Below are positions 1-64,000 of a DNA stretch of 64,000 nucleotides, one piece after another. Position numbers and translations under genes: made by a program. The notes under the pieces were generated by a model. That model was not told where the DNA came from and did no database searches. It worked only from the letters and a program-made list of their open reading frames with translations. The DNA comes from Akkermansia muciniphila (GTDB taxonomy: Bacteria; Verrucomicrobiota; Verrucomicrobiia; Verrucomicrobiales; Akkermansiaceae). The first letter of the stretch is position 1. Every line of letters starts with the position of its first letter. Location: contig NZ_CP156688.1 in NCBI RefSeq assembly GCF_040616545.1, positions 1,922,001-1,986,000 of the forward strand, given 5' to 3'.

Positions 1-146
1 CAGCCGTCCGGATTCATGCCGGTGGGAAGGTTCATGCTGATGGATGAGTCCTGCACCTCTCCCTTGCGCGGCATCAGGTAAATGCCGCCGAGCATGACGG
101 CCAGGAAAAAGGGAAGGATGAGAATCTTGAGCGTTTTAATATTCAT
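1..146 (-). CDS. exosortase-associated EpsI-type protein (N-terminal fragment)
   Basis: The first 48 or so codons of a gene that runs off the left edge of the window. The visible N-terminus is one hydrophobic segment (residues 4-25) followed by a polar stretch ending in N-L-P-T-G-M-N-P-D-G-W, which resembles the start of EpsI-type exosortase partners. It lies only 14 nt downstream of the exosortase gene on the same strand, so the two are almost certainly co-transcribed. EpsI-family proteins are periplasmic/inner-membrane partners of exosortases. The identification rests mainly on this linkage, because the diagnostic part of the protein is outside the window. Confidence 0.6.
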   Translation of the reverse strand, partial: MNIKTLKILILPFFLAVMLGGIYLMPRKGEVQDSSISMNLPTGMNPDG

Positions 147-160
147 GGCGGCGGAAACGC

Positions 161-1111
161 TTAGTGGGACTTGTTCATTTTAACGACCAGCTTTTTGCGC
201 CGGGACGGCTTCCAGATCAGCTCCCCGGCCAGCAGGGAGTGGACGGCCGCCAGGCCCGCCAGGCAGATGGGGAAGAAAAACAGCAGGCCGGACCAGTCGT
301 GCCAGGTTTTAGCCGCAAACCCGGGGTCTCCGTATTCCGCCATTACCACAATGCTGGTGATGCGGACGCCGTTGCCGATGACGGCCAGGGGAATGGCGCT
401 GAGAAAAAGCACGCATTTCTTCCAGAACTTCAGGTCGGACAGGTAGGCCCACGCGGCGGACAGCATGAGCAGGGCCATCAGGGAGCGCATGCCGCTGCAC
501 CCCCCTGAAATGTTGAAGGCGTCCCAATGGCCGTCCGTGGAGCGGATATTGGTGCCTTGCAGGTATGTATCCACCCCGAAAAGGGCCCCCCCCAGGTGCC
601 CCAGCTCCGTGGCAAGGATTTGCAGCTCCACCGTGGCCTGCTGGAAGGAAGGCAGGGGAATGCACAGCCAGAAGAAAAGCAGGGGGAAGGCAAGCAGCCT
701 GGCTACCTGCGGCCCGGCAAGATACCAGGCGCCTCCCAGCAGGATCAGGGGGAGCGCCCCTACGGCCACGCGGGGCTGCCCCACACGGTAGGAGAGGGCC
801 AGCAGCAGGCATGCCGGGATGAAAAGAACCAGTCCGCGCCAGTCGATGCGCTTGGCGGCTTCCGCTACCTTCTTCCTGGCGTGGTACAGCATGAAGGCGA
901 TGATGGGGACTACCAGCCAGCCGTGTTCATAATCCGTCTGCTTGTTCCAGGAGGAAATGAGCCACTGGATGCTGTTGTCATTCCCGGAGGAGCCGAATTC
1001 CGGAAACGCCAGGTACGACCACGCCAGCAGGATGGCGCAGGCGGCCAGGACGGCGGCCATGGGAACGGTTAGAAATCTCTCTTTTGCATCTGGAGCGGAT
1101 GAACCCATCAT
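161..1111 (-). CDS. exosortase/archaeosortase family transpeptidase
   Basis: A 316-residue polytopic membrane protein. The family signature is present: the catalytic cysteine in G-G-C-S-G-M-R-S near residue 205, an arginine in G-N-G-V-R-I near residue 252, and a histidine in T-W-H-D-W-S near residue 280. Exosortases cleave C-terminal PEP-CTERM-type sorting tails and move the protein to the cell surface or onto exopolysaccharide. The start is one of two adjacent ATG codons. Upstream, an 83-nt divergent spacer separates it from prs. The EpsI-type gene follows directly, as in other exosortase loci. No PEP-CTERM substrate was recognised in this window, so targets must lie elsewhere. Confidence 0.9.
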   Translation of the reverse strand: MMGSSAPDAKERFLTVPMAAVLAACAILLAWSYLAFPEFGSSGNDNSIQWLISSWNKQTDYEHGWLVVPIIAFMLYHARKKVAEAAKRIDWRGLVLFIPACLLLALSYRVGQPRVAVGALPLILLGGAWYLAGPQVARLLAFPLLFFWLCIPLPSFQQATVELQILATELGHLGGALFGVDTYLQGTNIRSTDGHWDAFNISGGCSGMRSLMALLMLSAAWAYLSDLKFWKKCVLFLSAIPLAVIGNGVRITSIVVMAEYGDPGFAAKTWHDWSGLLFFFPICLAGLAAVHSLLAGELIWKPSRRKKLVVKMNKSH

Positions 1112-1193
1112 GGAGAAAAATCAAATTGTGAGAATTAAGTATTGCGATTATGTGGACCTGTGTTCAGAATGCGTCCGCTTTTCAGTTTCCGGT

Positions 1194-2123
1194 ATGAAGA
1201 TTATCAGCGGTACAGCACACAGAGAACTTGCGGAGCGCATTTCGCAAAGCGTAGGCATTCAGTTGACGGACGTCACGGTGAACACTTTCCCCGATGGGGA
1301 AAGTTTTGTAAAGATAAATGAAAACATCCGCGGCAAGGATGTCTTTCTCATTCAGCCCACCTGCCCCCCCACCAACCATAATATTATGGAATTGTGCGTG
1401 ATGGTGGACGCCGCCCGCCGCGCCAGCGCCGGACGCATCACCGCGGTGGTGCCCTTCTTCGGGTACGCCCGGCAGGACCGCAAGGACCAGCCCCGCGTTC
1501 CCATTACCGCCAAGCTGGTGGCCAACCTCCTCACCGCTGCCGGCGTGGACCGCGTGCTCACCATGGACCTGCACGCCGCCCAGATCCAGGGCTTCTTTGA
1601 TATTCCGGTGGACCACCTTTACGCTGCTCCCGTCCTGATCCGCCACCTGCGTGAAAACTACGTGAAGGACCTCCAGAAGCTCGTCGTCGTCTCCCCGGAC
1701 GTAGGCGGCGTGAAAATGGCCCGCGCCTATTCGGACGCCCTGGGCGCGGAACTGGCCATCGTAGCCAAGCACCGCGTCAATGCCACCCATGTGGAAGCCA
1801 TGAACGTCATCGGTGACGTGGAAGGCCGTGACGCCGTCCTCATTGACGACATGACGGAAACCGCCGGCACCCTGTGCGCCGCCGCCAACATCCTGAAGGA
1901 ACGCGGCGCCCAGCGCGTATTTGCCTGCGTGTCCCACGGCGTGCTGGGAGACATGGCCCGCGAGCGCATTGCCGGCTCCTGCATTGAACGCGTCCTCACG
2001 TCGGACACCGTTCCCATGGCCCATGGCCCCAAGGTGGACTGCATCAGCGTGGGAGACCTGCTGGGTCATGCCGTGCGGCGCATTCATGACGGAGAATCCG
2101 TATCATCATTGTTTGACATTTAG
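1194..2123 (+). CDS. prs: ribose-phosphate pyrophosphokinase
   Basis: PRPP synthetase, which transfers pyrophosphate from ATP to ribose 5-phosphate. PRPP feeds purine, pyrimidine, histidine and NAD synthesis. The 309-residue product has the usual bacterial length. It carries the F-P-D-G-E motif near the N-terminus, F-G-Y-A-R-Q-D-R-K (ATP-binding region), M-D-L-H-A-A-Q-I-Q-G-F-F, and a PRPP-binding loop D-D-M-T-E-T-A-G-T-L, a slight variant of the common D-D-I-I-D-T-A-G-T. The reading frame is open further upstream to 942, but that extension overlaps the divergent exosortase gene. The ATG at 1194 gives the standard N-terminus (M-K-I-I-S-G-T-A). Confidence 0.95.
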   Translation: MKIISGTAHRELAERISQSVGIQLTDVTVNTFPDGESFVKINENIRGKDVFLIQPTCPPTNHNIMELCVMVDAARRASAGRITAVVPFFGYARQDRKDQPRVPITAKLVANLLTAAGVDRVLTMDLHAAQIQGFFDIPVDHLYAAPVLIRHLRENYVKDLQKLVVVSPDVGGVKMARAYSDALGAELAIVAKHRVNATHVEAMNVIGDVEGRDAVLIDDMTETAGTLCAAANILKERGAQRVFACVSHGVLGDMARERIAGSCIERVLTSDTVPMAHGPKVDCISVGDLLGHAVRRIHDGESVSSLFDI

Positions 2124-2171
2124 ACAATTTTAGTGCAGAGTCCTGCGCCCTGACCTGAGTATCGGTTTACG

Positions 2172-2210
2172 CGGGTTCAGAAATCCCGGCGGGGCCTCTG
2201 CCTGAACCCG
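2172..2210 (+). promoter_or_regulatory. stem-loop in the prs-rplY spacer
   Basis: CGGGTTCAG (2172-2180) pairs perfectly with CTGAACCCG (2202-2210). The 21-nt loop holds a small internal C/G hairpin. No T-run follows, so it is a poor intrinsic terminator. It sits 46 nt before the rplY start and could be a leader structure for L25 control or an mRNA-end structure of prs. Confidence 0.45.
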
Positions 2211-2256
2211 ATTAGGAAACATTATCAATCAACACTCAATATTGCCTCTATAAGAC

Positions 2257-2862
2257 ATGGCTACATCCCATTCCCTCAAGGCCGAAACGAGAGCCTGCGG
2301 CTCCGGTAATCTGAAGCAACTCCGCAGCCAGGGCCTGGTCCCCGGCGTGGTTTACGGTCCCGGTTTTGACAACGTCAATGTACAGGTTGACGCCCGCGAA
2401 TTCTCCCGCATGCTGGCTTCCGCCGTTTCCGAACACATTCTGGTGGCTCTGGACATCGACGGCAAGATCGTGAAGGCTCTTCTCAAGGAAGTGCAGCACA
2501 ACCCCATCACCAACTCCTGCGTGCATGTGGACTTCCAGGCCGTTACCGATACCACGGTCATCCACTCCATCGTTCCCGTCATTCTGGAAGGTGAAGCTGC
2601 CGGCGTAGCCCTGGGCGGCGTGCTGGACCAGACCATTCATGAACTGGCCATCACCTGCCAGGTGAAGAACCTGCCTGAAGCCGTCACGGCTGACATCTCC
2701 GGCCTGAAGCTGGGTGAGACCCTCCGCATTGCCGATCTCAAGCTGCCCTCCGGCGTGAACACGGAACTGGCCGGCGACGTGATCGTGGCCATCGTGGAAG
2801 CCCCCCGCGTTTCCACGGAGGAAGCCGCTCCGGCTGCTGAAGAAGCCCCCGCTGCCAAGTAA
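2257..2862 (+). CDS. rplY: 50S ribosomal protein L25 (CTC/TL5 type)
   Basis: A 201-residue long-form L25 that binds 5S rRNA in the large subunit. The N-terminal L25 domain (residues 1-95) is followed by the TL5-type C-terminal beta domain (about 100-185) and an Ala/Pro/Glu-rich tail. The start of the domain (K-A-E-T-R, then L-R-S-Q-G-L-V-P-G-V-V-Y-G) is typical. A strong intrinsic terminator follows 28 nt after the stop. The gene shares its strand with prs across a 133-nt spacer that contains a stem-loop. The prs-rplY order is common in bacteria, although the usual pth gene does not follow here. Confidence 0.93.
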   Translation: MATSHSLKAETRACGSGNLKQLRSQGLVPGVVYGPGFDNVNVQVDAREFSRMLASAVSEHILVALDIDGKIVKALLKEVQHNPITNSCVHVDFQAVTDTTVIHSIVPVILEGEAAGVALGGVLDQTIHELAITCQVKNLPEAVTADISGLKLGETLRIADLKLPSGVNTELAGDVIVAIVEAPRVSTEEAAPAAEEAPAAK

Positions 2863-2890
2863 GCCTGACAGACTGATTTTATCTCTCAGG

Positions 2891-2926
2891 GCCCGGAACC
2901 GTTTTTACGGCTCCGGGCTTTTTTTT
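2891..2926 (+). terminator. rho-independent terminator after rplY
   Basis: GCCCGGAACCG and CGGCTCCGGGC form an 11-bp stem with one mismatch and a short A/T loop, followed directly by eight T residues. Confidence 0.9.
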
Positions 2927-3001
2927 GTCGCCAAGATGGCGTCTTCTGGTAAAGTGCAGGATACGTACTCGTCAGATCAATTTGGAAAAAGCCTTAGATT
3001 T

Positions 3002-4228
3002 ATGAACAAGTCCCTCATGTTGGCGCTGGCCGCACTCGTTCCGCTTGCTGCGGCGGATGAAGTAAAACTCAAGGATGGAACCATTTACAAGGATTGCACC
3101 GTGGAGGTGGAAACCCCGGAAAGCGTGAGCCTCCTGGTTCCCGTGGCCGGAGGAATCAAGGATTCCCTGACCATCAAGAGGGAATTGATTGAATCCATCA
3201 AGAAGGCAACTCCGGATGAACTGGAGGCCGCCAAGATCGCCAAGACGTACGCCAAGCCGGAAGCCATGAACGCCAGGGAGCTGGAGAGCGCCGTGGCCGA
3301 TCTGGACAAGGTCATCAAGAAGAATCCCCAGGGGCTGGCCCATGACGCCGCCGTGAAGGCGCGGGCCAGGGTGGTGGTCCTGCTGGAGGAAAAGAAGCTG
3401 GTGGAAGGCGCCCAGGCCGCGCAGGAAGCCAAGGATGAGGCGGAAGTGACCGTGCGCACCAAGTACGACCATGAGGCCGGCAAACTGCTGAAGCGCTTCA
3501 AGGCGCTTGCCGCCCGCAATCCCTACCAGGCCATGGCCGTGTATGACCGCTTGCGCGACGGCTACCCCGGCTCCGCCGCCCTGGCGGACGCCTATCCGGA
3601 TGCCGTTAGAATCTCCGGCCAGCTTAACCGGAGGCTGGAGGTCATGATAGCCGCCAAGGAAAAATCTCTGGAAAAGGAACGTGAAACGTTGAGAAAAGAG
3701 GAGGAAAAGCGCCGCGGGGATCCCAAGCTGACGAAAGAGCAGCGCCAGCTCCTGATGGAAGCTTTCCAGAAAAAGCAGACCGCCATCCGCGAGCGTGAAA
3801 ACCAGCTCACGGAAGTGCACCGGGCCTACCGCAAGAAGGTCAAGGAGCGCGGGGACCGCTGGTATGAACCTACGGCGGGTTCCCTGGAAGCCATGAGGGA
3901 CGTCAAGCTGGTTGCCAACACGGATGCGGAACGCCTGAAAAACCAGGAACCGGAAAAAGGCGCCGGCTCCGCCGCTCTGGAAAAGGCCTGGACCCTGTGT
4001 GACGAGAAGAAATTTGACGAGGCCATGGAGGCCCTTGCGGATGTACGCACCGCCCAGGTTCCCCGGGAATACTATGAGGAACTGACGGAAACGGTGCGCG
4101 TGGGCCTTCAGGAACAACGCGCCCGTGAACGCGCGGAACGCGCGGAAGCCGCGCGCAAGGCCCGTGAAGACCGGGACAAGAAGCGCCAGGAAGAGCGGGC
4201 TGCCGCCGCCAAGGCCAAGAAAAAATAA
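3002..4228 (+). CDS. secreted coiled-coil protein of unknown function
   Basis: A 408-residue protein with a signal peptide (M-N-K-S-L-M-L-A-L-A-A-L-V-P-L-A-A-A) and predicted cleavage around residue 18. A short beta-rich segment follows (D-E-V-K-L-K-D-G-T-I-Y-K), of the kind often seen at the start of Verrucomicrobia envelope proteins. The rest is almost entirely charged alpha helix and likely coiled coil, with a Lys/Glu-rich middle (residues 210-280) and a basic Ala/Lys/Arg tail (365-408). A tetratricopeptide-like helical arrangement is possible around residues 80-190. The open frame extends to 2936, but the ATG at 3002 gives the signal peptide. It may belong to a Verrucomicrobia-specific envelope family; I do not recognise a function. 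Confidence 0.7.
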   Translation: MNKSLMLALAALVPLAAADEVKLKDGTIYKDCTVEVETPESVSLLVPVAGGIKDSLTIKRELIESIKKATPDELEAAKIAKTYAKPEAMNARELESAVADLDKVIKKNPQGLAHDAAVKARARVVVLLEEKKLVEGAQAAQEAKDEAEVTVRTKYDHEAGKLLKRFKALAARNPYQAMAVYDRLRDGYPGSAALADAYPDAVRISGQLNRRLEVMIAAKEKSLEKERETLRKEEEKRRGDPKLTKEQRQLLMEAFQKKQTAIRERENQLTEVHRAYRKKVKERGDRWYEPTAGSLEAMRDVKLVANTDAERLKNQEPEKGAGSAALEKAWTLCDEKKFDEAMEALADVRTAQVPREYYEELTETVRVGLQEQRARERAERAEAARKAREDRDKKRQEERAAAAKAKKK

Positions 4229-4395
4229 TCCGGCTCCTTCCCGTAGAAAATATCCTCCGGAAAGCGCCGCGGGAACGGGCTTCACGGACAGGACGGATTA
4301 AATAAAAACTCAGTCCGCCCTGTTTGTCAGGCCCATTCCGTTCCTTCAACCTGCAAAGCCTCCCGGGACTTTTTCTGACGGCGGAGGCCCTGCGT

Positions 4396-4425
4396 CATGG
4401 CCCTTTTACCGGGCCATGCCGTTTT
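4396..4425 (+). terminator. possible terminator between the coiled-coil gene and hisB
   Basis: CATGGCCC pairs with GGGCCATG across a 7-nt loop, and CCGTTTTT follows. The stem is perfect but short, and it lies 170 nt downstream of the preceding stop. Confidence 0.5.
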
Positions 4426-4505
4426 TGAGGAAAAAAGGGGGCAAATCTTTCCCCATGGGGTATTTCCTGCTTTCTTCCGTAGCGGCTTCGGTATAGAAGA
4501 GTCGC

Positions 4506-5096
4506 ATGAGGAACGCTTCTTGCAAACGGGTCACCGGTGAAACGGACATCAGCATGGAACTGAACCTGGACGGCACGGGATGCGCCGCCATCGCCACGGG
4601 CCATGCGTTTTTTGACCACATGCTGGATTTGCTGGCCCGCCATTCCCTGACGGATCTCACTCTTCAAGCCAGGGGAGACCTGGACGTGGACGCCCACCAC
4701 ACGGTGGAGGACGTGGGAATCGTTCTGGGTGAATGCATCAAAAACGCCCTGGGGGACAAGACGGGAATTGCCCGCTACGGCTGTTCCTACCTGCCTATGG
4801 ATGAAACCCTGACGCGCGTGGTGATGGACCTGAGCAACCGCCCGTACGTGGTCTTCCGCATTCCGGAGGGCGGCCTGCCGGACGCTCCCAACTTTCCGCT
4901 GACCCTCTGTGAGGAATTCTGCCGCGCCCTGGCCAACAACCTGCGCTGCAACCTGCACGTGGAAGTGCTTTACGGCCGGGACGGCCACCACATCGCGGAA
5001 TCCATCTTCAAGGGCATTGCCCGCGCGCTGCGCCAGGCTGCCGCCATTGATCCCAGGGCTGCCGGAACCCTTCCTTCAACCAAGGGAATGCTGTAA
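4506..5096 (+). CDS. hisB: imidazoleglycerol-phosphate dehydratase
   Basis: Monofunctional HisB, which dehydrates imidazole glycerol phosphate to imidazole acetol phosphate in histidine synthesis. The 196-residue product has the full family length. The metal-binding motifs are present: F-F-D-H-M-L (about residue 34), D-A-H-H-T-V-E-D (about 62) and G-H-H-I-A-E (about 162), and it ends in S-T-K-G-M-L. No histidinol-phosphatase domain is fused. hisH follows after 4 nt, so the two form an operon; hisA and hisF, which often sit here, are absent. Confidence 0.96.
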
Positions 5097-5100
5097 GTCC

Positions 5101-5709
5101 ATGAAACTCGGCGTGATTGATTACGGCGCGGGCAACCTCCGCAGCGTTCTGAACACCTTTGAGGCCGCCGGCGTGAACGGGCATCTGGTCCGCACGCCGG
5201 AAGATGCGGCAGGCGTCACCCATCTGGTGCTGCCGGGCGTGGGGGCCTTTGGGGACTGCGCGGAAAAACTGCGCCGCCAGGAGCTGGTGCCGCTGATCCG
5301 GACTTGGATAGAACGGGACAGGCCGTTCCTGGGCATCTGCGTAGGTTACCAGGTCCTTTTTGAAAGCGGTGAGGAAGACGGGGAGGTGCCCGGGCTGGGC
5401 ATCTTCAAGGGAAGCGTTGTCCGTTTCCCGGAATCGGAACTCAAGGTGCCCCACATGGGATGGAACCGGCTCACCCTCTCCGATCCTGCGGACCCTGTCT
5501 GGAAGGGCATGGGGGAGGACCCGTACTTCTACTTTGTGCATTCCTATTATCCCCGTCCGGAGGATGACTCCCTGGCGGCCGCCTTCTGCACGTACGGCGT
5601 GCGCTTTGCCGCCGCCATCAGGCGCGGGAATCTGGTAGCCACCCAGTTCCATCCGGAAAAAAGCCAGAAGCTGGGCGTAAAGCTGCTGGAAAACTTCGTG
5701 TCCCTGTAA
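5101..5709 (+). CDS. hisH: imidazole glycerol phosphate synthase, glutamine amidotransferase subunit
   Basis: HisH hydrolyses glutamine and passes ammonia to HisF, which makes imidazole glycerol phosphate and AICAR. The 202-residue class I amidotransferase has I-D-Y-G-A-G-N at its N-terminus, the nucleophile cysteine in G-I-C-V-G-Y-Q (usually G-I-C-L-G-M-Q), and the His-Glu pair in T-Q-F-H-P-E-K-S-Q. The M-G-W-N and F-V-H-S-Y-Y segments of HisH are also present. The frame is open upstream inside hisB, but the ATG at 5101, 4 nt after the hisB stop, gives the standard start. Confidence 0.95.
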   Translation: MKLGVIDYGAGNLRSVLNTFEAAGVNGHLVRTPEDAAGVTHLVLPGVGAFGDCAEKLRRQELVPLIRTWIERDRPFLGICVGYQVLFESGEEDGEVPGLGIFKGSVVRFPESELKVPHMGWNRLTLSDPADPVWKGMGEDPYFYFVHSYYPRPEDDSLAAAFCTYGVRFAAAIRRGNLVATQFHPEKSQKLGVKLLENFVSL

Positions 5710-5858
5710 TCCTTCCGTGGCGGGAACCTGGCCTGGCGGAACTCTTCCCCGGAGGAGGGAAGAGGGTGGTGTTGTATTTTTTCTGCGGCATTTTGGGAAT
5801 GCTGATGACAAGCTGAATGAACCGTATGCAGGAAATAGGGTCTTATAAAACAGGCGCC

Positions 5859-7499
5859 ATGAATAATTCGTTCAGGTTAACAGGGGAGATACTCGCATGC
5901 GCGTGCATGCTGGGCGGCATCCCCGCGCATGCAAACAAAACCCCCAATAACATGTCCACTCAAGATTCAGCAGCCATTCATCTCCCGTCCCAGGGGCGTG
6001 GAGACTCCAGGGTAGAATACCTGGGCCAGTCCATGGACCAGTTGATTTACGATTTCATGCAGGAGGAAAAAATTCCCGGCATGACCCTTGCGATTGTCCA
6101 GGCCCCCTACATTCCCCGCGTAGTGGGTTACGGCGTGTCCAATGCGGAAACCGGCCTTCTCGCTTCCACCAACACCCTGTGGCCCGCGGCGGAAATCTCC
6201 CAGGGATATGCCGCCATAGCCGCCTTCCAGCTGGTGGAGAAAGGGAAAATGGACATCCATGACAAGATTTCCCGCTACGTGGCGGGGCTGCCGGAAGCCT
6301 GGCAGAACGTCTCCGTGCTCCAGCTGTTGCAGCACTCTTCCGGCATTCCGGATTACAGGAAATCCCCCCAGTTTGACATGAGTAGGGATTATGATCCGGG
6401 AGAACTCCTTTCCCTGGTCAGGCTGAACGGCCTGGAATTCCCCTCCGGAACGGACGTGCGCCAGAGCGCCACGAACTTCCTGCTCCTGTCCATGGTCATT
6501 GATGCGGTAGCGGGCATGCCTTATGAAGAATTTGTCCGGGAAAACCAGTTCCAGCCCCTGGGCCTTCAGCACACGGTGTTCGGCAAGGATCTGGGAGCCA
6601 TACAGCAGGATAACGTGCGTGGGCATGACAATGAGCATACCCTCTTCAAATCCCGTGTGGGATATGTGAACCCGGCGGAAACGGCGGCGGGATATGCCGT
6701 GAAGGACGGGGCCGTGAAATCCGTTCCTCCGCCTGCGCGCTCCTCCTTGCGCGGCTTTTCCGACATCTGGTCCACTCCGCAGGAAATCAGCTTCTGGGAC
6801 ATTTGCCTGGCCGGCTCCATCCTGGTGAAGGATGAAAAGCACCGGGACATGATTTACAAGCCCATCCGCCTGGACAATGGAAAAATCGTCCCGGCCATGG
6901 CGGGCTGGCAGTTCCCGCACCACAAGGGCCTGATGGACATCAAGGGCGGCGTTCCCGGCTTTTCCTCCTACATCTGCCGGTTCACGGCCCCTTCCGAACT
7001 GGTGTGCGTGACCCTGACGGCGAACAAGGAAGGCGTGGACCTGACCAACCTGGCGCGCCGCATTGCCGGAGCGCTGGATCCCAAGCTCGGCTCCGGCCAG
7101 CTGGATGACAATTCCCTGTATCTTTATGAAAGCGTGTTCGGCGTGGATGAAACCATGGAACGCATTGAAAAGATTCTGGAGGGAAAATCCATTCCCGTCT
7201 TCGCCAGGATTGACCACGGAAAAAATGCCCGTGAGGCGGGGCTGGAAATGCCTCCCTCCAAGGTGGTCATTTTTGGCTCCCCCAAGGTAGGCACCAATCT
7301 GATGCTCGGAAATCCGGGCATTGCTACGGAACTGCCCCTGCGCATTGCCGTGTGGGAAGATAAGGAAGGCAGCACGTGGATCAGCTTTCCCCACATGGAA
7401 AAAATTGCCAGGGAATACGGCGTGGAAAATCTGCCTCCTGTTGCCCCCATCCGCCAGTTGCTGCGGAACATCGCCTCAAAAGCGGCCAATGTCTATTAA
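5859..7499 (+). CDS. secreted beta-lactamase/esterase-fold protein lacking the catalytic dyad
   Basis: A serine beta-lactamase-like (PF00144-type) protein of 546 residues. The typical context of the first motif (Q-L-V-E-K-G-K-M-D-I-H-D-K-I) and of the last (G-G-V-P-G-F-S-S) is easy to align. In place of S-x-x-K it reads E112-I-S-Q115, and in place of Y-S-N it reads Q202-S-A204. Nucleophile, general base and tyrosine all appear replaced, so it is probably a non-catalytic binding protein. About 140 residues of unknown function follow the domain. The N-terminus from 5859 looks like a signal peptide (cleavage near A-H-A, residue 25). An in-frame ATG at 5817 is possible but would bury the signal. 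Confidence 0.75.
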   Translation: MNNSFRLTGEILACACMLGGIPAHANKTPNNMSTQDSAAIHLPSQGRGDSRVEYLGQSMDQLIYDFMQEEKIPGMTLAIVQAPYIPRVVGYGVSNAETGLLASTNTLWPAAEISQGYAAIAAFQLVEKGKMDIHDKISRYVAGLPEAWQNVSVLQLLQHSSGIPDYRKSPQFDMSRDYDPGELLSLVRLNGLEFPSGTDVRQSATNFLLLSMVIDAVAGMPYEEFVRENQFQPLGLQHTVFGKDLGAIQQDNVRGHDNEHTLFKSRVGYVNPAETAAGYAVKDGAVKSVPPPARSSLRGFSDIWSTPQEISFWDICLAGSILVKDEKHRDMIYKPIRLDNGKIVPAMAGWQFPHHKGLMDIKGGVPGFSSYICRFTAPSELVCVTLTANKEGVDLTNLARRIAGALDPKLGSGQLDDNSLYLYESVFGVDETMERIEKILEGKSIPVFARIDHGKNAREAGLEMPPSKVVIFGSPKVGTNLMLGNPGIATELPLRIAVWEDKEGSTWISFPHMEKIAREYGVENLPPVAPIRQLLRNIASKAANVY

Positions 7500-7544
7500 A
7501 GAGGAGCAAGCGTGCGTTTTTGAAGAGTAAATTACCCGTAAAGA

Positions 7545-7580
7545 AAAGGACCGCCTCCGTAAAGAGGCGGTCCTTTCAGT
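7545..7580. terminator. bidirectional terminator between the hydrolase-like gene and rpsF
   Basis: AAAGGACCGCCTC and GAGGCGGTCCTTT form a perfect 13-bp stem with a 6-nt loop. The A and T flanks allow it to work for the plus-strand gene and for the convergent rpsF. Confidence 0.85.
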
Positions 7581-7621
7581 AAAAAAGCAAGGAGCGGATG
7601 CTTCGTCCGCATGTGCCGGAT

Positions 7622-7906
7622 TTAGGCGATCACCTTGTAGTACTGAAGGTGAATCTGGGGATTCAGGCGAAGGCGTTCGCGGATGGTTCTGATGGCGGAA
7701 GGTTCCGCGGAGAACGTGTAAGTCACATACTGGCCGGCGGAAAGGTGGTTGGATTCATAGGCGAATTCACGGCGTCCGGCGTTTTCGGTCTTGGTGATGT
7801 CGGCGCCTTCTTCCTTCATCGTAGCGGCTACGGTATTGATCAACTCCTCAACGGGGGTTTCCGTACCCTTCATGTTGAATACGATAAGAGCTTCGTAATT
7901 TCTCAT
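7622..7906 (-). CDS. rpsF: 30S ribosomal protein S6
   Basis: S6 of the small-subunit platform, where it forms a heterodimer with S18. The 94-residue product begins M-R-N-Y-E-A-L and keeps the ferredoxin-like fold pattern, with G-R-R-E-F-A-Y and Y-V-T-Y-T-F segments. A frame extension to 7960 adds unlikely residues from the leader, so I use the ATG at 7906. The gene stands alone: neither rpsR nor ssb is next to it, unlike the common rpsF-ssb-rpsR cluster. A hairpin 39 nt upstream may serve in autoregulation. Confidence 0.95.
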   Translation of the reverse strand: MRNYEALIVFNMKGTETPVEELINTVAATMKEEGADITKTENAGRREFAYESNHLSAGQYVTYTFSAEPSAIRTIRERLRLNPQIHLQYYKVIA

Positions 7907-7945
7907 GGTCTTGTGATAATTAGAAATGTGTCGTGCGAACGGTGC

Positions 7946-7969
7946 GCACCTTGCGGGCAAGTAAGGTGC
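7946..7969 (-). promoter_or_regulatory. leader hairpin of rpsF, possible S6:S18 binding site
   Basis: On the minus strand GCACCTT pairs with AAGGTGC around a 10-nt loop that contains CCG, 39 nt before the rpsF start. S6:S18 autoregulatory leaders in other bacteria expose a CCG in a structured element. The match here is by eye only. Confidence 0.35.
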
Positions 7970-8118
7970 AATGATTGCCGCCAGAAAGCAAGCCTATTTT
8001 TTACCTTGTTTTGGGGAACGGCCCGTTTCCCGCATTTTATTCCCGCCTTGGGTGGGAATAAAGGAGGCAAAGCCCGGAAGGGGTTGACTTTCCGTGTGCG
8101 GTTGACAATGATCCGTTC

Positions 8119-9066
8119 ATGATGAAATTGTTTTGCGTGGCGCTTCTTGCCGGGTGCCTTTGCTGCGGTAGCGCCCGTTCCGGCGTCCGGATGGTGGATG
8201 TGGTGGGGGACGATACGTTTACCAAAGCCGTGGAGATGGTCGGCAGCCGGGTGAAGGATTCCCCCTCCTGTAAAAAAGCGGTGAAGGAATTGAGCCGGGA
8301 GGCGGACCGGCTGGAAAAGGCGTGGCGGGAGGCGTTCATGTCCGGTGAACCTTCCACGCGGGAGTGGTGCCGGATGTCTGATGCGGAGGTCCGGCTGTTC
8401 AGGAGGATAGCGGAGAGCAGGAAACAGAAAAAGAAGGAGGAGATAGTAACATTACTGGAGCTGGAGGAAGATGGCGTTATTACCCATGAAGAAGCGGAAG
8501 AAGGATTTTCCGCGTTACGTAGGATGATGTGGGCGTCCAAGACGGCGATAGACTCCCTGGATGATTTCATAGCTCAGGCGGAACTTCCCCTGCCGTCGTC
8601 CCCCGATGGCGATTCCTATGAAAAGCTGCTGGCCTGGAAATGGAAGCCTGAATCTTCCCTGTCTTATGAGATGGACCACGACCCGCTGGCCAACGGCAGT
8701 CTGGAAGAGACGCTGTTATGCTGCTGGAATGACGGGGTTCTGGAACTGCTGGAGGACACGGTCTCCCGGATTTCCCGGGAGAGAAAGTTTTTACTGATCC
8801 GGCGTTATGCGGACCGGCAGGTGGAGGAAACGGAAAGGCTTTCCCAACTTCCTCCGCTGACGCCGGAACAATGGTGCTGGTTCCAGAAGCGGGAACATGA
8901 CAGGGATGCCCTGGAACGCTCCGTCATAGACATACTGACCATTTCTCTGATCCTGTGGGAGGATGAGAGCCTCCCTGCGGAGGAAACGTTCCAATACTGG
9001 GTGTCTGCTCCGGAACGGGCCGCCCGGGTGTGGCGGGAAAAACTCCGGAAGGAAGAGAGCCGTTAA
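8119..9066 (+). CDS. putative lipoprotein of unknown function
   Basis: A 315-residue protein. It begins with a short hydrophobic segment ending in L-L-A-G-C, a plausible lipobox with the lipidated cysteine at residue 13. The mature part is charged, largely helical and contains several Trp residues (for example W-C-W-F near residue 253), with no motif I recognise. The gene converges on pdxA and the two stop codons share the palindrome TTAA, an overlap of 4 nt. It starts at the first of two adjacent ATG codons. Without homologues in hand, the function is unknown. Confidence 0.65.
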   Translation: MMKLFCVALLAGCLCCGSARSGVRMVDVVGDDTFTKAVEMVGSRVKDSPSCKKAVKELSREADRLEKAWREAFMSGEPSTREWCRMSDAEVRLFRRIAESRKQKKKEEIVTLLELEEDGVITHEEAEEGFSALRRMMWASKTAIDSLDDFIAQAELPLPSSPDGDSYEKLLAWKWKPESSLSYEMDHDPLANGSLEETLLCCWNDGVLELLEDTVSRISRERKFLLIRRYADRQVEETERLSQLPPLTPEQWCWFQKREHDRDALERSVIDILTISLILWEDESLPAEETFQYWVSAPERAARVWREKLRKEESR

Positions 9067-9932
9067 CGCGGCTGCGCCATCCGGACGGCCAGTTGGAAGG
9101 CATGGATGGTGCTGGAAGGATTGGCCTTTCCGGTGCCCGCCAGGTTGAAAGCGGTTCCGTGGTCAGGACTCAGCCGGGGACGCGGAAGGCCCAGGGTGAC
9201 GTTGACGGCGGTGTGGAAGTCCACCAGTTTCAGCGGAATCAGACCCTGGTCATGGTACGGGGCCAGCACGGCGTCATAGCAGCCTTCCACGGCGTCACGG
9301 TACACGCAGTCCGGGACGGCAGGGCCGTCAAACACGGCATCCGGGCATAAAATGCCCAGTTGTTCCACGGCCGGGGCAATGATGGCTCCGTCCTCATTCC
9401 CGAAGGCCCCGTGCTCTCCCGCATGGGGGTTCAGGGCCGCCAGGGCGATGCGCGGGCGGCGGATTCCCTTGCGGAGGCAGAAATCCTTCAGCAGGGTCCC
9501 GATGCGGACCAGTTCCGCGGTGTTCAGCAGGGACGGCACGCTTTGAAGGGACGTATGGATGGTTGCCAGGCCCACTGTCAGCCGTTTTCCGGTCAGGCAC
9601 ATGGCGTAATTGTCCGTTTCCAGGCGTTCCGCAAAGAATTCCGTCTGCCCCGGCCAGCGGAAACCTGCTTCATGCAGGGTCTCCTTGCAGACGGGGGCGG
9701 TAACCACGGCGGCAACGGTCCCTTCCCGGAGGGCTTGTGCGGCCTGTTCCAGATGTTCAAAGGCGTATTTGGCGGATTCAGGATTAGGCCTTCCCACCGG
9801 AACGTCCGTTCTGGCGCCGATGAGGCGGTATTCCGCTTCCTCCGGGAGCTCTCCGGAGGCGAGCGCGGCGGAAATGACTTCCGGGCCTATGCCCGACTGG
9901 TCGCCCAGCGTGTATCCGATGACCGGTTTCAT
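9063..9932 (-). CDS. pdxA: 4-hydroxythreonine-4-phosphate dehydrogenase
   Basis: PdxA oxidises 4-phosphohydroxy-L-threonine in the DXP-dependent pyridoxal phosphate pathway. The 289-residue enzyme is a little shorter than E. coli PdxA (329). It has the N-terminal G-D-Q-S-G-I-G-P-E-V motif, P-V-C-K-E-T-L-H, a metal-binding histidine in L-N-P-H-A-G-E, and A-P-Y-H-D-Q-G-L-I-P-L-K, with S-P-D-H-G-T-A-F near the C-terminus. The frame continues upstream to 10166, but that part overlaps the small membrane protein gene. The ATG at 9932 gives the conserved start M-K-P-V-I-G-Y-T-L-G-D. Confidence 0.94.
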   Translation of the reverse strand: MKPVIGYTLGDQSGIGPEVISAALASGELPEEAEYRLIGARTDVPVGRPNPESAKYAFEHLEQAAQALREGTVAAVVTAPVCKETLHEAGFRWPGQTEFFAERLETDNYAMCLTGKRLTVGLATIHTSLQSVPSLLNTAELVRIGTLLKDFCLRKGIRRPRIALAALNPHAGEHGAFGNEDGAIIAPAVEQLGILCPDAVFDGPAVPDCVYRDAVEGCYDAVLAPYHDQGLIPLKLVDFHTAVNVTLGLPRPRLSPDHGTAFNLAGTGKANPSSTIHAFQLAVRMAQPR

Positions 9933-9954
9933 GAAATGGAACAGAGGGGAGGGG

Positions 9955-10215
9955 TTAGGATTCCGCGGCTTCCGCCGGGGCGGGCGCGGGGGACGGAATC
10001 TCTTCCGCAAAGGGGATGGGTTCTTCCGCGGCAGGGGCGGGTTGAGGAGAGGCGGCGCGCTTTTCCATGTTGATGACCTGGATGGTTTTCTCCGGTTCGT
10101 CAGGATTGCGGAGTTCGAATTCCAGGTGGGAATTGGTGGACCAGTGGTAATAAATGGTGGCGCCAAGGGCGGCCAGCACCAGAATCAGGAGAATGGAACC
10201 GAAGAAGGAGCGCAT
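9955..10215 (-). CDS. small single-pass membrane protein, Pro/Ala-rich tail
   Basis: An 86-residue protein with one N-terminal transmembrane helix (residues 5-25), a short polar domain, and a low-complexity Pro/Ala/Glu tail (from residue 54). It lies 22 nt upstream of pdxA on the same strand and is probably co-transcribed with it. I find no recognisable domain; the tail suggests a periplasmic linker. Confidence 0.55.
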   Translation of the reverse strand: MRSFFGSILLILVLAALGATIYYHWSTNSHLEFELRNPDEPEKTIQVINMEKRAASPQPAPAAEEPIPFAEEIPSPAPAPAEAAES

Positions 10216-10365
10216 GCCGCTACTGTGTCCTGCTGGAGAGGGGAATTCAAGAAATTATCAAGCCTGCTCACGTGGACGGAAGAAGAGTGGGCCTGCCGCT
10301 TGGAAAGCCGCCGTGGGGAGGGGAAGGCACATCCATGAGCGGCGCTTTCTGCGCACGGGGAATGG

Positions 10366-10776
10366 TCAGGAGAGGATTTTTACCGCCGTGAACAGGATGA
10401 TGAGCAGGATCACAAAGCCGATGATTTTGCCCGCCATGCCGGGGTGCCCTCCGTTCTTCCCGCACCCGGCGCAGCCCTCCGCACCATTCATGCCGCCGCA
10501 CTCCATGCCGCACGCTCCACAGAAGGATTCCTCTTCCTGCATCCGCGCGCGGTCTTCAAGGAGGAGTTCCAGCTCACGCACGGAAGGCTCCACGCCGGAA
10601 ACGACGATTTCCCCGTCAATGGCGAGGGCGGGCAGCGTGCATTCAGCCTGTCCCGGAGAGGCTTCCGTCTCCTGTATTTCCACATTCATGCCCAGATGCT
10701 CCAGCGCCTGGCGGGCGTTGGAGCGCAGGGCGTTTCCCGGGAAGTCCCGGCTGTAGAAGAATTGAATGCTGGTCAT
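10366..10776 (-). CDS. thioredoxin-like membrane protein with a Cys-rich knuckle
   Basis: A 136-residue protein in three parts. Residues 1-75 look like a small thioredoxin/glutaredoxin fold, with the beta3-beta4 signature L-P-A-L-A-I-D-G-E-I-V-V-S-G-V. The usual N-terminal C-x-x-C is absent (F-Y-S-R-D-F-P-G instead). Residues 86-105 hold five cysteines (C86, C89, C93, C102, C105) in C-x-x-C-type spacing among glycines. A transmembrane helix (about 115-135) ends the protein. The metal-knuckle-like segment next to the membrane suggests metal or redox sensing, but that is inference. Confidence 0.65.
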   Translation of the reverse strand: MTSIQFFYSRDFPGNALRSNARQALEHLGMNVEIQETEASPGQAECTLPALAIDGEIVVSGVEPSVRELELLLEDRARMQEEESFCGACGMECGGMNGAEGCAGCGKNGGHPGMAGKIIGFVILLIILFTAVKILS

Positions 10777-10949
10777 GGCGCTGGGCAGGTCGTAATGCTC
10801 CCGTTGGAGGGGACGGCTTCCTCCAACAAATAGGATAGGAGGCGAAAGGTCAATGCGTTTTTCCGTGTCATGACATATAAGTGGTGCATGGAAAACATTT
10901 TAGACTTTCCAAATGCGGGGGGAACGGGCACTATCCCGCCGGTCCCGCC

Positions 10950-11921
10950 ATGAAAAAGCTATCTCTATTCCTCCTGACCCTGGCCTGTGTATTCCAGTTC
11001 TCCGCCCGGGCGCAGGAAAAGCCCAGTTACATCGCCATTGAGGCCAATTCCGGCAAACTCCTTTTCAGCTCCAATGCGGAAGCCAGAAGGCCAGTAGCCA
11101 GCCTTTCCCAGGTAGCCACCGCCATGGTCGCGCTGGACTGGGTGGCCCGCACGCGCCTGCCGCTGGACACCTTCATCGCCGTTCCCCAGGAGGCGTTCGG
11201 ACTCCGCGCCGGCAATCCCATGGACCTTCAGCCGGGCGACCGCCTGACGCTTCGGGACGCGCTGTACTCCACCCTGCTGGGCTCGGACAACGTGTCCGCC
11301 CTGACGGTCGCCTCCTTTGTGGGCCGTGATTTGGTCTCCCGCCGTGGCGGCGGCTCCCCCATTGGCGCCTTCGTGACGGAAATGAACAATCTGGCCCGCT
11401 CCCTGAAGATGTCCAAGACGCGCTTCACCGCCCCCCACGGGCTGGATGCGGGCAACTCCGTTTCCGAATCCTGCGCGCTGGACATGGCCCTGCTGGGCGC
11501 GTACAGCATGCAGAATCCGGCCTTCTGCTACATTGTCTCCCAGGCGAGCCGCCGCATCGGCGTGCAGTCCCAGACCAAGGGAATGACGATGTACGACATC
11601 TCCAACAACAACAAGCTCATGAGCTCCCCCGGCGTGGACGGCATCAAGGCGGGCACCTCCCGCGCCGCCGGCCCCTGCCTGCTGCTCAGCGTCACGCGCA
11701 ACGCCATTTCCCGCCGCAGTCCCCAGACGGGCACGGAGGTGATTTACCCCCAGCGCATGATCATTGTGGTGCTGGGCTCTGCGCAACGTTACCCCCTGGC
11801 CAAGCAGATGATGACCAGCGGCTGGCGGGTGTGGGAAAACTGGCAGGCTTCCGGCATGGACATGAAGGACCCCAAGGAGTTCGTCCAGCTTCCCGTGAAA
11901 TCTGGAGCAGAGAAGCGATAG
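10950..11921 (+). CDS. D-alanyl-D-alanine carboxypeptidase family (S11) protein with altered SxxK
   Basis: A secreted penicillin-binding-protein homologue of 323 residues with a signal peptide (cleavage near A-R-A, residue 20). Family motifs align clearly, but the first reads S51-L-S-Q54 instead of S-x-x-K. The second is intact as S-D-N, and the third is K-A-G-T instead of K-T-G. The S11 general base is the lysine now replaced by glutamine, so D,D-carboxypeptidase activity is doubtful. The conserved F-x-x-P-H-G-L-D segment is also present. The reading frame is open to 10881, but the ATG at 10950 provides the signal peptide. pfkA follows 44 nt later. Confidence 0.85.
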   Translation: MKKLSLFLLTLACVFQFSARAQEKPSYIAIEANSGKLLFSSNAEARRPVASLSQVATAMVALDWVARTRLPLDTFIAVPQEAFGLRAGNPMDLQPGDRLTLRDALYSTLLGSDNVSALTVASFVGRDLVSRRGGGSPIGAFVTEMNNLARSLKMSKTRFTAPHGLDAGNSVSESCALDMALLGAYSMQNPAFCYIVSQASRRIGVQSQTKGMTMYDISNNNKLMSSPGVDGIKAGTSRAAGPCLLLSVTRNAISRRSPQTGTEVIYPQRMIIVVLGSAQRYPLAKQMMTSGWRVWENWQASGMDMKDPKEFVQLPVKSGAEKR

Positions 11922-11965
11922 GAAGTAGACGGCCCCGCAATTTTCTGCTATAAGAAACACCGAAT

Positions 11966-13045
11966 ATGAACATCGGTGTTTTGAATAGCGGGGGTGACTC
12001 TCCCGGGTTGAATGCAGTTATTGAAGGTGTCGTGGGCGCGGCTTCCCGCCGCGGCTGGAACGTTGTCGGTTTTTACGATGGGTTTGAGGGACTTCTGTCC
12101 ACGGAGGATGATGAACGGTTTGAATGGCTGACCCCTGCCGGATGCCGCGGATTGCGCGCCAAGGGAGGCACCATCCTGGGAACCGTGAACAAGGGAAACT
12201 TCGCCATCAAGGTGGGCGTGGACCAGAAAGGGGCGATTGAGCCCGCCGTGCTGGAAAAGACAAAAGCCACCATCCGGCGGCTGGGCCTGGATGCCCTGAT
12301 CGTCGTCGGCGGGGACGGCTCCCAGTCCACGGCCCTTTTGCTTTCTGAAATAGGCCTTCCCGTGGTGGGAGTGCCCAAGACCATTGACAACGACCTGGGC
12401 GCGACGGACGTGACCTTCGGCTTCTACAGCGCCGTTTCCATCGTCTCCGAATCCCTGGACCGCCTGGAAACCACGGCGAACGCGCACCAGCGCATGATGG
12501 TGGTGGAAGTGATGGGGCGCCATGCGGGGTGGATTGCCCTGGAAGGCGGCATCGCCGGAAGCGCGGATGTGATTCTGCTGCCGGAAATTCCGTTCTCCAT
12601 TGAAAATGTGGTGGAATGCATCAAGGCGCGCAAGGCTGCCGGGCAGCGGGAAATTCTGGTGGTGGTGTCCGAAGGCGCGCGCCTGGCGGATGAACTGGTG
12701 CTGCTGGATGAAAAGACCCAGGGGGAAGTACGCCTGGGAGGCATCGGCAAAGTGATCTCTAAAAAACTGGAGGAAGCTACAGGTATTGAAACCCGCTCCT
12801 GCGTGCTGGGCCACATCCAGCGCGGCGGCTCCCCTTGCGCCTATGACCGCATTCTGGGCGTCCGGTTCGGCAGTTACGCCGTGGAACTGGTGGAAAAGGG
12901 CAAGTTCAGCTGCATGGTGGCCCTGCGGGGGACCAAGATGACGGCCGTCCCCATTGAGGAGGCCGTGAAGACCCTGAAGCTGGTGGACCCGGACTGCCAG
13001 CTTGTGCGCACGGCGCGTGACCTGGGCGTGTGCTTCGGGGACTGA
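11966..13045 (+). CDS. pfkA: 6-phosphofructokinase, group III-like
   Basis: Phosphorylates fructose 6-phosphate to fructose 1,6-bisphosphate, the committing step of glycolysis. The 359-residue product has N-S-G-G-D-S-P-G-L-N at the N-terminus, the G-G-D-G-S motif (Gly118, equivalent to E. coli Gly104), P-K-T-I-D-N-D (Lys138, equivalent to E. coli position 124), the M-G-R-H-A-G-W motif, and G-H-I-Q-R-G-G. Gly at the first position predicts ATP rather than pyrophosphate as donor. Lys at the second is typical of the group III / PPi-related branch. The gene ends at a shared terminator with the convergent DUF805 gene. Confidence 0.93.
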   Translation: MNIGVLNSGGDSPGLNAVIEGVVGAASRRGWNVVGFYDGFEGLLSTEDDERFEWLTPAGCRGLRAKGGTILGTVNKGNFAIKVGVDQKGAIEPAVLEKTKATIRRLGLDALIVVGGDGSQSTALLLSEIGLPVVGVPKTIDNDLGATDVTFGFYSAVSIVSESLDRLETTANAHQRMMVVEVMGRHAGWIALEGGIAGSADVILLPEIPFSIENVVECIKARKAAGQREILVVVSEGARLADELVLLDEKTQGEVRLGGIGKVISKKLEEATGIETRSCVLGHIQRGGSPCAYDRILGVRFGSYAVELVEKGKFSCMVALRGTKMTAVPIEEAVKTLKLVDPDCQLVRTARDLGVCFGD

Positions 13046-13097
13046 CGCTCCGCGCCTTCAGGCAAAAGCCGCTGCCTGTGCGGCTTGATTGCTTTTC

Positions 13098-13131
13098 AAC
13101 CGTATCCTGTTCTCAGGATACGGTTATTTTT
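13098..13131. terminator. shared terminator of pfkA and the convergent DUF805 gene
   Basis: AACCGTATCCTG and CAGGATACGGTT form a perfect 12-bp stem with a 4-nt loop, followed by ATTTTTT. The hairpin overlaps the stop codon of the minus-strand gene. Confidence 0.85.
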
Positions 13132-14351
13132 TGCGGAAGCACGCCGTAGTCATTGGCGCCGGAAGAGCTTTTGAGCAGCATCATGGACAGGAAGAGGATG
13201 GAAAACAGGTCCATCAGATTGGAGGCCATGGCCAGATAGGCCACGTAAGGGGCCATATCCCCCGGAATCAGGCGCAGCAGGAAAACCAGCACGAAGGTGA
13301 CGATGAAAATCAGGATGGGAATCAGGATGAATTTTCCGCTCAGGTTGCTGTCATGCAGGCGCCGTACGGCCACCGGTATGTTGAACAGGATGTTGAGCCC
13401 GGCCACGGTGGCCAGAAGCTCCAGGGAAAGCATGCTCAGCTCCCCGGACTGGTAGAAAAAGTAAAAGGTGGGATTGAAACAGGCGTGGGCCAGCAGGATG
13501 AGGGCATCCTGCGGATGGGTGGTGTACGCCAGAATTTGCCGGGAAGGGGAAACATAGAACCCCAGCGGATTGCTGTCCACGTCGATCATGCTGTAGCCCA
13601 GCGGCAGGAACAGAAGCACGGAAAGGAGGAAGAAGGACCAGAACTCCGCACGGGAGGCGCGTCCGGCCAGCGTGGTCAGCTTCCTGAGGCTGATGAGCCA
13701 GTAAAGGTAAAACGGCGTGAAGGGCTTTTCAGGCGTGTCTCCGGCAGTGACGGGAGCGCTCGCGGGAGGTATGTCCGTCCGGCGGCAGTACTTGTTGCCG
13801 GCCGTCTTGCTTTCACCCAGCGTCAGGTAGAAAAAGATCAGGTGCCCCAGGCCGAAGGGAAGCAGCAGGGAAAGAACCCAGAAGCCGCTTCTGCCCGTGT
13901 CATGCAGGCGCCTGAATGCCGCCGCGGCGCAGGGAACGATCAGGGCCGCCCACAGGAGGATGGTCAGCGCGTCTCCGTAAATGCTCAACCTTGTATCCGG
14001 AATATGGAGCCAGTCCGTCAGGATGTACCCCGCCAGGGCCGGAATCAGGGCCAGGAGGGGAAGCGCCATGAACCACCAGAATTCCGCGCGGGAGGCGCAG
14101 CCCCGGAAATCCGCATAATGCCGGAACCCTTTTTTCCAGCAGGCAAGGGGGGATGAAGGGGAAGGAAGGGCGGGGGAAGGTGCCGGAGCGGCGGGAGCAG
14201 AGGAAGCAGCAGGGGTAGCAGGGGTAGCAGGGGTAGCAGGGGTAGCAGGGGTAGCAGGGGTAGCAGGGGTAGCAGGGGTAGCAGGGGTAGCAGGGGTAGC
14301 AGGGGTAGCAGGGGTAGCAGGGGTAGCAGGGGTAGCAGGGGTGTCCGGCAT
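13113..14351 (-). CDS. DUF805-type membrane protein with a Thr-Pro-Ala repeat
   Basis: A 412-residue protein with two DUF805-like membrane modules (about residues 75-185 and 215-395). Each begins with a [10 protein letters not shown] element and contains the R-R-L-H-D element of the family ([12 protein letters not shown] and [12 protein letters not shown]). In front is an N-terminal run of about 15 Thr-Pro-Ala units, encoded by a perfect 9-bp tandem repeat, then a Pro/Ala/Ser linker. The repeat has units in multiples of three, so copy changes alter only linker length. DUF805 proteins are inner-membrane proteins of unknown function. Confidence 0.85.
14212..14342 (+). repeat. in-frame 9-bp minisatellite, GGGGTAGCA x about 14
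   Basis: Fourteen contiguous perfect copies of GGGGTAGCA and one partial copy on the plus strand, within the DUF805 gene on the minus strand, where it encodes (Thr-Pro-Ala)n. The G-rich strand carries many evenly spaced GGGG runs and is therefore a potential G-quadruplex former. Confidence 0.97.
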
Positions 14352-14451
14352 GGAGGAGAAAGGGGGTTTCCGGTTAGACCCCCTGATGCCGGGAAATGCT
14401 CAATGCGGCGTGTTTTCAGGACACGGAAAATTTTCCCCGCCAGGAGCAGGT

Positions 14452-15264
14452 TCAGATCAGCACGACGGCCATCAGCAGCATGCCGGCAATGATGCCCATG
14501 ATGGAAATGTGATGGTGGCCCCAGCGTTCCGCCATAGGCAGCAGTTCGTCAAAGGAAATGAATACCATGATGCCCGCCACGGAGGCAAAGAGGATGGCCA
14601 GCACGGTAGGCGTGAGGAAGTGGAACAGGAAGAGCATGGCGATGGCCGCGCCCACCGGTTCCGCCAGCCCGGACAGGAAGGAGTAGAAGAGGGCCTTTTT
14701 ACGGTTGCCCGTGCCGTAGTAAAGGGGAACCGCCACGGCGATTCCTTCCGGAATGTTGTGGACGGCCACGGCCAGGGCGATGGACGTGCCCAGCGTCAGG
14801 GAATCCAGCCCGGCGGCAAAGGTGGCGATCCCTTCCGGGAAGTTATGGATGCCGATAGCCAGGGCAAAGAGGATGCCGGACCTTTTAATCTTGGCGGAGG
14901 AGAATTCCCCGCTGGCCTGGCCGTGGATATCCTCCGGGCCGCGCGCTTCGTGCGGGTTTTCGTCTTCAGGCACCAGGTAGTCGATCAGGGCCGCCACGGC
15001 GATGCCTCCGAAGAAGGAGGCAATGGCGATCCAGGCGCCTGCCGTGTGGCCTTCAAATTCCATCAGCCGGTGCTGGGCCTCCCCCAGCAGCTCCACCAGG
15101 GAAATGTACACCATCACTCCCCCGGAAAACCCCAGGGCGAAGGTAAGCGTCTTCGTGTCCGTCCTCTTCATGAAGAAGGCGATGAAGCCTCCTATCCCGG
15201 TAGCAAGGCCTGCCAGCGTAGTGAGCAGGAAGACGGTGAGGATGTGGTTGGTGGAAAGATCCAT
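14452..15264 (-). CDS. zupT: ZIP-family zinc transporter
   Basis: Imports Zn2+ and other divalent metals across the inner membrane. The 270-residue, eight-helix protein carries both metal-site motifs of the ZupT/ZIP family, H-N-F-P-E-G in helix IV and H-N-I-P-E-G in helix V, with a charged cytoplasmic loop (residues 100-130) before them. It keeps the E. coli ZupT-like length. It lies upstream of the DUF805 gene on the same strand with a 100-nt spacer. I see no zinc-responsive operator. Confidence 0.93.
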   Translation of the reverse strand: MDLSTNHILTVFLLTTLAGLATGIGGFIAFFMKRTDTKTLTFALGFSGGVMVYISLVELLGEAQHRLMEFEGHTAGAWIAIASFFGGIAVAALIDYLVPEDENPHEARGPEDIHGQASGEFSSAKIKRSGILFALAIGIHNFPEGIATFAAGLDSLTLGTSIALAVAVHNIPEGIAVAVPLYYGTGNRKKALFYSFLSGLAEPVGAAIAMLFLFHFLTPTVLAILFASVAGIMVFISFDELLPMAERWGHHHISIMGIIAGMLLMAVVLI

Positions 15265-15315
15265 GTGCGGACCCGCCGGGCAGGGGGAACCCGGTACCCG
15301 GCAGGAAAGGATGGG

Positions 15316-16338
15316 TTATTTCTTTGCAGGAGCCGGGGGAATGATCATTTTAGTGGCCCGGATGGCTCCGGGAGGGAGCGGGGGCTCTTCCCCCGGCTTC
15401 AGCTGGCCCCGTTCCTTCTTGATCTCAGGCAGTTTTTCCAGAAGCCTGCCGCACATCTTTCCTTCAAAGCTGTCCGGGAGAAGCGCGACGGCTTCTTTAA
15501 GGGGCTGTTCCAGTTCATTCACCCTGTTTTGCTGCATGAGCAGGTTCACCTTTTGCATGAGGACGGCCTGTTTGACTTCCGGCAGGAGCCCGTCCTTCTT
15601 CAGGTAGCCGTCCATAAGGGAAAGGGCTTCGTCAGGCTTTTGTTCCGCCAGGATGTGGACGTTTTTCTGACGGAACGTATCGGCCAGCTCTTCTCTCTGG
15701 GTATGGAGCAGTTCTTTCCTGTTCAGTTCCGCGCGGATGCCGGAAGCATCCTCCGGGTCCAGTTTGGCCAGTTCTTCCAGGGACGGCTTGTAGAAAGCGG
15801 GGATGCTGGACTGGGGAACCGTCTTCAGCAATTGGACCAGGGCGTCCCGGCGCTGCTCGTCCGTGAGGCTGCCCGCCAGCTTGTTTGTCAGGGCCTGCTG
15901 GGTTTTTAGAGCTTCCGCCGCCTTGGCCGCATCTTTCATGACCTGGTCCGGGTTGGCATAGCCTACGACGGTGTGGACGGGGCGTCCCTGGGCGTCTGTG
16001 TAGACCAGCGTGGGGAACCCGGTGATGCCGTAGGATTTCTTGTAGGTTTCCAGCATGGCCTTGGTCTGTTCGTCCTGCTGCTTTTTACGCGGGAAATCCA
16101 GTTCCACGGGAATAAAGGCGGCGGTGATGCCTTCCTGCACCTTGGGGAGGGAAAGGGCCTGCTTCTTTTGCATGATGCAGGCGCCGCACCAGTCGGAACC
16201 GGTGAATTCCAGCATAACGCCCTTCTTCTGGGCCGCGGCCTGCTGCATGGCTTCCGCAGGATTGGTGCTCCACGCTTCGGAAGCTCCGGCAATTCCGGCA
16301 ACGAGCGCGGCCACGACGGGGATGATGATTGTTTTCAT
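15316..16338 (-). CDS. secreted thioredoxin-family protein
   Basis: A 340-residue periplasmic protein with a signal peptide (cleavage near A-G-A, residue 19). A thioredoxin domain (about 20-140) carries the redox motif W-C-G-A-C and the cis-proline segment G-F-P-T. The remaining 200 residues are alpha-helical and charged, with helical repeat character and a Pro-rich tail. A thioredoxin fold joined to a long helical domain suggests a disulfide oxidoreductase with a dedicated protein partner. It is part of a minus-strand run with two further envelope genes upstream. Confidence 0.8.
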   Translation of the reverse strand: MKTIIIPVVAALVAGIAGASEAWSTNPAEAMQQAAAQKKGVMLEFTGSDWCGACIMQKKQALSLPKVQEGITAAFIPVELDFPRKKQQDEQTKAMLETYKKSYGITGFPTLVYTDAQGRPVHTVVGYANPDQVMKDAAKAAEALKTQQALTNKLAGSLTDEQRRDALVQLLKTVPQSSIPAFYKPSLEELAKLDPEDASGIRAELNRKELLHTQREELADTFRQKNVHILAEQKPDEALSLMDGYLKKDGLLPEVKQAVLMQKVNLLMQQNRVNELEQPLKEAVALLPDSFEGKMCGRLLEKLPEIKKERGQLKPGEEPPLPPGAIRATKMIIPPAPAKK

Positions 16339-16356
16339 GATTTGGAGATAAATCAG

Positions 16357-17361
16357 TTACATGGGGGGTAGCGGAGAATGGGCAGGAGGCACCCACATGC
16401 CGCCGGAAGAGGAGGAGTCCGAATCTCCCGTATGGGTGGGCGTTTCAATCTGCGGCTTGCCGGAGGGCGGATCCAGGTCTTCCACCACCACTTTCTTCTT
16501 GGCGGGCTGGGGAGCCGGGGCGGGAGCGGGAGCCGGGACGGGAGCCCGGCGGATGACGGGGGCCTGAAAGGAGGCGTCCGTCTGGTTCATGGCCGTAATG
16601 TTCAGCGGGTCGCCGTAAGCCAGCATTTCCCGGATATCGTCCGGAAGGTCTCCGGCGGGAATGGAAGTGCTGCCCTGCTCGTGCATGATGCGCACAAACT
16701 CGTTCTCCACGCGGGTGATTTCCACGTTCAGGTAGGTCTTTCCGGAATGGGCCGTTCTGAGGATGTCAAACTTGCGGCCGCGGGCCTTCGCGCGGGCATC
16801 CTGGCGGTATCGTTCAAAGTAGGAGCGGATTTCCCCCCGGATGCCGGCCACGCGCATTTTTTCCTTCTCAATGGACTTCTGCGTCTCATCCAGGTCGGTC
16901 GCCGTGTTTTCAAAAATGTCCAGCAGGCTGAGAAGCTGTTCCTTGGGAGCAGTCTTGTTCCGTAATTCCCTGAACTGTTCCTGCTTTTTCAGGAGGGCGG
17001 CATGGTTGGCTTCCAGCGCTTCCCGGGCGTCCCTCACCGGATCGGGAAGCTGGGAAAATTTTTCATAAACGATGTATCCGGCCCCGATGACGATGATGCC
17101 GAACAGTCCCAGGCACAGGTTCCAGAACAGGGCGTCCCCCCTGGCTTTCTTCTGCGCCTCCTCCTGCTGGGCTGATTCCTCTTCCGCGGCGTGTTCGGAG
17201 ACGACGTCCATGGATGTTTTCAGGCGTTTTTTAGGGGCGGAAGAGCCGTCCTTGTTTTCTCCGTCGCCGTTCCTGTCCTCCCTGGGGGCGAAGCGGGTTT
17301 CATCTTCGGAAGGCGGGAGCGTTTCGCCGGACGGCTGTTGCGGGGAAGGTGAGTCAGTCAT
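16357..17361 (-). CDS. single-pass membrane coiled-coil protein
   Basis: A 334-residue protein with a disordered acidic N-terminus (1-60), one transmembrane helix (about 80-100), a coiled coil (110-190), a small beta domain (195-245) and a Pro/Ala/Lys-rich tail. The beta segment (G-K-T-Y-L-N-V-E-I, then G-S-T-S-I-P-A-G-D-L-P) resembles a small module often found in Planctomycetes/Verrucomicrobia secreted proteins. The topology implies a cytoplasmic N-terminus and a periplasmic coiled coil. No catalytic motif is visible. The gene is 18 nt upstream of the thioredoxin-like gene and is likely in the same operon. Confidence 0.65.
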   Translation of the reverse strand: MTDSPSPQQPSGETLPPSEDETRFAPREDRNGDGENKDGSSAPKKRLKTSMDVVSEHAAEEESAQQEEAQKKARGDALFWNLCLGLFGIIVIGAGYIVYEKFSQLPDPVRDAREALEANHAALLKKQEQFRELRNKTAPKEQLLSLLDIFENTATDLDETQKSIEKEKMRVAGIRGEIRSYFERYRQDARAKARGRKFDILRTAHSGKTYLNVEITRVENEFVRIMHEQGSTSIPAGDLPDDIREMLAYGDPLNITAMNQTDASFQAPVIRRAPVPAPAPAPAPQPAKKKVVVEDLDPPSGKPQIETPTHTGDSDSSSSGGMWVPPAHSPLPPM

Positions 17362-17383
17362 GGGATGGGTCAGGGGAGTGGGA

Positions 17384-17863
17384 TTAGTCTACCGGGTGGG
17401 ACTGCTTGAATTCCGCCAGTTTGGCGGCATACGCGTTGTACTGGTATTGCAGGGCGTGAAACTCCTGCTTGCGCTGCGCCAGCGTCTTGCGCATGTCTTC
17501 AATGTCAAAGCACAGGTGCTCGAAGTCGCGCCGCTTGGACGGCAGGACGTCAATATCCTTCACCGTGAAGGGAGTGGCGATTTTGCCCGGATTGGAAAGG
17601 CGCTTTTGAAGATTGTAATTCACGCGCGCGTCATGGGATTCCGCCTGGCTGATCTCCTGGTCAAGCTGGGCCAGGGCGTCCTTCGTCTGCTGGAGCTGGG
17701 CCTGGAGCTGCTGGTGTTCCGAAGAGGAATTGCCCGTAATGAAGGAGGTCAGGGCTTCATTCGTGCCGCTGTCGCATGAGGTAAGGGCCAGCGCAAGGGC
17801 CAGCGCCGGACAGGTACGCCTGGTAAATCGCACGATGTTGAACATGCCGGGGATTATGAACAT
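17384..17863 (-). CDS. small coiled-coil lipoprotein
   Basis: A 159-residue protein with a signal sequence ending in the lipobox-like A-L-T-S-C (Cys near residue 30), then a mostly alpha-helical, Gln-rich sequence likely to form a coiled coil. Two in-frame ATGs are possible; starting at 17845 would give a shorter, more typical lipoprotein signal. The gene heads a minus-strand run (this gene, the membrane coiled-coil protein, the thioredoxin-like protein) and diverges from avtA. Function unknown. Confidence 0.6.
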   Translation of the reverse strand: MFIIPGMFNIVRFTRRTCPALALALALTSCDSGTNEALTSFITGNSSSEHQQLQAQLQQTKDALAQLDQEISQAESHDARVNYNLQKRLSNPGKIATPFTVKDIDVLPSKRRDFEHLCFDIEDMRKTLAQRKQEFHALQYQYNAYAAKLAEFKQSHPVD

Positions 17864-17953
17864 TAACGGGGGGGAAAGTCAAACTGTTCATGCGCCCTGC
17901 CGAACAATGATTTTTCTCGCATAAAACGCGCATGCGGCTACAATGCCCGCGGC

Positions 17954-19228
17954 ATGATGCAATTATCGGAGATCGGAGGCCACCTGACGGCCAGAACGGG
18001 TATTGACGATTTGATGGAGGATTTATTCAAGGCCCTCCATTCGGGGGATGCCGGCCTGTGCCAGCTGAACGGCGGCAGTCCCGCCGTCATTCCGGAGGTA
18101 ACGGAACTCTGGCGCCGCAGCATGGCGGAGCTGGTGCGGAATGGAAAATTTGACGTGCTCGTAGGGCATTACGCCCATCCGGGCGGGGACCCCGGCTTCA
18201 TCCGCGCCCTGGTCCGTTTCCTCAATGAACGCTGCGGCTGGAACCTGAAGCCGGAGAACGTGGCGATCACCCAGGGTGGCCAGATGGCCTGCTTCACGCT
18301 CTTCAACATGCTCGCGGGTCCCTGCAAGGACGGCTGCGTGCGTGAAATCCTCTTCCCCCTGTGCCCGGATTATGTGGGCTACCAGTCCCAGTCCCTGTGC
18401 GGCGGCGTGATGTTCCGGGGCATCCGGCCCGGCATCCGCATGCTGGACGGCCATACGTTCAAGTACGTGATTGACTTTGACCGCCTGGACATCCGCCCGG
18501 AAACGGCCGCCATCTGCATGTCCCGCCCCACCAACCCCACCGGCAACGTGGTGACGGATGAAGAGCTGGACCGCCTGCGGGAAATGGCCGCCCGCGCCGG
18601 GGTGCCCCTGATGATTGACAACGCGTACGGACCGCCGCTGCCCAACATCTGCTTTGTGCCCGTAAATCCGGCGTGGGACGAAAACATGATCCTGACCATG
18701 AGCCTGTCCAAGATCGGATTGCCCGGCACGCGCACCGGAATTGTCATTGCGCGTCCGGACATCATCCGGGCGGTGGTCAGCATGGTCACCACCTCCTCCC
18801 TGTGCCCGAACAACCTGGGCCAGGCGCTGGTAACCCCTTATCTGGAAGACGGCACGCTGGAACGCGTGTGCCGTGAAACCCTCACGCCGTTCTACCGCCG
18901 CCAGGCGGAATTCGCCCTCTCCCTGCTGCCTGAACTCTTTGGAGAATCCATCCCGTGGCGCGTCCACAAGAGTGAAGGAGCCATGTTCCTGTGGCTCTGG
19001 TTTGAGGGGCTGCCCATCACGTGCCAGGAACTCTATGAACGGTGCAAGGCGCGCGGCTGCTTTGTGAATCCGGGCCATCACTTTTTCTTTGCCCTTCCGG
19101 AGGAAGGTGAACCCTGGCCGCACCGGCATGAATGCATCCGCATCAGCTTCACCCAGGCGGAGGACCTGTTGCGCAAGGGCCTCTCCATCGTGGCTGACGA
19201 GGTGAAAAAAGCCTACTCCCATTCTTAA
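17954..19228 (+). CDS. avtA: valine-pyruvate aminotransferase
   Basis: A fold type I PLP aminotransferase (424 residues) that aligns over its whole length with E. coli AvtA. Shared segments include S-R-P-T-N-P-T-G-N-V, M-I-D-N-A-Y-G, the PLP-lysine segment M-S-L-S-K-I-G-L-P-G, and E-G-A-M-F-L-W-L-W-F followed by L-P-I-T. AvtA converts pyruvate and valine to alanine and 2-oxoisovalerate. The ATG at 17954 precedes a second in-frame ATG. A TACAAT -10-like hexamer (17939-17944) lies very close to the start, so the leader would be short. yicC and gmk follow closely on the same strand. Confidence 0.92.
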   Translation: MMQLSEIGGHLTARTGIDDLMEDLFKALHSGDAGLCQLNGGSPAVIPEVTELWRRSMAELVRNGKFDVLVGHYAHPGGDPGFIRALVRFLNERCGWNLKPENVAITQGGQMACFTLFNMLAGPCKDGCVREILFPLCPDYVGYQSQSLCGGVMFRGIRPGIRMLDGHTFKYVIDFDRLDIRPETAAICMSRPTNPTGNVVTDEELDRLREMAARAGVPLMIDNAYGPPLPNICFVPVNPAWDENMILTMSLSKIGLPGTRTGIVIARPDIIRAVVSMVTTSSLCPNNLGQALVTPYLEDGTLERVCRETLTPFYRRQAEFALSLLPELFGESIPWRVHKSEGAMFLWLWFEGLPITCQELYERCKARGCFVNPGHHFFFALPEEGEPWPHRHECIRISFTQAEDLLRKGLSIVADEVKKAYSHS

Positions 19229-19248
19229 TCCCAATCTGAACCGTATCC

Positions 19249-20124
19249 ATGAACAGCATGACCGGCTTTGGTAGAGCCGTTGCCCAGACAGACCGTTACA
19301 ACATTCTTGTTGAAATCTCCGGAGTAAACCGCAAGCAGACGGAAATTGCCGTTAACGTGCCCCGCAGCTATGCGGAATGGGATGCCTCCGTGCGCTCCAT
19401 CGTTCAGGGGGCCGTTTCCCGCGGCCGCGTGGGCGTTTCCGTCTCCGTGGAACGGCTGGAGGAAGCGGACGGCTCCCTCCAGCTTGATGAAAAAAAACTG
19501 GCCTCCCTGGCAGGGTTGCTGAACCGCGCGGCTGACCTGGCCGGGCAGCCCATGCCCCTTCAGGCGTCCGACCTGCTGAGGCTGGAAATCATCACCTCCG
19601 CAGCGGAAACTGCCCTGTCTCCGGAAGAAGCCTGGCCGGTGGTGGAAGAGGCCCTCAAGGGTGCCTTGAAAGACTTCATCGCCATGCGCGCGGCGGAAGG
19701 CGCCAACCTGAAAACGGATGTGCTGGGCAAGCTGGACACGCTGGAACAATTCCGTCTCAAGATTGCGGAACACGCCCCGTCCGTCCCCGCAAGACTGCGT
19801 GAAGCCATGCTCAAGCGCCTGGCGGATGCCGACCTGTCCGTCTCTGCGGACGATGAACGCATCATCCGGGAGGTGGCCCTGTTTGCGGACAAGTGCGACA
19901 TTTCCGAGGAAATCACGCGTCTTTCCTCCCACTTTGACCAGTTCCGCACCCTGTGCGCGTCCTCCGCTCCCGCGGGCAGGCCCCTGGACTTCCTCTGCCA
20001 GGAAATCTTCCGGGAATTCAATACCATCGGTTCCAAGGCGAATGACTCCACGCTGTCCCATCTGGTGGTTTCCGCCAAGACGGAGCTGGAAAAAATCAGG
20101 GAACAGGTTCAGAACATCGAATGA
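19249..20124 (+). CDS. yicC: YicC-family endoribonuclease-like protein
   Basis: A 291-residue YicC-family protein. The family start M-x-S-M-T-G-F-G-R is present, as is the C-terminal conserved block (P-L-D-F-L-C-Q-E-I-F-R-E-F-N-T-I-G-S-K-A-N-D). YicC from E. coli is an RNase or RNase adaptor that affects small-RNA stability. The 3' end overlaps gmk by 4 nt (ATGA), a common arrangement in bacteria, which points to translational coupling. The gene starts 20 nt after avtA. Confidence 0.93.
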   Translation: MNSMTGFGRAVAQTDRYNILVEISGVNRKQTEIAVNVPRSYAEWDASVRSIVQGAVSRGRVGVSVSVERLEEADGSLQLDEKKLASLAGLLNRAADLAGQPMPLQASDLLRLEIITSAAETALSPEEAWPVVEEALKGALKDFIAMRAAEGANLKTDVLGKLDTLEQFRLKIAEHAPSVPARLREAMLKRLADADLSVSADDERIIREVALFADKCDISEEITRLSSHFDQFRTLCASSAPAGRPLDFLCQEIFREFNTIGSKANDSTLSHLVVSAKTELEKIREQVQNIE

Positions 20125-20726
20125 CAGCCATGAAACAGCCATTGGGATCTTTGCTGGTAGTATCCGGACCGTCCGGTTCCGGAAAAACGACCCTGTGCCG
20201 CCGCGCGACGGAAGACGGGCTGTGCGTGTACAGCATCTCCTGCACCACGCGCCAGCCCCGGCAGGGTGAGGCGGACGGGGTGGACTACCACTTCCTGACT
20301 CCTGAAGAATTCACGGACAGGGTGCAGAAAGGGCATTTTCTGGAACATGCGGAGGTGCACGGCAACCATTACGGGACGTTGAAGGCGGACATCCTGAACC
20401 TTCTGGAGCAGGGTAAAAGCGTGGTGATGGACATTGACGTTCAGGGGGCGGAGCAGATCCGCGCCTGCGTGGACGGCATTCTTCCCAAATGCTATACGGA
20501 CGTTTATATCTACGTGCCGCAGGAGGAGCTGAGAAACCGCCTCTGCGGCCGCCAGACGGATGAAGACGAGGTGATCTCCCTGCGCCTGCGCAATGCCGCG
20601 CAGGAAGACGCCTGCCTGCCGCGGTACCAGTATTGCCTGGTTTCCTCCGACCGGGAAACGGATTACGCCGCCTTTGCCGCCCTGCTCAAGTGCCAGTCCA
20701 TGCGCGTGGCGCTGATGCGGGAGTAA
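20121..20726 (+). CDS. gmk: guanylate kinase
   Basis: Phosphorylates GMP to GDP with ATP. The 201-residue product has the P-loop G-P-S-G-S-G-K-T-T, the GMP-binding segment S-C-T-T-R-Q-P-R-Q-G-E, D-Y-H-F-L, H-G-N-H-Y-G-T, and M-D-I-D-V-Q-G-A-E-Q-I-R. The size is normal for the family. It overlaps yicC by 4 nt and is followed by a strong terminator 150 nt downstream; rpoZ is not next to it, unlike in many genomes. Confidence 0.95.
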   Translation: MTAMKQPLGSLLVVSGPSGSGKTTLCRRATEDGLCVYSISCTTRQPRQGEADGVDYHFLTPEEFTDRVQKGHFLEHAEVHGNHYGTLKADILNLLEQGKSVVMDIDVQGAEQIRACVDGILPKCYTDVYIYVPQEELRNRLCGRQTDEDEVISLRLRNAAQEDACLPRYQYCLVSSDRETDYAAFAALLKCQSMRVALMRE

Positions 20727-20876
20727 GGCTTCCGGGTGCTGGATTCCCGAAATCCCGTGTGCCTTTTTTCTCCGCTTCCCGGTTGTTCTGGAAAGATTGG
20801 ACGGGATGCTTTCTCCTTGTTCTGCGGTCAGGGTCCCATGACCCGGAAAAACCGGTTCGTCCGTTTCCTCATCCAT

Positions 20877-20909
20877 AAAAAAGCCAGGGGTGCTTTCCCT
20901 GGCTTTTTT
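20877..20909. terminator. bidirectional terminator between gmk and the SLC13 gene
   Basis: A 13-bp perfect stem (AAAAAAGCCAGGG and CCCTGGCTTTTTT) with a 7-nt loop serves both convergent genes. Confidence 0.92.
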
Positions 20910-20926
20910 CCAGAAAACACGCGCCT

Positions 20927-22801
20927 CTATTTAAGAGGGTACAACCAGCCGACGGTGCAGGTGAAGATGATCCACAGGAGGATGTTGAGGGGGAGGCCCA
21001 CCTTGACGAAGTCCTTGAATTTGTAACCGCCGGCATTGTAGACGTAGGTATTGGTCTGGTAGCCGATGGGGGTGGAGAAGCTGGCGCTGGCGCCGAACAT
21101 GACGGCCAGGATGAAGGGGATGGGGTTGGCGTCAAATTGCAGGGCCATTTCATAGGCCAGCGGCCCCATGACGGCGGCCACGGCGTTGTTGGAGATCATT
21201 TCCGTCATGATGGAGCAGATCAGGTACAGGCCGGAGATGGCCACCAGGCACCCCATGGGCCCTATGTTGTCCACCACGCCGAAGGCAATGGCCTTGGCGA
21301 GCCCGGTTTTGCTCATGGCGTCCCCTACGCAGAGCATGCCCAGAATCAGGAAGATGATGCCCCAGTCCACCGCCTGGTATGCTTCCTTGGGTTTGATGCA
21401 GCCGGAGATGACGACGATCAGGGCGCCGATGAACGCCAGGTAGAAGGGGTTGAAGCGGGCGAAGAATTTGAAGAAGTCCCCGTATTGTTCAAAGGAACCC
21501 AGCAGGCCGATGAGGATGAACAGCCCCATGGCGAAGATGGCCCAGCCCTGCTTGCTGCGGTTGTGCGCATCCGCGGGGCGCTGGCTCAGGGGGATGATGC
21601 GCTGCTTGGTCAGGATGCGGTTCATGCCTTCCTGCGGCCCTTCCAGCAGCAGGGTGTCCCCGGCGGCCAGCTTGGTGTCCGGTCCCATGTCCGTGATGTT
21701 CCTGCCCTGCCTGTGGATGGCGAGCACGAAGATGTTGAACCGCTGGCGCAATTTGAGCTCGGACAGGGAGAGTCCGGCGAATTCCGAGTTGTTGGCGATC
21801 ATGCCTTCCACGATTTGCACGTCGCGCTGTTCCAGGGTTTCCAGGCCGCGGCTGTCGTCCCAGCCCAGGTCCACGCCCTTGGCCTCCCGGACCTGGTTGA
21901 CTTTCCTGGCGTTGCACAGGAAGAGGATGCGGTCGCCTTCCTCCAGGTTGATGTGCTGTAGTTCCTCCTGCATGGAGAAGCCCTTGCGGCGCACTTCCAC
22001 GATTTTGGTGCCCAGCAGTTCGGACTGCATCAGGCTGACGGGAGTGGTGCCGATGTGGGGGGAGCCTGAGGGGATTCTGACCTGGAGCAGGAAGTCCCGC
22101 TGGATGCCGCCCGGCAGCATGGTGGACAGGGTGGGGCGGGTGGGCAGCCATTTGCGGCCCACCGTCCAGAGGTAGAGCAGCCCCGCCGCAGCATAAAGCA
22201 GCCCCATGGGCGTCACCGTGAACATCTGGATGCCTTCATAGCCCAGTTTCTGTACCTGGCCCAGCACCACGACGTTGGTGGAGGTGCCCACCACGGAGCA
22301 GGTGCCACCCAGGATGGTGGCGTAGGAGAGGGGGATGAGCAGCTTGGAGGCCGCGATGTTGTGGTCCCGGCAGAAGGCCAGGACAATGGGCATCAGGATG
22401 ACGACCACGGGCGTGTTGTTGACGAAGGGGGAGACCATGAACGCCCCCAGCGTGATGACCAGCAGGGCGGTCAGTTCCCTGCCTTTGGCTACCTTGTTGA
22501 AGAGTTTGGAGAGGTCTCCAATGAGCCCCGTTCTTTCCAGGGAGGCGCTCAGGATGAACATGCATACCACGGTCAGCGGGCCGCTGTTGGCAAAGCTGGA
22601 CAGAACGTCGCTGGTACTCAGGATGCCCGTAAGCATGAGCACGGCGGTTCCGGCCAGGGCGGTTATTTCCACGGGCATCCATTCCTTGATGAAGCAGATG
22701 AAGAGGAGGAGCAGCAGAATGCCCACAATCCATTGCTGGGTGGCTGCCGTCTCCATCCAGCCCATGACGGCGGCGGAGTTGAAGTTGAAGAGGGAAGGCA
22801 T
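20927..22801 (-). CDS. SLC13/DASS family transporter with two RCK_C domains
   Basis: A 624-residue inner-membrane protein. An N-terminal half (about 15-205) and a C-terminal half (about 420-624) of SLC13-type helices carry signature loops such as F-V-N-N-T-P-V and T-S-T-N-V-V in the first and S-N-N-A-V-A-A in the second. Between them are two TrkA C-terminal (RCK_C) domains (about 215-300 and 300-385). This architecture is the large bacterial SLC13-permease type; members transport dicarboxylates, sulfate or other anions with Na+. I cannot tell the substrate. The ATG at 22801 gives a plausible N-terminus; the longer frame to 22996 would overlap the divergent gluQ. Confidence 0.88.
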   Translation of the reverse strand: MPSLFNFNSAAVMGWMETAATQQWIVGILLLLLFICFIKEWMPVEITALAGTAVLMLTGILSTSDVLSSFANSGPLTVVCMFILSASLERTGLIGDLSKLFNKVAKGRELTALLVITLGAFMVSPFVNNTPVVVILMPIVLAFCRDHNIAASKLLIPLSYATILGGTCSVVGTSTNVVVLGQVQKLGYEGIQMFTVTPMGLLYAAAGLLYLWTVGRKWLPTRPTLSTMLPGGIQRDFLLQVRIPSGSPHIGTTPVSLMQSELLGTKIVEVRRKGFSMQEELQHINLEEGDRILFLCNARKVNQVREAKGVDLGWDDSRGLETLEQRDVQIVEGMIANNSEFAGLSLSELKLRQRFNIFVLAIHRQGRNITDMGPDTKLAAGDTLLLEGPQEGMNRILTKQRIIPLSQRPADAHNRSKQGWAIFAMGLFILIGLLGSFEQYGDFFKFFARFNPFYLAFIGALIVVISGCIKPKEAYQAVDWGIIFLILGMLCVGDAMSKTGLAKAIAFGVVDNIGPMGCLVAISGLYLICSIMTEMISNNAVAAVMGPLAYEMALQFDANPIPFILAVMFGASASFSTPIGYQTNTYVYNAGGYKFKDFVKVGLPLNILLWIIFTCTVGWLYPLK

Positions 22802-22933
22802 GTAGTGAAAGGTGAATTTACCGGGAGAGGGCCCAACTCTCCTACTTTCCCGGCCCCTTTCTGTCAAGCCGCAATAATTTTCCGGAAAGGGTTTGAAAAG
22901 GCGCCTGCGCTTTTTTATGGTGGAATGCGCCGC

Positions 22934-23779
22934 ATGGAATCCCCCATAGTAACAAGGTTTGCCCCCAGCCCTACGGGGCGTCTCCATCTGGGGCATGCCC
23001 TGGCCGCGTGGGAGGCCCGTTCCCTGGCGGACCGTTTTTCCGGAAGGTGCGTGCTGAGGATGGAGGATATTGACCAGACGCGGTGCCGTCCCGGTTTTGT
23101 GGAGGGGATTCTGGAAGACCTGGATTGGCTGGGCATCCGTTTTGACGGCCCCATGATGATCCAGTCCTCCCGCTTCATCGCTTATGAAAACGCCCTCCAG
23201 GTGCTGAAGGACCGCGGGGTGCTTTATCCCTGTTTCTGCACGCGCCGGGAGATTGCGGAAGAAGTGGCCGCCATGGGCGGCGCGCCGCAGGGGGGGCAGG
23301 TGGATATTTATCCGGGAATCTGCCGCCAGCTTGACAAGGGGCGCAGGAAGGAGCTTCTCAAGTCCGGCAGGCCCTTTTCATGGCGGCTGGACTGCCGCGC
23401 CGCCGCGCGTATTACGGGACCTCTGTTGTGGAGGGACATGCGGTTCGGCGGCCAGGTTTGCCGCCCGGAGGAGCTGGGGGACGTGATTCTGGGGCGCAAG
23501 GATTGCCCGGCCAGCTACCACATTGCCGTGGTGGTGGATGATGCGGCCCAGGGGGTCACCCATGTGAGCCGGGGGGAGGATTTGCTCCCCGTTACCGGTA
23601 TTCACCGTACGCTCCAGGCCCTGCTGGGGCTCCCCGTGCCGCAGTGGTACCATCACCGGCTGGTGAAGGATGCCGCCGGAAAGAGGCTTGCCAAGAGAGA
23701 CCGGAGCCTGAGCCTTCAGGAGATGCGCGCCGCGGGCATGAAGCCGGAGGACGTGTTCCGCCTGATGCGGGAGAGCTGA
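22934..23779 (+). CDS. gluQ: glutamyl-Q tRNA(Asp) synthetase
   Basis: A GlxRS paralogue without the anticodon-binding domain; it glutamylates queuosine in tRNA(Asp). The product of 281 residues has the HIGH-like motif R-F-A-P-S-P-T-G-R-L-H-L-G-H, the D-I-D-Q-T-R segment, a Zn site of the type C-x-C...Y...C (Y-P-C-F-C-T-R-R and Y-P-G-I-C-R), and a KMSKS-like K-R-L-A-K-R-D. The ATG at 22934 has G-G-T-G-G-A at a good Shine-Dalgarno distance; one at 22925 is also in frame. The gene is divergent from the SLC13 transporter. Confidence 0.93.
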   Translation: MESPIVTRFAPSPTGRLHLGHALAAWEARSLADRFSGRCVLRMEDIDQTRCRPGFVEGILEDLDWLGIRFDGPMMIQSSRFIAYENALQVLKDRGVLYPCFCTRREIAEEVAAMGGAPQGGQVDIYPGICRQLDKGRRKELLKSGRPFSWRLDCRAAARITGPLLWRDMRFGGQVCRPEELGDVILGRKDCPASYHIAVVVDDAAQGVTHVSRGEDLLPVTGIHRTLQALLGLPVPQWYHHRLVKDAAGKRLAKRDRSLSLQEMRAAGMKPEDVFRLMRES

Positions 23780-23827
23780 GAATGCCGCCGCGTTTCCTTT
23801 GCCGGGCGCCGTGTTCCGGAGGGGGAG

Positions 23828-24313
23828 TCAGGCGCGGGATTCCGGACGCGGTTTTCCCGCAACGGGGCGTATTCCGCCTTTTCCCATGCAGAGAAGGCAC
23901 GCCCAGGCCGCCGCAAGGGTAAGCAGGAGAAGCGCGCAGAAAGAAACCAGCAGGTTCAGGTGCCCCAGCGGAATGATCCATGCGGGCGGCATGAGTCCCA
24001 TGCCGGCCAGTACCTCCGGCAGCCACGCAAAGGCGCTCTGGGAAAGCAGAAGGACAGCCGTGAAGGCCAACCCTGCGGCCAGGGAGAGCCGTACCGCCGG
24101 AAGAACGGGGCCCAGCGTTTCCCGGACGTTTTTTCCCATGGCCCGGATGGTTCCGGCAAGCAGGGTTGTGAAAAACAACGGGGCCAGCAGGGCTGCGGAG
24201 GGCAGGCTGTTCCAATAGCTCCATGCGCACAGGGGAGAGGCGGCCGCCAGGATGCCGGCGCTTTTAACCAGAAGGCCCCGGTGCGGCGGGGCGGATGCCG
24301 CGGCGTGGTTCAT
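23828..24313 (-). CDS. hypothetical multi-pass membrane protein
   Basis: A 161-residue hydrophobic protein with about four predicted transmembrane helices (near residues 17-35, 40-60, 75-100 and 115-145) and a basic, Pro-rich tail. I see no family motif. It starts 6 nt downstream of the preceding lipoprotein gene stop on the same strand, so it is likely part of a minus-strand operon running from menA. Confidence 0.55.
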   Translation of the reverse strand: MNHAAASAPPHRGLLVKSAGILAAASPLCAWSYWNSLPSAALLAPLFFTTLLAGTIRAMGKNVRETLGPVLPAVRLSLAAGLAFTAVLLLSQSAFAWLPEVLAGMGLMPPAWIIPLGHLNLLVSFCALLLLTLAAAWACLLCMGKGGIRPVAGKPRPESRA

Positions 24314-24319
24314 CTCCGT

Positions 24320-24751
24320 TTAATCAGGCCAGACGTTGCCGGGCGTGCTGCCCTGCGTGATGACTACTTCCTGGCCTATTTTCAAGGTAAAGGTGGGCGT
24401 TACTTCCTGCTGGACTTCCACCAGCTCGTTCGTGTCCTTGAGCTTGACGCGCACGCGGATCATTTTGGTTGCTTCCACCCTGCCGTCCACGATGGAGCCG
24501 GTGGCGGACGCCAGTTTGGAGGTGCCCATGCCGATGATGCCGGGCGTCATGGCTTCCGCCGCCGTGCCCGCCATGTTGGCGAAGGTGCCGTCATCAGCGG
24601 AGGTCAGCACGTTGATTTCCTTGATGCGGACCACGTTGCCCAGCTTGATTGTCGTCACCTTGCCGGTGGCGATTTCCAGGGTGCTTTTTTGAGTGCAGGA
24701 GAAGAAGACGGGCAGAATGAGAAAAACGGGAATGAATTTTAGCAGATTCAT
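24320..24751 (-). CDS. SlyB-like outer-membrane lipoprotein candidate
   Basis: A 143-residue lipoprotein with the lipobox V-F-F-S-C (Cys19). A Gly/Ala/Met-rich middle (M-A-G-T-A-A-E-A-M-T-P-G-I-I-G-M-G) leads into a beta-rich half with V-R-V-K-L-K-D-T-N-E-L-V-E-V-Q and a final G-Q-E-V-V-I-T-Q-G. This layout resembles SlyB/Pcp-type glycine-zipper lipoproteins. Resemblance is by pattern only; the function would be in the envelope. Confidence 0.6.
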   Translation of the reverse strand: MNLLKFIPVFLILPVFFSCTQKSTLEIATGKVTTIKLGNVVRIKEINVLTSADDGTFANMAGTAAEAMTPGIIGMGTSKLASATGSIVDGRVEATKMIRVRVKLKDTNELVEVQQEVTPTFTLKIGQEVVITQGSTPGNVWPD

Positions 24752-24790
24752 GAATACACAGGTTACTACGTTGGAAAAAGGGAGGCTTTT

Positions 24791-25717
24791 TCAGTGCGGG
24801 GGCAGAATTGTGTATGTAGCCAGGTACAGGAGCAGGTGCACGGAGGAGAGGGCCAGGACCTTGTTCATGCGTTTGTCCGCAGGCGTTTTGCGGATCAGGA
24901 GCATCAGGTAGCCGCCGAAGAGGATGGCGGGAATCCACATCCACCACGTGTGGGACAGGTTCAGGTGAAGAGCCCGGCTGGAGGTGGGCAGCGTGATGTA
25001 CGCCGCCAGAATGAAGGACTGGGCCATGGCGCGCGCCTTTCCCTCCCCCAGCCGGACGGCCAGCGTGCGCTTGCCCGTGGTGAGGTCCTCCTTCCTGTCG
25101 CGTATGTTGTTGACGGCGATCATGACGGCGCACAGGAGGCCGCATTGAATGCCTACCACGATGCCGGCGTTGTACACCGCCAGGGATTCCACCAGCGTGC
25201 CGGGAACCACCGGTGCCGTGCCGATCTGCACCAGGATGGTGCCCAGAACGGCCACTAGGCCGAAGAAGAGGATGACGAATATTTCCCCCAGACCCTTGTA
25301 AGCCAGCGGCCACGGGCCGCCCGTGTACCCGTAGGTGAAGTAGAGAGAGGGAATGCCGATGGCGATGATGGGCCACCCGCGCAGTTCAATGAGGGGAAGG
25401 GCCAGCAGGCAGGCCCCTAGCAGGAAGGCGGCGCCTGTGAGCATGACCGTTCCGTAGGAGAGCGCCCCGCTGGCCGTCATGCGCACGGGGCCGGTGCGCT
25501 TGTCCGTGTCCGCGTGCTTGGCGTTGTCAATGGCGTCATTGAAAAAGTTGCAGGCAATCTGGAGGCACAGGCACGCGGCAAAGGTCAGGAGGGCCAGGCG
25601 CAGGTCCCAGTTACCCGTCAGTTTCTGCACCACCATGCAGCCTGCCCACACCGGAATCAGGGAGGCGGTGAGCGTCTTGGGGCGTGCCGCCAGAAAGGCG
25701 GAAGTAATGATGTTCAT
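24791..25717 (-). CDS. menA: 1,4-dihydroxy-2-naphthoate polyprenyltransferase
   Basis: MenA attaches the isoprenoid chain to 1,4-dihydroxy-2-naphthoate in menaquinone synthesis. This UbiA-superfamily protein has 308 residues and about nine transmembrane helices. The first Asp-rich motif reads N-F-F-N-D-A-I-D with K-H-A-D-T-D-K-R after it, and the second is N-N-I-R-D-R-K-E-D, followed by T-G-K-R-T-L-A-V-R-L-G. It matches the MenA rather than UbiA form. No other men gene is in the window. It sits 27 nt downstream of aroD on the same strand; the pair links two branches of chorismate metabolism. Confidence 0.94.
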   Translation of the reverse strand: MNIITSAFLAARPKTLTASLIPVWAGCMVVQKLTGNWDLRLALLTFAACLCLQIACNFFNDAIDNAKHADTDKRTGPVRMTASGALSYGTVMLTGAAFLLGACLLALPLIELRGWPIIAIGIPSLYFTYGYTGGPWPLAYKGLGEIFVILFFGLVAVLGTILVQIGTAPVVPGTLVESLAVYNAGIVVGIQCGLLCAVMIAVNNIRDRKEDLTTGKRTLAVRLGEGKARAMAQSFILAAYITLPTSSRALHLNLSHTWWMWIPAILFGGYLMLLIRKTPADKRMNKVLALSSVHLLLYLATYTILPPH

Positions 25718-25744
25718 GAGAGAGTGGAAGAAGAGGCGCGGGTA

Positions 25745-26452
25745 TCAGCGGAGAATGGGGCCGAGATGGCGGAGGGTTTCCTTGATGAGGGAGACGTGCC
25801 ACTGGCCCGGAGCCGTTTCCCGGTCTCCCAGGTAGCCGTATACCAGGCGGCTGCCAAGCTGGGAGTACAGCAGGCGGGAGACGGGCCCCATGGGTCCCAT
25901 GCCCATCACGGCAATAGGTCCCTTTGGCTTGGTGAAGAGCTGCACGCCTGTCTGGATGTCCGAGGCAAGGCACGGGGTGAACGCAAATTTGACGATGTCC
26001 GCCTTATGGGCGCGCGCCCTTTTTTCCAGTTCCCGCAGGTAGTCCACGCCGGGCGTGATCTGGAAGTCATGAGTGGAGCCGATGATAAGCACGTCCCGCT
26101 CCCCGGCTTCCATAATCAGTTCCCTGGCGTGGCGCATGGCCTTGATTTCAATGTCAATGGCGGTAGCGTACGGCAGGTACGCCCGCAGCAGGGAGAAGCG
26201 TTCTTCCTCCGGAATGCGGCGCAGCCCCCCTTCCTCATGGCAGCGTACGGTGACCAGCAGGGGCATTTCCGGCCTGAACTTCATGACCTCCTCAGGCGCG
26301 AGTTCCGGAGGAAGGGCGTCCACACGCAGTTCCACACAGTCGCACTGGTCCGTTAAATCTTTTCCTTTCAGCGTTTTCCACAGCTCCCAGGAGGTGACGG
26401 ACGCAACGATTTTCGGCGGATAGGTTTGATGTTCACGTAAAATCTGCTGCAT
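25745..26452 (-). CDS. aroD: 3-dehydroquinate dehydratase, type I
   Basis: Converts 3-dehydroquinate to 3-dehydroshikimate through a Schiff base. A TIM-barrel enzyme of 235 residues with E-L-R-V-D-A-L (residues binding substrate), the catalytic histidine in S-T-H-D-F, the Schiff-base lysine in I-V-K-F-A, and the M-G-x-x-G motif near the C-terminus. It is the type I (AroD) enzyme, not the dodecameric type II AroQ. A promoter candidate with -35 TTGACC and -10 ATAGTA lies just upstream. menA follows. Confidence 0.93.
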   Translation of the reverse strand: MQQILREHQTYPPKIVASVTSWELWKTLKGKDLTDQCDCVELRVDALPPELAPEEVMKFRPEMPLLVTVRCHEEGGLRRIPEEERFSLLRAYLPYATAIDIEIKAMRHARELIMEAGERDVLIIGSTHDFQITPGVDYLRELEKRARAHKADIVKFAFTPCLASDIQTGVQLFTKPKGPIAVMGMGPMGPVSRLLYSQLGSRLVYGYLGDRETAPGQWHVSLIKETLRHLGPILR

Positions 26453-26458
26453 ACATCC

Positions 26459-26487
26459 TACTATCCCAGCTAAGGAAGGAAGGTCAA
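26459..26487 (-). promoter_or_regulatory. candidate sigma-70 promoter of aroD
   Basis: On the minus strand TTGACC (26482-26487) and ATAGTA (26459-26464) are separated by 17 nt. The -10 ends only 6 nt before the aroD start, so the mRNA would have almost no leader. Confidence 0.45.
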
Positions 26488-26631
26488 TCTTCTATTGATG
26501 ACATTACCCCATTTTGGCGCACGGAAAATGTCAGCTTTTCCATGGAGGCGCAACGCTACGCCACCGGAGCGGGAACATGGGCCGGCTCCGGGTGCAAAAG
26601 CGCTGGGCGGCATGCGTAAATGCGTGCCCGT

Positions 26632-27558
26632 TCAGGGGGAAACCATCTGAAGGAGGATATGGGGGAGGGGGCGCAGGGAAGGTTTTTCCCGGTCCGGAAA
26701 ATCTCCGGGAACGGCGTAGCGGACCGGTTTTCCCGCCAGCCAGTCCAGGGCGCGGAACAACAGGGTCTGGAAGGCGGCGCATTGAATCCCCTTCAGATTG
26801 GCGTCTCCCGGCCAGACGTGGCCCAGCGTGGAGGTGTACACGCGCCCTTTTCCGTATTGGACCGTCCATTCCACCGGGAAATTGAGGCCCGTCAGCGGAT
26901 CGCGCGCATAGGAAAGCACCTGGACTTGTTCCGCCGGGCCGCGTACGTAGCGGTACACTTCAATGTCCGTCGTTCTCCAGCGGCGCGGCAGTTCCGCATG
27001 GATGGGATGTTCTCCCAGGCGCGTGACCAGCGCATCCACGCGGTCGCCGTGGGACGTGGGGCCCCCCTCGCCAGGTGGAAGGCGCAGGATGGTTTCGTCA
27101 TCCGTAATGACCAGGGAGGTGCCGTAATCCCGCGGCCTCCATCCCAGCCCGATCATGCGGTTGTATTCCGGCCACCGGGGAAAGGCGTTGTTGGCGGAGT
27201 GAAAGGCCAGCATGCCGCCTCCGTCCGTGAGGTAATGCTCCAGGGCTTTTTTCGCCCCGGCGCCCCATTCGGGACCGTTCGTTCCGCCATTGGTATTCTG
27301 GATGACCACGTCGTAGCTTTTGAAATCCGGCTTCCATGCCTCCCGCTCCGCCTCCGGAGCCCGGGCCGGGAAGGTGCTCACGTCCACGGAATAACTGCCC
27401 TCCTTCTCCAGCAGCATCCGGAGGCAGGCGGTCGTGCGCTGCCAGTCGTGGTTGGAAAAGCCGTCCACGATCAGAACGCGTGTTTTCTCTCCGCGTGCCG
27501 TGGCGCATGCCGCCAGCAGGAACATGCAGAGTACCAGATGAAAGCGCTTCCAGTTCAT
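26632..27558 (-). CDS. ThuA-domain protein, probable lipoprotein
   Basis: A 308-residue protein with a signal ending in the lipobox-like L-L-A-A-C (Cys18). The ThuA-like (trehalose utilisation, class I amidotransferase-like flavodoxin) fold follows, with V-L-I-V-D-G-F-S-N-H-D-W near residue 30, G-G-G-M-L-A-F-H-S-A-N-N around residue 120, and G-K-G-R-V-Y-T-S-T-L-G-H-V-W near residue 240. ThuA-domain proteins occur in sugar-degradation loci of Planctomycetes and Verrucomicrobia. No sugar genes flank it here, so the substrate is unknown. It is separated from aroD by 180 nt. Confidence 0.82.
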   Translation of the reverse strand: MNWKRFHLVLCMFLLAACATARGEKTRVLIVDGFSNHDWQRTTACLRMLLEKEGSYSVDVSTFPARAPEAEREAWKPDFKSYDVVIQNTNGGTNGPEWGAGAKKALEHYLTDGGGMLAFHSANNAFPRWPEYNRMIGLGWRPRDYGTSLVITDDETILRLPPGEGGPTSHGDRVDALVTRLGEHPIHAELPRRWRTTDIEVYRYVRGPAEQVQVLSYARDPLTGLNFPVEWTVQYGKGRVYTSTLGHVWPGDANLKGIQCAAFQTLLFRALDWLAGKPVRYAVPGDFPDREKPSLRPLPHILLQMVSP

Positions 27559-27637
27559 CCGGGCAATGTATCCGGTATGCCGGGAAAGTCAAATTTACGT
27601 TTTGGGAGCGTGCGCGCGTACCGGCGGAAAAACGAAA

Positions 27638-27665
27638 GCCCCGGACCGCAGGGCGGGTCCGGGGC
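27638..27665 (-). terminator. terminator of the orphan capsid gene
   Basis: On the minus strand GCCCCGGACC and GGTCCGGGGC form a perfect 10-bp stem with an 8-nt loop, and TTTCGTTTTT follows. It lies 51 nt past the capsid-gene stop and 80 nt before the ThuA gene start, so the capsid transcript ends here. Confidence 0.88.
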
Positions 27666-27715
27666 GCCTCCCTTCATGAAAGAGGGGAGGGGTTCAAGGT
27701 TAACGTGGTCCGGAA

Positions 27716-28636
27716 TTAACTAACCCCTTCGTCACACAGGATTTTGACAAAGCCTTCTTCCTGGAGGCGGGTGGCTCCGCAGGCGAATTTGGCGCGGATC
27801 TGGAGGGCTTCCTCCATGTCGTCACGCACGGAAAGCTTCACCTTGAAGTCATTCCAGATGCCGAACTGCGCCTTGCTCTTCACCCAGGCCAGGCAGGAAC
27901 GGGTGCCGTTGTCCGCCTTGGGCAGCCGCTGGGTGCGGATGAACTTGAAGCCCATGAAGGTATCTATCTTCCCTTCCACCAGGGCTTTCACGTTATTGAA
28001 GTCATAACTGCTGACCTCCGTTTCCCGCAGCAGGCTCATGATCTGGGAACTGGTGACCGCAATGACGAGCTGGTCGCCGAACTGCGGGGCGTCCTGGTTC
28101 CAGGCTTCATTTTCCTCAAAAAGCTGGAGAGCCGCGCGCAGCTTGGCCACGGTGAGGTTGCTGGCTCCCTTGGTGCCGCTGTCCACGTGGTCCACGGGGA
28201 TCTGCTGGCTTTCCTTGAACGGAACGGCGGTCATGCCGTCCTCGCCCACGTAATTCGTGTCCAGAAAGCCGGAAATCATCACGTCGTCCATGCGGCGCCC
28301 GGCGGCGGCCTGGAGGCCTTCGATCGTCTTGCTGACGGGAAGGTCCATGTCGCCCAGGCGGGTTGCGTCGAATTCATCGTAGCCGATGGCCTTGGTGAAG
28401 GTGCGCGGACGCATGGAGCGGCGCGTGGTGGGCGCCTCGTTCAGAACGGTCTGGCCCACGCGGGTTGTTTTTTCCGTGAAGTCCAGAACGCCGAATTGGT
28501 CCAGAAAGACCACCTTGCCGCTCAAGTCGCGCATGACGCTGACGTACTTGTCCAGCCGGGAGGCGTGCTGCTGGAGCAGGGTGCCCCATTTCCTGGTGTA
28601 TTTTACCTGATAGTTGTCGCTGATTGTTACTGCCAT
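27716..28636 (-). CDS. orphan phage major capsid protein (Gp13-like family)
   Basis: A 306-residue intact protein that resembles major capsid proteins of tailed phages of the Gp13-like type. Supporting segments are M-A-V-T-I-S-D at the N-terminus, the R-D-L-S-G-K and L-D-Q-F-G segments, and a helical spine region with L-P-V-S-K-T-I-E-G-L-Q-A-A-A-G. The C-terminal part has W-V-K-S-K-A-Q-F-G-I-W-N-D-F-K-V, typical of the HK97-like A domain/beta-sheet. No terminase, portal, protease, scaffold, tail or integrase gene is near. The flanks are a ThuA gene and a YfiH/PgeF gene, each behind its own terminator. An intact, host-like gene alone suggests domestication, or an encapsulin-like or phage-derived shell. 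Confidence 0.8.
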   Translation of the reverse strand: MAVTISDNYQVKYTRKWGTLLQQHASRLDKYVSVMRDLSGKVVFLDQFGVLDFTEKTTRVGQTVLNEAPTTRRSMRPRTFTKAIGYDEFDATRLGDMDLPVSKTIEGLQAAAGRRMDDVMISGFLDTNYVGEDGMTAVPFKESQQIPVDHVDSGTKGASNLTVAKLRAALQLFEENEAWNQDAPQFGDQLVIAVTSSQIMSLLRETEVSSYDFNNVKALVEGKIDTFMGFKFIRTQRLPKADNGTRSCLAWVKSKAQFGIWNDFKVKLSVRDDMEEALQIRAKFACGATRLQEEGFVKILCDEGVS

Positions 28637-28791
28637 GATTGCAAATGTAATGATGTTTGAATGCGGGAACGGCAACTCGGATTGTCGGGTCCGGCGTAAC
28701 CGGAACGGTCCTGCCGCGGCGGGCTGCGGCCTTGTCCCCTGCGGGATTGCGCGGCCGTGCCCTCCAGCGCCAACGGGTATGGGGCATACGG

Positions 28792-28825
28792 AAAAAAAGC
28801 GCACCACGGCGGAACCGTGATGCGC
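28792..28825 (-). terminator. terminator of the YfiH/PgeF-family gene
   Basis: On the minus strand GCGCATCACGG and CCGTGGTGCGC form an 11-bp stem with one mismatch and a 5-nt loop, followed by seven T residues. It separates this gene from the capsid gene downstream. Confidence 0.88.
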
Positions 28826-28863
28826 TGGATACAAGGGGAGGGGAAGGCCGGGCCTTCCCGCGG

Positions 28864-29553
28864 TTAAAGAATGATCGGGTGCGGGCGCGTGGCGTGGTCC
28901 GGACCGAAGAGGGCCAGCATGCGGCCCGTCTGGCCTTTTTCCACGCGGTAGGAATAAAAACGCTTGGTATCGGACGCCGTGTCCAGGCCGGAGTCATGAA
29001 TCTGGTCTTCCGGCACCCCTTCCTCCAGAAGCTGGGCCTTGATGGCCGTGGGGATGTCTTCCTCGTAGTGGGGGGGACGGATGCAGGGGGAAATGACGGC
29101 GATCAGGTTGGCCGGGTCCACCCCCAGGCATTTTTTCATGGACTTGATGGTGTTGGCCACAATGTTGCCGGCGGTTCCCGCCTTTCCTGAATGGATCAGG
29201 GAGCGGTGGCAGTGTTCCTTGTCGTACAGCCAGACGGCGGCGCAGTCCGCCACGTAAATGGCAAGCACGCAGTCGGAAACCCCGGAACAGATCAGGCTGT
29301 CCGCGCCCTCCACGGGATAATTGGAGCCGATGTCCCCCACCAGGGCCGCCTTGGTGCCGTGCACCTGCTCGGCGCGGCGCAGGTCCTTCCACCGCCAGCC
29401 CAGGGCTTCCACTTCCGCGCGGTGGTACGGTTCCAGCCGTTCCAGCACGGTTTCCCGGTCTCCGGTTACGTCCACTCCCGGAATTCTTTCAATGAACTGG
29501 ACGATTTCCCCAGGGTAGGACTGGATGGGCTTCAAGAATGCAGGCGTTTCCAT
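28864..29553 (-). CDS. pgeF: YfiH/PgeF (LACC1-like) family protein
   Basis: A 229-residue member of the family once called multicopper polyphenol oxidases, now known as purine nucleoside phosphorylase/adenosine deaminase-like Zn enzymes; PgeF/YfiH acts in peptidoglycan editing (purging UDP-MurNAc-L-Ser). The metal ligands are in E-Q-V-H-G, A-D-C-A-A-V and H-S-G-K-A-G-T; the last usually reads H-A-G-W-R-G. C-I-R-P-P-H-Y-E is also present. The in-frame ATG at 29586 gives a longer start, but 29553 gives a better N-terminus. A -35/-10-like pair (TTGCGC, 18 nt, TTATAC) precedes it. Confidence 0.88.
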   Translation of the reverse strand: METPAFLKPIQSYPGEIVQFIERIPGVDVTGDRETVLERLEPYHRAEVEALGWRWKDLRRAEQVHGTKAALVGDIGSNYPVEGADSLICSGVSDCVLAIYVADCAAVWLYDKEHCHRSLIHSGKAGTAGNIVANTIKSMKKCLGVDPANLIAVISPCIRPPHYEEDIPTAIKAQLLEEGVPEDQIHDSGLDTASDTKRFYSYRVEKGQTGRMLALFGPDHATRPHPIIL

Positions 29554-29698
29554 AATTGATGGATCAATAGATGTCGTTGGGCACATCTTGTCGTTTTGTA
29601 TAACCTAGTCGAGCAAAATCGGCGCAAAATGTCATGGACGCCGTCCGGTGACTGAGAAAAGGTTTTTTTCCGCGTTTCCGGAGTGATATGAGCAGTTC

Positions 29699-30430
29699 AT
29701 GCTGAGCAGACGTTCTTTATTTTCCGCTTTCCTTTCAGGGATGGCCGCCGTGGTCCTTTCCCTGGCTCCTTCATTCTCCCAGCAGGCGGCCCCGGACGCC
29801 GGGCAGCTGCTGAAAAGGGTGCGCCAGGGGGCGACCCTTCAGGAAAACAAGGACGTGAAGGGGCAGATACGCAGGCGCAGCGTGAAGGTTCCCTTTTCCA
29901 TGAGCCTGCGCGGCAACCTGATTGCCTTCCAGTACCAGCTGGACAATGCCTGGAACAGGTTTGACCTGAAGTTCAAGGACCGCGGCCAGGAAATCCTCTC
30001 TTGGAAAGGCGGGAAATCCGGCGTTCTGCCGGTCTCTCAGTACGCGGTCCCCATTGCCGGGACGGACGTGACGTATGAAGACCTCTCCATGCGCTACCTG
30101 TACTGGCCCCAGGCCAAGATCGTCCGGGACGACGCGGCAAGCACGGTAAAGGGCCGGGACTGCTGGATCGTCCAGATTCCCAACCCCAACCCCAAGGTGG
30201 GGCAGTATGCCTGGGTGCGCGTCTGGATTGACAAGGAAAACGGCGCCATGTGGCAGGTGGACGGCATTGACGGCCGCGGGGAGCTGGCCAAACGGTTCAT
30301 GATTGATTCCGTGATGAAGCTGAAGGACGGCTCCTGGTTCTTCAAGAGGATGAAGGTGGAAGTGAGGGACCCCGCCAACCCCCGCAGGACGGTATCCGTC
30401 AGCTACATTGACATGGACAGCCCGGAGTAG
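29699..30430 (+). CDS. LolA-like outer-membrane lipoprotein-sorting protein
   Basis: A 243-residue periplasmic protein with a signal peptide (cleavage near S-F-S-Q, residue 27). Its beta-barrel-like body has conserved segments such as Y-L-Y-W-P-Q-A-K, K-G-R-D-C-W-I-V-Q-I-P-N-P and V-R-V-W-I-D-K-E, typical of the LolA-like family labelled outer-membrane lipoprotein-sorting protein. It need not replace LolA. It stands as a single gene with its own terminator 36 nt after the stop. Confidence 0.82.
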   Translation: MLSRRSLFSAFLSGMAAVVLSLAPSFSQQAAPDAGQLLKRVRQGATLQENKDVKGQIRRRSVKVPFSMSLRGNLIAFQYQLDNAWNRFDLKFKDRGQEILSWKGGKSGVLPVSQYAVPIAGTDVTYEDLSMRYLYWPQAKIVRDDAASTVKGRDCWIVQIPNPNPKVGQYAWVRVWIDKENGAMWQVDGIDGRGELAKRFMIDSVMKLKDGSWFFKRMKVEVRDPANPRRTVSVSYIDMDSPE

Positions 30431-30466
30431 GCCCCTCCTCCATTCCGGGGTATTCCCGCACGCATG

Positions 30467-30495
30467 GCGCCTCTCAAGCCGGGAGGCGTCTTTTT
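30467..30495 (+). terminator. terminator after the LolA-like gene
   Basis: GCGCCTC pairs with GAGGCGT (one G-T pair) around a 9-nt loop, and CTTTTT follows. Confidence 0.75.
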
Positions 30496-30523
30496 CATGC
30501 CGCACAGATGGATGATTTAGGAC

Positions 30524-30552
30524 GTGACAAGTAGGCGGGATGGGCGTAAATC
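30524..30552 (+). promoter_or_regulatory. candidate promoter of the deacetylase gene
   Basis: GTGACA (30524-30529) and TAAATC (30547-30552) are separated by 17 nt, ending 15 nt before the start codon. Confidence 0.4.
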
Positions 30553-30567
30553 CTCCAAAAACCTGTT

Positions 30568-31536
30568 ATGAAGAAACGTTTATTCCTTGCATGCGCCCTG
30601 GCGCTTGGGCTGTCCGCCTGTTCCCACCAGGACCAGACTGAGCGGCCGGTCCAGCCCGGCGCCCCGGTAAAGACCTCCTTTTCCCCGGTGACGGCCCCCG
30701 GAAAGAAGCCGGACCGCCCCGCCGTGAAACTGCCTGACAAGTCTGTGCCGCCGCCGTCCGTGAGCCCGTCCTACAATGACACCCCCCTTTCCCCCCGCAT
30801 TCCCGGCGTTACGGTGAACCGCGTGGCCGTGCCGGACAAGGTGGTGGCCCTCACCTTTGATGACGGCCCCCACGGGACGCTGACTCCCAGGGTGCTGGAC
30901 ATCCTCCGCGCCAACAACGTGAAAGGAACCTTCTTCATGCAGGGCTGCAACGTCAAGGCCCACCCGCAGGTGGTCCAGCGCATGGTCAATGAAGGCCATG
31001 AAGTGGGCAACCATACGTGGAACCACGTTTACCTGAGCAAGGTTTCCCGTGAAAAGGCGGAATCCCAGCTCCAGAGCACCAATGAAGCCATCCGCAACGC
31101 CTGCGGCGTGGTTCCCGTGGTCATGCGCCCCCCCGGCGGTTACACGAACGCCGGCGTGGCCTCCTGGGCGCGCCAGCGCTTCGGCTTCACCACCATCATG
31201 TGGGATGTGGATACGAATGACTGGCGCAAGCCCGGCTCCTCCGTGGTGGCCGCCCGCGCCGTAAACGGCGCCAAGCCCGGCTCCATCATCCTGGTGCATG
31301 ACATCCACGCCTCCACGGTGGCGGCTGTTGACGCCATAGTGAAAGGGCTGAAAAACCGCGGGTACGAACTGGTGACCGTTTCCGAACTCATGCGCCGCGG
31401 CCGCGCGGCCTCCGGTCACGCGCCTTCCATGTCTCCTTCCCCGGCTGTTCCGGATTCCGCGCCTCTTTCCGCGCCTGTAATCGTCACTCCCGTGACGCCC
31501 GCCTCGGTCCCCGTGGAAACGGTGGCCGGCATGTAA
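30568..31536 (+). CDS. polysaccharide deacetylase (NodB homology), lipoprotein
   Basis: A 322-residue CE4-type enzyme with a lipobox-like G-L-S-A-C (Cys18) and a Pro-rich linker (to residue 85). NodB motifs are present in order: T-F-D-D-G-P-H (motif 1), H-T-W-N-H (motif 2, metal-binding H-x-x-x-H), R-P-P-G-G (motif 3, usually R-x-P-Y-G), W-D-V-D-T-N-D-W (motif 4) and L-V-H-D-I-H (motif 5). It likely removes N-acetyl groups from peptidoglycan or another envelope polysaccharide, tethered to a membrane. The Pro/Ser/Ala-rich tail (residues 280-322) may be a spacer. Monocistronic between two terminators. Confidence 0.9.
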   Translation: MKKRLFLACALALGLSACSHQDQTERPVQPGAPVKTSFSPVTAPGKKPDRPAVKLPDKSVPPPSVSPSYNDTPLSPRIPGVTVNRVAVPDKVVALTFDDGPHGTLTPRVLDILRANNVKGTFFMQGCNVKAHPQVVQRMVNEGHEVGNHTWNHVYLSKVSREKAESQLQSTNEAIRNACGVVPVVMRPPGGYTNAGVASWARQRFGFTTIMWDVDTNDWRKPGSSVVAARAVNGAKPGSIILVHDIHASTVAAVDAIVKGLKNRGYELVTVSELMRRGRAASGHAPSMSPSPAVPDSAPLSAPVIVTPVTPASVPVETVAGM

Positions 31537-31561
31537 TTTCAGCGTTTCCGGTTTTCCCTTT

Positions 31562-31592
31562 AACCCGGTTTCCCTGCGGAAACCGGGTTTTT
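31562..31592 (+). terminator. terminator after the deacetylase gene
   Basis: AACCCGGTTTCC and GGAAACCGGGTT form a perfect 12-bp stem with a CTGC loop, followed by TTT. Confidence 0.88.
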
Positions 31593-31668
31593 CATGCCCG
31601 TGGAGCGGCGCCTTTTCCGGCGTTCCGCGGGGGCGCCCTTCCTCTTAACGGGTACACGCACAGAAGGC

Positions 31669-31697
31669 TTGACCTGCTGGTGAAATTCTCCACAATC
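31669..31697 (+). promoter_or_regulatory. candidate sigma-70 promoter of secDF
   Basis: TTGACC (31669-31674) and ACAATC (31692-31697) are separated by 17 nt, 35 nt upstream of the SecDF start. Confidence 0.5.
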
Positions 31698-31732
31698 CCT
31701 TGCCGTATTACTCACACCCAATCCGGATTGAA

Positions 31733-34165
31733 ATGTCTATGAATCTCCTGGCATCTGCCGATACTCTACCCGCGGCCGGCGGAACGTCCGCTCCCCTCGC
31801 GTTTATTTACGATCTCTTCAGCAACCCTCTTTTCATTTTCATCGGCGGTCTGGTATTGCTGGGCGTGTTTTTCTGGTACCTGGGTTCCGACCAGGACAGG
31901 GTCAAGCGCAACGCCGGGACGATCTTCATCATCGGCATCGCGTCCTTCTCCCTCTTCTCCCTCTTCCAGCAGGGCCTGAAGTACGGCATTGACATTGCCG
32001 GGGGCGTCTCCTTCACGCTGAGCGTGGAACCGAACATCGGGGATGACGGCAAGCCCATTCCGCTGACGGACCAGGCCATGGAACAGGCGTGCGTCATCCT
32101 GACGGAACGCCTTAACAGCACCGGGGCCAATGACGTCATCATCCGCCCGAAGAAGAAGGACAACCTGAACCTCATTGAAGTGCAGATTCCCGCCGCGGAC
32201 CCCGCCAAGCGCGAGGAAACCAAGGCCATTCTGACGAAGGTCGCCAAGCTGCAAATTCTCCCCGTCCATCCGCGCAACAATGAACTGGTGGCGGAGGGCC
32301 GCATCCGCGTTCCCGGCTACCGCCTGTATGAATACACCTTCAAGAATGGCAAGGGCGAAGACGTTAAGGAAAAAATCTTTCTGGAAAAGCGTGAATCCCT
32401 GACGGGCAAGGACATTGTCCGCGCCGGGGTGGACCTGGCCCGTCCCGGCCATGTCAACGTCACCCTCAGCAACGAGGGGGCGGACAAGATGTACAACCTC
32501 ACCTCCCGTATGCAGCTGGGCCATGACCGCATGGCCATTGTGCTGGATGACGTGGTCAAGAGCGCCCCCACGGTCCAGGCCATCCTTTCCAAGAGCTTTG
32601 AAATCAGCGGGCTGGATGCCCCCGGGGAGGCGGAAGCGCTGACGAAGGTGCTTTCCAACCCCCTGACCAACAAGCTCAACTTTGAATCCGCCAGTGAAAT
32701 CTCCGCCTCCCTGGGCCATACGGCCCTGCTTCAGGGGGAATACGCGGGCATTACGGGCCTGATCCTGTGCTTCATCATGATGATCATCTACTACCGCTTT
32801 GCCGGGCTGGTGGCTATCATGGGCCTGACGATCAACGCCCTGCTTCTGCTGGGGGCCATGTCCATCTTCGGCTTTGAACTGACGCTGCCGGGCATTGCCG
32901 GTATCGTGCTGACCCTGGGCGTGGCGGTGGACGCGAACGTGCTGATCTATGAACGCCTGCGGGAAGAAAAGGAAGCCGGGCGCCCCTTCCGCGTGGCCAT
33001 CCGCAACTCCTTTGACAAGGCCTTCTCCGCCATTTTTGACTCCAACATCACCTCCCTCATTACCGCCGTCATCCTGTACTGGATGGCTACCGGCACCATC
33101 AAGGGCTTTGCCGTCACGCTGACGGTGGGCGTTATTACCTCCATGATCGGGGCCATCCTGGTCACCCGCGTCCTGTTCTACTGGGCGGATACGGTGGGCA
33201 TGATGAAGGACGTCAAATTCCTGAACCTCTTCAAGAACAAGAGCAACATCAACTTCATGGGCCAGAAGGTATGGTCCTGCTCCCTGTCCGCCATCCTCCT
33301 GTTAATCTGCCTGGCGGTGGGCGCCATGAAGGGCAAGGACTGCCTGGGCATGGACTTCACCGGCGGTTCCTCCATCTCCTACCTGGTGAACAAGAATGAG
33401 GTATCCTTCCGGGAAGCTGAGAGCGTGGTCAACAAGCTGGCCCTGACCCAGAAGGCCACCGTGCAGGAAGTGGCTGAATCCACGGACAGCAGCAAGGTGA
33501 ACATCCTGGTCAACTTTTCTGACAACGCCCAGGACAAGACGGCCATCACCAACGCGTTGAACAAAGCCTTTCCCGTGTTGAAGGATGCCCCGTTCAGTGA
33601 AGAAACCATTGGCCAGTCCATGGGTTACGACACGCTCATCACTTCCGCCTGGGCCCTCTTCTTCGGCATTCTGGGCATCATGGTTTACCTGACGGTGCGG
33701 TTTGAATGGACCTTCGCCATCGGTGCCGTTATCGCCCTGACGCATGACGTGCTGCTGGTGCTGGGGCTGGTGATCATCAGCGGAACGGAGCTGAACGTCA
33801 TCCACATCGGCGCGCTGTTAACGGTGGCCGGCTACTCCATCAATGACAAGATCATCGTGTTTGACCGCATCCGTGAATTCCTCCGGTTCTCGGACCCGAA
33901 TGAAAGTGCGGAAAACATCATGAATGAGGCCATCAACCAGACGCTCTCCCGTACCCTCCTGACCTCCCTCTCCACGCTGTCCGTGCTGGTGTGCCTGTAC
34001 TTCTTCGGCGGTCCTTCCATGGAAGACTTCGCCTGGACGATCTCCGCGGGTATCCTGATCGGCACGTACTCCTCCATCTTCATCGCCTCCCCGGCGGCCC
34101 TCCTGTTCTCCAGGAAGCATGGTCTGCACGCGGAAGTGAAGGAAGCCATGAAGGCCGGAGCCTGA
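31733..34165 (+). CDS. secDF: protein translocase fusion protein SecDF
   Basis: An 810-residue single-chain SecD-SecF. SecD part: TM1 near residues 25-45, a large periplasmic domain with the G-I-D-I-A-G-G-V-S-F (D1) motif, then a five-helix bundle with G-I-V-L-T-L-G-V-A-V-D-A-N-V-L-I-Y-E-R-L-R near residues 395-415. SecF part: L-G-M-D-F-T-G-G-S-S near residue 540, then T-V-A-G-Y-S-I-N-D-K-I-I-V-F-D-R-I-R near residue 700 and the last helices. SecDF pulls exported proteins out of SecYEG using the proton motive force. The start at 31733 is preferred over 31700. yajC is not adjacent. Confidence 0.95.
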   Translation: MSMNLLASADTLPAAGGTSAPLAFIYDLFSNPLFIFIGGLVLLGVFFWYLGSDQDRVKRNAGTIFIIGIASFSLFSLFQQGLKYGIDIAGGVSFTLSVEPNIGDDGKPIPLTDQAMEQACVILTERLNSTGANDVIIRPKKKDNLNLIEVQIPAADPAKREETKAILTKVAKLQILPVHPRNNELVAEGRIRVPGYRLYEYTFKNGKGEDVKEKIFLEKRESLTGKDIVRAGVDLARPGHVNVTLSNEGADKMYNLTSRMQLGHDRMAIVLDDVVKSAPTVQAILSKSFEISGLDAPGEAEALTKVLSNPLTNKLNFESASEISASLGHTALLQGEYAGITGLILCFIMMIIYYRFAGLVAIMGLTINALLLLGAMSIFGFELTLPGIAGIVLTLGVAVDANVLIYERLREEKEAGRPFRVAIRNSFDKAFSAIFDSNITSLITAVILYWMATGTIKGFAVTLTVGVITSMIGAILVTRVLFYWADTVGMMKDVKFLNLFKNKSNINFMGQKVWSCSLSAILLLICLAVGAMKGKDCLGMDFTGGSSISYLVNKNEVSFREAESVVNKLALTQKATVQEVAESTDSSKVNILVNFSDNAQDKTAITNALNKAFPVLKDAPFSEETIGQSMGYDTLITSAWALFFGILGIMVYLTVRFEWTFAIGAVIALTHDVLLVLGLVIISGTELNVIHIGALLTVAGYSINDKIIVFDRIREFLRFSDPNESAENIMNEAINQTLSRTLLTSLSTLSVLVCLYFFGGPSMEDFAWTISAGILIGTYSSIFIASPAALLFSRKHGLHAEVKEAMKAGA

Positions 34166-34277
34166 GGGGCGGCAGGAAATTGATTCATTAACTCTGACCG
34201 GGGGAAGCTGCATGCCTCCCCCGGTCCGTTTCTTGGTGGAAGGAAGGGGAAGGGTTAAGTAAGTCCGAGAGTTTGCT

Positions 34278-34519
34278 GGGTAAGAGGGGTAAGAGGGGTA
34301 AGAGGGGTAAGAGGGGTAAGAGGGGTAAGAGGGGTAAGAGGGGTAAGAGGGGTAAGAGGGGTAAGAGGGGTAAGAGGGGTAAGAGGGGTAAGAGGGGTAA
34401 GAGGGTAAGAGGGGTAAGAGGGGTAAGAGGGGTAAGAGGGGAGGGGTAAGAGGGGTAAGAGGGGTAAGAGGGGTAAGAGGGGTAAGAGGGGTAAGAGGGG
34501 TAAGAGGGGTAAGAGGGGA
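34278..34519 (+). repeat. intergenic 9-bp minisatellite, GGGGTAAGA x about 27
   Basis: About 27 tandem copies of GGGGTAAGA in the spacer between secDF and the EF-hand gene. Two irregular units occur: one copy short of a G near 34403-34410, and a GGGGAGGGG junction near 34439-34446 that lacks TAA. Runs of four G recur every nine bases, so the plus strand (or its transcript) could form stacked G-quadruplexes. It shares the GGGGTA core with the 14.2-kb minisatellite. Confidence 0.97.
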
Positions 34520-34582
34520 ATTCCCTATAATCCCTAAAGTTCCCTATGATTCCTATAACCCCTAATTCCTTTTCCCTGATAA
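34520..34582 (+). repeat. short imperfect C-rich decay zone after the minisatellite
   Basis: After the G-rich array the sequence turns into degenerate TTCCCTATAA / TCCCTAAAG / TTCCCTATGA / TTCCTATAAC / CCCTAATTCC units, of 9-10 bp. It is an imperfect second repeat of opposite purine/pyrimidine skew. It is not coding. Confidence 0.6.
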
Positions 34583-34614
34583 GAAAAACCCCGCCTGCCG
34601 TAAGGCAGACGGGG
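34583..34614 (-). terminator. terminator of the EF-hand gene
   Basis: On the minus strand CCCCGTCTGCC and GGCAGGCGGGG form an 11-bp stem with one mismatch and a TTAC loop, followed by TTTTT. Confidence 0.85.
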
Positions 34615-34653
34615 CCGTCTCTCTGTTTCTGCTATGCGTTGCTGCGGGTGAAC

Positions 34654-35814
34654 TTATTCATCATCCCCGTCTTCCTGCACCGGGGCGGGAGGGGGAGGCA
34701 TGTCGTTATTGCCGCGGGCCGCCTTTCTGGCTTCCCTGCGGGCGGCGCGGCGGGCTTCCAGAGCCTTGGAGGCGTCCGCATTAAGCTGCGCCATTTCAGC
34801 TTCATTCAGCTTGCCGTCCTTGTCGGCGTCATACTTCTCTTCGATCAGTATCCAGCCGGCGGCCATGATCGGGGCGCGGTTGGGGTCCAACTGGGGGCGG
34901 GGGCCGTCCGGACGGTTGCCGCGGGGGCCGCGGTCTCCGTCTCCACGGCGTCCTTCACCGCCTCTGCGGCCTTCCGGTCCCCTGGGTGCGCGGGGGACTT
35001 CAGCCCTGGGGCCTCCGGGACGGCGCGGACCGTCCATTCCGGGCGCTTCCGGTCCCTTGGGACCGCCGGGGGCCGCATGGTGCGGACCGGGTTTCCCGTG
35101 ATGGGGCGGAATGGCCTGGAGCTCTTCCGGGGAAAGCTTGCCGTCGCCGTCCTTGTCAAACTCCTTGACCATTCTGGCGGCGTGGGCTTCCTGGCGGGCC
35201 TTCATTTCCTCCATGCGCTTGGCGGCTTCCGGATGGTCCTTGGCCCAGTCGTCACGCATGGCTTTCTTTTCTTCGTCGGAAAGCTTGCCGTCTCCGTCCT
35301 TGTCATATTTCTTCAGCATCTCGGCCTTGCGGGCTTCCTGGCGGGCCTTCATCTCCTCCATGCGCTTGGCGGCTTCCGGATTGTCCTTCAGCCATTCGTC
35401 CTGCATGGCCTTCCTCTCCTCCTTGGAAAGTTTGCCGTCTCCGTCCTTGTCAAACTTCTTCAGGATAGCGGCTTTCTTCGCTTCCTGGGCTTTCTTGACG
35501 TCCGCCTGCAGAACGGCTATTTCCTCGTCGGAAAGCTTGCCGTCCTTGTCGGTATCGTACTTGGCCATCACCAGTTCTTCACCGATGATCATGATGCCGG
35601 GATCAATCCTCTTCAGCCGGAGTTCGGCCTGTTGCGGACGGGGACCCTGGCGGTTCGGGCCTCCTGCCCGGTTGCGGGGGCCTCCCCTTCGTTCAGGGGG
35701 CGGCTGCATTCCCGGAGCGTCGGAAGGGGAGTCCGGTGCCGGGGGCGGCGGTGCGTCCTGGGCGAACGCGGAGCATGCGGCAAAGGCCGCGGCGATCAAT
35801 ATTTGCTTGGTCAT
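34654..35814 (-). CDS. secreted EF-hand repeat protein
   Basis: A 386-residue secreted protein (signal peptide cleaved near A-F-A, residue 18). Five canonical EF-hand loops can be read: Y-D-T-D-K-D-G-K-L-S-D-E-E, F-D-K-D-G-D-G-K-L-S-K-E-E, Y-D-K-D-G-D-G-K-L-S-D-E-E, F-D-K-D-G-D-G-K-L-S-P-E-E and Y-D-A-D-K-D-G-K-L-N-E-A-E. The last is separated from the others by a Pro/Gly/Arg-rich low-complexity stretch (about residues 230-325). The second to fourth loops lie in near-identical 45-residue repeats. It should bind several Ca2+ ions outside the cytoplasm. Function unknown; transcription ends at a terminator before the minisatellite. Confidence 0.85.
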   Translation of the reverse strand: MTKQILIAAAFAACSAFAQDAPPPPAPDSPSDAPGMQPPPERRGGPRNRAGGPNRQGPRPQQAELRLKRIDPGIMIIGEELVMAKYDTDKDGKLSDEEIAVLQADVKKAQEAKKAAILKKFDKDGDGKLSKEERKAMQDEWLKDNPEAAKRMEEMKARQEARKAEMLKKYDKDGDGKLSDEEKKAMRDDWAKDHPEAAKRMEEMKARQEAHAARMVKEFDKDGDGKLSPEELQAIPPHHGKPGPHHAAPGGPKGPEAPGMDGPRRPGGPRAEVPRAPRGPEGRRGGEGRRGDGDRGPRGNRPDGPRPQLDPNRAPIMAAGWILIEEKYDADKDGKLNEAEMAQLNADASKALEARRAARREARKAARGNNDMPPPPAPVQEDGDDE

Positions 35815-36039
35815 ATCTTTGAGTGGTGAGGTTAATGCGTTTCGGAAAGGAGCGCTGCCCTGCGGCGGTTTGAACGGCGGAGGCGCCTCCCTTTGCTAGG
35901 ATGAACACCCGGTTTCCGTCCTGGTTGCAAAATAAAAACGTATGCGCCTCCGGCAGGGACGCCGGAACAGGCTAGGGCATTGCCGTCAATCCGGCTTTGG
36001 CGCCGGATTGGAAAACGGCTGAGAGTGAAAGGGATTGAT

Positions 36040-36070
36040 AAAAAAGACCGCAATCCCGGAAGGTTGCGGT
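36040..36070 (-). terminator. terminator of the prepilin peptidase gene
   Basis: On the minus strand ACCGCAA and TTGCGGT form a 7-bp stem with a 10-nt loop, followed by CTTTTTT. Confidence 0.78.
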
Positions 36071-36094
36071 TACAGCCGTGTCATGCGGAAAAAA

Positions 36095-37210
36095 TTATTC
36101 TCCGGAAATGAAGCGGATATAGGCCAGCCACCACCGGTCGCCCCCCAGCAGCCAGATGAAGGCGGCGCTGAGCAACGCGGGACCGAAGGGGAGATTCCGG
36201 CCGAAACCCATGCGTGAAATGACTGCCTGCACAATCCCCAGCAGGGAGCCGATGAAAAGGCAGAACACGGCGCCCTGCCAGCCGCCCACGCATCCGGCCA
36301 TCATCAGAATCCACGCGTCTCCGGACCCCATGGCCTCCCGCTGCGCATGAATATCCGTCAGGCTCCCCTCCACGCTTTCCAGGTCTTCCAGCTGGAAAAC
36401 GTCACCGTTCTCCAGCTCTATCCTGTCCTGGCGCAGGGTGACGGCGCCGGGCGGAAGAACGTTCCCGTCAATAGTGACGGAGCCTCCGGAAATGACGGCC
36501 TTGTCAGAGGCGCGGTGGAAAAGCATGGACCAGTCATGAGACTGCCCGTCAATGATGAGCTGCAATTCCTCCTGCTCTGATTCCGGTTCCCTCAGGCTCC
36601 ACGGGGCCGGAGCGTCAAAATGCTGCTTCCAGGTCCCGAACAGGAGCTTGCCCAGTTCAATCACCAGCCTGATGACGGCATATCCGGCGGCGCCTCCCAG
36701 CACCGCCGCCGTGAAGGCGTCCGTCCAGGTCATGACGTCATTGTCCGGCAGGAGAAAAGGATAAAGGGAGCAGGCCCCCACCCCTGCCGCGGCGCCGATG
36801 AGCGTCTGGGTGCGGAAGACGATCAGATGCTCCGCGTCAATGAAGATGATGACGATGGCTATGGCGCTCCATGCGCAAAGCAGGACGGCGGCCCCCGCGG
36901 AGGCGTCCGCATACTTCCATCCCATGGCCGCGAAGAGCAGGGCCGTGAGCAGCTCCACCAGGCAGTAGCGGAAGCTGACAGGGGTTCCGCAGCAGGCGGA
37001 TTTTCCCCTGAGAACCAGCCAGCTCAGTACCGGGATGTTCAGGTACCACGGGATGGGTTCCCCGCATTCCGGACAGAAGGAACGCGCCGGGTCATTCACG
37101 GAAATGCCCAGGGGCACCCGGTAAATGACCACGTTCAGGAAGGAACCTATGCACGCTCCCATCAGGCCGAAGACCAGGGGAACCAGCCACGCGGGAAAGG
37201 CTTCAGACAT
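36095..37210 (-). CDS. pilD: prepilin peptidase/N-methyltransferase with a large insert
   Basis: An A24A prepilin peptidase of 371 residues that cleaves the leader of type IV pilin-like proteins and methylates the new N-terminus. The N-terminal domain has C-P-E-C and the second cysteine pair condensed to C-C (A-C-C-G). The catalytic aspartates are D125 (F-I-D-A-E-H) and D298 (G-S-G-D). Between them, after the fifth helix, there is an extra soluble segment of about 100 residues (about 193-291), where the family usually has a short loop. It overlaps the LOG gene upstream by 8 nt, so translation may be coupled. Likely substrates are the three pseudopilins at 57.6-60.3 kb. Confidence 0.9.
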   Translation of the reverse strand: MSEAFPAWLVPLVFGLMGACIGSFLNVVIYRVPLGISVNDPARSFCPECGEPIPWYLNIPVLSWLVLRGKSACCGTPVSFRYCLVELLTALLFAAMGWKYADASAGAAVLLCAWSAIAIVIIFIDAEHLIVFRTQTLIGAAAGVGACSLYPFLLPDNDVMTWTDAFTAAVLGGAAGYAVIRLVIELGKLLFGTWKQHFDAPAPWSLREPESEQEELQLIIDGQSHDWSMLFHRASDKAVISGGSVTIDGNVLPPGAVTLRQDRIELENGDVFQLEDLESVEGSLTDIHAQREAMGSGDAWILMMAGCVGGWQGAVFCLFIGSLLGIVQAVISRMGFGRNLPFGPALLSAAFIWLLGGDRWWLAYIRFISGE

Positions 37211-38327
37211 GGGACGGGGGGGAATAAGTCCTGCTGGGCGTCTGGTTGATGCGGTCGATCAGCAGCCTCAGCCTGCCGTAATTGCCGCGCTTGATGGGGA
37301 AGACGAGGCGGGGCAGGCGGTTCAGATGGGGCTCGTCCGCCTCGTCGGGCAGGGGCCCGGTCTGCACCATCTTTCCTCCGGGCAGGATCAGGTCCTGGAA
37401 GTCCCGTTCCAGATGCTCCACCCACTGGGCGGGCAGGTGCGTGTTCAGGCGGATGACGATGGTATCCTTGATAAAACGGTAGGAGTGGAAAATGCGGTAG
37501 AACCGGTCAATGTGCTCCATGGCCTCCGCCGGGTTCTTGGTGACGTGGATCAGGTGCAGGTCATCCTCGGAAATCAGGCCGGAATCCACCAGCTCCACGC
37601 GGATGAAGGCCAGCCAGTTCAGCCAGAAGGTCTTGCCGGGGGAGTCCAGCAGCACGACGGGGTAAATGGTGGCCTTTCCCGTCTGGATCAGGGTGAGGGT
37701 TTCAAACACCTCGTCCATGGTGCCGAAGCCGCCGGGGAGCGCCACCATGGCGTCGCTTTCCGCCACGAAATTCAGCTTTCTGACAAAGAAATAGTAAAAA
37801 TTGATCAGCTTGTCGCTGTGGGCCACCACGTGGTTGGAGGTCTGCTCATACGGCAGGGTGATGTTCAGGCCGAAGGAGCGTTCCTCCCCGGCGCCTTCAT
37901 TGGCCGCCTGCATGATGCCGGGGCCGCCCCCCGTAATGACCAGGTAACCCTGGTCGCTGGCCTCCCTGGCAAAATCCCGCGCCGTTTCATAGGCGGGCTC
38001 GTCCTCCCTGATGCGGGCGGAGCCGAAAACGGAAATCTTGCGGATGTGGCGGTACGGCGCAAAAACGCAGTTGGCGCGGTACATCTCCCGCCCGGAGCGG
38101 ATCAGGACGGTGAAATCATGGTCGGAAGCGGCGGACTGCGCCATGTTGATGCCCGTCTTGATATATTCCTGGAGGTAGCGGGGATCGTGCCGGGTGGAGG
38201 CTACCTCGGAGAGCTTTTTGACGATTCCTTCCAGAGCCTGGTAGCTGTTGTCCATGGACATGGTGGACGGGCGCCGCTGGTCTTCCCCCGTGAAATCCCT
38301 ATTGTCCAAAAAATCAGGATGCTTCAT
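37203..38327 (-). CDS. LOG-family (TIGR00730-type) Rossmann-fold protein
   Basis: A 374-residue protein of the lysine-decarboxylase-like (LOG) family. The two signature motifs are G-G-G-P-G-I-M-Q-A-A-N-E-G-A (nucleotide-binding) and P-G-G-F-G-T-M-D-E (catalytic). Members act as cytokinin-releasing phosphoribohydrolases on AMP-type nucleotides. This one is of the long type, with about 80 extra residues at the N-terminus and 110 at the C-terminus. The in-frame ATG at 38354 is possible; I used 38327. Its 3' end overlaps pilD. The function in Verrucomicrobia is not known. Confidence 0.85.
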   Translation of the reverse strand: MKHPDFLDNRDFTGEDQRRPSTMSMDNSYQALEGIVKKLSEVASTRHDPRYLQEYIKTGINMAQSAASDHDFTVLIRSGREMYRANCVFAPYRHIRKISVFGSARIREDEPAYETARDFAREASDQGYLVITGGGPGIMQAANEGAGEERSFGLNITLPYEQTSNHVVAHSDKLINFYYFFVRKLNFVAESDAMVALPGGFGTMDEVFETLTLIQTGKATIYPVVLLDSPGKTFWLNWLAFIRVELVDSGLISEDDLHLIHVTKNPAEAMEHIDRFYRIFHSYRFIKDTIVIRLNTHLPAQWVEHLERDFQDLILPGGKMVQTGPLPDEADEPHLNRLPRLVFPIKRGNYGRLRLLIDRINQTPSRTYSPPSHV

Positions 38328-38445
38328 GCAATTGTTGTGTAGGTTTGCGTCCACTATGCCAGATGACGCACGTTAAGTCACAGAAAATTTGCGGGAGGAC
38401 ATGAAAAGAGTTGATTGTTGAAAACAGATCGTTAAATTGCTCCCC

Positions 38446-38506
38446 GCACGGGCGTTTCCAAAACATGCCGTAGGTCCTTCAGGCGGGTTCTCCGCCGTGC
38501 CCGTGC
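38446..38506 (+). promoter_or_regulatory. structured leader of rpoA-rplQ
   Basis: GCACGGGC (38446-38453) is complementary to GCCCGTGC (38499-38506), enclosing an inner hairpin of GGCGG and CCGCC around a GTTCT loop. The structure ends 31 nt before rpoA. It could serve autoregulation of this ribosomal-protein operon, or be a remnant terminator. Confidence 0.4.
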
Positions 38507-38537
38507 TGGAGGGAAACCCGGTACATTACATACGATT

Positions 38538-39662
38538 ATGTCGGAAAACGAAACCACTACTGCAGAAGAAACGGCCGTGACCACGCTGGCCCGCTTTGAA
38601 GTCCCCAGCCGTCTGGAAAAAATTGAAGACCCGAATGATGCGAATCATCTGACCTTCGTCGCGGAACCGTTTGAAAACGGTTACGGCCACACGCTCGGCA
38701 ACTCCCTGCGCCGCGTTCTTCTGGGCTCTCTTGAAGGCGCCGCCATCACCTCCGTCCGCATCGCCGGCGCGCAGCATGAATTCTCCTCTCTGCCCGGTGT
38801 GGTGGAAGACGTGACGGAAATTGTGCTGAACCTGAAAAAAGTCAAGTTCAAGCACAACGGCAAGGAACCGCGCCTGCTCTCCCTGCGCGTGCACAAGCAG
38901 GGCGTCGTGACCGCCGCCGACATCGCCGACGACACCACCTACCAAGTGGTCAACCCCGATCAGATCATCTGCACCCTGGACCAGGATACCCTGTTTGAAT
39001 GTGAATTCCAGGTGCGCGTCGGCCGCGGCTTCTCCACCGGCGACGAAAACAAGGTGCCGGACATGCCCATCGGCGTGATCCCGATCGACTCCATTTTCTC
39101 CCCGGTCACCCGTGTGAAGTATTCCGTTCAGAATACCCGTGTGGGCCAGATGACCGACTATGACAAGCTGACGCTTGAAGTCTGGACGGACGGCCGCATT
39201 GCCCCGGCAGACGCCATGCTCCAGGCCTCCGCCATTCTGCGCCACCACCTGGACGTGTTCGTCAACTATGACGACAAGCAGGTCAACTTTGAAGAAGCGC
39301 CTTCCGCCGTCCAGGACGAGGAAACGGCCCGCCTGCGCAAGCTGCTCAACATGAGCGTCAACGAAATCGAGCTTTCCGTGCGCGCCGCCAACTGCCTCAA
39401 CAACGCCAACATCACTACCGTTGGCCAGCTCGCCATGAAGAGCGAAAGCGAAATGCTCAAGTACCGCAACTTCGGCAAAAAATCCCTCAACGAGATCAAG
39501 GACAAGCTGCTGGAACTGGGCCTTTCCCTGGGCGTCCAGGTGGATCCCTCCCTGCTTACCGGCCCCGTGCCGCAGGCCAAGCCGCGCCTGGGTCTGGAAG
39601 AGGAAAGCCCCGTGGGCCTGGCAGACCTGATTGCCGCCAACATCGAAGACGACGACGACTAA
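38538..39662 (+). CDS. rpoA: DNA-directed RNA polymerase subunit alpha
   Basis: The 374-residue alpha subunit of RNA polymerase. The alphaNTD assembly region carries N-G-Y-G-H-T-L-G-N-S-L-R-R-V-L-L, followed by G-V-V-E-D-V-T-E-I-V-L-N-L-K-K. The alphaCTD has the two-helix motif A-N-I-T-T-V-G-Q-L and N-F-G-K-K-S-L-N-E-I-K. A tail of about 45 residues (E-D-D-D-D end) follows the usual C-terminus. In most bacteria rpsM-rpsK-rpsD precede it; here there is a 210-nt spacer and then an opposite-strand LOG gene. So rpoA-rplQ has been split from the alpha operon. rplQ follows after 36 nt. Confidence 0.97.
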   Translation: MSENETTTAEETAVTTLARFEVPSRLEKIEDPNDANHLTFVAEPFENGYGHTLGNSLRRVLLGSLEGAAITSVRIAGAQHEFSSLPGVVEDVTEIVLNLKKVKFKHNGKEPRLLSLRVHKQGVVTAADIADDTTYQVVNPDQIICTLDQDTLFECEFQVRVGRGFSTGDENKVPDMPIGVIPIDSIFSPVTRVKYSVQNTRVGQMTDYDKLTLEVWTDGRIAPADAMLQASAILRHHLDVFVNYDDKQVNFEEAPSAVQDEETARLRKLLNMSVNEIELSVRAANCLNNANITTVGQLAMKSESEMLKYRNFGKKSLNEIKDKLLELGLSLGVQVDPSLLTGPVPQAKPRLGLEEESPVGLADLIAANIEDDDD

Positions 39663-39698
39663 ATCTCACAAAACCAACACACATAGAAAAATATCATC

Positions 39699-40109
39699 AT
39701 GAGACACGGTGTAAAAACCTCCAAGCTTCAGCGCAACGCTTCTCACCGCAGGGCTTTGCTCGCCAACCAGGCATGCAGCCTCATCCTCAACGGACGCATC
39801 ACCACCACCCTGGCGAAGGCCAAGGCCCTCCGTCCCTACGTGGAAAAGCTCATTACGCTTGCCAAGCGCGGTGACGTGCACTCCCGCCGCCTGGCTACCG
39901 CCACCATTCATAACACGACCGCCGTCAAGCGCCTGTTTGATGAAATCGCTCCCCTCTGTGCGGAACGCAAGGGCGGTTATACCCGCATCATCAAGCTGGG
40001 CCAGCGCCTCACGGACTCCGCTCTCGTGGCCATGATCGAAATCATCGATCTGCCCCGTGAAACGGCTGAAAAGGAAGAAGCTCCCGCTACCACGGAAGCC
40101 ACGGCCTAA
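39699..40109 (+). CDS. rplQ: 50S ribosomal protein L17
   Basis: L17, a large-subunit protein at the exit-tunnel region, downstream of rpoA as in most bacteria. The 136 residues start with M-R-H-G-V-K-T-S-K-L and include the H-R-R-A-L-L-A-N-Q-A segment and the G-G-Y-T-R-I-I-K-L-G-Q-R motif, which here lacks the usual N-R-x-G start. An acidic Ala/Thr/Glu tail ends it. A strong terminator follows at 40141. Confidence 0.96.
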   Translation: MRHGVKTSKLQRNASHRRALLANQACSLILNGRITTTLAKAKALRPYVEKLITLAKRGDVHSRRLATATIHNTTAVKRLFDEIAPLCAERKGGYTRIIKLGQRLTDSALVAMIEIIDLPRETAEKEEAPATTEATA

Positions 40110-40140
40110 GGCCGTTCTCCTGAACCATCCGGTTTAACCC

Positions 40141-40178
40141 TCCGCCCCGGCCTCCTGCTGAGACCGGGGCGGATTTTT
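40141..40178 (+). terminator. terminator after rpoA-rplQ
   Basis: TCCGCCCCGG and CCGGGGCGGA form a perfect 10-bp stem with a 13-nt loop, followed by TTTTT. Confidence 0.9.
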
Positions 40179-40231
40179 ATTCACATTGAACGTAAGGTGT
40201 TTAAGCCCGGATTAAGGCGTCAAGATCGCTC

Positions 40232-40260
40232 TTGCTTCTTTCTCCGCGGAACGGTATAAT
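40232..40260 (+). promoter_or_regulatory. sigma-70 promoter of fabD
   Basis: TTGCTT (40232-40237) and a perfect TATAAT (40255-40260) are separated by 17 nt. The start codon is 13 nt after the -10, so the leader is only a few nucleotides long. Confidence 0.7.
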
Positions 40261-40273
40261 TCACGCCTTAACT

Positions 40274-41200
40274 ATGGACGCAGTACTATTGTTTTCCGGA
40301 CAAGGTGCCCAGAAAGTGGGCATGGGTAAAGATTTGTATGACCAGTATCCTGCCGCCAGGGCCCTGATTGAGCAGGCGGACAAGGCGCTTGGGGAATCCC
40401 TCTCCTCCATCATGTTTGAAGGCCCCGGCGAAGAACTGACGCGCACCTGCAACTGCCAGCCCGCTCTCTACGTGCACGGCCTGGCCTGCCTGGCCGTCCT
40501 GAAGGAACTGGTGCCTTCCCTGAACCCCGTGGCCGCTGCCGGTCTTTCCCTGGGTGAATTCACGGCACATGCCGCCGCTGGAACCTACTCCTTTGAGGAA
40601 GGCCTGCGCTTGGTCCAGAAGCGCGGCGCTTTCATGGAGGAAGCCTGCAACGCCACAAAGGGCACCATGGCCGCCATGATTGGCGGGACGGATGAAAACG
40701 TCATCAAGCTCGCCCAGGAATGCGATGTGGACGTAGCCAACTTCAACTGCCCGGGCCAGACGGTCGTTTCCGGCACGGAGGAAGGCGTGGACAAGGCCAT
40801 TGCCGGAGCCAAAGCCGCCGGGTGCAAGATCGCCAAGAAGCTCAACGTGGCGGGCGCCTACCACTCCCGCCTGATGCACAGCGCCATGGTGAAACTGGCA
40901 GAGGAACTTAAGAATGTCTCCTTCGGCACGCCCTCCATGCCCGTTTACTGCAACTATGAAGCCCGCGTGGTGGAAGGCCCGGACGACATCCGCAACGTGC
41001 TGGAACACCAGGTATGCGGTTCCGTGCGCTGGACGGCCTCCATGCAGAAGCTGGTGGATCAGGGGCACCGCTTGTTCATTGAACTGGGGCCGGGCAAAAC
41101 GCTGGCCGGCATGATGGGCCGCATCTGCAAGGATGCCACGGTCATTTCCATAGAAGACGTGCCCAGCCTGGAAGCGGCCGTTGCGGAGCTGAACAAGTAA
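40274..41200 (+). CDS. fabD: malonyl-CoA:ACP transacylase
   Basis: Transfers malonyl from CoA to acyl carrier protein for fatty-acid synthesis. The 308-residue product has F-S-G-Q-G-A-Q (residue 7), the nucleophile Ser92 in G-L-S-L-G-E (most bacteria read G-H-S-L-G-E), Q-K-R-G-A-F-M, the catalytic His in A-Y-H-S-R-L-M, and the Q-V-x-x-x-V-x-W element. The frame extends to 40232 but the ATG at 40274 follows a good promoter and gives the standard start. No other fab gene is adjacent. A terminator follows. Confidence 0.95.
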   Translation: MDAVLLFSGQGAQKVGMGKDLYDQYPAARALIEQADKALGESLSSIMFEGPGEELTRTCNCQPALYVHGLACLAVLKELVPSLNPVAAAGLSLGEFTAHAAAGTYSFEEGLRLVQKRGAFMEEACNATKGTMAAMIGGTDENVIKLAQECDVDVANFNCPGQTVVSGTEEGVDKAIAGAKAAGCKIAKKLNVAGAYHSRLMHSAMVKLAEELKNVSFGTPSMPVYCNYEARVVEGPDDIRNVLEHQVCGSVRWTASMQKLVDQGHRLFIELGPGKTLAGMMGRICKDATVISIEDVPSLEAAVAELNK

Positions 41201-41221
41201 TTCTCCTGCACGGTAAATTTT

Positions 41222-41256
41222 AAACCGCCGGGACCGTCAGGGTTCCGGTGGTTTTT
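41222..41256 (+). terminator. terminator after fabD
   Basis: AAACCGCCGG and CCGGTGGTTT form a 10-bp stem with one G-T pair and a 13-nt loop, followed by TTT. Confidence 0.75.
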
Positions 41257-41346
41257 TCATTTCAGGCTTCCGGGGCAGCGTCCTGCGGGGCCGAGGGGGG
41301 GACTACGGAAGAGCTTGATTTAAAGCAGGGAACATTTCCCGCCCGG

Positions 41347-41778
41347 TCAGCGTTCCGGTTCTTCCGCGGGCATCTTCCTCATGCCCCCGGTGAGGAGGTG
41401 CAGGTACATCAGCACCTTCCCCATGAAAAACGCCGTGGCGGGGATGAACAGCACTTCCATGTAAAGAATGGAGCGGAGCATGATGGAGTGCGCCACGCCG
41501 CACGCCAGAAGAAGAAGGGCAATAATGTAAAACAGAAGGCAGCTTTTGGGCGGCCGGCAGGAAAGCATGAATGCGGAGGCCCTGAGGCGCGCCAGGCGCT
41601 CATGCCGGCGCAGTTCCGCCGTGAGCGGCATCCAGCCCTGGGAATTCTCCTCCCGGATCATGGTGTCAGGGAGAATCTTCTTGGAAGTAAGCAGGGCATG
41701 GAGGTCCGCCAGGGAGACGGGGCCCACAATCTTGTCTTTGACCCGGTAGTGATATAATGGAATGCGTTGGGAAGCCAT
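41347..41778 (-). CDS. GYF_2-domain membrane protein
   Basis: A 143-residue protein with a GYF_2-type N-terminal domain (about residues 5-48: Y-H-Y-R-V-K-D, G-P-V-S-L-A-D-L, D-T-M-I-R) and two transmembrane helices (about 75-95 and 100-125). GYF_2 domains often sit at the N-terminus of membrane proteins in Verrucomicrobia and Planctomycetes. A Shine-Dalgarno-like AAGGAGG touches the ATG at 41778; the spacing is too short to be ideal, and an upstream ATG at 41796 is an alternative. Function unknown. Confidence 0.65.
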   Translation of the reverse strand: MASQRIPLYHYRVKDKIVGPVSLADLHALLTSKKILPDTMIREENSQGWMPLTAELRRHERLARLRASAFMLSCRPPKSCLLFYIIALLLLACGVAHSIMLRSILYMEVLFIPATAFFMGKVLMYLHLLTGGMRKMPAEEPER

Positions 41779-41846
41779 CCTCCTTACATAAGGCATGGAG
41801 GGAATTCCGTCAAGAAGCAAGAACAGGGAAAAGAAGGAGCGGATTC

Positions 41847-42530
41847 CTAAAGAAGCTCTGCCAGTGAACGGATTTTGCTGGTTGCCTGGGAAAAATCCGC
41901 TTGCTCCGTCACCCGGTTCGGAATGGAGATGACGGGAATGCCTGCACGGAACGCAGCCGTGGTGCCGTTCTGGGAGTCTTCCAGCACCAGGCATTGTGCG
42001 GGCGGCACGCCCAGGTTTTCCGCCGCTTTCAGGAACAGGGCCGGGTCCGGCTTGACGGGAAGGCCGTCGTCACGGCAGACGACGGTTTGGAAAAAAGGCA
42101 TGATGCCCAGTTTATTCAGCCAGCCATCCACCCAGCGGTGGGATGAACTGGAGGCCACCCCCATGGGCGTTCCGGCTGCCGCCAGGCGGCGGATGAGTTC
42201 ACACGCGCCGGGCAGAAGCCCGGCGTGCTCCAGGTCGCGGACGATTTCCTCCTGCCTGCGGGCGTTGATGTCTTCCCAGTCGTAGGTGCGTCCTGTCAGT
42301 TGTTCCAGATGGTCTCCGGGGTTCCAGTGGGTGTAGCCGCTGCCCAGGCACTGGTTGAACAGATCCAGGGGCAGGGAATGGCCGCAGGAGGAGAACACGC
42401 GTTCCCAGGAGGAATAAATGGCGTACTCCGTATCCACCAGCAGCCCGTCGAAGTCAAAAATCACGGCTTTTGCCTGCCGGAGCAGTTCGCGGGCTTTTTG
42501 GACGGCGACAGGATGGTCAGGGTTGGTCAT
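41847..42530 (-). CDS. HAD-superfamily hydrolase, beta-phosphoglucomutase type
   Basis: A 227-residue HAD subfamily IA protein. Motif I is D-F-D-G-L-L-V-D-T-E, motif II the S in A-S-S-S-S-H-R, motif III K-P-D-P, and motif IV E-D-S-Q-N-G. Capped members include beta-phosphoglucomutase and sugar-phosphate phosphatases. It overlaps the 3' end of the LptF-like gene upstream by 14 nt, so both are probably translated from one mRNA. Substrate cannot be told from sequence. Confidence 0.88.
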   Translation of the reverse strand: MTNPDHPVAVQKARELLRQAKAVIFDFDGLLVDTEYAIYSSWERVFSSCGHSLPLDLFNQCLGSGYTHWNPGDHLEQLTGRTYDWEDINARRQEEIVRDLEHAGLLPGACELIRRLAAAGTPMGVASSSSHRWVDGWLNKLGIMPFFQTVVCRDDGLPVKPDPALFLKAAENLGVPPAQCLVLEDSQNGTTAAFRAGIPVISIPNRVTEQADFSQATSKIRSLAELL

Positions 42531-43911
42531 GGGCGGGCGTCTTTTTCAAGCCTTTCAGCATCTCCATGAAGCTTCTGTGGGCCAGCTTGGTCTGGAACAG
42601 GCGGATGGCGATGATGGTATAGATGATGTTGGGCATCCACGCTCCCAGCCAGGTGGGGAGGTAGCCTGCGGAGGCCAGGGTGGGGAAGAACTCATACAGG
42701 AACAGCATGGCCGCCGCCAGGAACAGGGCGATGCCGATGCCGGACATGGTGGACCGCCTCTGGAACGTGATGGCGGAGGGGATGGCGATGAATGTCAGGA
42801 TGATGCAGGAGAACATGCGGGCTATCCTGACGTGCCATTCCGTTTGCAGGCTCCTGAGGTACTTGGCGTTCATGGTGCCGGCCTTGAGGATTTCCTGGAG
42901 GGCGGGAGTTCCCTGGGTGTCCACGCGTACGTTGGGGGAGATCAGCTGCCACGGAGTTTCGGAATACTGCTCTTTCAGCGTCCGGTACTCCAGGCCTTCA
43001 AAAACGGGCACGTCGTTCAGTTGCCGGGGCTCCTCCTGGGAATAATTTCTCCTGATGGCATGGCGGAACGTCCATGTTCTGGAAGCCGGGTCCCAGGAGG
43101 CCTCATCTGCAAACAGCTCGTATTCCATCTTGCCGGGCGCGCTGAACTGTTCCACGCGCACCTGCCTGAACGGTTCTCCGGGGGAGTCGATGCCGGGAGG
43201 ATTGCCCAGGTACCAGATGCGGGACTCCGCATCGTTCTTGTAAATGGAGCTGCGGGAGGAGTCGTCATTTTTGTTCTGGCTCAGGGAGGAGAACATGAGT
43301 TTCCTGTACAGCGTGGAATTGGGCGCCCAGTGGAACCCGAAGATACCGAAATAGATGGCCGCGAACACGGCGCCGATGATGACCGGGGCATTGATCCGGA
43401 GCAGGGACCTTCCGGATTGCAGCATGCCCGTGATTTCCGAGGAGGAGGAGAGCTTGGTAAGCGCCCAGAGCGTTCCCAGAAGGAGCGTATAGGGAAGGAT
43501 CAGGTTCAGGATCATGGGCAGCTGGCTCAGGTAAAAGCGGAAGGTGCCTGCGAGGGGGGAATCCAGGTTCATCAGGTCCCCCACGTTGTCCGCAAAATCC
43601 CCGATGATGTAAATCAGCGTCAGGATGGCCGTGCACATGATGAAGGCCGTGAACCAGGTGCGCGCCACGTACCTGTCCATGATGCCCGCCCGGTTGTACA
43701 GGAACATGCCCAGCGCCGGAAGAAAACACCCCACCAGGATGAGCCACGGGCGCAGGAGCTGGGCCAGAGGATATTCGGACGGCGTGCCGGGAATCTCCCA
43801 CTGCATCTGGGACCACTCCCGGGGCATCAGGAACCAGGCCGCCGTTCCTCCCAGCGCAAGCAGGAGGAGGAACGCGGACCATTGGCGGAAATGTCGGGCC
43901 TGGATTGCCAT
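42517..43911 (-). CDS. LptF/LptG-type permease with N-terminal extension
   Basis: A 464-residue YjgP/YjgQ-family protein. The usual start, I-M-D-R-Y-V-A-R-T-W-F-T-A-F, is at about residue 76, so there is an extra N-terminal segment with two additional transmembrane helices (about 12-28 and 54-70). The standard 3+3 helices bracket a periplasmic beta-jellyroll (about 210-345). LptFG pulls lipopolysaccharide from the inner membrane towards the outer membrane, which fits a Gram-negative cell. Its partner genes lptB, lptC and a second permease are not in this window. The gene is divergent from the alpha/beta-hydrolase. Confidence 0.85.
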   Translation of the reverse strand: MAIQARHFRQWSAFLLLLALGGTAAWFLMPREWSQMQWEIPGTPSEYPLAQLLRPWLILVGCFLPALGMFLYNRAGIMDRYVARTWFTAFIMCTAILTLIYIIGDFADNVGDLMNLDSPLAGTFRFYLSQLPMILNLILPYTLLLGTLWALTKLSSSSEITGMLQSGRSLLRINAPVIIGAVFAAIYFGIFGFHWAPNSTLYRKLMFSSLSQNKNDDSSRSSIYKNDAESRIWYLGNPPGIDSPGEPFRQVRVEQFSAPGKMEYELFADEASWDPASRTWTFRHAIRRNYSQEEPRQLNDVPVFEGLEYRTLKEQYSETPWQLISPNVRVDTQGTPALQEILKAGTMNAKYLRSLQTEWHVRIARMFSCIILTFIAIPSAITFQRRSTMSGIGIALFLAAAMLFLYEFFPTLASAGYLPTWLGAWMPNIIYTIIAIRLFQTKLAHRSFMEMLKGLKKTPAHDQP

Positions 43912-44026
43912 GAAAAAGGAAGGTGGGGTAAGGATGCCAGATCGGGGAAGGGAAATAAAGCGTTATTTGGCCGCCGGGAGGGTGCGGCAGGATGGCGGAG
44001 GATATTAGCCTGATAGAAGTTGGGGG

Positions 44027-44055
44027 TTGTCAACGTAAGCAGGATGGGATAGAAC
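44027..44055 (+). promoter_or_regulatory. candidate promoter of the alpha/beta-hydrolase run
   Basis: TTGTCA (44027-44032) and TAGAAC (44050-44055) are separated by 17 nt, 35 nt before the start codon. The -35 sits in the palindrome GTTGTCAAC-like sequence shared with the divergent gene. Confidence 0.45.
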
Positions 44056-44090
44056 CTTTCCGATAACTGCCTTGCAGGCACCGTCTTTTC

Positions 44091-45203
44091 ATGTTCAAAC
44101 GTCTTGTTCAACTGTTTTTTCTGCTCATTCTTGCGGCGGTGGGCGTCCTGGTGTGGTTTGCCTGGTATGTGTCCACCCCGCTGCTCGTTCCCGTGGGCGG
44201 GGATGAGGCTGCCGATTCTCCTGTGGCGGATTCCCTGGCGATGGAGCCTGTGGAGGCCGTCTCCGCGGACGGCACGGCCATTGAAGGCTATCTGGTGCGT
44301 CCGGGTCGTCCGGAGGCCCTGTCCCCGCGCCAGAGCCGCGTGCGGGATGCCCTGAAGCTGCGCGGCAACATGCCGCATCTGGAGGCAAAGCCGGAGCTGG
44401 TCGTGATAGCCACTTCCTGGGACCAGGGGGTGAAGGGTTCCCTGCCGCTGGCGGAAGGCCTGACCGGGGCCGGGTACACGTGCCTGGTATGGAATCCGCG
44501 CGGGAAGGATAACGCCCGGAAATTCTGCACCTACGGATTGAAGGAATATGCGGACGTGACGGCTCTGCTGGACGCCGTCTCCCGGAAAGAGGGGGGGCTG
44601 CCGCCCGTGGCCGCCGTGGGGCAGGGCTTTGGCGCCGCCGTACTGCTGAAAGCCGCGTCTGAAGACCCGCGCATCCGCTGCATGGTCAGCATGGACTGCT
44701 TCCCGTCCCTTAAAACCGTGGCTGTGCGGGAGATGGAGCAGGACTGGGGCAAACCCCTCTGCTATGCCGCTTATTGGCTTCTGGACGCCGGCGTGGACTG
44801 GCGGGCCAATTTCAGCACGTTTGACGTGGCTCCGGTGGATGACGCCCTGAAGCTGGATTATCCGGTCATGGTGGTCTGTACGAACCAGTACTTCTTCTCC
44901 ACCCTGGAGGACTGCCTGAGCATTTACGATTCCCTGAAAAACGAGAAAAAACAGTTGTATGAATCCATCCGTGAAGGGGAGCCCTACGGCACCCGGGAAC
45001 GGACCTTCCTTCACTCCATTGAAGGAAAGAAGGGGGAGAAATTTGAGAAAACCTACAAGGTCAATGTCTACGCGGGGGATGACGAGCTCCAGGCTGGCAT
45101 TGCGGAATGGATTCACGAGAATACGCGCATGCCCATGCCCAGGGTGTTGTCCCATGAATCCTACAGTGCGCCCGCTACGGGCACGGCGCCTTCCGGTTCA
45201 TGA
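44091..45203 (+). CDS. membrane-anchored alpha/beta-hydrolase-fold protein without nucleophile
   Basis: A 370-residue protein with a single N-terminal membrane anchor (residues 4-28) and an alpha/beta-hydrolase-like core. The nucleophile elbow expected as G-x-S-x-G is G177-Q-G179-F-G181, with glycine where serine should be. The segment around it (P-P-V-A-A-V-G-Q-G-F-G-A-A-V-L-L) is typical of the family. Catalysis through serine is therefore unlikely. The product may act as a scaffold or binding protein at the membrane. The stop codon overlaps the OmpA-family gene (ATGA), implying joint expression. Confidence 0.75.
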   Translation: MFKRLVQLFFLLILAAVGVLVWFAWYVSTPLLVPVGGDEAADSPVADSLAMEPVEAVSADGTAIEGYLVRPGRPEALSPRQSRVRDALKLRGNMPHLEAKPELVVIATSWDQGVKGSLPLAEGLTGAGYTCLVWNPRGKDNARKFCTYGLKEYADVTALLDAVSRKEGGLPPVAAVGQGFGAAVLLKAASEDPRIRCMVSMDCFPSLKTVAVREMEQDWGKPLCYAAYWLLDAGVDWRANFSTFDVAPVDDALKLDYPVMVVCTNQYFFSTLEDCLSIYDSLKNEKKQLYESIREGEPYGTRERTFLHSIEGKKGEKFEKTYKVNVYAGDDELQAGIAEWIHENTRMPMPRVLSHESYSAPATGTAPSGS

Positions 45204-46639
45204 ACCGGGCCTTCCCCTTTGCTGATGATCCCGTGAGTGCCAATCAGGAAAACACCCGTGAACTCCGCGAGAACCGCCGCAGGCGCAGCCGTTTCATCCT
45301 GCCTGCGCCGCGCCATCTGGCCGCCGTGGCGGTGGGCGCCCTTCTTGCCGCCGTGCTGGTGCACTACCTGGGCTTCATCGTTCTGAGCTGGTTTGACCTG
45401 GGCATCCATGTGCATAAGGCGCCCGCGCTTCCGGCGGACCGGATGCCCGTGCCTGAGAAAATTGTGCTGAGAGCGGATGACCGCCCGGCTCCGGAGGTGG
45501 CGGAAGCCGTTGAAACGCCGGACATCGAGCAGCTTCAGGATACCCCCCCGGAATTGCCGGATCTGGAGGACATGGTGCTGGAAGACGTGGTGATCGCTCC
45601 CGGGGAAACCAGCTTCTCCGCTGATCCGGTAGCTCCGTCCGTGCCGGAATCCCTCTCCCCCAAAATGCCGCAGGTGGATATGAAGGCCATCGCGCAGGGA
45701 CTGCCGGAACCTTCTCCCCCGGAGGCATTGAAAACCTCTCCCAGCCCGGCGACGATCAAGACGGCGGAGCCGGACATGGTCAACCCGGACGAATGGTATA
45801 ACAACAAGCTCAAGGGTGCGGGCGGCCAGGACGATTCCCACCTGCCGGACGGCAGCAAGTCCCTCTCCCAGTTGATGGCCCAGTCTTCCCTGGGGAAAGA
45901 CAGCGGATACAGCAGGCTGGGCGCGGACCTTCTGTTTGAATACAACAAGGCGGTGATGAAAAATTCCGCCCGTCTCAGCATGCTCCAGCTCGCCGGGCTG
46001 ATGATGAAAAATCCGGATACGATCTTCATTGTGGAAGGGCACACGGACAGCTTCGGTTCTGAAGAATACAACGCCGTGCTCTCCCTGATGCGGGCTAATG
46101 CCGTGCGCCAGTGGCTGAAGGATAACGGCATTGCCCTGACGCGCCCGAACGGGGAAAGCAGGCTGTACATCCGCGCGTGCGGGGCTTCCCGTCCGGTGGT
46201 CTCCACCAGGGGTGACCAGAATGCGCAGGCGGCCAACCGCAGGGTGGAAATCCACATGCGCAAGCCGGGAGAGGAAATTCCCGCAGGAAGCCTGCCCGCC
46301 ACGTATGCCGTGGACATGAACACTCCGATTGCCCGCCAGGTGCGTGCCGGAGTGGGGGCCCGGGCTAAAGTCCCCGCTTCCTCCGCAGAAAGGAAGGCTC
46401 CCGCCGCCCGTCCCCCGTCTGCCGTTCCGGCAGCGCGCCCCGCTCCTGCGCGTCCGGAGCAGCCCCGGCCGCGGCAGGAAGACATTCCCCAGGCGGAACC
46501 TGTTCCGGAAACCATTCCGTCCGCAGAGCCCGTGGATGAGCATATCCCTTCGGCGGAGCCGGTGGAGGAGGATATTCCCCTGGCGGAACCCGTTGTGCGT
46601 GCGGAAAGCCATGCCGGGGTGAAGGGAGGGCTGGCCTGA
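45200..46639 (+). CDS. OmpA-family peptidoglycan-binding protein
   Basis: A 479-residue protein with a cytoplasmic basic N-terminus, one transmembrane helix (about 40-70), a long Pro/Glu-rich linker (75-200), an OmpA C-terminal domain (about 245-355; V-E-G-H-T-D-S-F-G-S and A-N-R-R-V-E-I-H-M) that binds peptidoglycan, and a low-complexity tail. The tail has I-P-x-A-E-P-V-x-E-type repeats (residues 435-470). The transmembrane-linker-OmpA layout resembles inner-membrane MotB/TolR-like or PGN-anchoring proteins. It overlaps the previous gene by 4 nt, and the HAD gene starts 1 nt after its stop. Confidence 0.85.
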   Translation: MNRAFPFADDPVSANQENTRELRENRRRRSRFILPAPRHLAAVAVGALLAAVLVHYLGFIVLSWFDLGIHVHKAPALPADRMPVPEKIVLRADDRPAPEVAEAVETPDIEQLQDTPPELPDLEDMVLEDVVIAPGETSFSADPVAPSVPESLSPKMPQVDMKAIAQGLPEPSPPEALKTSPSPATIKTAEPDMVNPDEWYNNKLKGAGGQDDSHLPDGSKSLSQLMAQSSLGKDSGYSRLGADLLFEYNKAVMKNSARLSMLQLAGLMMKNPDTIFIVEGHTDSFGSEEYNAVLSLMRANAVRQWLKDNGIALTRPNGESRLYIRACGASRPVVSTRGDQNAQAANRRVEIHMRKPGEEIPAGSLPATYAVDMNTPIARQVRAGVGARAKVPASSAERKAPAARPPSAVPAARPAPARPEQPRPRQEDIPQAEPVPETIPSAEPVDEHIPSAEPVEEDIPLAEPVVRAESHAGVKGGLA

Positions 46640-46640
46640 A

Positions 46641-47516
46641 ATGGAATTGATGCGTTTTCTGCCGGTCCGCTCTCTCCCGTTGCCGGAGCAGGCCCGGTAC
46701 CTTTTTTCCTTCGACTTTGACGATACCCTGTTCACGATGGGCGGTCCCGCGGAGGAAAGGCGCGTGTTTTTCAGCATCATGCGTGAACTCCGTGCACGGT
46801 ACGGAGCGTTGTGGGGCATCAATACGGGGCGGGACCCCGTTTACTTGAGGGAAGGGCTGATGGACCTGTTCCATGATGACCCGGAGGCGTTTGCCCCGGA
46901 CTTTACGGTCACGATGGAGCGCAACGTGCATCTGGCTGACGCGGAAGGAAGGCTGATGCCCGGACTTCCGTGGAATGACGCCTGCGCGGTGGCCCATGAT
47001 GACCTGTTCAGCCGTTACGGCGGCATGCTGGAGGAGCTGATGGCTCATCTGGAAGGCCGTTTTTCCGGGCTGGAGCTGCGGAGGCAGGACAATGACGCCT
47101 TTTCCCTGGTGGTGAATGACGCCTGCGGTCTGGACGACGTCTCCTGCGTCATCCGGGACAGGGTGGGCCCGTATGAGGAAATCGTGACGCAGCGTGCCGG
47201 ACCCTACCTGCGCTTCAGCCACCGTGACTATAACAAGGGAACCGCGCTGGCTTTTGTGGCTTCCCGGTTCGGCGTGCCGCCCGTCCGTGCCGCCATCTTC
47301 GGAGACGGGCACAATGACCTGGACGCCATGCGGCATTTGCCGGAGGCGTTCCGGTGCTGTCCCTCCAATGCGGCGGCGGAGGTGAAAGCCATGGTCGCCT
47401 GCGGCCATGGATACATCAGCCCGGAACCGCGCACCCGCGGCGTGCTGGACGGCCTGATGCACGGGGCGCTCCCCCATTTCCGCATGAATACGGATATTCC
47501 GGAAGCGGACTTCTGA
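46641..47516 (+). CDS. HAD-superfamily hydrolase, sucrose-phosphatase/Cof-like
   Basis: A 291-residue HAD subfamily IIB protein. Motif I is S-F-D-F-D-D-T-L-F, motif II T-G-R-D in G-I-N-T-G-R-D, the lysine is in Y-N-K-G-T-A-L, and motif IV is F-G-D-G-H-N-D-L-D-A-M. The cap domain (about residues 90-200) is of type C2B. Related enzymes hydrolyse sugar phosphates or act as Cof-type phosphatases. It is tightly spaced after the OmpA-family gene; whether that means a functional link is unknown. Confidence 0.85.
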   Translation: MELMRFLPVRSLPLPEQARYLFSFDFDDTLFTMGGPAEERRVFFSIMRELRARYGALWGINTGRDPVYLREGLMDLFHDDPEAFAPDFTVTMERNVHLADAEGRLMPGLPWNDACAVAHDDLFSRYGGMLEELMAHLEGRFSGLELRRQDNDAFSLVVNDACGLDDVSCVIRDRVGPYEEIVTQRAGPYLRFSHRDYNKGTALAFVASRFGVPPVRAAIFGDGHNDLDAMRHLPEAFRCCPSNAAAEVKAMVACGHGYISPEPRTRGVLDGLMHGALPHFRMNTDIPEADF

Positions 47517-47658
47517 AGACCGGGCGCGGGAGGCTGATCCCTGGCAGCCGCTTTGGCGTATTCTTCCATGAAAAATGCCTGTGGAAAAGGAAGAATCAGA
47601 TTGACAAGGAATGCCTGCAATGAGGAAATGATGACGATTCATTCCAAGTTCCGATCAC

Positions 47659-49599
47659 ATGAACAATCCTTCTTTCTCCCGTAATGTATTCAGAGGTTCC
47701 GCCGTGGGGTGGTTTTTAGTGCTGCTGCTGGTTTGCGGGGCCGGGGCCGGGTATTATCTGTACCGGGATAATGTGGAGAAAAGGGAAGCGGCCCGGGAAC
47801 TGGCGGCGGAACGCAAAGTGAAGGAAAAGGCGGCCAGGGAAGCTGCTGAAAAGCAGAGGATAAAGCGGGAGCGGGAAATCCGGGAAAAGAAGGAAAAGGA
47901 ACGGCAGGAGGCTCAGAAGGCCAGGGATGCGGCCATGGAGAAGAAAACCCGTGAGTCCGCGGAAGCGGCCCGGAAGCTCCGGGAGCAGGCGGCACAGGAC
48001 GAAAGGGAGAAACAGAGGAGGGAGGAGCTCGAACGGCGCGAGCGTGAGGAACAGGCCCGCAGGCAGGAGGAGCCCGTTCCCGTGGAGGAAGAGGAACCGG
48101 AAGGGCTCTTCCCCCTGCCCGTGAAAAACGTGATGCCGGAGCTTTCCGTCTACGCCACCCCCAGCAAGGATGAAATCCCCATGGATGCGGACAAGCCGCT
48201 GGAAACCTGGTCATGGGACAAAGCTGAAAAGATGGCGGGAATGGAGGAATTCCCCACGGGCGCCGCCCCGTGGAAGAGCGGGAATGATGCCCGGCGCATG
48301 CAGGAGCTTCTGGAAAAGTGCCGTGAATGGAAGGACGCCAAGCCCTCCGGGCTGAAGGCCTGCCCGGCGGCAAAGGATTTCCCCGGCGTTCCGGAAGATG
48401 GCGCCCAGCTTGTCCGGCGTACGGTGGAGATAGACTCCAACATCGGCGGCTGGCACAGCACGGGGCTTTATGCGCCTCCCGGGGCGGAAATCTCTTTCTC
48501 CCTGTCCGGCGCGCCCAAGGACAGCTCCATCAGCGTCCGCATAGGGTGCCATACGGACAGCCTGCAAAAACTGGACGAATGGAAGCGGGTTCCGGAAATA
48601 ACCATGCAGGTTCCGGCGGACCGGGGCCGCGTGAAAATGGCGAACCCGATGGGCGGCCTGGTATACGTGAATGTGGGCCAGCGTTCAAAGCGCGGGAAAG
48701 TTTTCAAGGTGCAGATTTCCGGAGCCGTTCCGGCGCCCCTGTTCATCATGGGGAAAACCACTCCGGAACAATGGGCCGCGCAATTGGAAAACGCCAGGGC
48801 GCCGTGGGGGGAAATCTCCATGCCCCGCCTCATTGTCACGATGCCCCTGGAGCAACTGAAACGGTGCCCGGACGTTCAGAAAGCGGCTGAATTCCTGCAA
48901 AAAAACATGGGGCTCCAGGATTGGATCATGGGGTGGGACACCAAGCCGGACCGCCTGCACCACCCCATGCGCTTTGTCGTGGACAGGCAGATTTCCGCCG
49001 GGGCCGGGCATTCCGGGTACCCCGCCATGGGCACGAAGGACTGGACGGACTCCATAGCCAGCGGCTCCATCATCCAGTCCGGAAGCTGGGGGCTGTGGCA
49101 TGAACTGGGGCATAACCACCAGTCCCCCCCGTTTACGATGGAGGGGCAGACGGAAGTCTCCGTCAACATCTTCTCCATGGTCTGTGAAGTCATGGGAACC
49201 GGGAAAAACTTTGAATCCTGCTGGGGTGGCGGCATGGGGCCGTACGGAATGAGCGCGGAGATGAAAAAATACTTCTCCGGCGGCCAGACCTACAATGAAG
49301 CGCCCAACAAGGTTCAGCTCTTCTTCTGGGTGGAACTGATGTACTACCTGGGCTTTGACGCCTTCCGGCAAGTGGCCCTCCAGTTCCATGACAAGCCGTA
49401 TGACAACGGCAAGCTGAGCGATGAAAAGAAATGGGAATGGGTCATGAGCGCTTTCTCCAAAGTCACGGGAAAGAACATGGGGCCTTTCTTTAAAATCTGG
49501 CGCATGCCTGTCTCCGAACGCGCCATGGACAGGATGAAAAACCTCCCCGTGTGGCTGCCCTCCAAGGACTACCCGGCCTGTTACACGGCTGGGGAATAA
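47659..49599 (+). CDS. peptidase M60-family protein with membrane-anchored coiled coil
   Basis: A 646-residue protein with the gluzincin motif H481-E-L-G-H followed by N-H-Q-S-P-P-F-T-M-E-G; the third ligand is expected at one of the glutamates of the M-E-G-Q-T-E-V segment. The M60 domain spans about residues 345-600. In gut Akkermansia, M60/M60-like enzymes cleave O-glycosylated mucin peptides. The N-terminus is one helix (residues 15-36) with a highly charged Lys/Glu/Arg coiled coil (37-150), not a cleavable signal. A beta-sandwich-like domain (about 245-355) lies before the catalytic part. This suggests a surface-tethered enzyme. Confidence 0.85.
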   Translation: MNNPSFSRNVFRGSAVGWFLVLLLVCGAGAGYYLYRDNVEKREAARELAAERKVKEKAAREAAEKQRIKREREIREKKEKERQEAQKARDAAMEKKTRESAEAARKLREQAAQDEREKQRREELERREREEQARRQEEPVPVEEEEPEGLFPLPVKNVMPELSVYATPSKDEIPMDADKPLETWSWDKAEKMAGMEEFPTGAAPWKSGNDARRMQELLEKCREWKDAKPSGLKACPAAKDFPGVPEDGAQLVRRTVEIDSNIGGWHSTGLYAPPGAEISFSLSGAPKDSSISVRIGCHTDSLQKLDEWKRVPEITMQVPADRGRVKMANPMGGLVYVNVGQRSKRGKVFKVQISGAVPAPLFIMGKTTPEQWAAQLENARAPWGEISMPRLIVTMPLEQLKRCPDVQKAAEFLQKNMGLQDWIMGWDTKPDRLHHPMRFVVDRQISAGAGHSGYPAMGTKDWTDSIASGSIIQSGSWGLWHELGHNHQSPPFTMEGQTEVSVNIFSMVCEVMGTGKNFESCWGGGMGPYGMSAEMKKYFSGGQTYNEAPNKVQLFFWVELMYYLGFDAFRQVALQFHDKPYDNGKLSDEKKWEWVMSAFSKVTGKNMGPFFKIWRMPVSERAMDRMKNLPVWLPSKDYPACYTAGE

Positions 49600-49671
49600 A
49601 CGGAACCCAGAGGAGGAGGAGGGGAGCGTTGCCGCACTCGCGTCTGGACGGTTCCGGCGGAGGGGGCTACG

Positions 49672-50934
49672 ATGAAGGGGCTGATGAAATGGCTGAATGA
49701 CTGGCTGGGCTTCTTCAAGCCCCTTCAGGTAAGGAACCTGCAAATCTTCTGGTCCGGACAGGCAGCCGCCCTGATCGGGATGTGGCTGCAGGTCACGGCC
49801 ATGGGCATCCTCGTCTATGAAATTTCCGGCGGCTCCGCTACGGCGGTAGGATTGCTGGCGGCGCTCAATGCGCTCCCCTTCTTTCTGGGCGGCATGCTGC
49901 TGGCGGGGCTGGGAGACCGCTTTGACCGCAGAAAACTGCTGATTGCCGTGCAGTGCGTCCAGTGGCTGGTGGCTGTCGGCCTGTTTCTGCTCACGATTCT
50001 TGGCATGCTCCAGCTATGGCACCTGTATGCCGCCGGGCTGGTGATGGGCGTCAACCAGACGGTGGGCTTCCCCACGCAGCAGGCCTTTGTGGGAGACCTG
50101 ATCCCCCGCAGGCAATTGCAGGAAGCCGTGGGCATGTACTCTCTGGTATTCAATACCTGCCGCGCCATAGGCCCGGCACTGGCCGGATACATCATTGCGG
50201 AATGGGGGGCCGGAACCGCTTTTGGCGGCAACGTGGTGGCAAGCCTGCCGTTGATTGGCTGCCTGGTTTCCCTGAAAGGGCGCATCACGGATGCCTGCGC
50301 TCCCAGAAAACAGCGCGGAGCCGGGAGGAAAGCCTCCGGGCTCAAGGCCGTCCTCTCCTCGCGCAGCCTGCTCTTCATCATGATCAGCGCGCTGATTCAG
50401 AACATCTGCGGGCAGTCCCTTTACCAGATTGTTCCGGCGCTGATGCACGGGAACCCCCGGAATACCGGCCTCATTCTGGGCGCGGTAGGGGCCGGGGCCA
50501 TGGTCAGCATCCTCTTTGTCCTGCCGTTTGCGCGCAAAAGTGACAGGGTGGGGGCCAAGCTCTCCTCAGGCACGCTGTGGATGGGAAGCGCGCTGTGCGT
50601 GGCGGGCATCATCCCCGTGGTGGAAATACAGGCCGTATGCTTTTTCTTTGCCGGGCTGGCCACATCCTCCCTCTTCGTGACCTCCTCTTCCGCCGTGCAG
50701 CTTCTGGCCCCTCCGGAACGCAAATCCGCCATTCTGGGGCTGTTCAGCATTGTCACCATCGGAGTGCAGCCCCTGGCTGCCATGGGCTGGGGCGCGGTGG
50801 TGGATGCCTGGGGAGTCTCCACGACGATCATCATGGCGGGAGGGCTGGAAGCCCTCTTCTCCGTCTGGATGCTGAGCGTCCCGTTCTGGCGCAACTTCAG
50901 GTTCTCCCCGGAAGAAAGCCCCGGAACAACATGA
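49672..50934 (+). CDS. MFS transporter (EntS/MFS_3-like)
   Basis: A 420-residue major facilitator with 12 predicted transmembrane helices. The helix 2-3 loop reads G-D-R-F-D-R-R-K, matching the G-x-x-x-D-R-x-x-R-R pattern of the family. The helix-rich sequence around L-Q-V-T-A-M-G-I-L-V-Y-E resembles the MFS_3/EntS branch, which exports siderophores and other small molecules. It starts 72 nt after the M60 gene on the same strand. No siderophore genes lie nearby, so the substrate is unknown. Confidence 0.85.
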   Translation: MKGLMKWLNDWLGFFKPLQVRNLQIFWSGQAAALIGMWLQVTAMGILVYEISGGSATAVGLLAALNALPFFLGGMLLAGLGDRFDRRKLLIAVQCVQWLVAVGLFLLTILGMLQLWHLYAAGLVMGVNQTVGFPTQQAFVGDLIPRRQLQEAVGMYSLVFNTCRAIGPALAGYIIAEWGAGTAFGGNVVASLPLIGCLVSLKGRITDACAPRKQRGAGRKASGLKAVLSSRSLLFIMISALIQNICGQSLYQIVPALMHGNPRNTGLILGAVGAGAMVSILFVLPFARKSDRVGAKLSSGTLWMGSALCVAGIIPVVEIQAVCFFFAGLATSSLFVTSSSAVQLLAPPERKSAILGLFSIVTIGVQPLAAMGWGAVVDAWGVSTTIIMAGGLEALFSVWMLSVPFWRNFRFSPEESPGTT

Positions 50935-50994
50935 CTTCCCCTTGCCGTTGGCGGGGATGGACAATGCTTGCGGGCTCCTTGCCGCGTGCGCCCG

Positions 50995-52632
50995 TCAGTG
51001 ACCGGGTTTTTCCTCGTGCTCGGAATAGCTGATGCCCAGCATGCAGATATCGTCCGCCTGATTGGTGCAGCCCGTGAATTTGGCCACGCAGGTGAGCGCC
51101 TGGTGCACGAAATCCTTGGTGCTCCTGGGAGAGGAGCTGTTGAAATAATCAATCAGCCTGTGCACGCCCAGCTCCTCCCCTTCCGGGTTGGCGGCTTCCG
51201 TCAGGCCGTCCGTATACATCAGGACGCGGGAACCTGCCAGCAGCGGGAACTGGGCGTTCTGGTAGGTGGCGTCATCCAGCAGGCCCATGGCGATGCTCTT
51301 TGGCAAGGGCATCTTGCGGGCAACGCCGTCCGGCCCCAGGATGATGGGGTGCGGATGCCCCGCCGTGGAGGCGGTCATGACGCCGGTTTCCAGGTCCAGG
51401 TAAACGTAAACGGCGGAGGCGAACATGGTGGTGTTCGCCCGTTGCAGAATCTTGGCCAGCTGGTGGTTCAGGGAGGTAAGGAACGCCGCCGGATTGTCCG
51501 CCAGATGGGACAACTGCTCCATCAGGCCGCGGAGCATGGAGGCGATAAGGGCGGCGCGGATGCCGTGGCCCATCACGTCGCAGACGATGGCGCCTACGCC
51601 GGAATTGCCCACGGGAAAGGCATCAAACCAGTCGCCCGCCACCCCTTCTGAAGGAGTGAAAATGTGGTGGAAATCCACATGGCGCGTCAGGCCGTGTTCC
51701 GTATGGGAGCGGGAAGGAATCTCATACGGAAGCAGCGCGAACTGGATTTCCCGCGCCAAATCTATTTCCTTCTCCAGGGACTTGTTCCGTTCTTCCAGAA
51801 TGCGGGCTGTCTCCGTGGCCTTGATCTCCGTCTTCACCAGTTTGGTGACGTCGCTGGAAATGCCCACGATGCCCTTGAGGTCTCCGTTGCGGCCATACCA
51901 CGGGAACTTGCTGATCTGGCTCCAGGAATCATCCTTGTGGAGCCATGTCTCATGGTGCAGGCGCGCGCGGATGGGGCGTCCGGTCGCCATAATGTCCAGC
52001 TCCTCCTTGCGGGAAATATCGGACATCGTCTGATCGAAAAAGTAACCGTCCGTCCGGCCCGTCAGGTCCGCCGGGGTGGGGACGCCCAATTTATTGGCCG
52101 TGGCCGTGTTCGCTAGGACGAAGCGCGATTCCCGGTTCTTGAAATAAATGCTGTCCGGAATGTGCTCAATCAGGGTGTGGAACAGGTCCCTGTCCTCCGC
52201 CGCGCGCAGCTCCGCCGTTTTCCGCCGGGTAATATTCACCCATACGCCCACCAGCATGACGGGGCGGCGTTGCTTGTCCCTGCGCGCCAGTCCGTTGATG
52301 CGGACCCAGCTCCAGCTCTTGGAATTGAGCTTCTTCATCCGGATCTCAATGCGCATGGGCATGTGGGAATGGCCGTCCAGATAACGGCGCACCTCCTGGG
52401 AAAAGAACGCCTGGTCCTCCTCATGGATGGTCAGCTCCGGCTGGGTAAAAATATTGGGAGCCTTCTCCTTGCGGCTGGCCCCCATCATCGTCAGGCAGCG
52501 GTCCGTATAATGGATGACGCCCGTCTTGATATTCCAGATATAAAAACCCTCTTCCGCCGCCGCCAGGGCCATCTTGATCTTATCCCAGGTAAAAACCTTC
52601 TGGGCGGAATGTCTGTTGCGTGAGGGCGGCAT
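50995..52632 (-). CDS. dual-PAS sensor with SpoIIE/RsbU-type PP2C phosphatase
   Basis: A 545-residue cytoplasmic signalling protein. Two PAS domains (about 20-130 and 145-270), a coiled coil (275-300) and a SpoIIE-type PP2C domain (310-535). The phosphatase metal sites are visible: V-A-G-D-W-F-D-A-F, V-C-D-V-M-G-H-G, and C-terminal Y-T-D-G-L-T-E-A and D-D-I-C-M-L-G-I. Such proteins usually dephosphorylate an anti-anti-sigma factor and thereby release a sigma factor in a partner-switching pathway. The sigma-factor gene lies upstream on the same strand, 128 nt away. No anti-sigma antagonist gene is seen beside them. Confidence 0.9.
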   Translation of the reverse strand: MPPSRNRHSAQKVFTWDKIKMALAAAEEGFYIWNIKTGVIHYTDRCLTMMGASRKEKAPNIFTQPELTIHEEDQAFFSQEVRRYLDGHSHMPMRIEIRMKKLNSKSWSWVRINGLARRDKQRRPVMLVGVWVNITRRKTAELRAAEDRDLFHTLIEHIPDSIYFKNRESRFVLANTATANKLGVPTPADLTGRTDGYFFDQTMSDISRKEELDIMATGRPIRARLHHETWLHKDDSWSQISKFPWYGRNGDLKGIVGISSDVTKLVKTEIKATETARILEERNKSLEKEIDLAREIQFALLPYEIPSRSHTEHGLTRHVDFHHIFTPSEGVAGDWFDAFPVGNSGVGAIVCDVMGHGIRAALIASMLRGLMEQLSHLADNPAAFLTSLNHQLAKILQRANTTMFASAVYVYLDLETGVMTASTAGHPHPIILGPDGVARKMPLPKSIAMGLLDDATYQNAQFPLLAGSRVLMYTDGLTEAANPEGEELGVHRLIDYFNSSSPRSTKDFVHQALTCVAKFTGCTNQADDICMLGISYSEHEEKPGH

Positions 52633-52760
52633 TGCAGTTGCCGTTATCTAACGACAAAACGCCTGCCTTGGCAAGAGGCAAAATAAAGGAATCATTCCTG
52701 AAAAGGCGGACGGCAGGGGAAAAGCAGGAAATGCTCCAATCCCGGCGCAGGCGCCCGCGG

Positions 52761-53447
52761 CTACCTCTCCTTCTCTTCTTCCTGGGATTGAAGGAATTGC
52801 AGCTCTTTCTTCAGCGCGCTCCCCACGCGGTGCTTCGCCAGGTACACTTGGGCGATGGTGACGCCAAGCTGTCTGCGGACTTTGGCAGCATCCCACTCCC
52901 GCAGCACGTAGTAATCAAAAATCTGGAACTGCTTGGGGGATACCTTCGCCTTGACGCGCTCCAGAGCCGCCTGCAGCAGGTTATTCTGCCACTCCCGTTC
53001 CCACACCTGGTCAAAATTATTCTTCCCTTCGTCCGGAATCTTGTCAATGGGATGCTCCTGGGTCTCCGTGGCGTCCGGACTCATCAGCATGGCCGTATCC
53101 TTCTTCCGTTTGCGGAACTGGTCGTTGATGCGCCAGCGGGTCATATTCCAGAGCCAGAGCTTGAAGGAACCCTGTTCCGGCTTGTAAATATTCTTCTTGC
53201 TCTGCTTGGCGATGGAAAGGATGGTCTCCTGCACCACGTCCCAGGCTTCATCCTCCCTCAAACCGGCCTTCAGGGCTACGGAATAAATCAGCCGCCAGTA
53301 GGTGCGGTAAAATTCATCCCACGTGCGCTGGTCCTCCCAATTCTCCAGGCGCGCAATCAGGCTTTTCCTGGTATGTTCCGCGTATTGGGAAAGTGACTGT
53401 TCGTCAGGCTGGGACTCGTTCTGGGGTTGCAATGGAGGCACATTCAT
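52761..53447 (-). CDS. sigma-70 family (ECF-type) RNA polymerase sigma factor
   Basis: A 228-residue two-domain sigma factor. Sigma region 2 (about 40-105) includes W-D-E-F-Y-R-T-Y-W-R-L-I-Y, with the helix D-E-A-W-D-V-V-Q-E-T-I. Region 4 (about 155-215) includes the helix-turn-helix L-G-V-T-I-A-Q-V-Y-L-A-K-H-R-V. There is no region 1.1 or 3. It precedes the PAS-SpoIIE phosphatase gene on the same strand, which suggests a stress- or signal-dependent partner-switching module. Two ATGs in frame at 53447 and 53443 region do not affect the domains. Confidence 0.88.
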   Translation of the reverse strand: MNVPPLQPQNESQPDEQSLSQYAEHTRKSLIARLENWEDQRTWDEFYRTYWRLIYSVALKAGLREDEAWDVVQETILSIAKQSKKNIYKPEQGSFKLWLWNMTRWRINDQFRKRKKDTAMLMSPDATETQEHPIDKIPDEGKNNFDQVWEREWQNNLLQAALERVKAKVSPKQFQIFDYYVLREWDAAKVRRQLGVTIAQVYLAKHRVGSALKKELQFLQSQEEEKER

Positions 53448-53569
53448 GGTTTATCATGAATTACGGATGAAAGTGAAGTGAAAGCCGAGTAATAAGCTGA
53501 AAATTTTACGAGGCTGGACCTTTGTATTCACTACGTCCTCCATGGAGAAAATCTTTCAAGACAACGGGC

Positions 53570-54583
53570 ATGATCAGGAAAACGTCAAAACGCAGGGGAT
53601 CCTCCGTCATTGCCGCCCTGATTGTACTATGTGCGGTGCTGGGCTACGGGCTGACGGAATGGAAACCGCTTCTGGATATGCCGGAGGCCGTCCCTGCCCA
53701 GCCGGGGGAAGCGCGGCAGTCATCTGTTCCGGAAAAAGTGGAAATCCCGGACAAGGGGGAGCCTGTCCGGATGCTGACCATGAACGCGGGCAACTACTTT
53801 GTTCCGGAAGACCCGCGGAGAAGCAACTTCCAGGTAAAATACAAGCCCGTGGAGGCGCGGGAAGCCCTGGCGGAACTGGTCCGGCAATCCGGGGCGGAAA
53901 TAGTGGGGCTGTCTGAAATGGGTGGAGAAGCCGCCGTGCGCGACTTGCAGATGCGGCTGAAAAGAAAAGGCATTCAACTGCCGCACAAGGTGCTGGTCAT
54001 GCGGAACGGAGAAGACCGGGGGCTGGCTCTCCTCTCCAAATATCCCATCGTGGACAACCGTTCCGTCACGGACATGCCTGTACCGGGAGAATCCAAACGG
54101 AAAAAAACAATGCTGCGCGGCATTCTGGACGCCACGGTGAAAACGCCGGATGGGCGCCTCTTCCGCCTGATGGGCATTCATTTGAAATCCCGCCTCAGCC
54201 GCGACGGCTCTGCGGAAGACACGCGGCGCAGGGAGGCCTACGCCTTGCGGGACTACTTGAATAAAGTCATCGCCTCCCAGGACGGAATGCCACTCCTTTT
54301 GTACGGAGATTTCAATGACGGCCCGGCGGACAGCGCCGTACAGGTCATCCAGGGTCCGGCGAAAACGGAATATCGTTTAAACCGCCTGAAACCCAGGGAT
54401 TCCCGCGGAGAGACCTGGACCATCTACTACGAAGACGGTGACACCTACCACTCCTTTGACCATCTCTTCATCAACAATACTCTGAAAAAGCGCCTTGGCC
54501 GCAAGCCCCCCATGGGCATCCTTGACTCTCCCCCCTCTCGCCAAGCCAGCGACCACCGCGGCGTATGGGTAGAATTGAGGTAG
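53570..54583 (+). CDS. membrane-anchored endonuclease/exonuclease/phosphatase-family protein
   Basis: A 337-residue EEP-superfamily protein with one N-terminal transmembrane anchor (residues 10-27). The core carries the motifs of the superfamily: L-S-E-M (with the metal-binding Glu), G-I-H-L-K-S-R, G-D-F-N-D-G-P and S-D-H-R-G-V-W-V (catalytic His at the C-terminus). Relatives include phosphodiesterases such as sphingomyelinases and nucleases. Cell-surface or periplasmic location is implied. The upstream TTG at 53522 is an alternative start. The gene forms the left border of the acquired island. Confidence 0.85.
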   Translation: MIRKTSKRRGSSVIAALIVLCAVLGYGLTEWKPLLDMPEAVPAQPGEARQSSVPEKVEIPDKGEPVRMLTMNAGNYFVPEDPRRSNFQVKYKPVEAREALAELVRQSGAEIVGLSEMGGEAAVRDLQMRLKRKGIQLPHKVLVMRNGEDRGLALLSKYPIVDNRSVTDMPVPGESKRKKTMLRGILDATVKTPDGRLFRLMGIHLKSRLSRDGSAEDTRRREAYALRDYLNKVIASQDGMPLLLYGDFNDGPADSAVQVIQGPAKTEYRLNRLKPRDSRGETWTIYYEDGDTYHSFDHLFINNTLKKRLGRKPPMGILDSPPSRQASDHRGVWVELR

Positions 54584-54875
54584 GTAATAATGATTTATTA
54601 TAAAAAAGATACGCAATAAATATTTGTTAGATTTTTTAATTGATAAAATTGATATTTTCGTAACATAAAAATACATTTGCAAAAATCTAAAAAAATAATA
54701 TTCTAACAAAAGTGAAATTTGTAGTACTATTCTTTAGCATTACCAGTTCAAATAATTAATAACTATTTAATATGGCAGTATTTTAAAATATAGTCGAAAA
54801 TTTGGAAATATTTTTCGAATTTTAATGAGATTTTCTTTTATTATAATAACGCTTTCTTTTTGAACATTAACATTA
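54584..54875 (+). promoter_or_regulatory. A+T-rich leader of the Thoeris island
   Basis: A 292-nt noncoding stretch in which G+C falls sharply relative to its left flank. TTTGTTAG (54623-54630) is complementary to CTAACAAA (54703-54710), and AGATTTTT (54629-54636) to AAAAATCT (54681-54688), so two nested pairings are possible. A TATAAT (54842-54847) lies 29 nt before the macro-protein gene and is the best -10 candidate; no clear -35 or Shine-Dalgarno sequence is visible. No tRNA or repeat marks the left end. Confidence 0.55.
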
Positions 54876-55709
54876 ATGATCATAAGGAAATTACTAAATA
54901 AAAGTTTGTGGATTGACAGCTTCACTGTTGCCATTTCTATTGTTGCTGCTATTGAAACTATTGCAGCAATATCTGGTCTTTCGTTAGAAGATTTTGATGA
55001 TTCTATTTCTTGGGGCATAAAGCTCATAATTATCGCAGGAACTCTATTTTTGATATGTTTTATTGTTGGGATAACAAAAGGATTAATTAATTCAAAGAAT
55101 TTAAAAATTAAAATCCGAAATATTGACGTTACGATAACTACTGGAGATTTATTTAAGACTAATGGTTGGAGAGTAATACCGTTTAATGAATATTATGATA
55201 CAAAAGTTGATGACATCGTAATTGCTAAAAAATCCTTAAATGGAATTTTTCTCAACCAATACGTATCGGATATATCGAATGTAGAACAGGAGATAGAAAG
55301 TTATGTTGGTGTATTGAAGAGTAGAACAAAACATAATAGGGTATGTTATCCGCTCGGTAATATAATTCCTTATGTTGAGAATGAGGATAATAGGTATATG
55401 CTATTGGCTCTTACTCATTTTGATAAGAATGAGGCTCGAATAACTCATGAAGAATATGAATCATGTCTCATAACTATGTGGAAAGAGATTAGCCGTGCTT
55501 ACGCATATTATCCAATTTCTCTACCTTTAATAGGAGGAGGAATAACACGAATAGCCGGGAATAGTGACAAGAATGAAGAACAACTATTAAGATGTATCTT
55601 GTGTACATTAAAATATTCTGATACGCAAATCGGTAAACCTGTAACAATCGTTCTAACAGAGGATACTATCAGAAAAATTGATTTATATAACATAAAAAAA
55701 CATTTTTAA
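54876..55709 (+). CDS. type II Thoeris ThsA-like TM-macro protein (DUF6430-like)
   Basis: A 277-residue protein with two N-terminal transmembrane helices (about 12-34 and 46-68) and a cytoplasmic macro-like domain (about 80-277). Segments such as I-D-V-T-I-T-T-G-D-L-F, N-E-Y-Y-D-T and I-G-G-G-I-T-R-I-A-G resemble the DUF6430 macro domains. In type II Thoeris the TM-macro effector is believed to bind a histidine-ADP-ribose signal made by its TIR partner, then to act on the membrane. The A+T-rich codons contrast strongly with the host. The TIR gene starts 1 nt after the stop. Confidence 0.8.
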   Translation: MIIRKLLNKSLWIDSFTVAISIVAAIETIAAISGLSLEDFDDSISWGIKLIIIAGTLFLICFIVGITKGLINSKNLKIKIRNIDVTITTGDLFKTNGWRVIPFNEYYDTKVDDIVIAKKSLNGIFLNQYVSDISNVEQEIESYVGVLKSRTKHNRVCYPLGNIIPYVENEDNRYMLLALTHFDKNEARITHEEYESCLITMWKEISRAYAYYPISLPLIGGGITRIAGNSDKNEEQLLRCILCTLKYSDTQIGKPVTIVLTEDTIRKIDLYNIKKHF

Positions 55710-55710
55710 C

Positions 55711-56229
55711 ATGAGCCGTACTAAAACTTATATTGCTGGTGATTGGGATCATGATGATAAGGCTGTAAAAATGCTGCATTATTGGAATAATAGCAGTAAG
55801 TATGGTCTATCATTCTCTGATGCCCACGACTTAACACAAGCTCGAGATACAAGTTTGAAGTGTTCAATAAAACGATCATTAGCGTATCGCATGAATGAAT
55901 CTAAGACTTTTGTCTTGATCGTTGGTGAACACACAAAAAATCTGAGAGCTGGTAGTTGTTACTATTGTGACAGTTACAATAACTATACCTGCTCTTGTGC
56001 TCGAGGTAATAGCGTGGATTATCAAAGTTATATTGACTTTGAATGTAAAAAGGCAGTCTCTGATGAATTGGAAATCATAGTATTTTACAACTCTACTGTT
56101 GTAAATCGAGACAAATGCCCTGAAATAGTACGATGGCGAGGTGTGCATAGAGCTATGCAAAAAAGAGAGAATGGTCAATTGGAGTGGGATTATGTTAATG
56201 TTAAGGCTGCTTTCAATGAATCTAAATAA
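55711..56229 (+). CDS. type II Thoeris ThsB-like TIR-domain protein
   Basis: A 172-residue TIR-like protein. The N-terminal K-T-Y-I-A-G-D-W-D-H-D segment forms strand beta1 and its loop, S-K-T-F-V-L-I-V-G-E-H-T corresponds to the core strand, and the predicted catalytic glutamate is E111 in F-E-C-K-K-A (compared with W-E-I in other TIRs). Four cysteines (C83, C86, C94, C96) in a loop between the core and this glutamate may bind Zn2+. TIR proteins of type II Thoeris turn NAD+ into a signal during phage infection. The gene is A+T-rich and directly follows the macro protein gene. Confidence 0.82.
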   Translation: MSRTKTYIAGDWDHDDKAVKMLHYWNNSSKYGLSFSDAHDLTQARDTSLKCSIKRSLAYRMNESKTFVLIVGEHTKNLRAGSCYYCDSYNNYTCSCARGNSVDYQSYIDFECKKAVSDELEIIVFYNSTVVNRDKCPEIVRWRGVHRAMQKRENGQLEWDYVNVKAAFNESK

Positions 56230-56274
56230 CGTAAATGGGTTGTGTCAAAACTAACAGCCCCTTTTATAATTATA

Positions 56275-56805
56275 TCAAGGGATATACAGCAGCGTAAACT
56301 CCGCCTTCCTCCGTTTAAGTAGCATGGTGTGCCGTTTCTCCTTGTAGTTGCAAAAAGCTATATACTCCCGATAAATATTCCGGTCGCCAGCCTCCAATTT
56401 GCGAATCAGCGTGCTTTTGGGCATCTTTCCGCTACCCAAAAGTCGGTATGGTCCGACATTGTAAGCGAGGGTGGCAAGGAGCAGACTGTCACGCCCGAAT
56501 TCCCGGAACATCGCGCAGAACTTCCGCAGGTCTTTGCTTCGGAGCGCATCCGCCTGCCTTTTAGTTATGGTGCGTGCCGAGTACCTTTCGCCCGGCAAGA
56601 GTTTGTGTCCCCATCCTACATACAAATGGTGTTTCTCCGAGTGCCAGCCCTCAAAGTATTTCGTGCAGCGCACTGCACGCTCGAAAGATGGCAGGCGGTA
56701 GATTGCCGCCTGCCCGTTTGTCCCCTCATGACGGCTGTCCTGTGCAGACACGGAACAGACCACCAAAAAGGAAAAGAACATTGCCATGAAAACACGCATC
56801 ATCAT
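56275..56805 (-). CDS. lysozyme-like protein of a Bacteroidales conjugative transposon
   Basis: A 176-residue secreted GH24-like lysozyme (signal peptide cleaved near S-V-S-A-Q, residue 22). The catalytic glutamate is expected in Y-F-E-G-W-H (about 50), followed by H-L-Y-V-G-W-G-H-K-L. The block from G-H-K-L-L-P-G-E-R-Y-S-A-R-T to L-A-T-L-A-Y-N-V-G-P-Y-R-L-L-G is that of the lysozymes encoded downstream of traQ in CTnDOT-like conjugative transposons. The usual T/D pair of the GH24 site is changed (V in place of T), as in that group. It overlaps the traQ remnant by 4 nt, a spacing found in intact elements. This reading frame appears intact. Confidence 0.82.
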   Translation of the reverse strand: MMMRVFMAMFFSFLVVCSVSAQDSRHEGTNGQAAIYRLPSFERAVRCTKYFEGWHSEKHHLYVGWGHKLLPGERYSARTITKRQADALRSKDLRKFCAMFREFGRDSLLLATLAYNVGPYRLLGSGKMPKSTLIRKLEAGDRNIYREYIAFCNYKEKRHTMLLKRRKAEFTLLYIP

Positions 56806-57236
56806 GGCAGTGGCTTGAAATTGCCGATGGGGATAACAGTTTGGTCGTCCTTCCCGATCCGATTATTGAAGTCAAATTCCAATTCGTAGGAATTGTCGAA
56901 ATTGTCTTCAACTACTACGATGAAGTTGTGCGCCTCGTCGCTCTTCGGCTTATAGTATAGCCGGAACTTCTCGTTTTCGAGCAGGTAGTGGTCGTTGGGC
57001 AGGAAGGTGATGCCGTTATCCATTGTCAGCGTTCCCTCGCCCTCGAACTGCAAATACCAAATGGTGTATACCTGGATGCCGGTGCCGAACAGGAGTTCCA
57101 CTACGGCAATGTTGCGGACGATTTCCTGATAACGGTAACCCGTTTTGCCGGAACAGGCATTTTTCTCCCGGTACAGGGTGGTCAGAATGGAGGCCACTTC
57201 CATGGAGTCCATCACGGGAGGAAACAGGAGTATCAT
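56802..57236 (-). pseudogene. traQ: traQ (DUF3872-like) remnant with altered 5' end
   Basis: The last 85 codons or so resemble the DUF3872/TraQ of Bacteroidales conjugative transposons (L-Q-F-E-G-E-G-T-L, F-L-P-N-D-H-Y-L-L-E-N-E-K-F-R-L-Y-Y, V-V-V-E-D-N-F). The N-terminal 60 residues do not look like TraQ: other frames of the same DNA carry scraps such as M-P-V-P-A-K, which suggests frameshifts. The start is not convincing and no signal peptide is found. So I treat it as a decayed 5' part of the gene joined to an intact 3' part. No further transfer gene lies upstream. Confidence 0.65.
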
Positions 57237-57653
57237 CCGGCACGAAGGAACAGTTTTCCCGGATGAAGGGGAAGATGGCTGGTTCTCTGCTCCTGTTTAA
57301 GGTTTCTTTTCCGAGAAAGGATGAACCGTTAAACTGTTGCGGTCATCATGGGAGCGTTGCCTGCCATCCGGTTGCAGGAGGAGTGGTGAGTGAACTCTGG
57401 AAAATCGGCCTTTCAAAGGTGGTTCAAGGGCTTTTTCCTCCCTATGCTTCTTGAGTTGTGTGGATTGAATCAGCCGAAAATTCCTTTCTTCCGGATGGTT
57501 CATGGCGCCGGGAATGATCGGGTGGTGAAACCCCGCCGGATTTTTGTTTGGACGGGAGCATATCCGGCATTCCCGTTTCTCAAAAAATGATTGCCGTGCC
57601 CGCGTGAAACGGGTAGCATGCCAAAAATCGTTGTTCAATCCTGCATTATCTGT
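57237..57653 (+). other. right border of the island and upstream region of the pseudopilin genes
   Basis: This 417-nt spacer contains no convincing gene, repeat or RNA gene. A 125-codon reading frame on the minus strand (57297-57674) has no coding character. The base composition is host-like here, so the right edge of the island must lie within about 57200-57300. Promoter candidates for the pseudopilins were not convincing. Confidence 0.5.
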
Positions 57654-58364
57654 ATGAGAAATTTTTCCAAGCATTCCGGAGCGGCGTCACGCTGTTCTTC
57701 GTCAGGGAGCAAGGGGTTTACCCTGGTGGAACTGATTGTCGTCATCACCATTATGGTTGCTATGATGGCGCTGGCCGCCAGCATGTTAAGAGGCGGGGGC
57801 AGGGGGCAGGGCCTTCAGTCCGCCGTGGAGATGGTTGACGGCATGGTGCAGGAAGCCCGGCTGGACGCCATGGGCAAGGGGACGTGGAGCCGCCTGATTA
57901 TTGTCAGCACTCCTGAGGACGAGGCCCGCAACATGCGCACCCTGGGCGTGATGTCCAAGAATACGCGCACCGGAAAATGGCACCTGGTCAACCGCTTGCA
58001 GACGCTTCCCGCCGGGTTCTACATCAGCCCCACTTACAGCACTCTTCTGGAAGGTTCCAAAAAGACCAAGGGCGGAAAGTCCGTGGCCCGCGGCTTTGCC
58101 AGCCGTGACGGGCAGGATACCGTCAATCTTCCCGGCAACAGGATGACGGATATTTATTTCATTGAGTTTGACGAGGAGGGCCGCATGTCCCAGCCGAACG
58201 CCCCCACCCGCCTGGTGGTGGTTTCCGGTTCCGCCGGTAACGGCAAGGAGGAGAAGCCTTCCCCGATGGTGGACGGCAAGCCGGGCCTGGCAGGCGGCAT
58301 CGTGATTTATCCCAAGGGCAATATCAGCCGGCTGAGAACGACGGAGCAGGTGATTCCCAACTAA
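57654..58364 (+). CDS. pseudopilin 1, Verru_Chthon cassette D-like
   Basis: A 236-residue type IV pilin-like protein. The prepilin motif G|F-T-L-V-E-L-I-V-V-I-T-I-M-V begins after a 21-residue leader of positive and polar residues and would be cut by the prepilin peptidase at 36.1 kb. The C-terminal part is a beta-rich head with basic loops (S-K-K-T-K-G-G-K). Of the Verru_Chthon cassette proteins it fits the D type best. In-frame ATGs at 57591 and 57618 give unlikely longer leaders. pseudopilins 2 and 3 follow. Confidence 0.85.
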   Translation: MRNFSKHSGAASRCSSSGSKGFTLVELIVVITIMVAMMALAASMLRGGGRGQGLQSAVEMVDGMVQEARLDAMGKGTWSRLIIVSTPEDEARNMRTLGVMSKNTRTGKWHLVNRLQTLPAGFYISPTYSTLLEGSKKTKGGKSVARGFASRDGQDTVNLPGNRMTDIYFIEFDEEGRMSQPNAPTRLVVVSGSAGNGKEEKPSPMVDGKPGLAGGIVIYPKGNISRLRTTEQVIPN

Positions 58365-58390
58365 TTATACTTTAACGGATTTTCCATTTT

Positions 58391-59191
58391 ATGTTGACCA
58401 ATTCTATGAGACAGTCTCGTGCCAAGGGGTTCACCCTGACGGAAGTGGTGCTGGCGATCGGCGTAGTTGCCGTGCTGATCGTGGTGTTCATGGCCATGTT
58501 CATTCCCGCCAGAAGGACGGTACAGGCCGCCCTGACCATCCGTGAGGCGGACCGCATTGTTCACGCCCTGACGGCGGAACTCGGGGAGCTCCGCAATTCG
58601 GAGCGCGCCGCTCCCAATGCCAGAAAGTCTTCCTCCACCAGATACATTTCCGCTTTTGACAAGGCATTTTACTGGATGGAGTTTACGTCCAAGCCCGCTA
58701 CGACCATCCTCGTTTACAATTACAGGGCTGACCTGACCAAAGGCGCCCGCAAGGACGGCACGCCCCAGCCCTGGCTGGAGGAAGGCGGCAGCATCCCCGG
58801 CAGGAATACGGCGGTAGTGACGGGCGTTTGCCTGGCGAACAACAAGGACCGCTGGGAGGATTTCAAGGCGCTCGTGGGGCCCGTCTTCGCCGTGCGCATG
58901 ACCCAGCTTGTGGTGGAGCGCATGGATTCCAACGCTTACGGGTACAAGCTGGCGCCCAAGTACGGGACGATCTACAATCCCTACAACCGCGGCAAGGTGA
59001 TTACGGAGCCTTCCCTGTACGTTTACACGCCGGAAAAAGGCGGCGGCCTGAATTTGCCCTGGGGGGCGGAAGTCCTGTACCAGGCGGAGTTTTTCCAGCT
59101 TCTGAATACGGACCCCGAGCGTTTGCAGAACGTGACCTGGGAGAATTTGAAGACGCCCGTCTTTACGCGCAATCTCGCCTTCCGCCGTTAA
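58391..59191 (+). CDS. pseudopilin 2, Verru_Chthon cassette B-like
   Basis: A 266-residue protein with an 12-residue prepilin leader and the motif G|F-T-L-T-E-V-V-L-A-I-G-V-V-A-V-L-I-V, followed by a helical shaft and a globular head. The +5 glutamate is present (E in T-E-V). It resembles Verru_Chthon cassette protein B in the motif G-F-x-L-x-E-V. It is 26 nt downstream of pseudopilin 1. Likely part of a Verrucomicrobia-type secretion/pilus apparatus; no ATPase or secretin is in the window. Confidence 0.85.
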   Translation: MLTNSMRQSRAKGFTLTEVVLAIGVVAVLIVVFMAMFIPARRTVQAALTIREADRIVHALTAELGELRNSERAAPNARKSSSTRYISAFDKAFYWMEFTSKPATTILVYNYRADLTKGARKDGTPQPWLEEGGSIPGRNTAVVTGVCLANNKDRWEDFKALVGPVFAVRMTQLVVERMDSNAYGYKLAPKYGTIYNPYNRGKVITEPSLYVYTPEKGGGLNLPWGAEVLYQAEFFQLLNTDPERLQNVTWENLKTPVFTRNLAFRR

Positions 59192-59220
59192 CGGGAATTA
59201 TCCGAGACATCTGAAATATC

Positions 59221-60291
59221 ATGAAGACATTTGCCAAAATCAAATCCGGCGCGTTTACCCTGATTGAGCTTCTGGCCGCCATGACCATCACCACCGTGCT
59301 GGTGCTGGTGATTGTGGCTCTCACCTCCCGCGGGGTGGATATCTGGAGATGGGTGCTCCAGGATGTGCGGACTACCACGCTTGCCCGCACGGCCATGGAT
59401 ACCATGACCAAGGATTTTGAGAGCATGCAGTTCCGCCCCGGCAATCCCTTTGAATGGATGCTGGTGCAGCGGGACAGCGACCTGGTTTCTCGTGCCGGCA
59501 AGACTACGGCATCCAAGAAAAAAGGCCGTTCCTCCGGTCTGGATGAAGCCCGCGTGAACCTGATGACCATGGGGCCGGAAGGTGCCAAGATCACGAATGC
59601 CTCCCAGTTGATTTTCTTTACCACCCCCACGGACCGTAACCCTGCCAAGTCCAGCATGGACATGAGGAATGACCGTATCATCGGGGATATTAACTGCGTG
59701 GGTTACAAGCTGCTGTACCGTGACCAGATTTTGGACCAGGACGCCACGGCGGAGTCTGACGGTTTTCCCGTTTATTCCCTGTACCGCAACTTGATCAGCG
59801 CGGAGGATACCGTCCAGAATCTTCTGGGCCAGCAGGACCTCTGGTCCGCTTATACCCGTTATCAGCAGGATGAAACCATCCCCGCCAATTTCCTGGTGGA
59901 AAACGTGGTGGAAATGACGCTGATTTTTGAGGTGGATTACCAGAAGAAGATCGGCAATTCCGGAAGCAACAAGTCTGACAAGGATGCCACGCAGCGCGCG
60001 TCCGTGCTGGTTCCCGTCATGACAACCGGGGCCAACCGCCTGGGTTCCTGCACCCAGATGGATGTGTACGGCAACCGGCTGAATATCATCGGGAGCAGCG
60101 TGAACATTGACGATTTGAAGTCAGGCCGCGTCACCGCCGTGACCATTTCCATGACGGTGGTTACGGATGAAGGCATGGCCCTGGTGGACCAGATACGGCA
60201 GAAGAAGCGTCCCGCGCCCTCTCCGGAGGAGTTCTTTGAACGTTACACCCGGTCGTTCACCCAGCGCGTCGCACTCCCCGTGAGCCACTAG
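59221..60291 (+). CDS. pseudopilin 3, Verru_Chthon cassette C-like
   Basis: A 356-residue protein with a short leader (residues 1-10) and prepilin-type motif A|F-T-L-I-E-L-L-A-A-M-T-I-T-T-V-L-V. Alanine takes the place of the usual -1 glycine, the family preference being Gly, so leader cleavage could be less efficient, but G-x-F type variation is known. A 45-residue basic loop (K-T-T-A-S-K-K-K-G-R) precedes the head. It is the largest of the trio and resembles Verru_Chthon cassette protein C. It starts 29 nt after pseudopilin 2. Confidence 0.83.
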   Translation: MKTFAKIKSGAFTLIELLAAMTITTVLVLVIVALTSRGVDIWRWVLQDVRTTTLARTAMDTMTKDFESMQFRPGNPFEWMLVQRDSDLVSRAGKTTASKKKGRSSGLDEARVNLMTMGPEGAKITNASQLIFFTTPTDRNPAKSSMDMRNDRIIGDINCVGYKLLYRDQILDQDATAESDGFPVYSLYRNLISAEDTVQNLLGQQDLWSAYTRYQQDETIPANFLVENVVEMTLIFEVDYQKKIGNSGSNKSDKDATQRASVLVPVMTTGANRLGSCTQMDVYGNRLNIIGSSVNIDDLKSGRVTAVTISMTVVTDEGMALVDQIRQKKRPAPSPEEFFERYTRSFTQRVALPVSH

Positions 60292-60380
60292 GCCCGTCCT
60301 TGAGGGCCGGAGGGCGCGGAGTTTTCCGGCGCCGCTCCAGCCCGGACCCCTCCTGTCATTATTTACTTGTTCATTACGAT

Positions 60381-61139
60381 ATGTCGGGATTCGCAAATGT
60401 CGTCGGCAATTTGTCCCCCCTCCCGGAGCTGGTGCTGTGGCGTGATCCGGTAGCCAGATGCGGGGAGGAGGCCATGGCCGTGGATGAGGCCCTCCTGGAG
60501 TGGGGGAAGAAGCCCGTATTGCGGGTGTACCGGTGGGCGCGGCCGACCGTGACCTACGGCTATTTTGACGCGGAAGCCACGGCGCGCGGCATTTTTCCGG
60601 CGCAGGAACTCCATTTTGTCCGCCGCTGGACAGGCGGAGGCATTGTAGACCACCGGAATGACATTCCCTTCACTCTGGCCATGCACCGCAGCGACGGAAC
60701 GGAACGGCCTTCCAGCGCCACGCTTTACCGCTGGATTCACGGGGCGCTGGCCCGCGTCCTGAAGGATTGCGGCGTGGAGTGCGTGATGCTGGACGGAGAC
60801 GCTCCCGACGGAGGCCGCGCCTGTTTTTCCAGCCCCGTGACGAGTGATCTTGTACTTCCCGGCGGAGAGAAGCTGGCCGGGGGCGGGCAGCGGAGAGTCC
60901 GCGGCGGCGTTCTCCACCAGGGCAGCATCCAGAATTGCTCCCTCCTCTCCGGTTGGGACGAGAAGCTGGCCTCCCGCCTGGCGGAGGAACATTCACTGTC
61001 CGTGGAAGCGGAGCTTTTTCCCGGCATGAACGCCCGTGTGGCGGAATTGCTGGCATCCAAATACCGCACGGAGGCATGGCGTTCCGGCGTACGGCATGAA
61101 CGCCCGTCCCATGCCCGGAAATCTTCCAATCCTTCCTGA
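60381..61139 (+). CDS. lipoate-protein ligase A-like protein
   Basis: A 252-residue member of the biotin/lipoyl ligase catalytic fold. The substrate motif R-R-W-T-G-G-G-I-V-D-H is a clear match to the LplA R-R-x-T-G-G-G-A-V-x-H segment. The invariant lysine is in G-E-K-L-A-G-G-G-Q-R-R, followed by L-H-Q-G-S-I. It attaches lipoate or octanoate to E2/GcvH domains, or moves octanoyl groups. It ends in a basic tail without the LplA C-terminal accessory domain. The ATG of the aldo/keto reductase gene overlaps its stop by one base (TGATG). The start at 60381 is better than upstream TTG. Confidence 0.85.
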   Translation: MSGFANVVGNLSPLPELVLWRDPVARCGEEAMAVDEALLEWGKKPVLRVYRWARPTVTYGYFDAEATARGIFPAQELHFVRRWTGGGIVDHRNDIPFTLAMHRSDGTERPSSATLYRWIHGALARVLKDCGVECVMLDGDAPDGGRACFSSPVTSDLVLPGGEKLAGGGQRRVRGGVLHQGSIQNCSLLSGWDEKLASRLAEEHSLSVEAELFPGMNARVAELLASKYRTEAWRSGVRHERPSHARKSSNPS

Positions 61140-62131
61140 TGATGAGTTATCTTCCTGATCCCGGCCGTTACAGCCATCTGGACTACCGCCGCTGCGGGCA
61201 CAGCGGGCTGCTGCTTCCCCCTGTTTCCCTGGGGCTTTGGCATAATTTCGGTTCTGCCGATGATTTTGAGAATGCGCGGCGGCTTATCCACGGCGCCTTT
61301 GACGCCGGCATCACGTATTTTGACTTGGCAAATAATTACGGACCGCCTCCCGGTTCCGCGGAAGAATGCTTCGGCCGCATTTTCATGCAGGATTTGTCCC
61401 GTTTCCGTGATGAGCTTGTCATCGCTACCAAGGCAGGGCATCTGATGTGGGAGGGGCCGTACGGGGACTGGGGTTCCCGCAAGCACATGCTTGCCAGCCT
61501 GGACCAGTCCCTCTCCCGCATGAAGCTGGATTACGTGGATATTTTTTATGCGCACCGGTATGATCCGGAGACTCCGGTGGAGGAAACGGCGGGAGCCCTT
61601 GTCACGGCGGTGCAATCCGGCAAGGCCCTGTATGCCGGCATTTCCAAATTCCCGGCGGAACAGACCAGGCAGATCTGCGCCATGCTCCGGGAGGCCCGTG
61701 TGCCATGCCTGGTGCACCAGCTCCGTTACAACATGTTCAACCGTGAGCCGGAGGAGGCCGTTTTCCAGGCTATCAGGGAGACGGGCACCGGCTGCGTGGC
61801 CTTTTCCCCGCTGGCCCAGGGCATGTTGACGGACCGCTATCTGGAGGGCATTCCCGCGGATTCCCGCGCGGCGGGTTCCTCCGTTTTTTTAACGGAAGAG
61901 CGTGTCCGGGAGCATGAAGGTAAAATCCGCCGGCTGGCTGAACTGGCCCGGAGCCGCGGGCAGAGCCTCGCGCAGATGGCTCTGGCCTGGGTGCTGAGGG
62001 ACTCCGTGGTGACCACGGCCCTGATAGGCGCCAGCCGCCCTTCCCAGATCAGGGATTGCCTGAAAGCGCTGGAACATGCCCGGTTCACGCCGGAGGAGCT
62101 TTCCGTTATTGATGGAATGGCGGACAGGTAG
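61139..62131 (+). CDS. yghZ: aldo/keto reductase, YghZ (L-glyceraldehyde 3-phosphate reductase) type
   Basis: A 330-residue TIM-barrel NADPH-dependent reductase. Segments R-C-G-H-S-G-L, G-L-W-H-N-F-G, F-D-L-A-N-N-Y-G-P-P-P-G-S-A-E, A-T-K-A-G and Y-A-H-R-Y-D-P-E-T-P correspond to the YghZ/Kv-beta-like group. The Tyr (in N-N-Y-G), Lys (in T-K-A-G) and His (in A-H-R) of the active-site tetrad are in place, with the Asp in F-D-L-A. It reduces L-glyceraldehyde 3-phosphate or other aldehydes. It overlaps the lipoate-ligase-like gene by one base. A 401-nt spacer follows. Confidence 0.9.
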   Translation: MMSYLPDPGRYSHLDYRRCGHSGLLLPPVSLGLWHNFGSADDFENARRLIHGAFDAGITYFDLANNYGPPPGSAEECFGRIFMQDLSRFRDELVIATKAGHLMWEGPYGDWGSRKHMLASLDQSLSRMKLDYVDIFYAHRYDPETPVEETAGALVTAVQSGKALYAGISKFPAEQTRQICAMLREARVPCLVHQLRYNMFNREPEEAVFQAIRETGTGCVAFSPLAQGMLTDRYLEGIPADSRAAGSSVFLTEERVREHEGKIRRLAELARSRGQSLAQMALAWVLRDSVVTTALIGASRPSQIRDCLKALEHARFTPEELSVIDGMADR

Positions 62132-62323
62132 CCGCAGCTCCTGCTGATGGGAGGCTTTTTTCCTTCCACTCTTCCTCTCATGATCCCGTTCTCCGGCAGG
62201 GGCACGCTTCCGGTCTGTTCCCATCCGCAGTGCTGGCGCATGTGTTGGATGGGCTTGATCCCGGGCGCTTTCCCATCCGGGGAGGGGGGGAAGCGGGGAA
62301 AGAGCCGTAAAAAGGCTTTCCTG

Positions 62324-62359
62324 CCTGTCCGGAGCAGGCCGCAGGGGGCTCCGGACAGG
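62324..62359 (+). repeat. inverted repeat upstream of hppA
   Basis: CCTGTCCGGAGC (62324-62335) is perfectly complementary to GCTCCGGACAGG (62348-62359), with a 12-nt loop. No T-run follows on the plus strand, so a terminator for yghZ is only weakly supported. Confidence 0.55.
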
Positions 62360-62480
62360 GAATTGGATTAATTGGGGCGCCCCTTGTTTCTTCCGGAAAT
62401 ACCCCCTGGTTTTCCCGTTGGTCTGGTCTTTCCGCAGGAAGGTGAATTTTCCATCCGGAACGGGGGTTTTTTCTTGGAGT

Positions 62481-62513
62481 AAAGTGGAGCAGGTGGTACG
62501 ATCCTTCCACTTT
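62481..62513 (+). promoter_or_regulatory. inverted repeat before hppA
   Basis: AAAGTGGA (62481-62488) pairs with TCCACTTT (62506-62513), and AAAGTG recurs at 62518-62523. The repeat ends 19 nt before the hppA start, a good place for an operator or leader hairpin. Its function is not known. Confidence 0.4.
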
Positions 62514-62532
62514 AATTTAAAGTGTACTGACA

Positions 62533-64000
62533 ATGATAACCATCCAGGATTTATTTTGGCTCATTCCGTCGGCTTCGGTGCTGGCTCTCGTTTTTGCGGG
62601 CGTCTTCTTTTACCGTATGAAAGCCCAGGATGAGGGGAACGAGGTCATGAAGATGATCGCCAAACACGTTCGCAGCGGCGCCATGGCGTACCTGCGGCAG
62701 CAATACAAGATCGTCGCCATTTTCTTTGTGCTGATCACCGTTGTATTCGCTTTTCTGGCGTACTGCCTCCACATCCAGAATCCCTGGGTTCCGTTCGCTT
62801 TCATTTCCGGCGGCTTTTTCTCCGGCCTGGCCGGTTACATCGGCATGAAGACGGCCACATACGCCTCCGGCCGCGTGGCGAACGCCTGCCGCCATTCCCT
62901 GGACGCCGGCCTTCAGATCGCCTTCCGCTCCGGCGCCGTGCTCGGCCTGACCGTGGTGGGCCTTGCCATGCTTGACATCGGCGCCTGGTACTGGGTGCTG
63001 GACTGGTTTTACGGAGACATGGAGCTTTCCATGCGCCTGGTCGTCATCACCACCACCATGCTGACCTTCGGCATGGGGGCCTCCCTCCAGGCCCTGTTCG
63101 CCCGCGTGGGCGGCGGCATTTTCACGAAGGCCGCGGACGTGGGGGCTGACCTGGTCGGGAAGGTGGAAGCCGGCATTCCGGAGGACGATCCCCGCAACCC
63201 CGCCACCATCGCGGATAACGTGGGCGACAACGTGGGGGACGTGGCTGGCATGGGCGCGGACCTTTACGAGTCCTACTGCGGTTCCATCCTGGCTTCCGCC
63301 GCCCTTGGCGCGGCGGCTTACATGGCCGTGCCGGAAATGGCGATCAAAGCCGTTCTCACGCCCATGCTGATTGCGGCCCTGGGCACCATTCTTTCCCTGC
63401 TGGGCGTATACGCGGTGCGTGTGAAGCGCGGCGCCTCCCAGACGGAGCTGATGGCCGCCCTGAACCGCGGCATCAACCTGAGTTCCTTCCTGATCGCCAT
63501 TGCCTCCGCCTTCCTGCTCCAGCTCATCGGCCTGGATAACTGGGCGGGCATCTGGGGCGCCATCGTCACCGGCCTGGCAGTAGGCATCGTCATCGGGAAG
63601 AGCACGGAGCATTACACCTCCCATGATTCCTACCCCTGCCGCAAGATTGCCCACAGCGCGAAGACGGGGCCTGCCACGGTCATTATTTCCGGCATCGGCA
63701 TCGGCATGATTTCCACCTGCATTCCCGTCATCACCATCGTGGTGGGCACTGTTCTGGCTTACGGCATGGCTTCCGGAGACTGGCATTTCACTGGAGCTGA
63801 AATGAGCAAGGGGCTGTACGGCATCGGCATTGCCGCCGTCGGCATGCTTTCCACGCTGGGCCTCACCCTGGCGACGGACGCCTACGGCCCCATTTCCGAC
63901 AACGCCGGGGGCAATGCGGAAATGAGCAAGCTGGACCCGGAAGTGCGCCGCCGCACGGACGCTCTGGATGCCCTGGGCAATACGACCGCCGCCACAGGCA
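62533..64000 (+). CDS. hppA: membrane-bound ion-translocating pyrophosphatase, K+-dependent type (3' end cut)
   Basis: The first 489 residues of a membrane pyrophosphatase that hydrolyses PPi to pump H+ or Na+ across the inner membrane. The substrate-site motifs are D-V-G-A-D-L-V-G-K-V-E and D-D-P-R-N-P-A-T-I-A-D-N-V-G-D-N-V-G-D, with E-S in D-L-Y-E-S after. The G-N-T-T-A-A motif at the right edge has alanine where K+-independent enzymes have lysine (G-N-T-T-K), predicting K+ dependence. The rest of the gene is outside the window, so H+/Na+ selectivity cannot be fully judged. The ATG at 62533 follows a palindromic leader. Confidence 0.95.
   Translation, partial: MITIQDLFWLIPSASVLALVFAGVFFYRMKAQDEGNEVMKMIAKHVRSGAMAYLRQQYKIVAIFFVLITVVFAFLAYCLHIQNPWVPFAFISGGFFSGLAGYIGMKTATYASGRVANACRHSLDAGLQIAFRSGAVLGLTVVGLAMLDIGAWYWVLDWFYGDMELSMRLVVITTTMLTFGMGASLQALFARVGGGIFTKAADVGADLVGKVEAGIPEDDPRNPATIADNVGDNVGDVAGMGADLYESYCGSILASAALGAAAYMAVPEMAIKAVLTPMLIAALGTILSLLGVYAVRVKRGASQTELMAALNRGINLSSFLIAIASAFLLQLIGLDNWAGIWGAIVTGLAVGIVIGKSTEHYTSHDSYPCRKIAHSAKTGPATVIISGIGIGMISTCIPVITIVVGTVLAYGMASGDWHFTGAEMSKGLYGIGIAAVGMLSTLGLTLATDAYGPISDNAGGNAEMSKLDPEVRRRTDALDALGNTTAATG

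What the first reader, a model, noticed from the sequence alone, without database searches (positions are those of the whole stretch)
54876..56229. Type II Thoeris-like antiphage module (TM-macro plus TIR) on an A+T-rich island
Two genes 1 nt apart encode a two-helix membrane protein with a macro-like domain and a TIR-like protein. This is the gene pair of type II Thoeris, where the TIR partner is thought to make a histidine-ADP-ribose signal read by the macro domain. Their base composition is far more A+T-rich than the host, so they were acquired recently. It is the most likely defence system in this window.
Basis: partly seen in the sequence, partly recalled or inferred. Interest (0 to 1): 0.9.

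Follow-up and report, generated by a model that had tools for sequence, protein, structure and literature searches.

The report
Thoeris defence pair, frozen flip cassette
A known kind of bacterial anti-virus gene pair sits in a slot where sister species keep swappable two-gene cassettes that a neighbouring enzyme appears able to flip; in this strain the flipping machinery has decayed, so the defence pair looks locked in place.

Summary
Two genes 1 nt apart at 54876-56229 encode a two-helix membrane macro protein and a TIR protein, far more A+T-rich than their surroundings. Profiles, solved relatives, predicted folds and active-site residues make them type II Thoeris (ThsA, ThsB): a new member of a known system.

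The new part is the site. Both flanks were found in 12 of 76 genomes of the genus. Four are empty. Others carry different cargo, including type III methylase genes and a SIR2-STALD plus TIR (type I Thoeris-like) pair. Five have a ~320-residue tyrosine recombinase and inverted 16-nt sites (GATAACTATTKATTAT) around two convergent genes. One 3,688-bp cargo, present in three of these genomes, is inverted in one exactly between the sites. Between two of them the cargo is 97% identical but the flanks only 71-86%, so it also moves as a unit. The same architecture with other cargo occurs at another chromosomal locus and in a virus contig.

The window has a decayed left site, no right site and a 162-bp recombinase scrap, so its Thoeris pair looks frozen. 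Inversion is inferred by comparing genomes; phage defence and switching were not tested.

The parts
53522..54583 (+). left flanking host gene (endonuclease/exonuclease/phosphatase family), conserved boundary of the hotspot
   Evidence: PF03372 1.7e-12; present with the right flank in 12 of 76 genus genomes
54584..54757 (.). A+T-rich left flank shared with several sister-genome cassettes; may carry the promoter that reads into the cargo (inferred; the promoter scan was at background)
   Evidence: blastn match runs to 54773-54775 in L041, L042, L043, to 54755 in L051, to 54658 in L044, but only to 54586 in L045 and L046; alignment A4; promoter scan
54758..54774 (+). decayed left recombination site AATAACTATTTAATATG (3 mismatches to GATAACTATTTATTATC)
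54876..55709 (+). thsA: two-helix membrane domain plus macro domain, 277 aa
   Evidence: PADLOC 4.5e-72, PF20016 5.8e-43, PDB 8v6q 1.9e-34, Z 25.3
55711..56229 (+). thsB: TIR protein, 172 aa, with Tyr7, Glu111 and Cys51/83/86/96/112 invariant in the alignment
   Evidence: PADLOC 5.6e-78, PF08937 2.9e-8, alignment A1 of 16 sequences, Z 13.1 to EcThsB2
56275..56805 (-). lysozyme-like gene from a Bacteroidales conjugative element
   Evidence: PF00959 1.6e-8; 57068-56275, with the traQ part, is 80.6% identical to a Bacteroides fragilis plasmid tra region
56802..57236 (-). chimeric ORF: recombinase slice joined in frame to the C-terminal half of TraQ (DUF3872)
   Evidence: PF12988 positions 63-132 of 133, 2.3e-26; translation
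57068..57229 (-). 162-bp remnant of the tyrosine recombinase that is intact in sister genomes
   Evidence: 86-95% identity to L041, L042, L044, L045, L046, L052; traQ homology begins at 57068
57591..58364 (+). right flanking host gene (prepilin-like N-terminus, by eye), conserved boundary
   Evidence: right flank conserved from between 57236 and 57539 onward, depending on the genome

Best explanation
The pair is a type II Thoeris system. On infection the TIR protein ThsB probably makes an adenine-dinucleotide signal from NAD+ by base exchange (histidine-ADPR is the best-supported candidate for Tyr-containing ThsB). ThsA's macro domain binds it, ThsA clusters in the membrane and the infected cell stops growing or dies. 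All of these steps are inferred from relatives. The pair is the cargo of a frozen cassette. In sister genomes the same slot holds a tyrosine recombinase and inverted 16-nt sites around two genes that start at the sites and converge. The recombinase flips the cargo, which swaps the gene facing the fixed left flank, and cargo is replaced between species as a unit bounded by the sites. In the window the left site has decayed, the right site is gone and the recombinase is reduced to 162 bp, its 3' part replaced by traQ and lysozyme DNA from a Bacteroidales conjugative element. Thoeris therefore stays in the orientation that reads away from the left flank. Shown: homology, folds, sites, recombinase, and opposite cargo orientations in different genomes. 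Inferred: signalling, promoter, that this recombinase does the flipping, expression switching, and arrival of Thoeris as cassette cargo.
For: Thoeris II; thsA-thsB linkage in 12 of 15 loci. Cassette: inverted sites in 5 of 5 hotspot genomes with recombinase and both flanks on one contig. The 16-mer occurs at 11 places in 6 of 76 genomes, all at this locus, against 1 place for the backward control. Two genes converge with 12-39 nt overlap in 7 of 7 cassettes, which hold 5 different cargos. The 16 nt are identical within each of the 7 pairs, while four different cores occur between cassettes. The 3,688-bp cargo of G037 is 96.6% and 97.0% identical to that of G017 and G004 only when reverse-complemented; direct 53%. 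Between G017 and G004 the cargo is 97.0% and the flanks 71-86% identical. A second recombinase locus (L056) and a virus contig (L069) have the same architecture. Window remnants.
Against: The window has no functional recombinase and no site pair, so the link from Thoeris to the cassette rests on position, one decayed site (3 mismatches in 17) and a scrap. thsA starts 118 nt from the site's first base and reads in tandem with thsB, whereas cassette genes converge and 13 of 14 start 14-46 nt from a site. No reads showing both orientations within one strain were available. PADLOC names only part of the sister cargo as defence: none of the two G049 proteins and not the SHMT-like protein, and the ATPase protein only at 0.0066. 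Four ThsA pocket residues differ from EcThsA (S175 to T, S217 to G, H259 to T, K262 to T). Of three recombinase relatives outside the hotspot, G034 shows no site pair nearby and G058 ends at a contig edge. At one mismatch the site pattern also matches at scattered single places and so does its backward control.
Confidence: 0.7

Rival explanations
1. Ordinary type II Thoeris in an ordinary defence hotspot. The recombinase is only an integrase of past islands and the inverted sites are incidental.
For: Hotspots with varied defence cargo are common (general knowledge); the window itself has no working recombinase; PADLOC recognises only part of the sister cargo.
Against: Sites are inverted, not direct as attL/attR would be; the 16 nt match within each of 7 pairs; the cargo lies in opposite orientations in G037 and in G017/G004.
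Confidence: 0.15
2. Thoeris did not arrive as cassette cargo but with the Bacteroidales conjugative DNA (traQ-lysozyme) that broke the recombinase.
For: The conjugative DNA directly adjoins thsB (match runs from 57068 to 56275); ThsB homologues include Phocaeicola (60%) and Dysgonamonadaceae (58%).
Against: Homology to the Bacteroidales record stops at the end of the lysozyme gene, and the 6.8 kb of that record shown has no Thoeris gene annotated; thsA lies beside the cassette's own left flank and site.
Confidence: 0.3
3. The Thoeris pair is decaying and no longer signals.
For: S217G, H259T and K262T in the ADPR pocket, with Ser at the first of these in 8 of 9 ThsA relatives; ThsB has Glu121 where the other 15 have Lys; neighbouring genes are remnants.
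Against: Both frames are open; ThsB keeps 41 of 42 columns that are invariant among the other 15 sequences and ThsA 17 of 17 among the other 9; the signal-bound ThsA of 8r66 (BaThsA with His-ADPR, recalled) also differs at the H259 and K262 positions by alignment.
Confidence: 0.2
4. Signal other than His-ADPR (another base exchanged for nicotinamide).
For: EcThsB1 accepts imidazole and histamine but not histidine (PMC11204291, abstract and section 12); I saw no test of this cysteine-bearing ThsB subgroup.
Against: Tyr7 fits the Tyr-type active site, which in BaThs goes with His-ADPR (PMC11204291, section 12).
Confidence: 0.3

Closest known systems
Type II Thoeris (TM-macro ThsA + ThsB), e.g. 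Bacillus amyloliquefaciens Y2, E. coli EcThsA/EcThsB2
   Same: Two-helix membrane plus macro effector; TIR protein with active-site Tyr and Glu; adjacent genes.
   Different: ThsB subgroup with cysteines 51, 83, 86, 96 and 112 invariant in 16 sequences (whether EcThsB2 has them was not seen, its alignment covers residues 3-78 only); pocket changes in ThsA; lies in a remnant of an invertible cassette.
Akkermansia invertons (cps1; motif CGGATT..AATCCG, PMC13343947, passages)
   Same: Invertible DNA between inverted repeats, probably in the same genus.
   Different: There, in the passages read, an invertible element beside cps1; here a whole two-gene cargo, another site sequence, an adjacent recombinase, and exchange of cargo between species.
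Type I restriction hsdS shufflons
   Same: Site-specific inversion acting on a defence system (passages of PMC5903667, PMC11892184).
   Different: hsdS inversion alters one specificity subunit; here different convergent genes are swapped as whole units.
Defence hotspots (e.g. Pseudomonas core hotspots, PMC10250203, search listing only)
   Same: Conserved flanks, variable cargo that includes defence systems.
   Different: Cargo bounded by inverted sites beside a resident recombinase and found in both orientations.

Membership tests
Type II Thoeris | Effector with N-terminal membrane helices and ThsA macro domain | tested here: met
   PADLOC ThsA, PF20016, two hydrophobic helices, Z 25.3 to EcThsA
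Type II Thoeris | Adjacent ThsB with TIR fold | tested here: met
   1 nt apart
Type II Thoeris | Catalytic glutamate and active-site tyrosine of the TM-macro-associated ThsB class (PMC11204291, section 11) | tested here: met
   E111 and Y7 invariant in the 16 aligned sequences; equating Y7 with the paper's tyrosine rests on a sequence alignment to EcThsB2 and recall, not on coordinates, and E111 lies outside that alignment
Type II Thoeris | ADPR-pocket residues of EcThsA | tested here: inconclusive
   D83, L113, N114, G218, T220 kept; S175 to T, S217 to G, H259 to T, K262 to T; 8r66 also differs at the last two
Type II Thoeris | Signal production, membrane action and phage defence | not testable with these tools
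   needs bench work
Recombinase-flanked invertible cassette (sister genomes) | Tyrosine recombinase with R-K-H-R-H-Y residues | tested here: met
   PF00589 6e-42 for that of G049; R166, K190, H259, R262, H285, Y294 invariant in 9; the catalytic set is recalled
Recombinase-flanked invertible cassette (sister genomes) | Inverted sites flanking the cargo, both orientations seen | tested here: met
   orientations compared between genomes, not within one strain
Recombinase-flanked invertible cassette (the window's copy) | Intact recombinase and two inverted sites | tested here: not met
   one decayed site, no inverted repeat of 14 nt or more in 54500-57500, 162-bp recombinase remnant
Recombinase-flanked invertible cassette | Orientation changes expression | not testable with these tools
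   no expression data

The most novel reading that the evidence does not exclude
The genus, and at least one related virus contig, carry a flip-and-swap platform: a tyrosine recombinase plus inverted dif-like sites that holds two convergent genes starting at the sites, flips them relative to fixed flanking transcription, and lets whole gene pairs (defence systems, methyltransferases and others) be exchanged between species at the sites. Thoeris II in the window is a captured cargo whose switch was then broken, fixing the immune genes in one orientation.
Probability: 0.55. Interest if true: 0.8.

Novelty: new variant of a known kind. Interest (0 to 1): 0.6.

Why it matters
Abortive defence systems are costly, and how bacteria gate them is an open question. 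A recombinase-bounded, two-gene cassette that is both invertible and exchangeable would be a simple way to bet-hedge and trade immune genes, and it can be tested directly by PCR across the sites in cultured strains. Type I-like and type II Thoeris genes at one site in sister genomes would also allow a comparison of switchable and frozen versions.

Tried and rejected
Direct-repeat att sites as the explanation of the islands: the shared site pairs are inverted, not direct. A window right-hand site: none within 3 mismatches in 54001-58000 and no inverted repeat of 14 nt or more in 54500-57500. tRNA-linked integration: ARAGORN found no tRNA gene in the window. Close viral relatives of ThsA: 10 pattern matches, none a relative. 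Recombinase outside the genus: 9 of 260 family genomes at E<=1e-70, all in the genus. More distant viral recombinases: 26 of the 80 loci were given to a script together with L055 and L056. Among the 26 only L071, the same contig as L069, has the site pair around a convergent gene pair; other inverted repeats of 13-20 nt had no such arrangement where it was printed, and several recombinases lie at contig ends. Thoeris in the same-species genome G192: PF20016 not found, but the tool says this does not show absence, and its contigs end at or next to the site. Promoter scan of 54560-56300: 13 sites against 10.6 expected by shuffling, uninformative. A loose site search (1 mismatch) matches in 18 of 76 genomes, many places single and scattered, with the backward control also matching; only the exact-site result is used. 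I first read G074 as a second prophage without the cassette; its pieces are in another order, so that was dropped and only G013 is cited. Jiang et al. 2019 (PMC6543533) is not held, so its inverton list was not read. Searches bearing on an invertible defence cassette or on Akkermansia defence in print listed none that I recognised; two searches listed only 20 of 118 and 15 of 302 papers, and for most hits only titles and abstract starts were seen.

Full report
OBSERVATION. The two ORFs stand at 54876-55709 and 55711-56229 on the + strand, 1 nt apart. Their GC is 0.331, while 1,173 windows of the same length outside the island average 0.602 with a minimum of 0.536. The first protein matches PADLOC ThsA (4.5e-72), Pfam ThsA_Macro (5.8e-43) and four solved ThsA macro domains (best 8v6q, 1.9e-34). 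The second matches PADLOC ThsB (5.6e-78), Pfam ThsB_TIR (2.9e-8, residues 13-79) and EcThsB2 8v6t (7.6e-9, residues 3-78). NCBIfam gives nothing above its cut-offs for either.

FOLDS. AlphaFold models built from the window protein plus locus homologues have mean pLDDT 85.1 for ThsB and 79.2 for ThsA. ThsA residues 73-277 align with EcThsA 8v6q at Z 25.3 (197 residues, 1.9 A) and with the signal-bound 8r66 at Z 24.9. ThsB aligns with EcThsB2 at Z 13.1 (133 residues, 2.6 A), tied with other TIR domains such as SARM1 at 12.8. Two hydrophobic helices precede the macro domain.

ACTIVE SITES. Sixteen ThsB sequences were aligned: the window, L003 and 14 of the 15 loci (L019, cut short, left out). Tyr7 and Glu111 are invariant. 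Shi et al. 2024 (PMC11204291; abstract and sections 3, 7, 9, 11, 12 read) describe ThsB subfamilies with an active-site tyrosine found only with TM-macro ThsA, and note that BaThs, which has this active site, makes His-ADPR. The alignment also shows invariant Cys51, 83, 86, 96 and 112, which may bind a metal; I could not test it. The window keeps 41 of 42 columns that are invariant in the other 15 sequences and differs at residue 121, Glu for Lys. In ThsA, D91, L121, N122, G222 and T224 match EcThsA pocket residues D83, L113, N114, G218 and T220. S175 is Thr, S217 is Gly, and H259 and K262 are both Thr. The Gly stands where 8 of 9 relatives have Ser. By alignment the signal-bound ThsA of 8r66 also differs from EcThsA at the last two positions.

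DISTRIBUTION. PF20016 is found in 4 of 192 genomes of relatives, including the window's own. A scan of genome contigs with ThsB found 15 relatives at up to 60% identity in Bacteroidota, Bacillota, Desulfobacteraceae, an archaeon and others. A ThsA macro protein lies beside ThsB in 12 of 15 (in L011 only its first part matches in one frame); the three without (L010, L013, L019) are short or have ThsB near a contig end. In four of them (L015-L018) the macro protein has a soluble-looking N-terminus: maximum hydropathy 0.63-0.96 in the first 150 residues scored (in L016 counted from an internal ATG), against 2.29-3.07 in four membrane-type ThsA.

THE SITE. The flanks were searched in 76 genomes of the genus; 36 have some match, but only 12 have long matches to both flanks, so the state of the site in the other 64 is unknown. 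The 12 are the window's G000, its conspecific G192, and G049, G017, G047, G073, G054, G074, G053, G037, G004 and G070. I infer from gene content and size that the genus is Akkermansia; no call names it. In G047, G053, G054 and G070 the flanks nearly meet, and neither recombinase nor site is found; G054 keeps a 47-bp piece of the left flank. G073 carries a type III methyltransferase (7.9e-220), a helicase-like protein and other genes, with one site and no recombinase. G049, G017, G074, G037 and G004 carry a complete ~320-residue tyrosine recombinase (E 5.2e-183 or better; PF00589 6e-42 for that of G049). G192 carries the recombinase too, but its two contigs end at or next to the site and the cargo is not assembled there.

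CARGO. G049: a 1,138-residue protein with weak AAA ATPase matches below Pfam's cut-offs, and a glycosyltransferase-9-like protein. G017, G037, G004: an ATPase-domain protein and an SHMT-like protein (scanned in G017). PADLOC names none of these except the ATPase at a marginal 0.0066. G074: a SIR2-STALD protein (PADLOC ThsA 7.2e-165) and a TIR protein whose TIR part matches ThsB models (2.7e-13) but PDC-S66 better (1.2e-18), so it is type I Thoeris-like rather than proven. Clear defence cargo at this site is thus seen in the window, G074 and G073.

INVERTED SITES. The exact 16-mer GATAACTATTKATTAT occurs in 6 of 76 genomes at 11 places, all at this locus: a forward and a reverse copy in each of the five genomes above and one in G073; the backward control matches once. 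Each pair brackets the cargo. In G074 both copies carry the same variant core, TTG for TTT.

INVERSION AND EXCHANGE. The 3,688-bp cargo of G037 is 96.6% and 97.0% identical to that of G017 and G004 after reverse-complementing, and 53% otherwise, while the flanks keep their orientation. Between G017 and G004 the cargo is 97.0% identical, the left flank 71.0%, the endonuclease gene 81.8%, the recombinase gene 86.1% and the next 400 bp 76.4%, so cargo has moved between species as a unit bounded by the sites. Between G037 and G004 flanks and cargo are alike (about 95-97%), as expected of close relatives. The repeats are 17-18 bp, shorter than sequencing reads, so I judge misassembly unlikely, but no reads were examined.

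GENE ARRANGEMENT. In 7 of 7 cassettes (five at the hotspot, three of them with the same cargo, plus L056 and L069) two genes run inward from the sites and their 3' ends overlap by 12-39 nt. Of the 14 start codons, 13 lie 14-46 nt from the outer end of a site; in L069 one ORF as called begins 20 nt outside it, with an ATG just inside. In L056 both start codons lie inside the repeat and both proteins begin MDTI. At the hotspot the recombinase reads toward the cargo, so the right-hand gene may ride on its transcript while the left-hand gene faces the A+T-rich left flank; flipping would swap the two. That is inference.

OTHER LOCI. Recombinase relatives at 52-53% identity lie elsewhere in G014, G058 and G034. 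G014 (L056), beside sugar-pathway-like genes (by eye), has a 32-nt inverted repeat with core GATAACTATAAATTAT around a protein with no Pfam family and a methyltransferase. G058 ends at a contig edge; G034 shows no site pair beside the recombinase. A virus contig (L069, IMG/VR) has a 63% recombinase, a 16-nt perfect inverted pair with core ACTG, and a methyltransferase plus an unknown protein, between a capsid gene and a gene without a Pfam family. Most of its capsid gene is 97% identical to part of G017. In G013 the matching capsid and downstream parts lie 849 bp apart instead of about 2.9 kb, so no cassette of that size lies between them; in G074 the parts are in another order.

THE WINDOW'S COPY. 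The left flank runs to 54773, with a site of three mismatches at 54758-54774. No right site or inverted repeat is found. Of the recombinase 162 bp remain (57068-57229). At 57068 the ORF runs in frame into the C-terminal half of traQ, followed by a lysozyme gene; this stretch is 80.6% identical to a B. fragilis tra region. The Thoeris genes lie between the left site and this insert. The simplest reading is a cassette frozen after losing its recombinase and right site.

LITERATURE. Akkermansia invertons are known: the cps1 element uses CGGATT..AATCCG (PMC13343947, passages), and 32 A. muciniphila invertons share one repeat group matching the published motif (PMC11892184, passages). hsdS inversion is well known (PMC5903667, PMC11892184, passages). 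PMC12529663 (passages) notes that recombinases often adjoin defence genes. Passages of PMC8278651 on Akkermansia genomes mention CRISPR and phages but no such cassette. My ten searches showed no report of an invertible, exchangeable two-gene defence cassette in the rows listed; the library lacks most subscription journals.

VERDICT. The pair itself is a new member of type II Thoeris. The site is a new variant of a known kind (inverton plus defence hotspot) and is the more interesting result, although the window's own copy is a remnant.

Noticed in passing
L044:1902-4026 (genome G074, same hotspot): SIR2-STALD ThsA-like gene and TIR gene on opposite strands inside an inverted-site cassette, i.e. 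a type I Thoeris-like pair that may be switchable.
   Followed up: partly
L042:1881-5543, L045:1662-5324, L046:2963-6625: Convergent ATPase-domain protein plus SHMT-like protein carried at about 97% identity by three genomes in both orientations; possible undescribed defence pair.
   Followed up: partly
L015, L016, L017, L018: ThsB homologues paired with macro proteins that have a soluble-looking N-terminal domain of about 155-175 residues with no Pfam family above cut-off there, in place of membrane helices.
   Followed up: partly
window 56275-57236: traQ and lysozyme fragment of a Bacteroidales conjugative element, fused in frame to a recombinase remnant: cross-phylum DNA in this genome.
   Followed up: partly
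G034:C2:32-47 and G034:C89:1-16: One-mismatch sites lying at contig starts, and the G192 contigs also end at or next to the site; such breaks would fit mixed orientations in the sequenced population.
   Followed up: no
L069:5929-7533: The same flip-cassette architecture inside a virus contig related to sequence in genome G017 of the genus, with a methyltransferase as cargo.
   Followed up: partly
window 55711-56229: ThsB subgroup with five invariant cysteines (51, 83, 86, 96, 112), a possible metal site; Cys112 is next to the catalytic glutamate.
   Followed up: no
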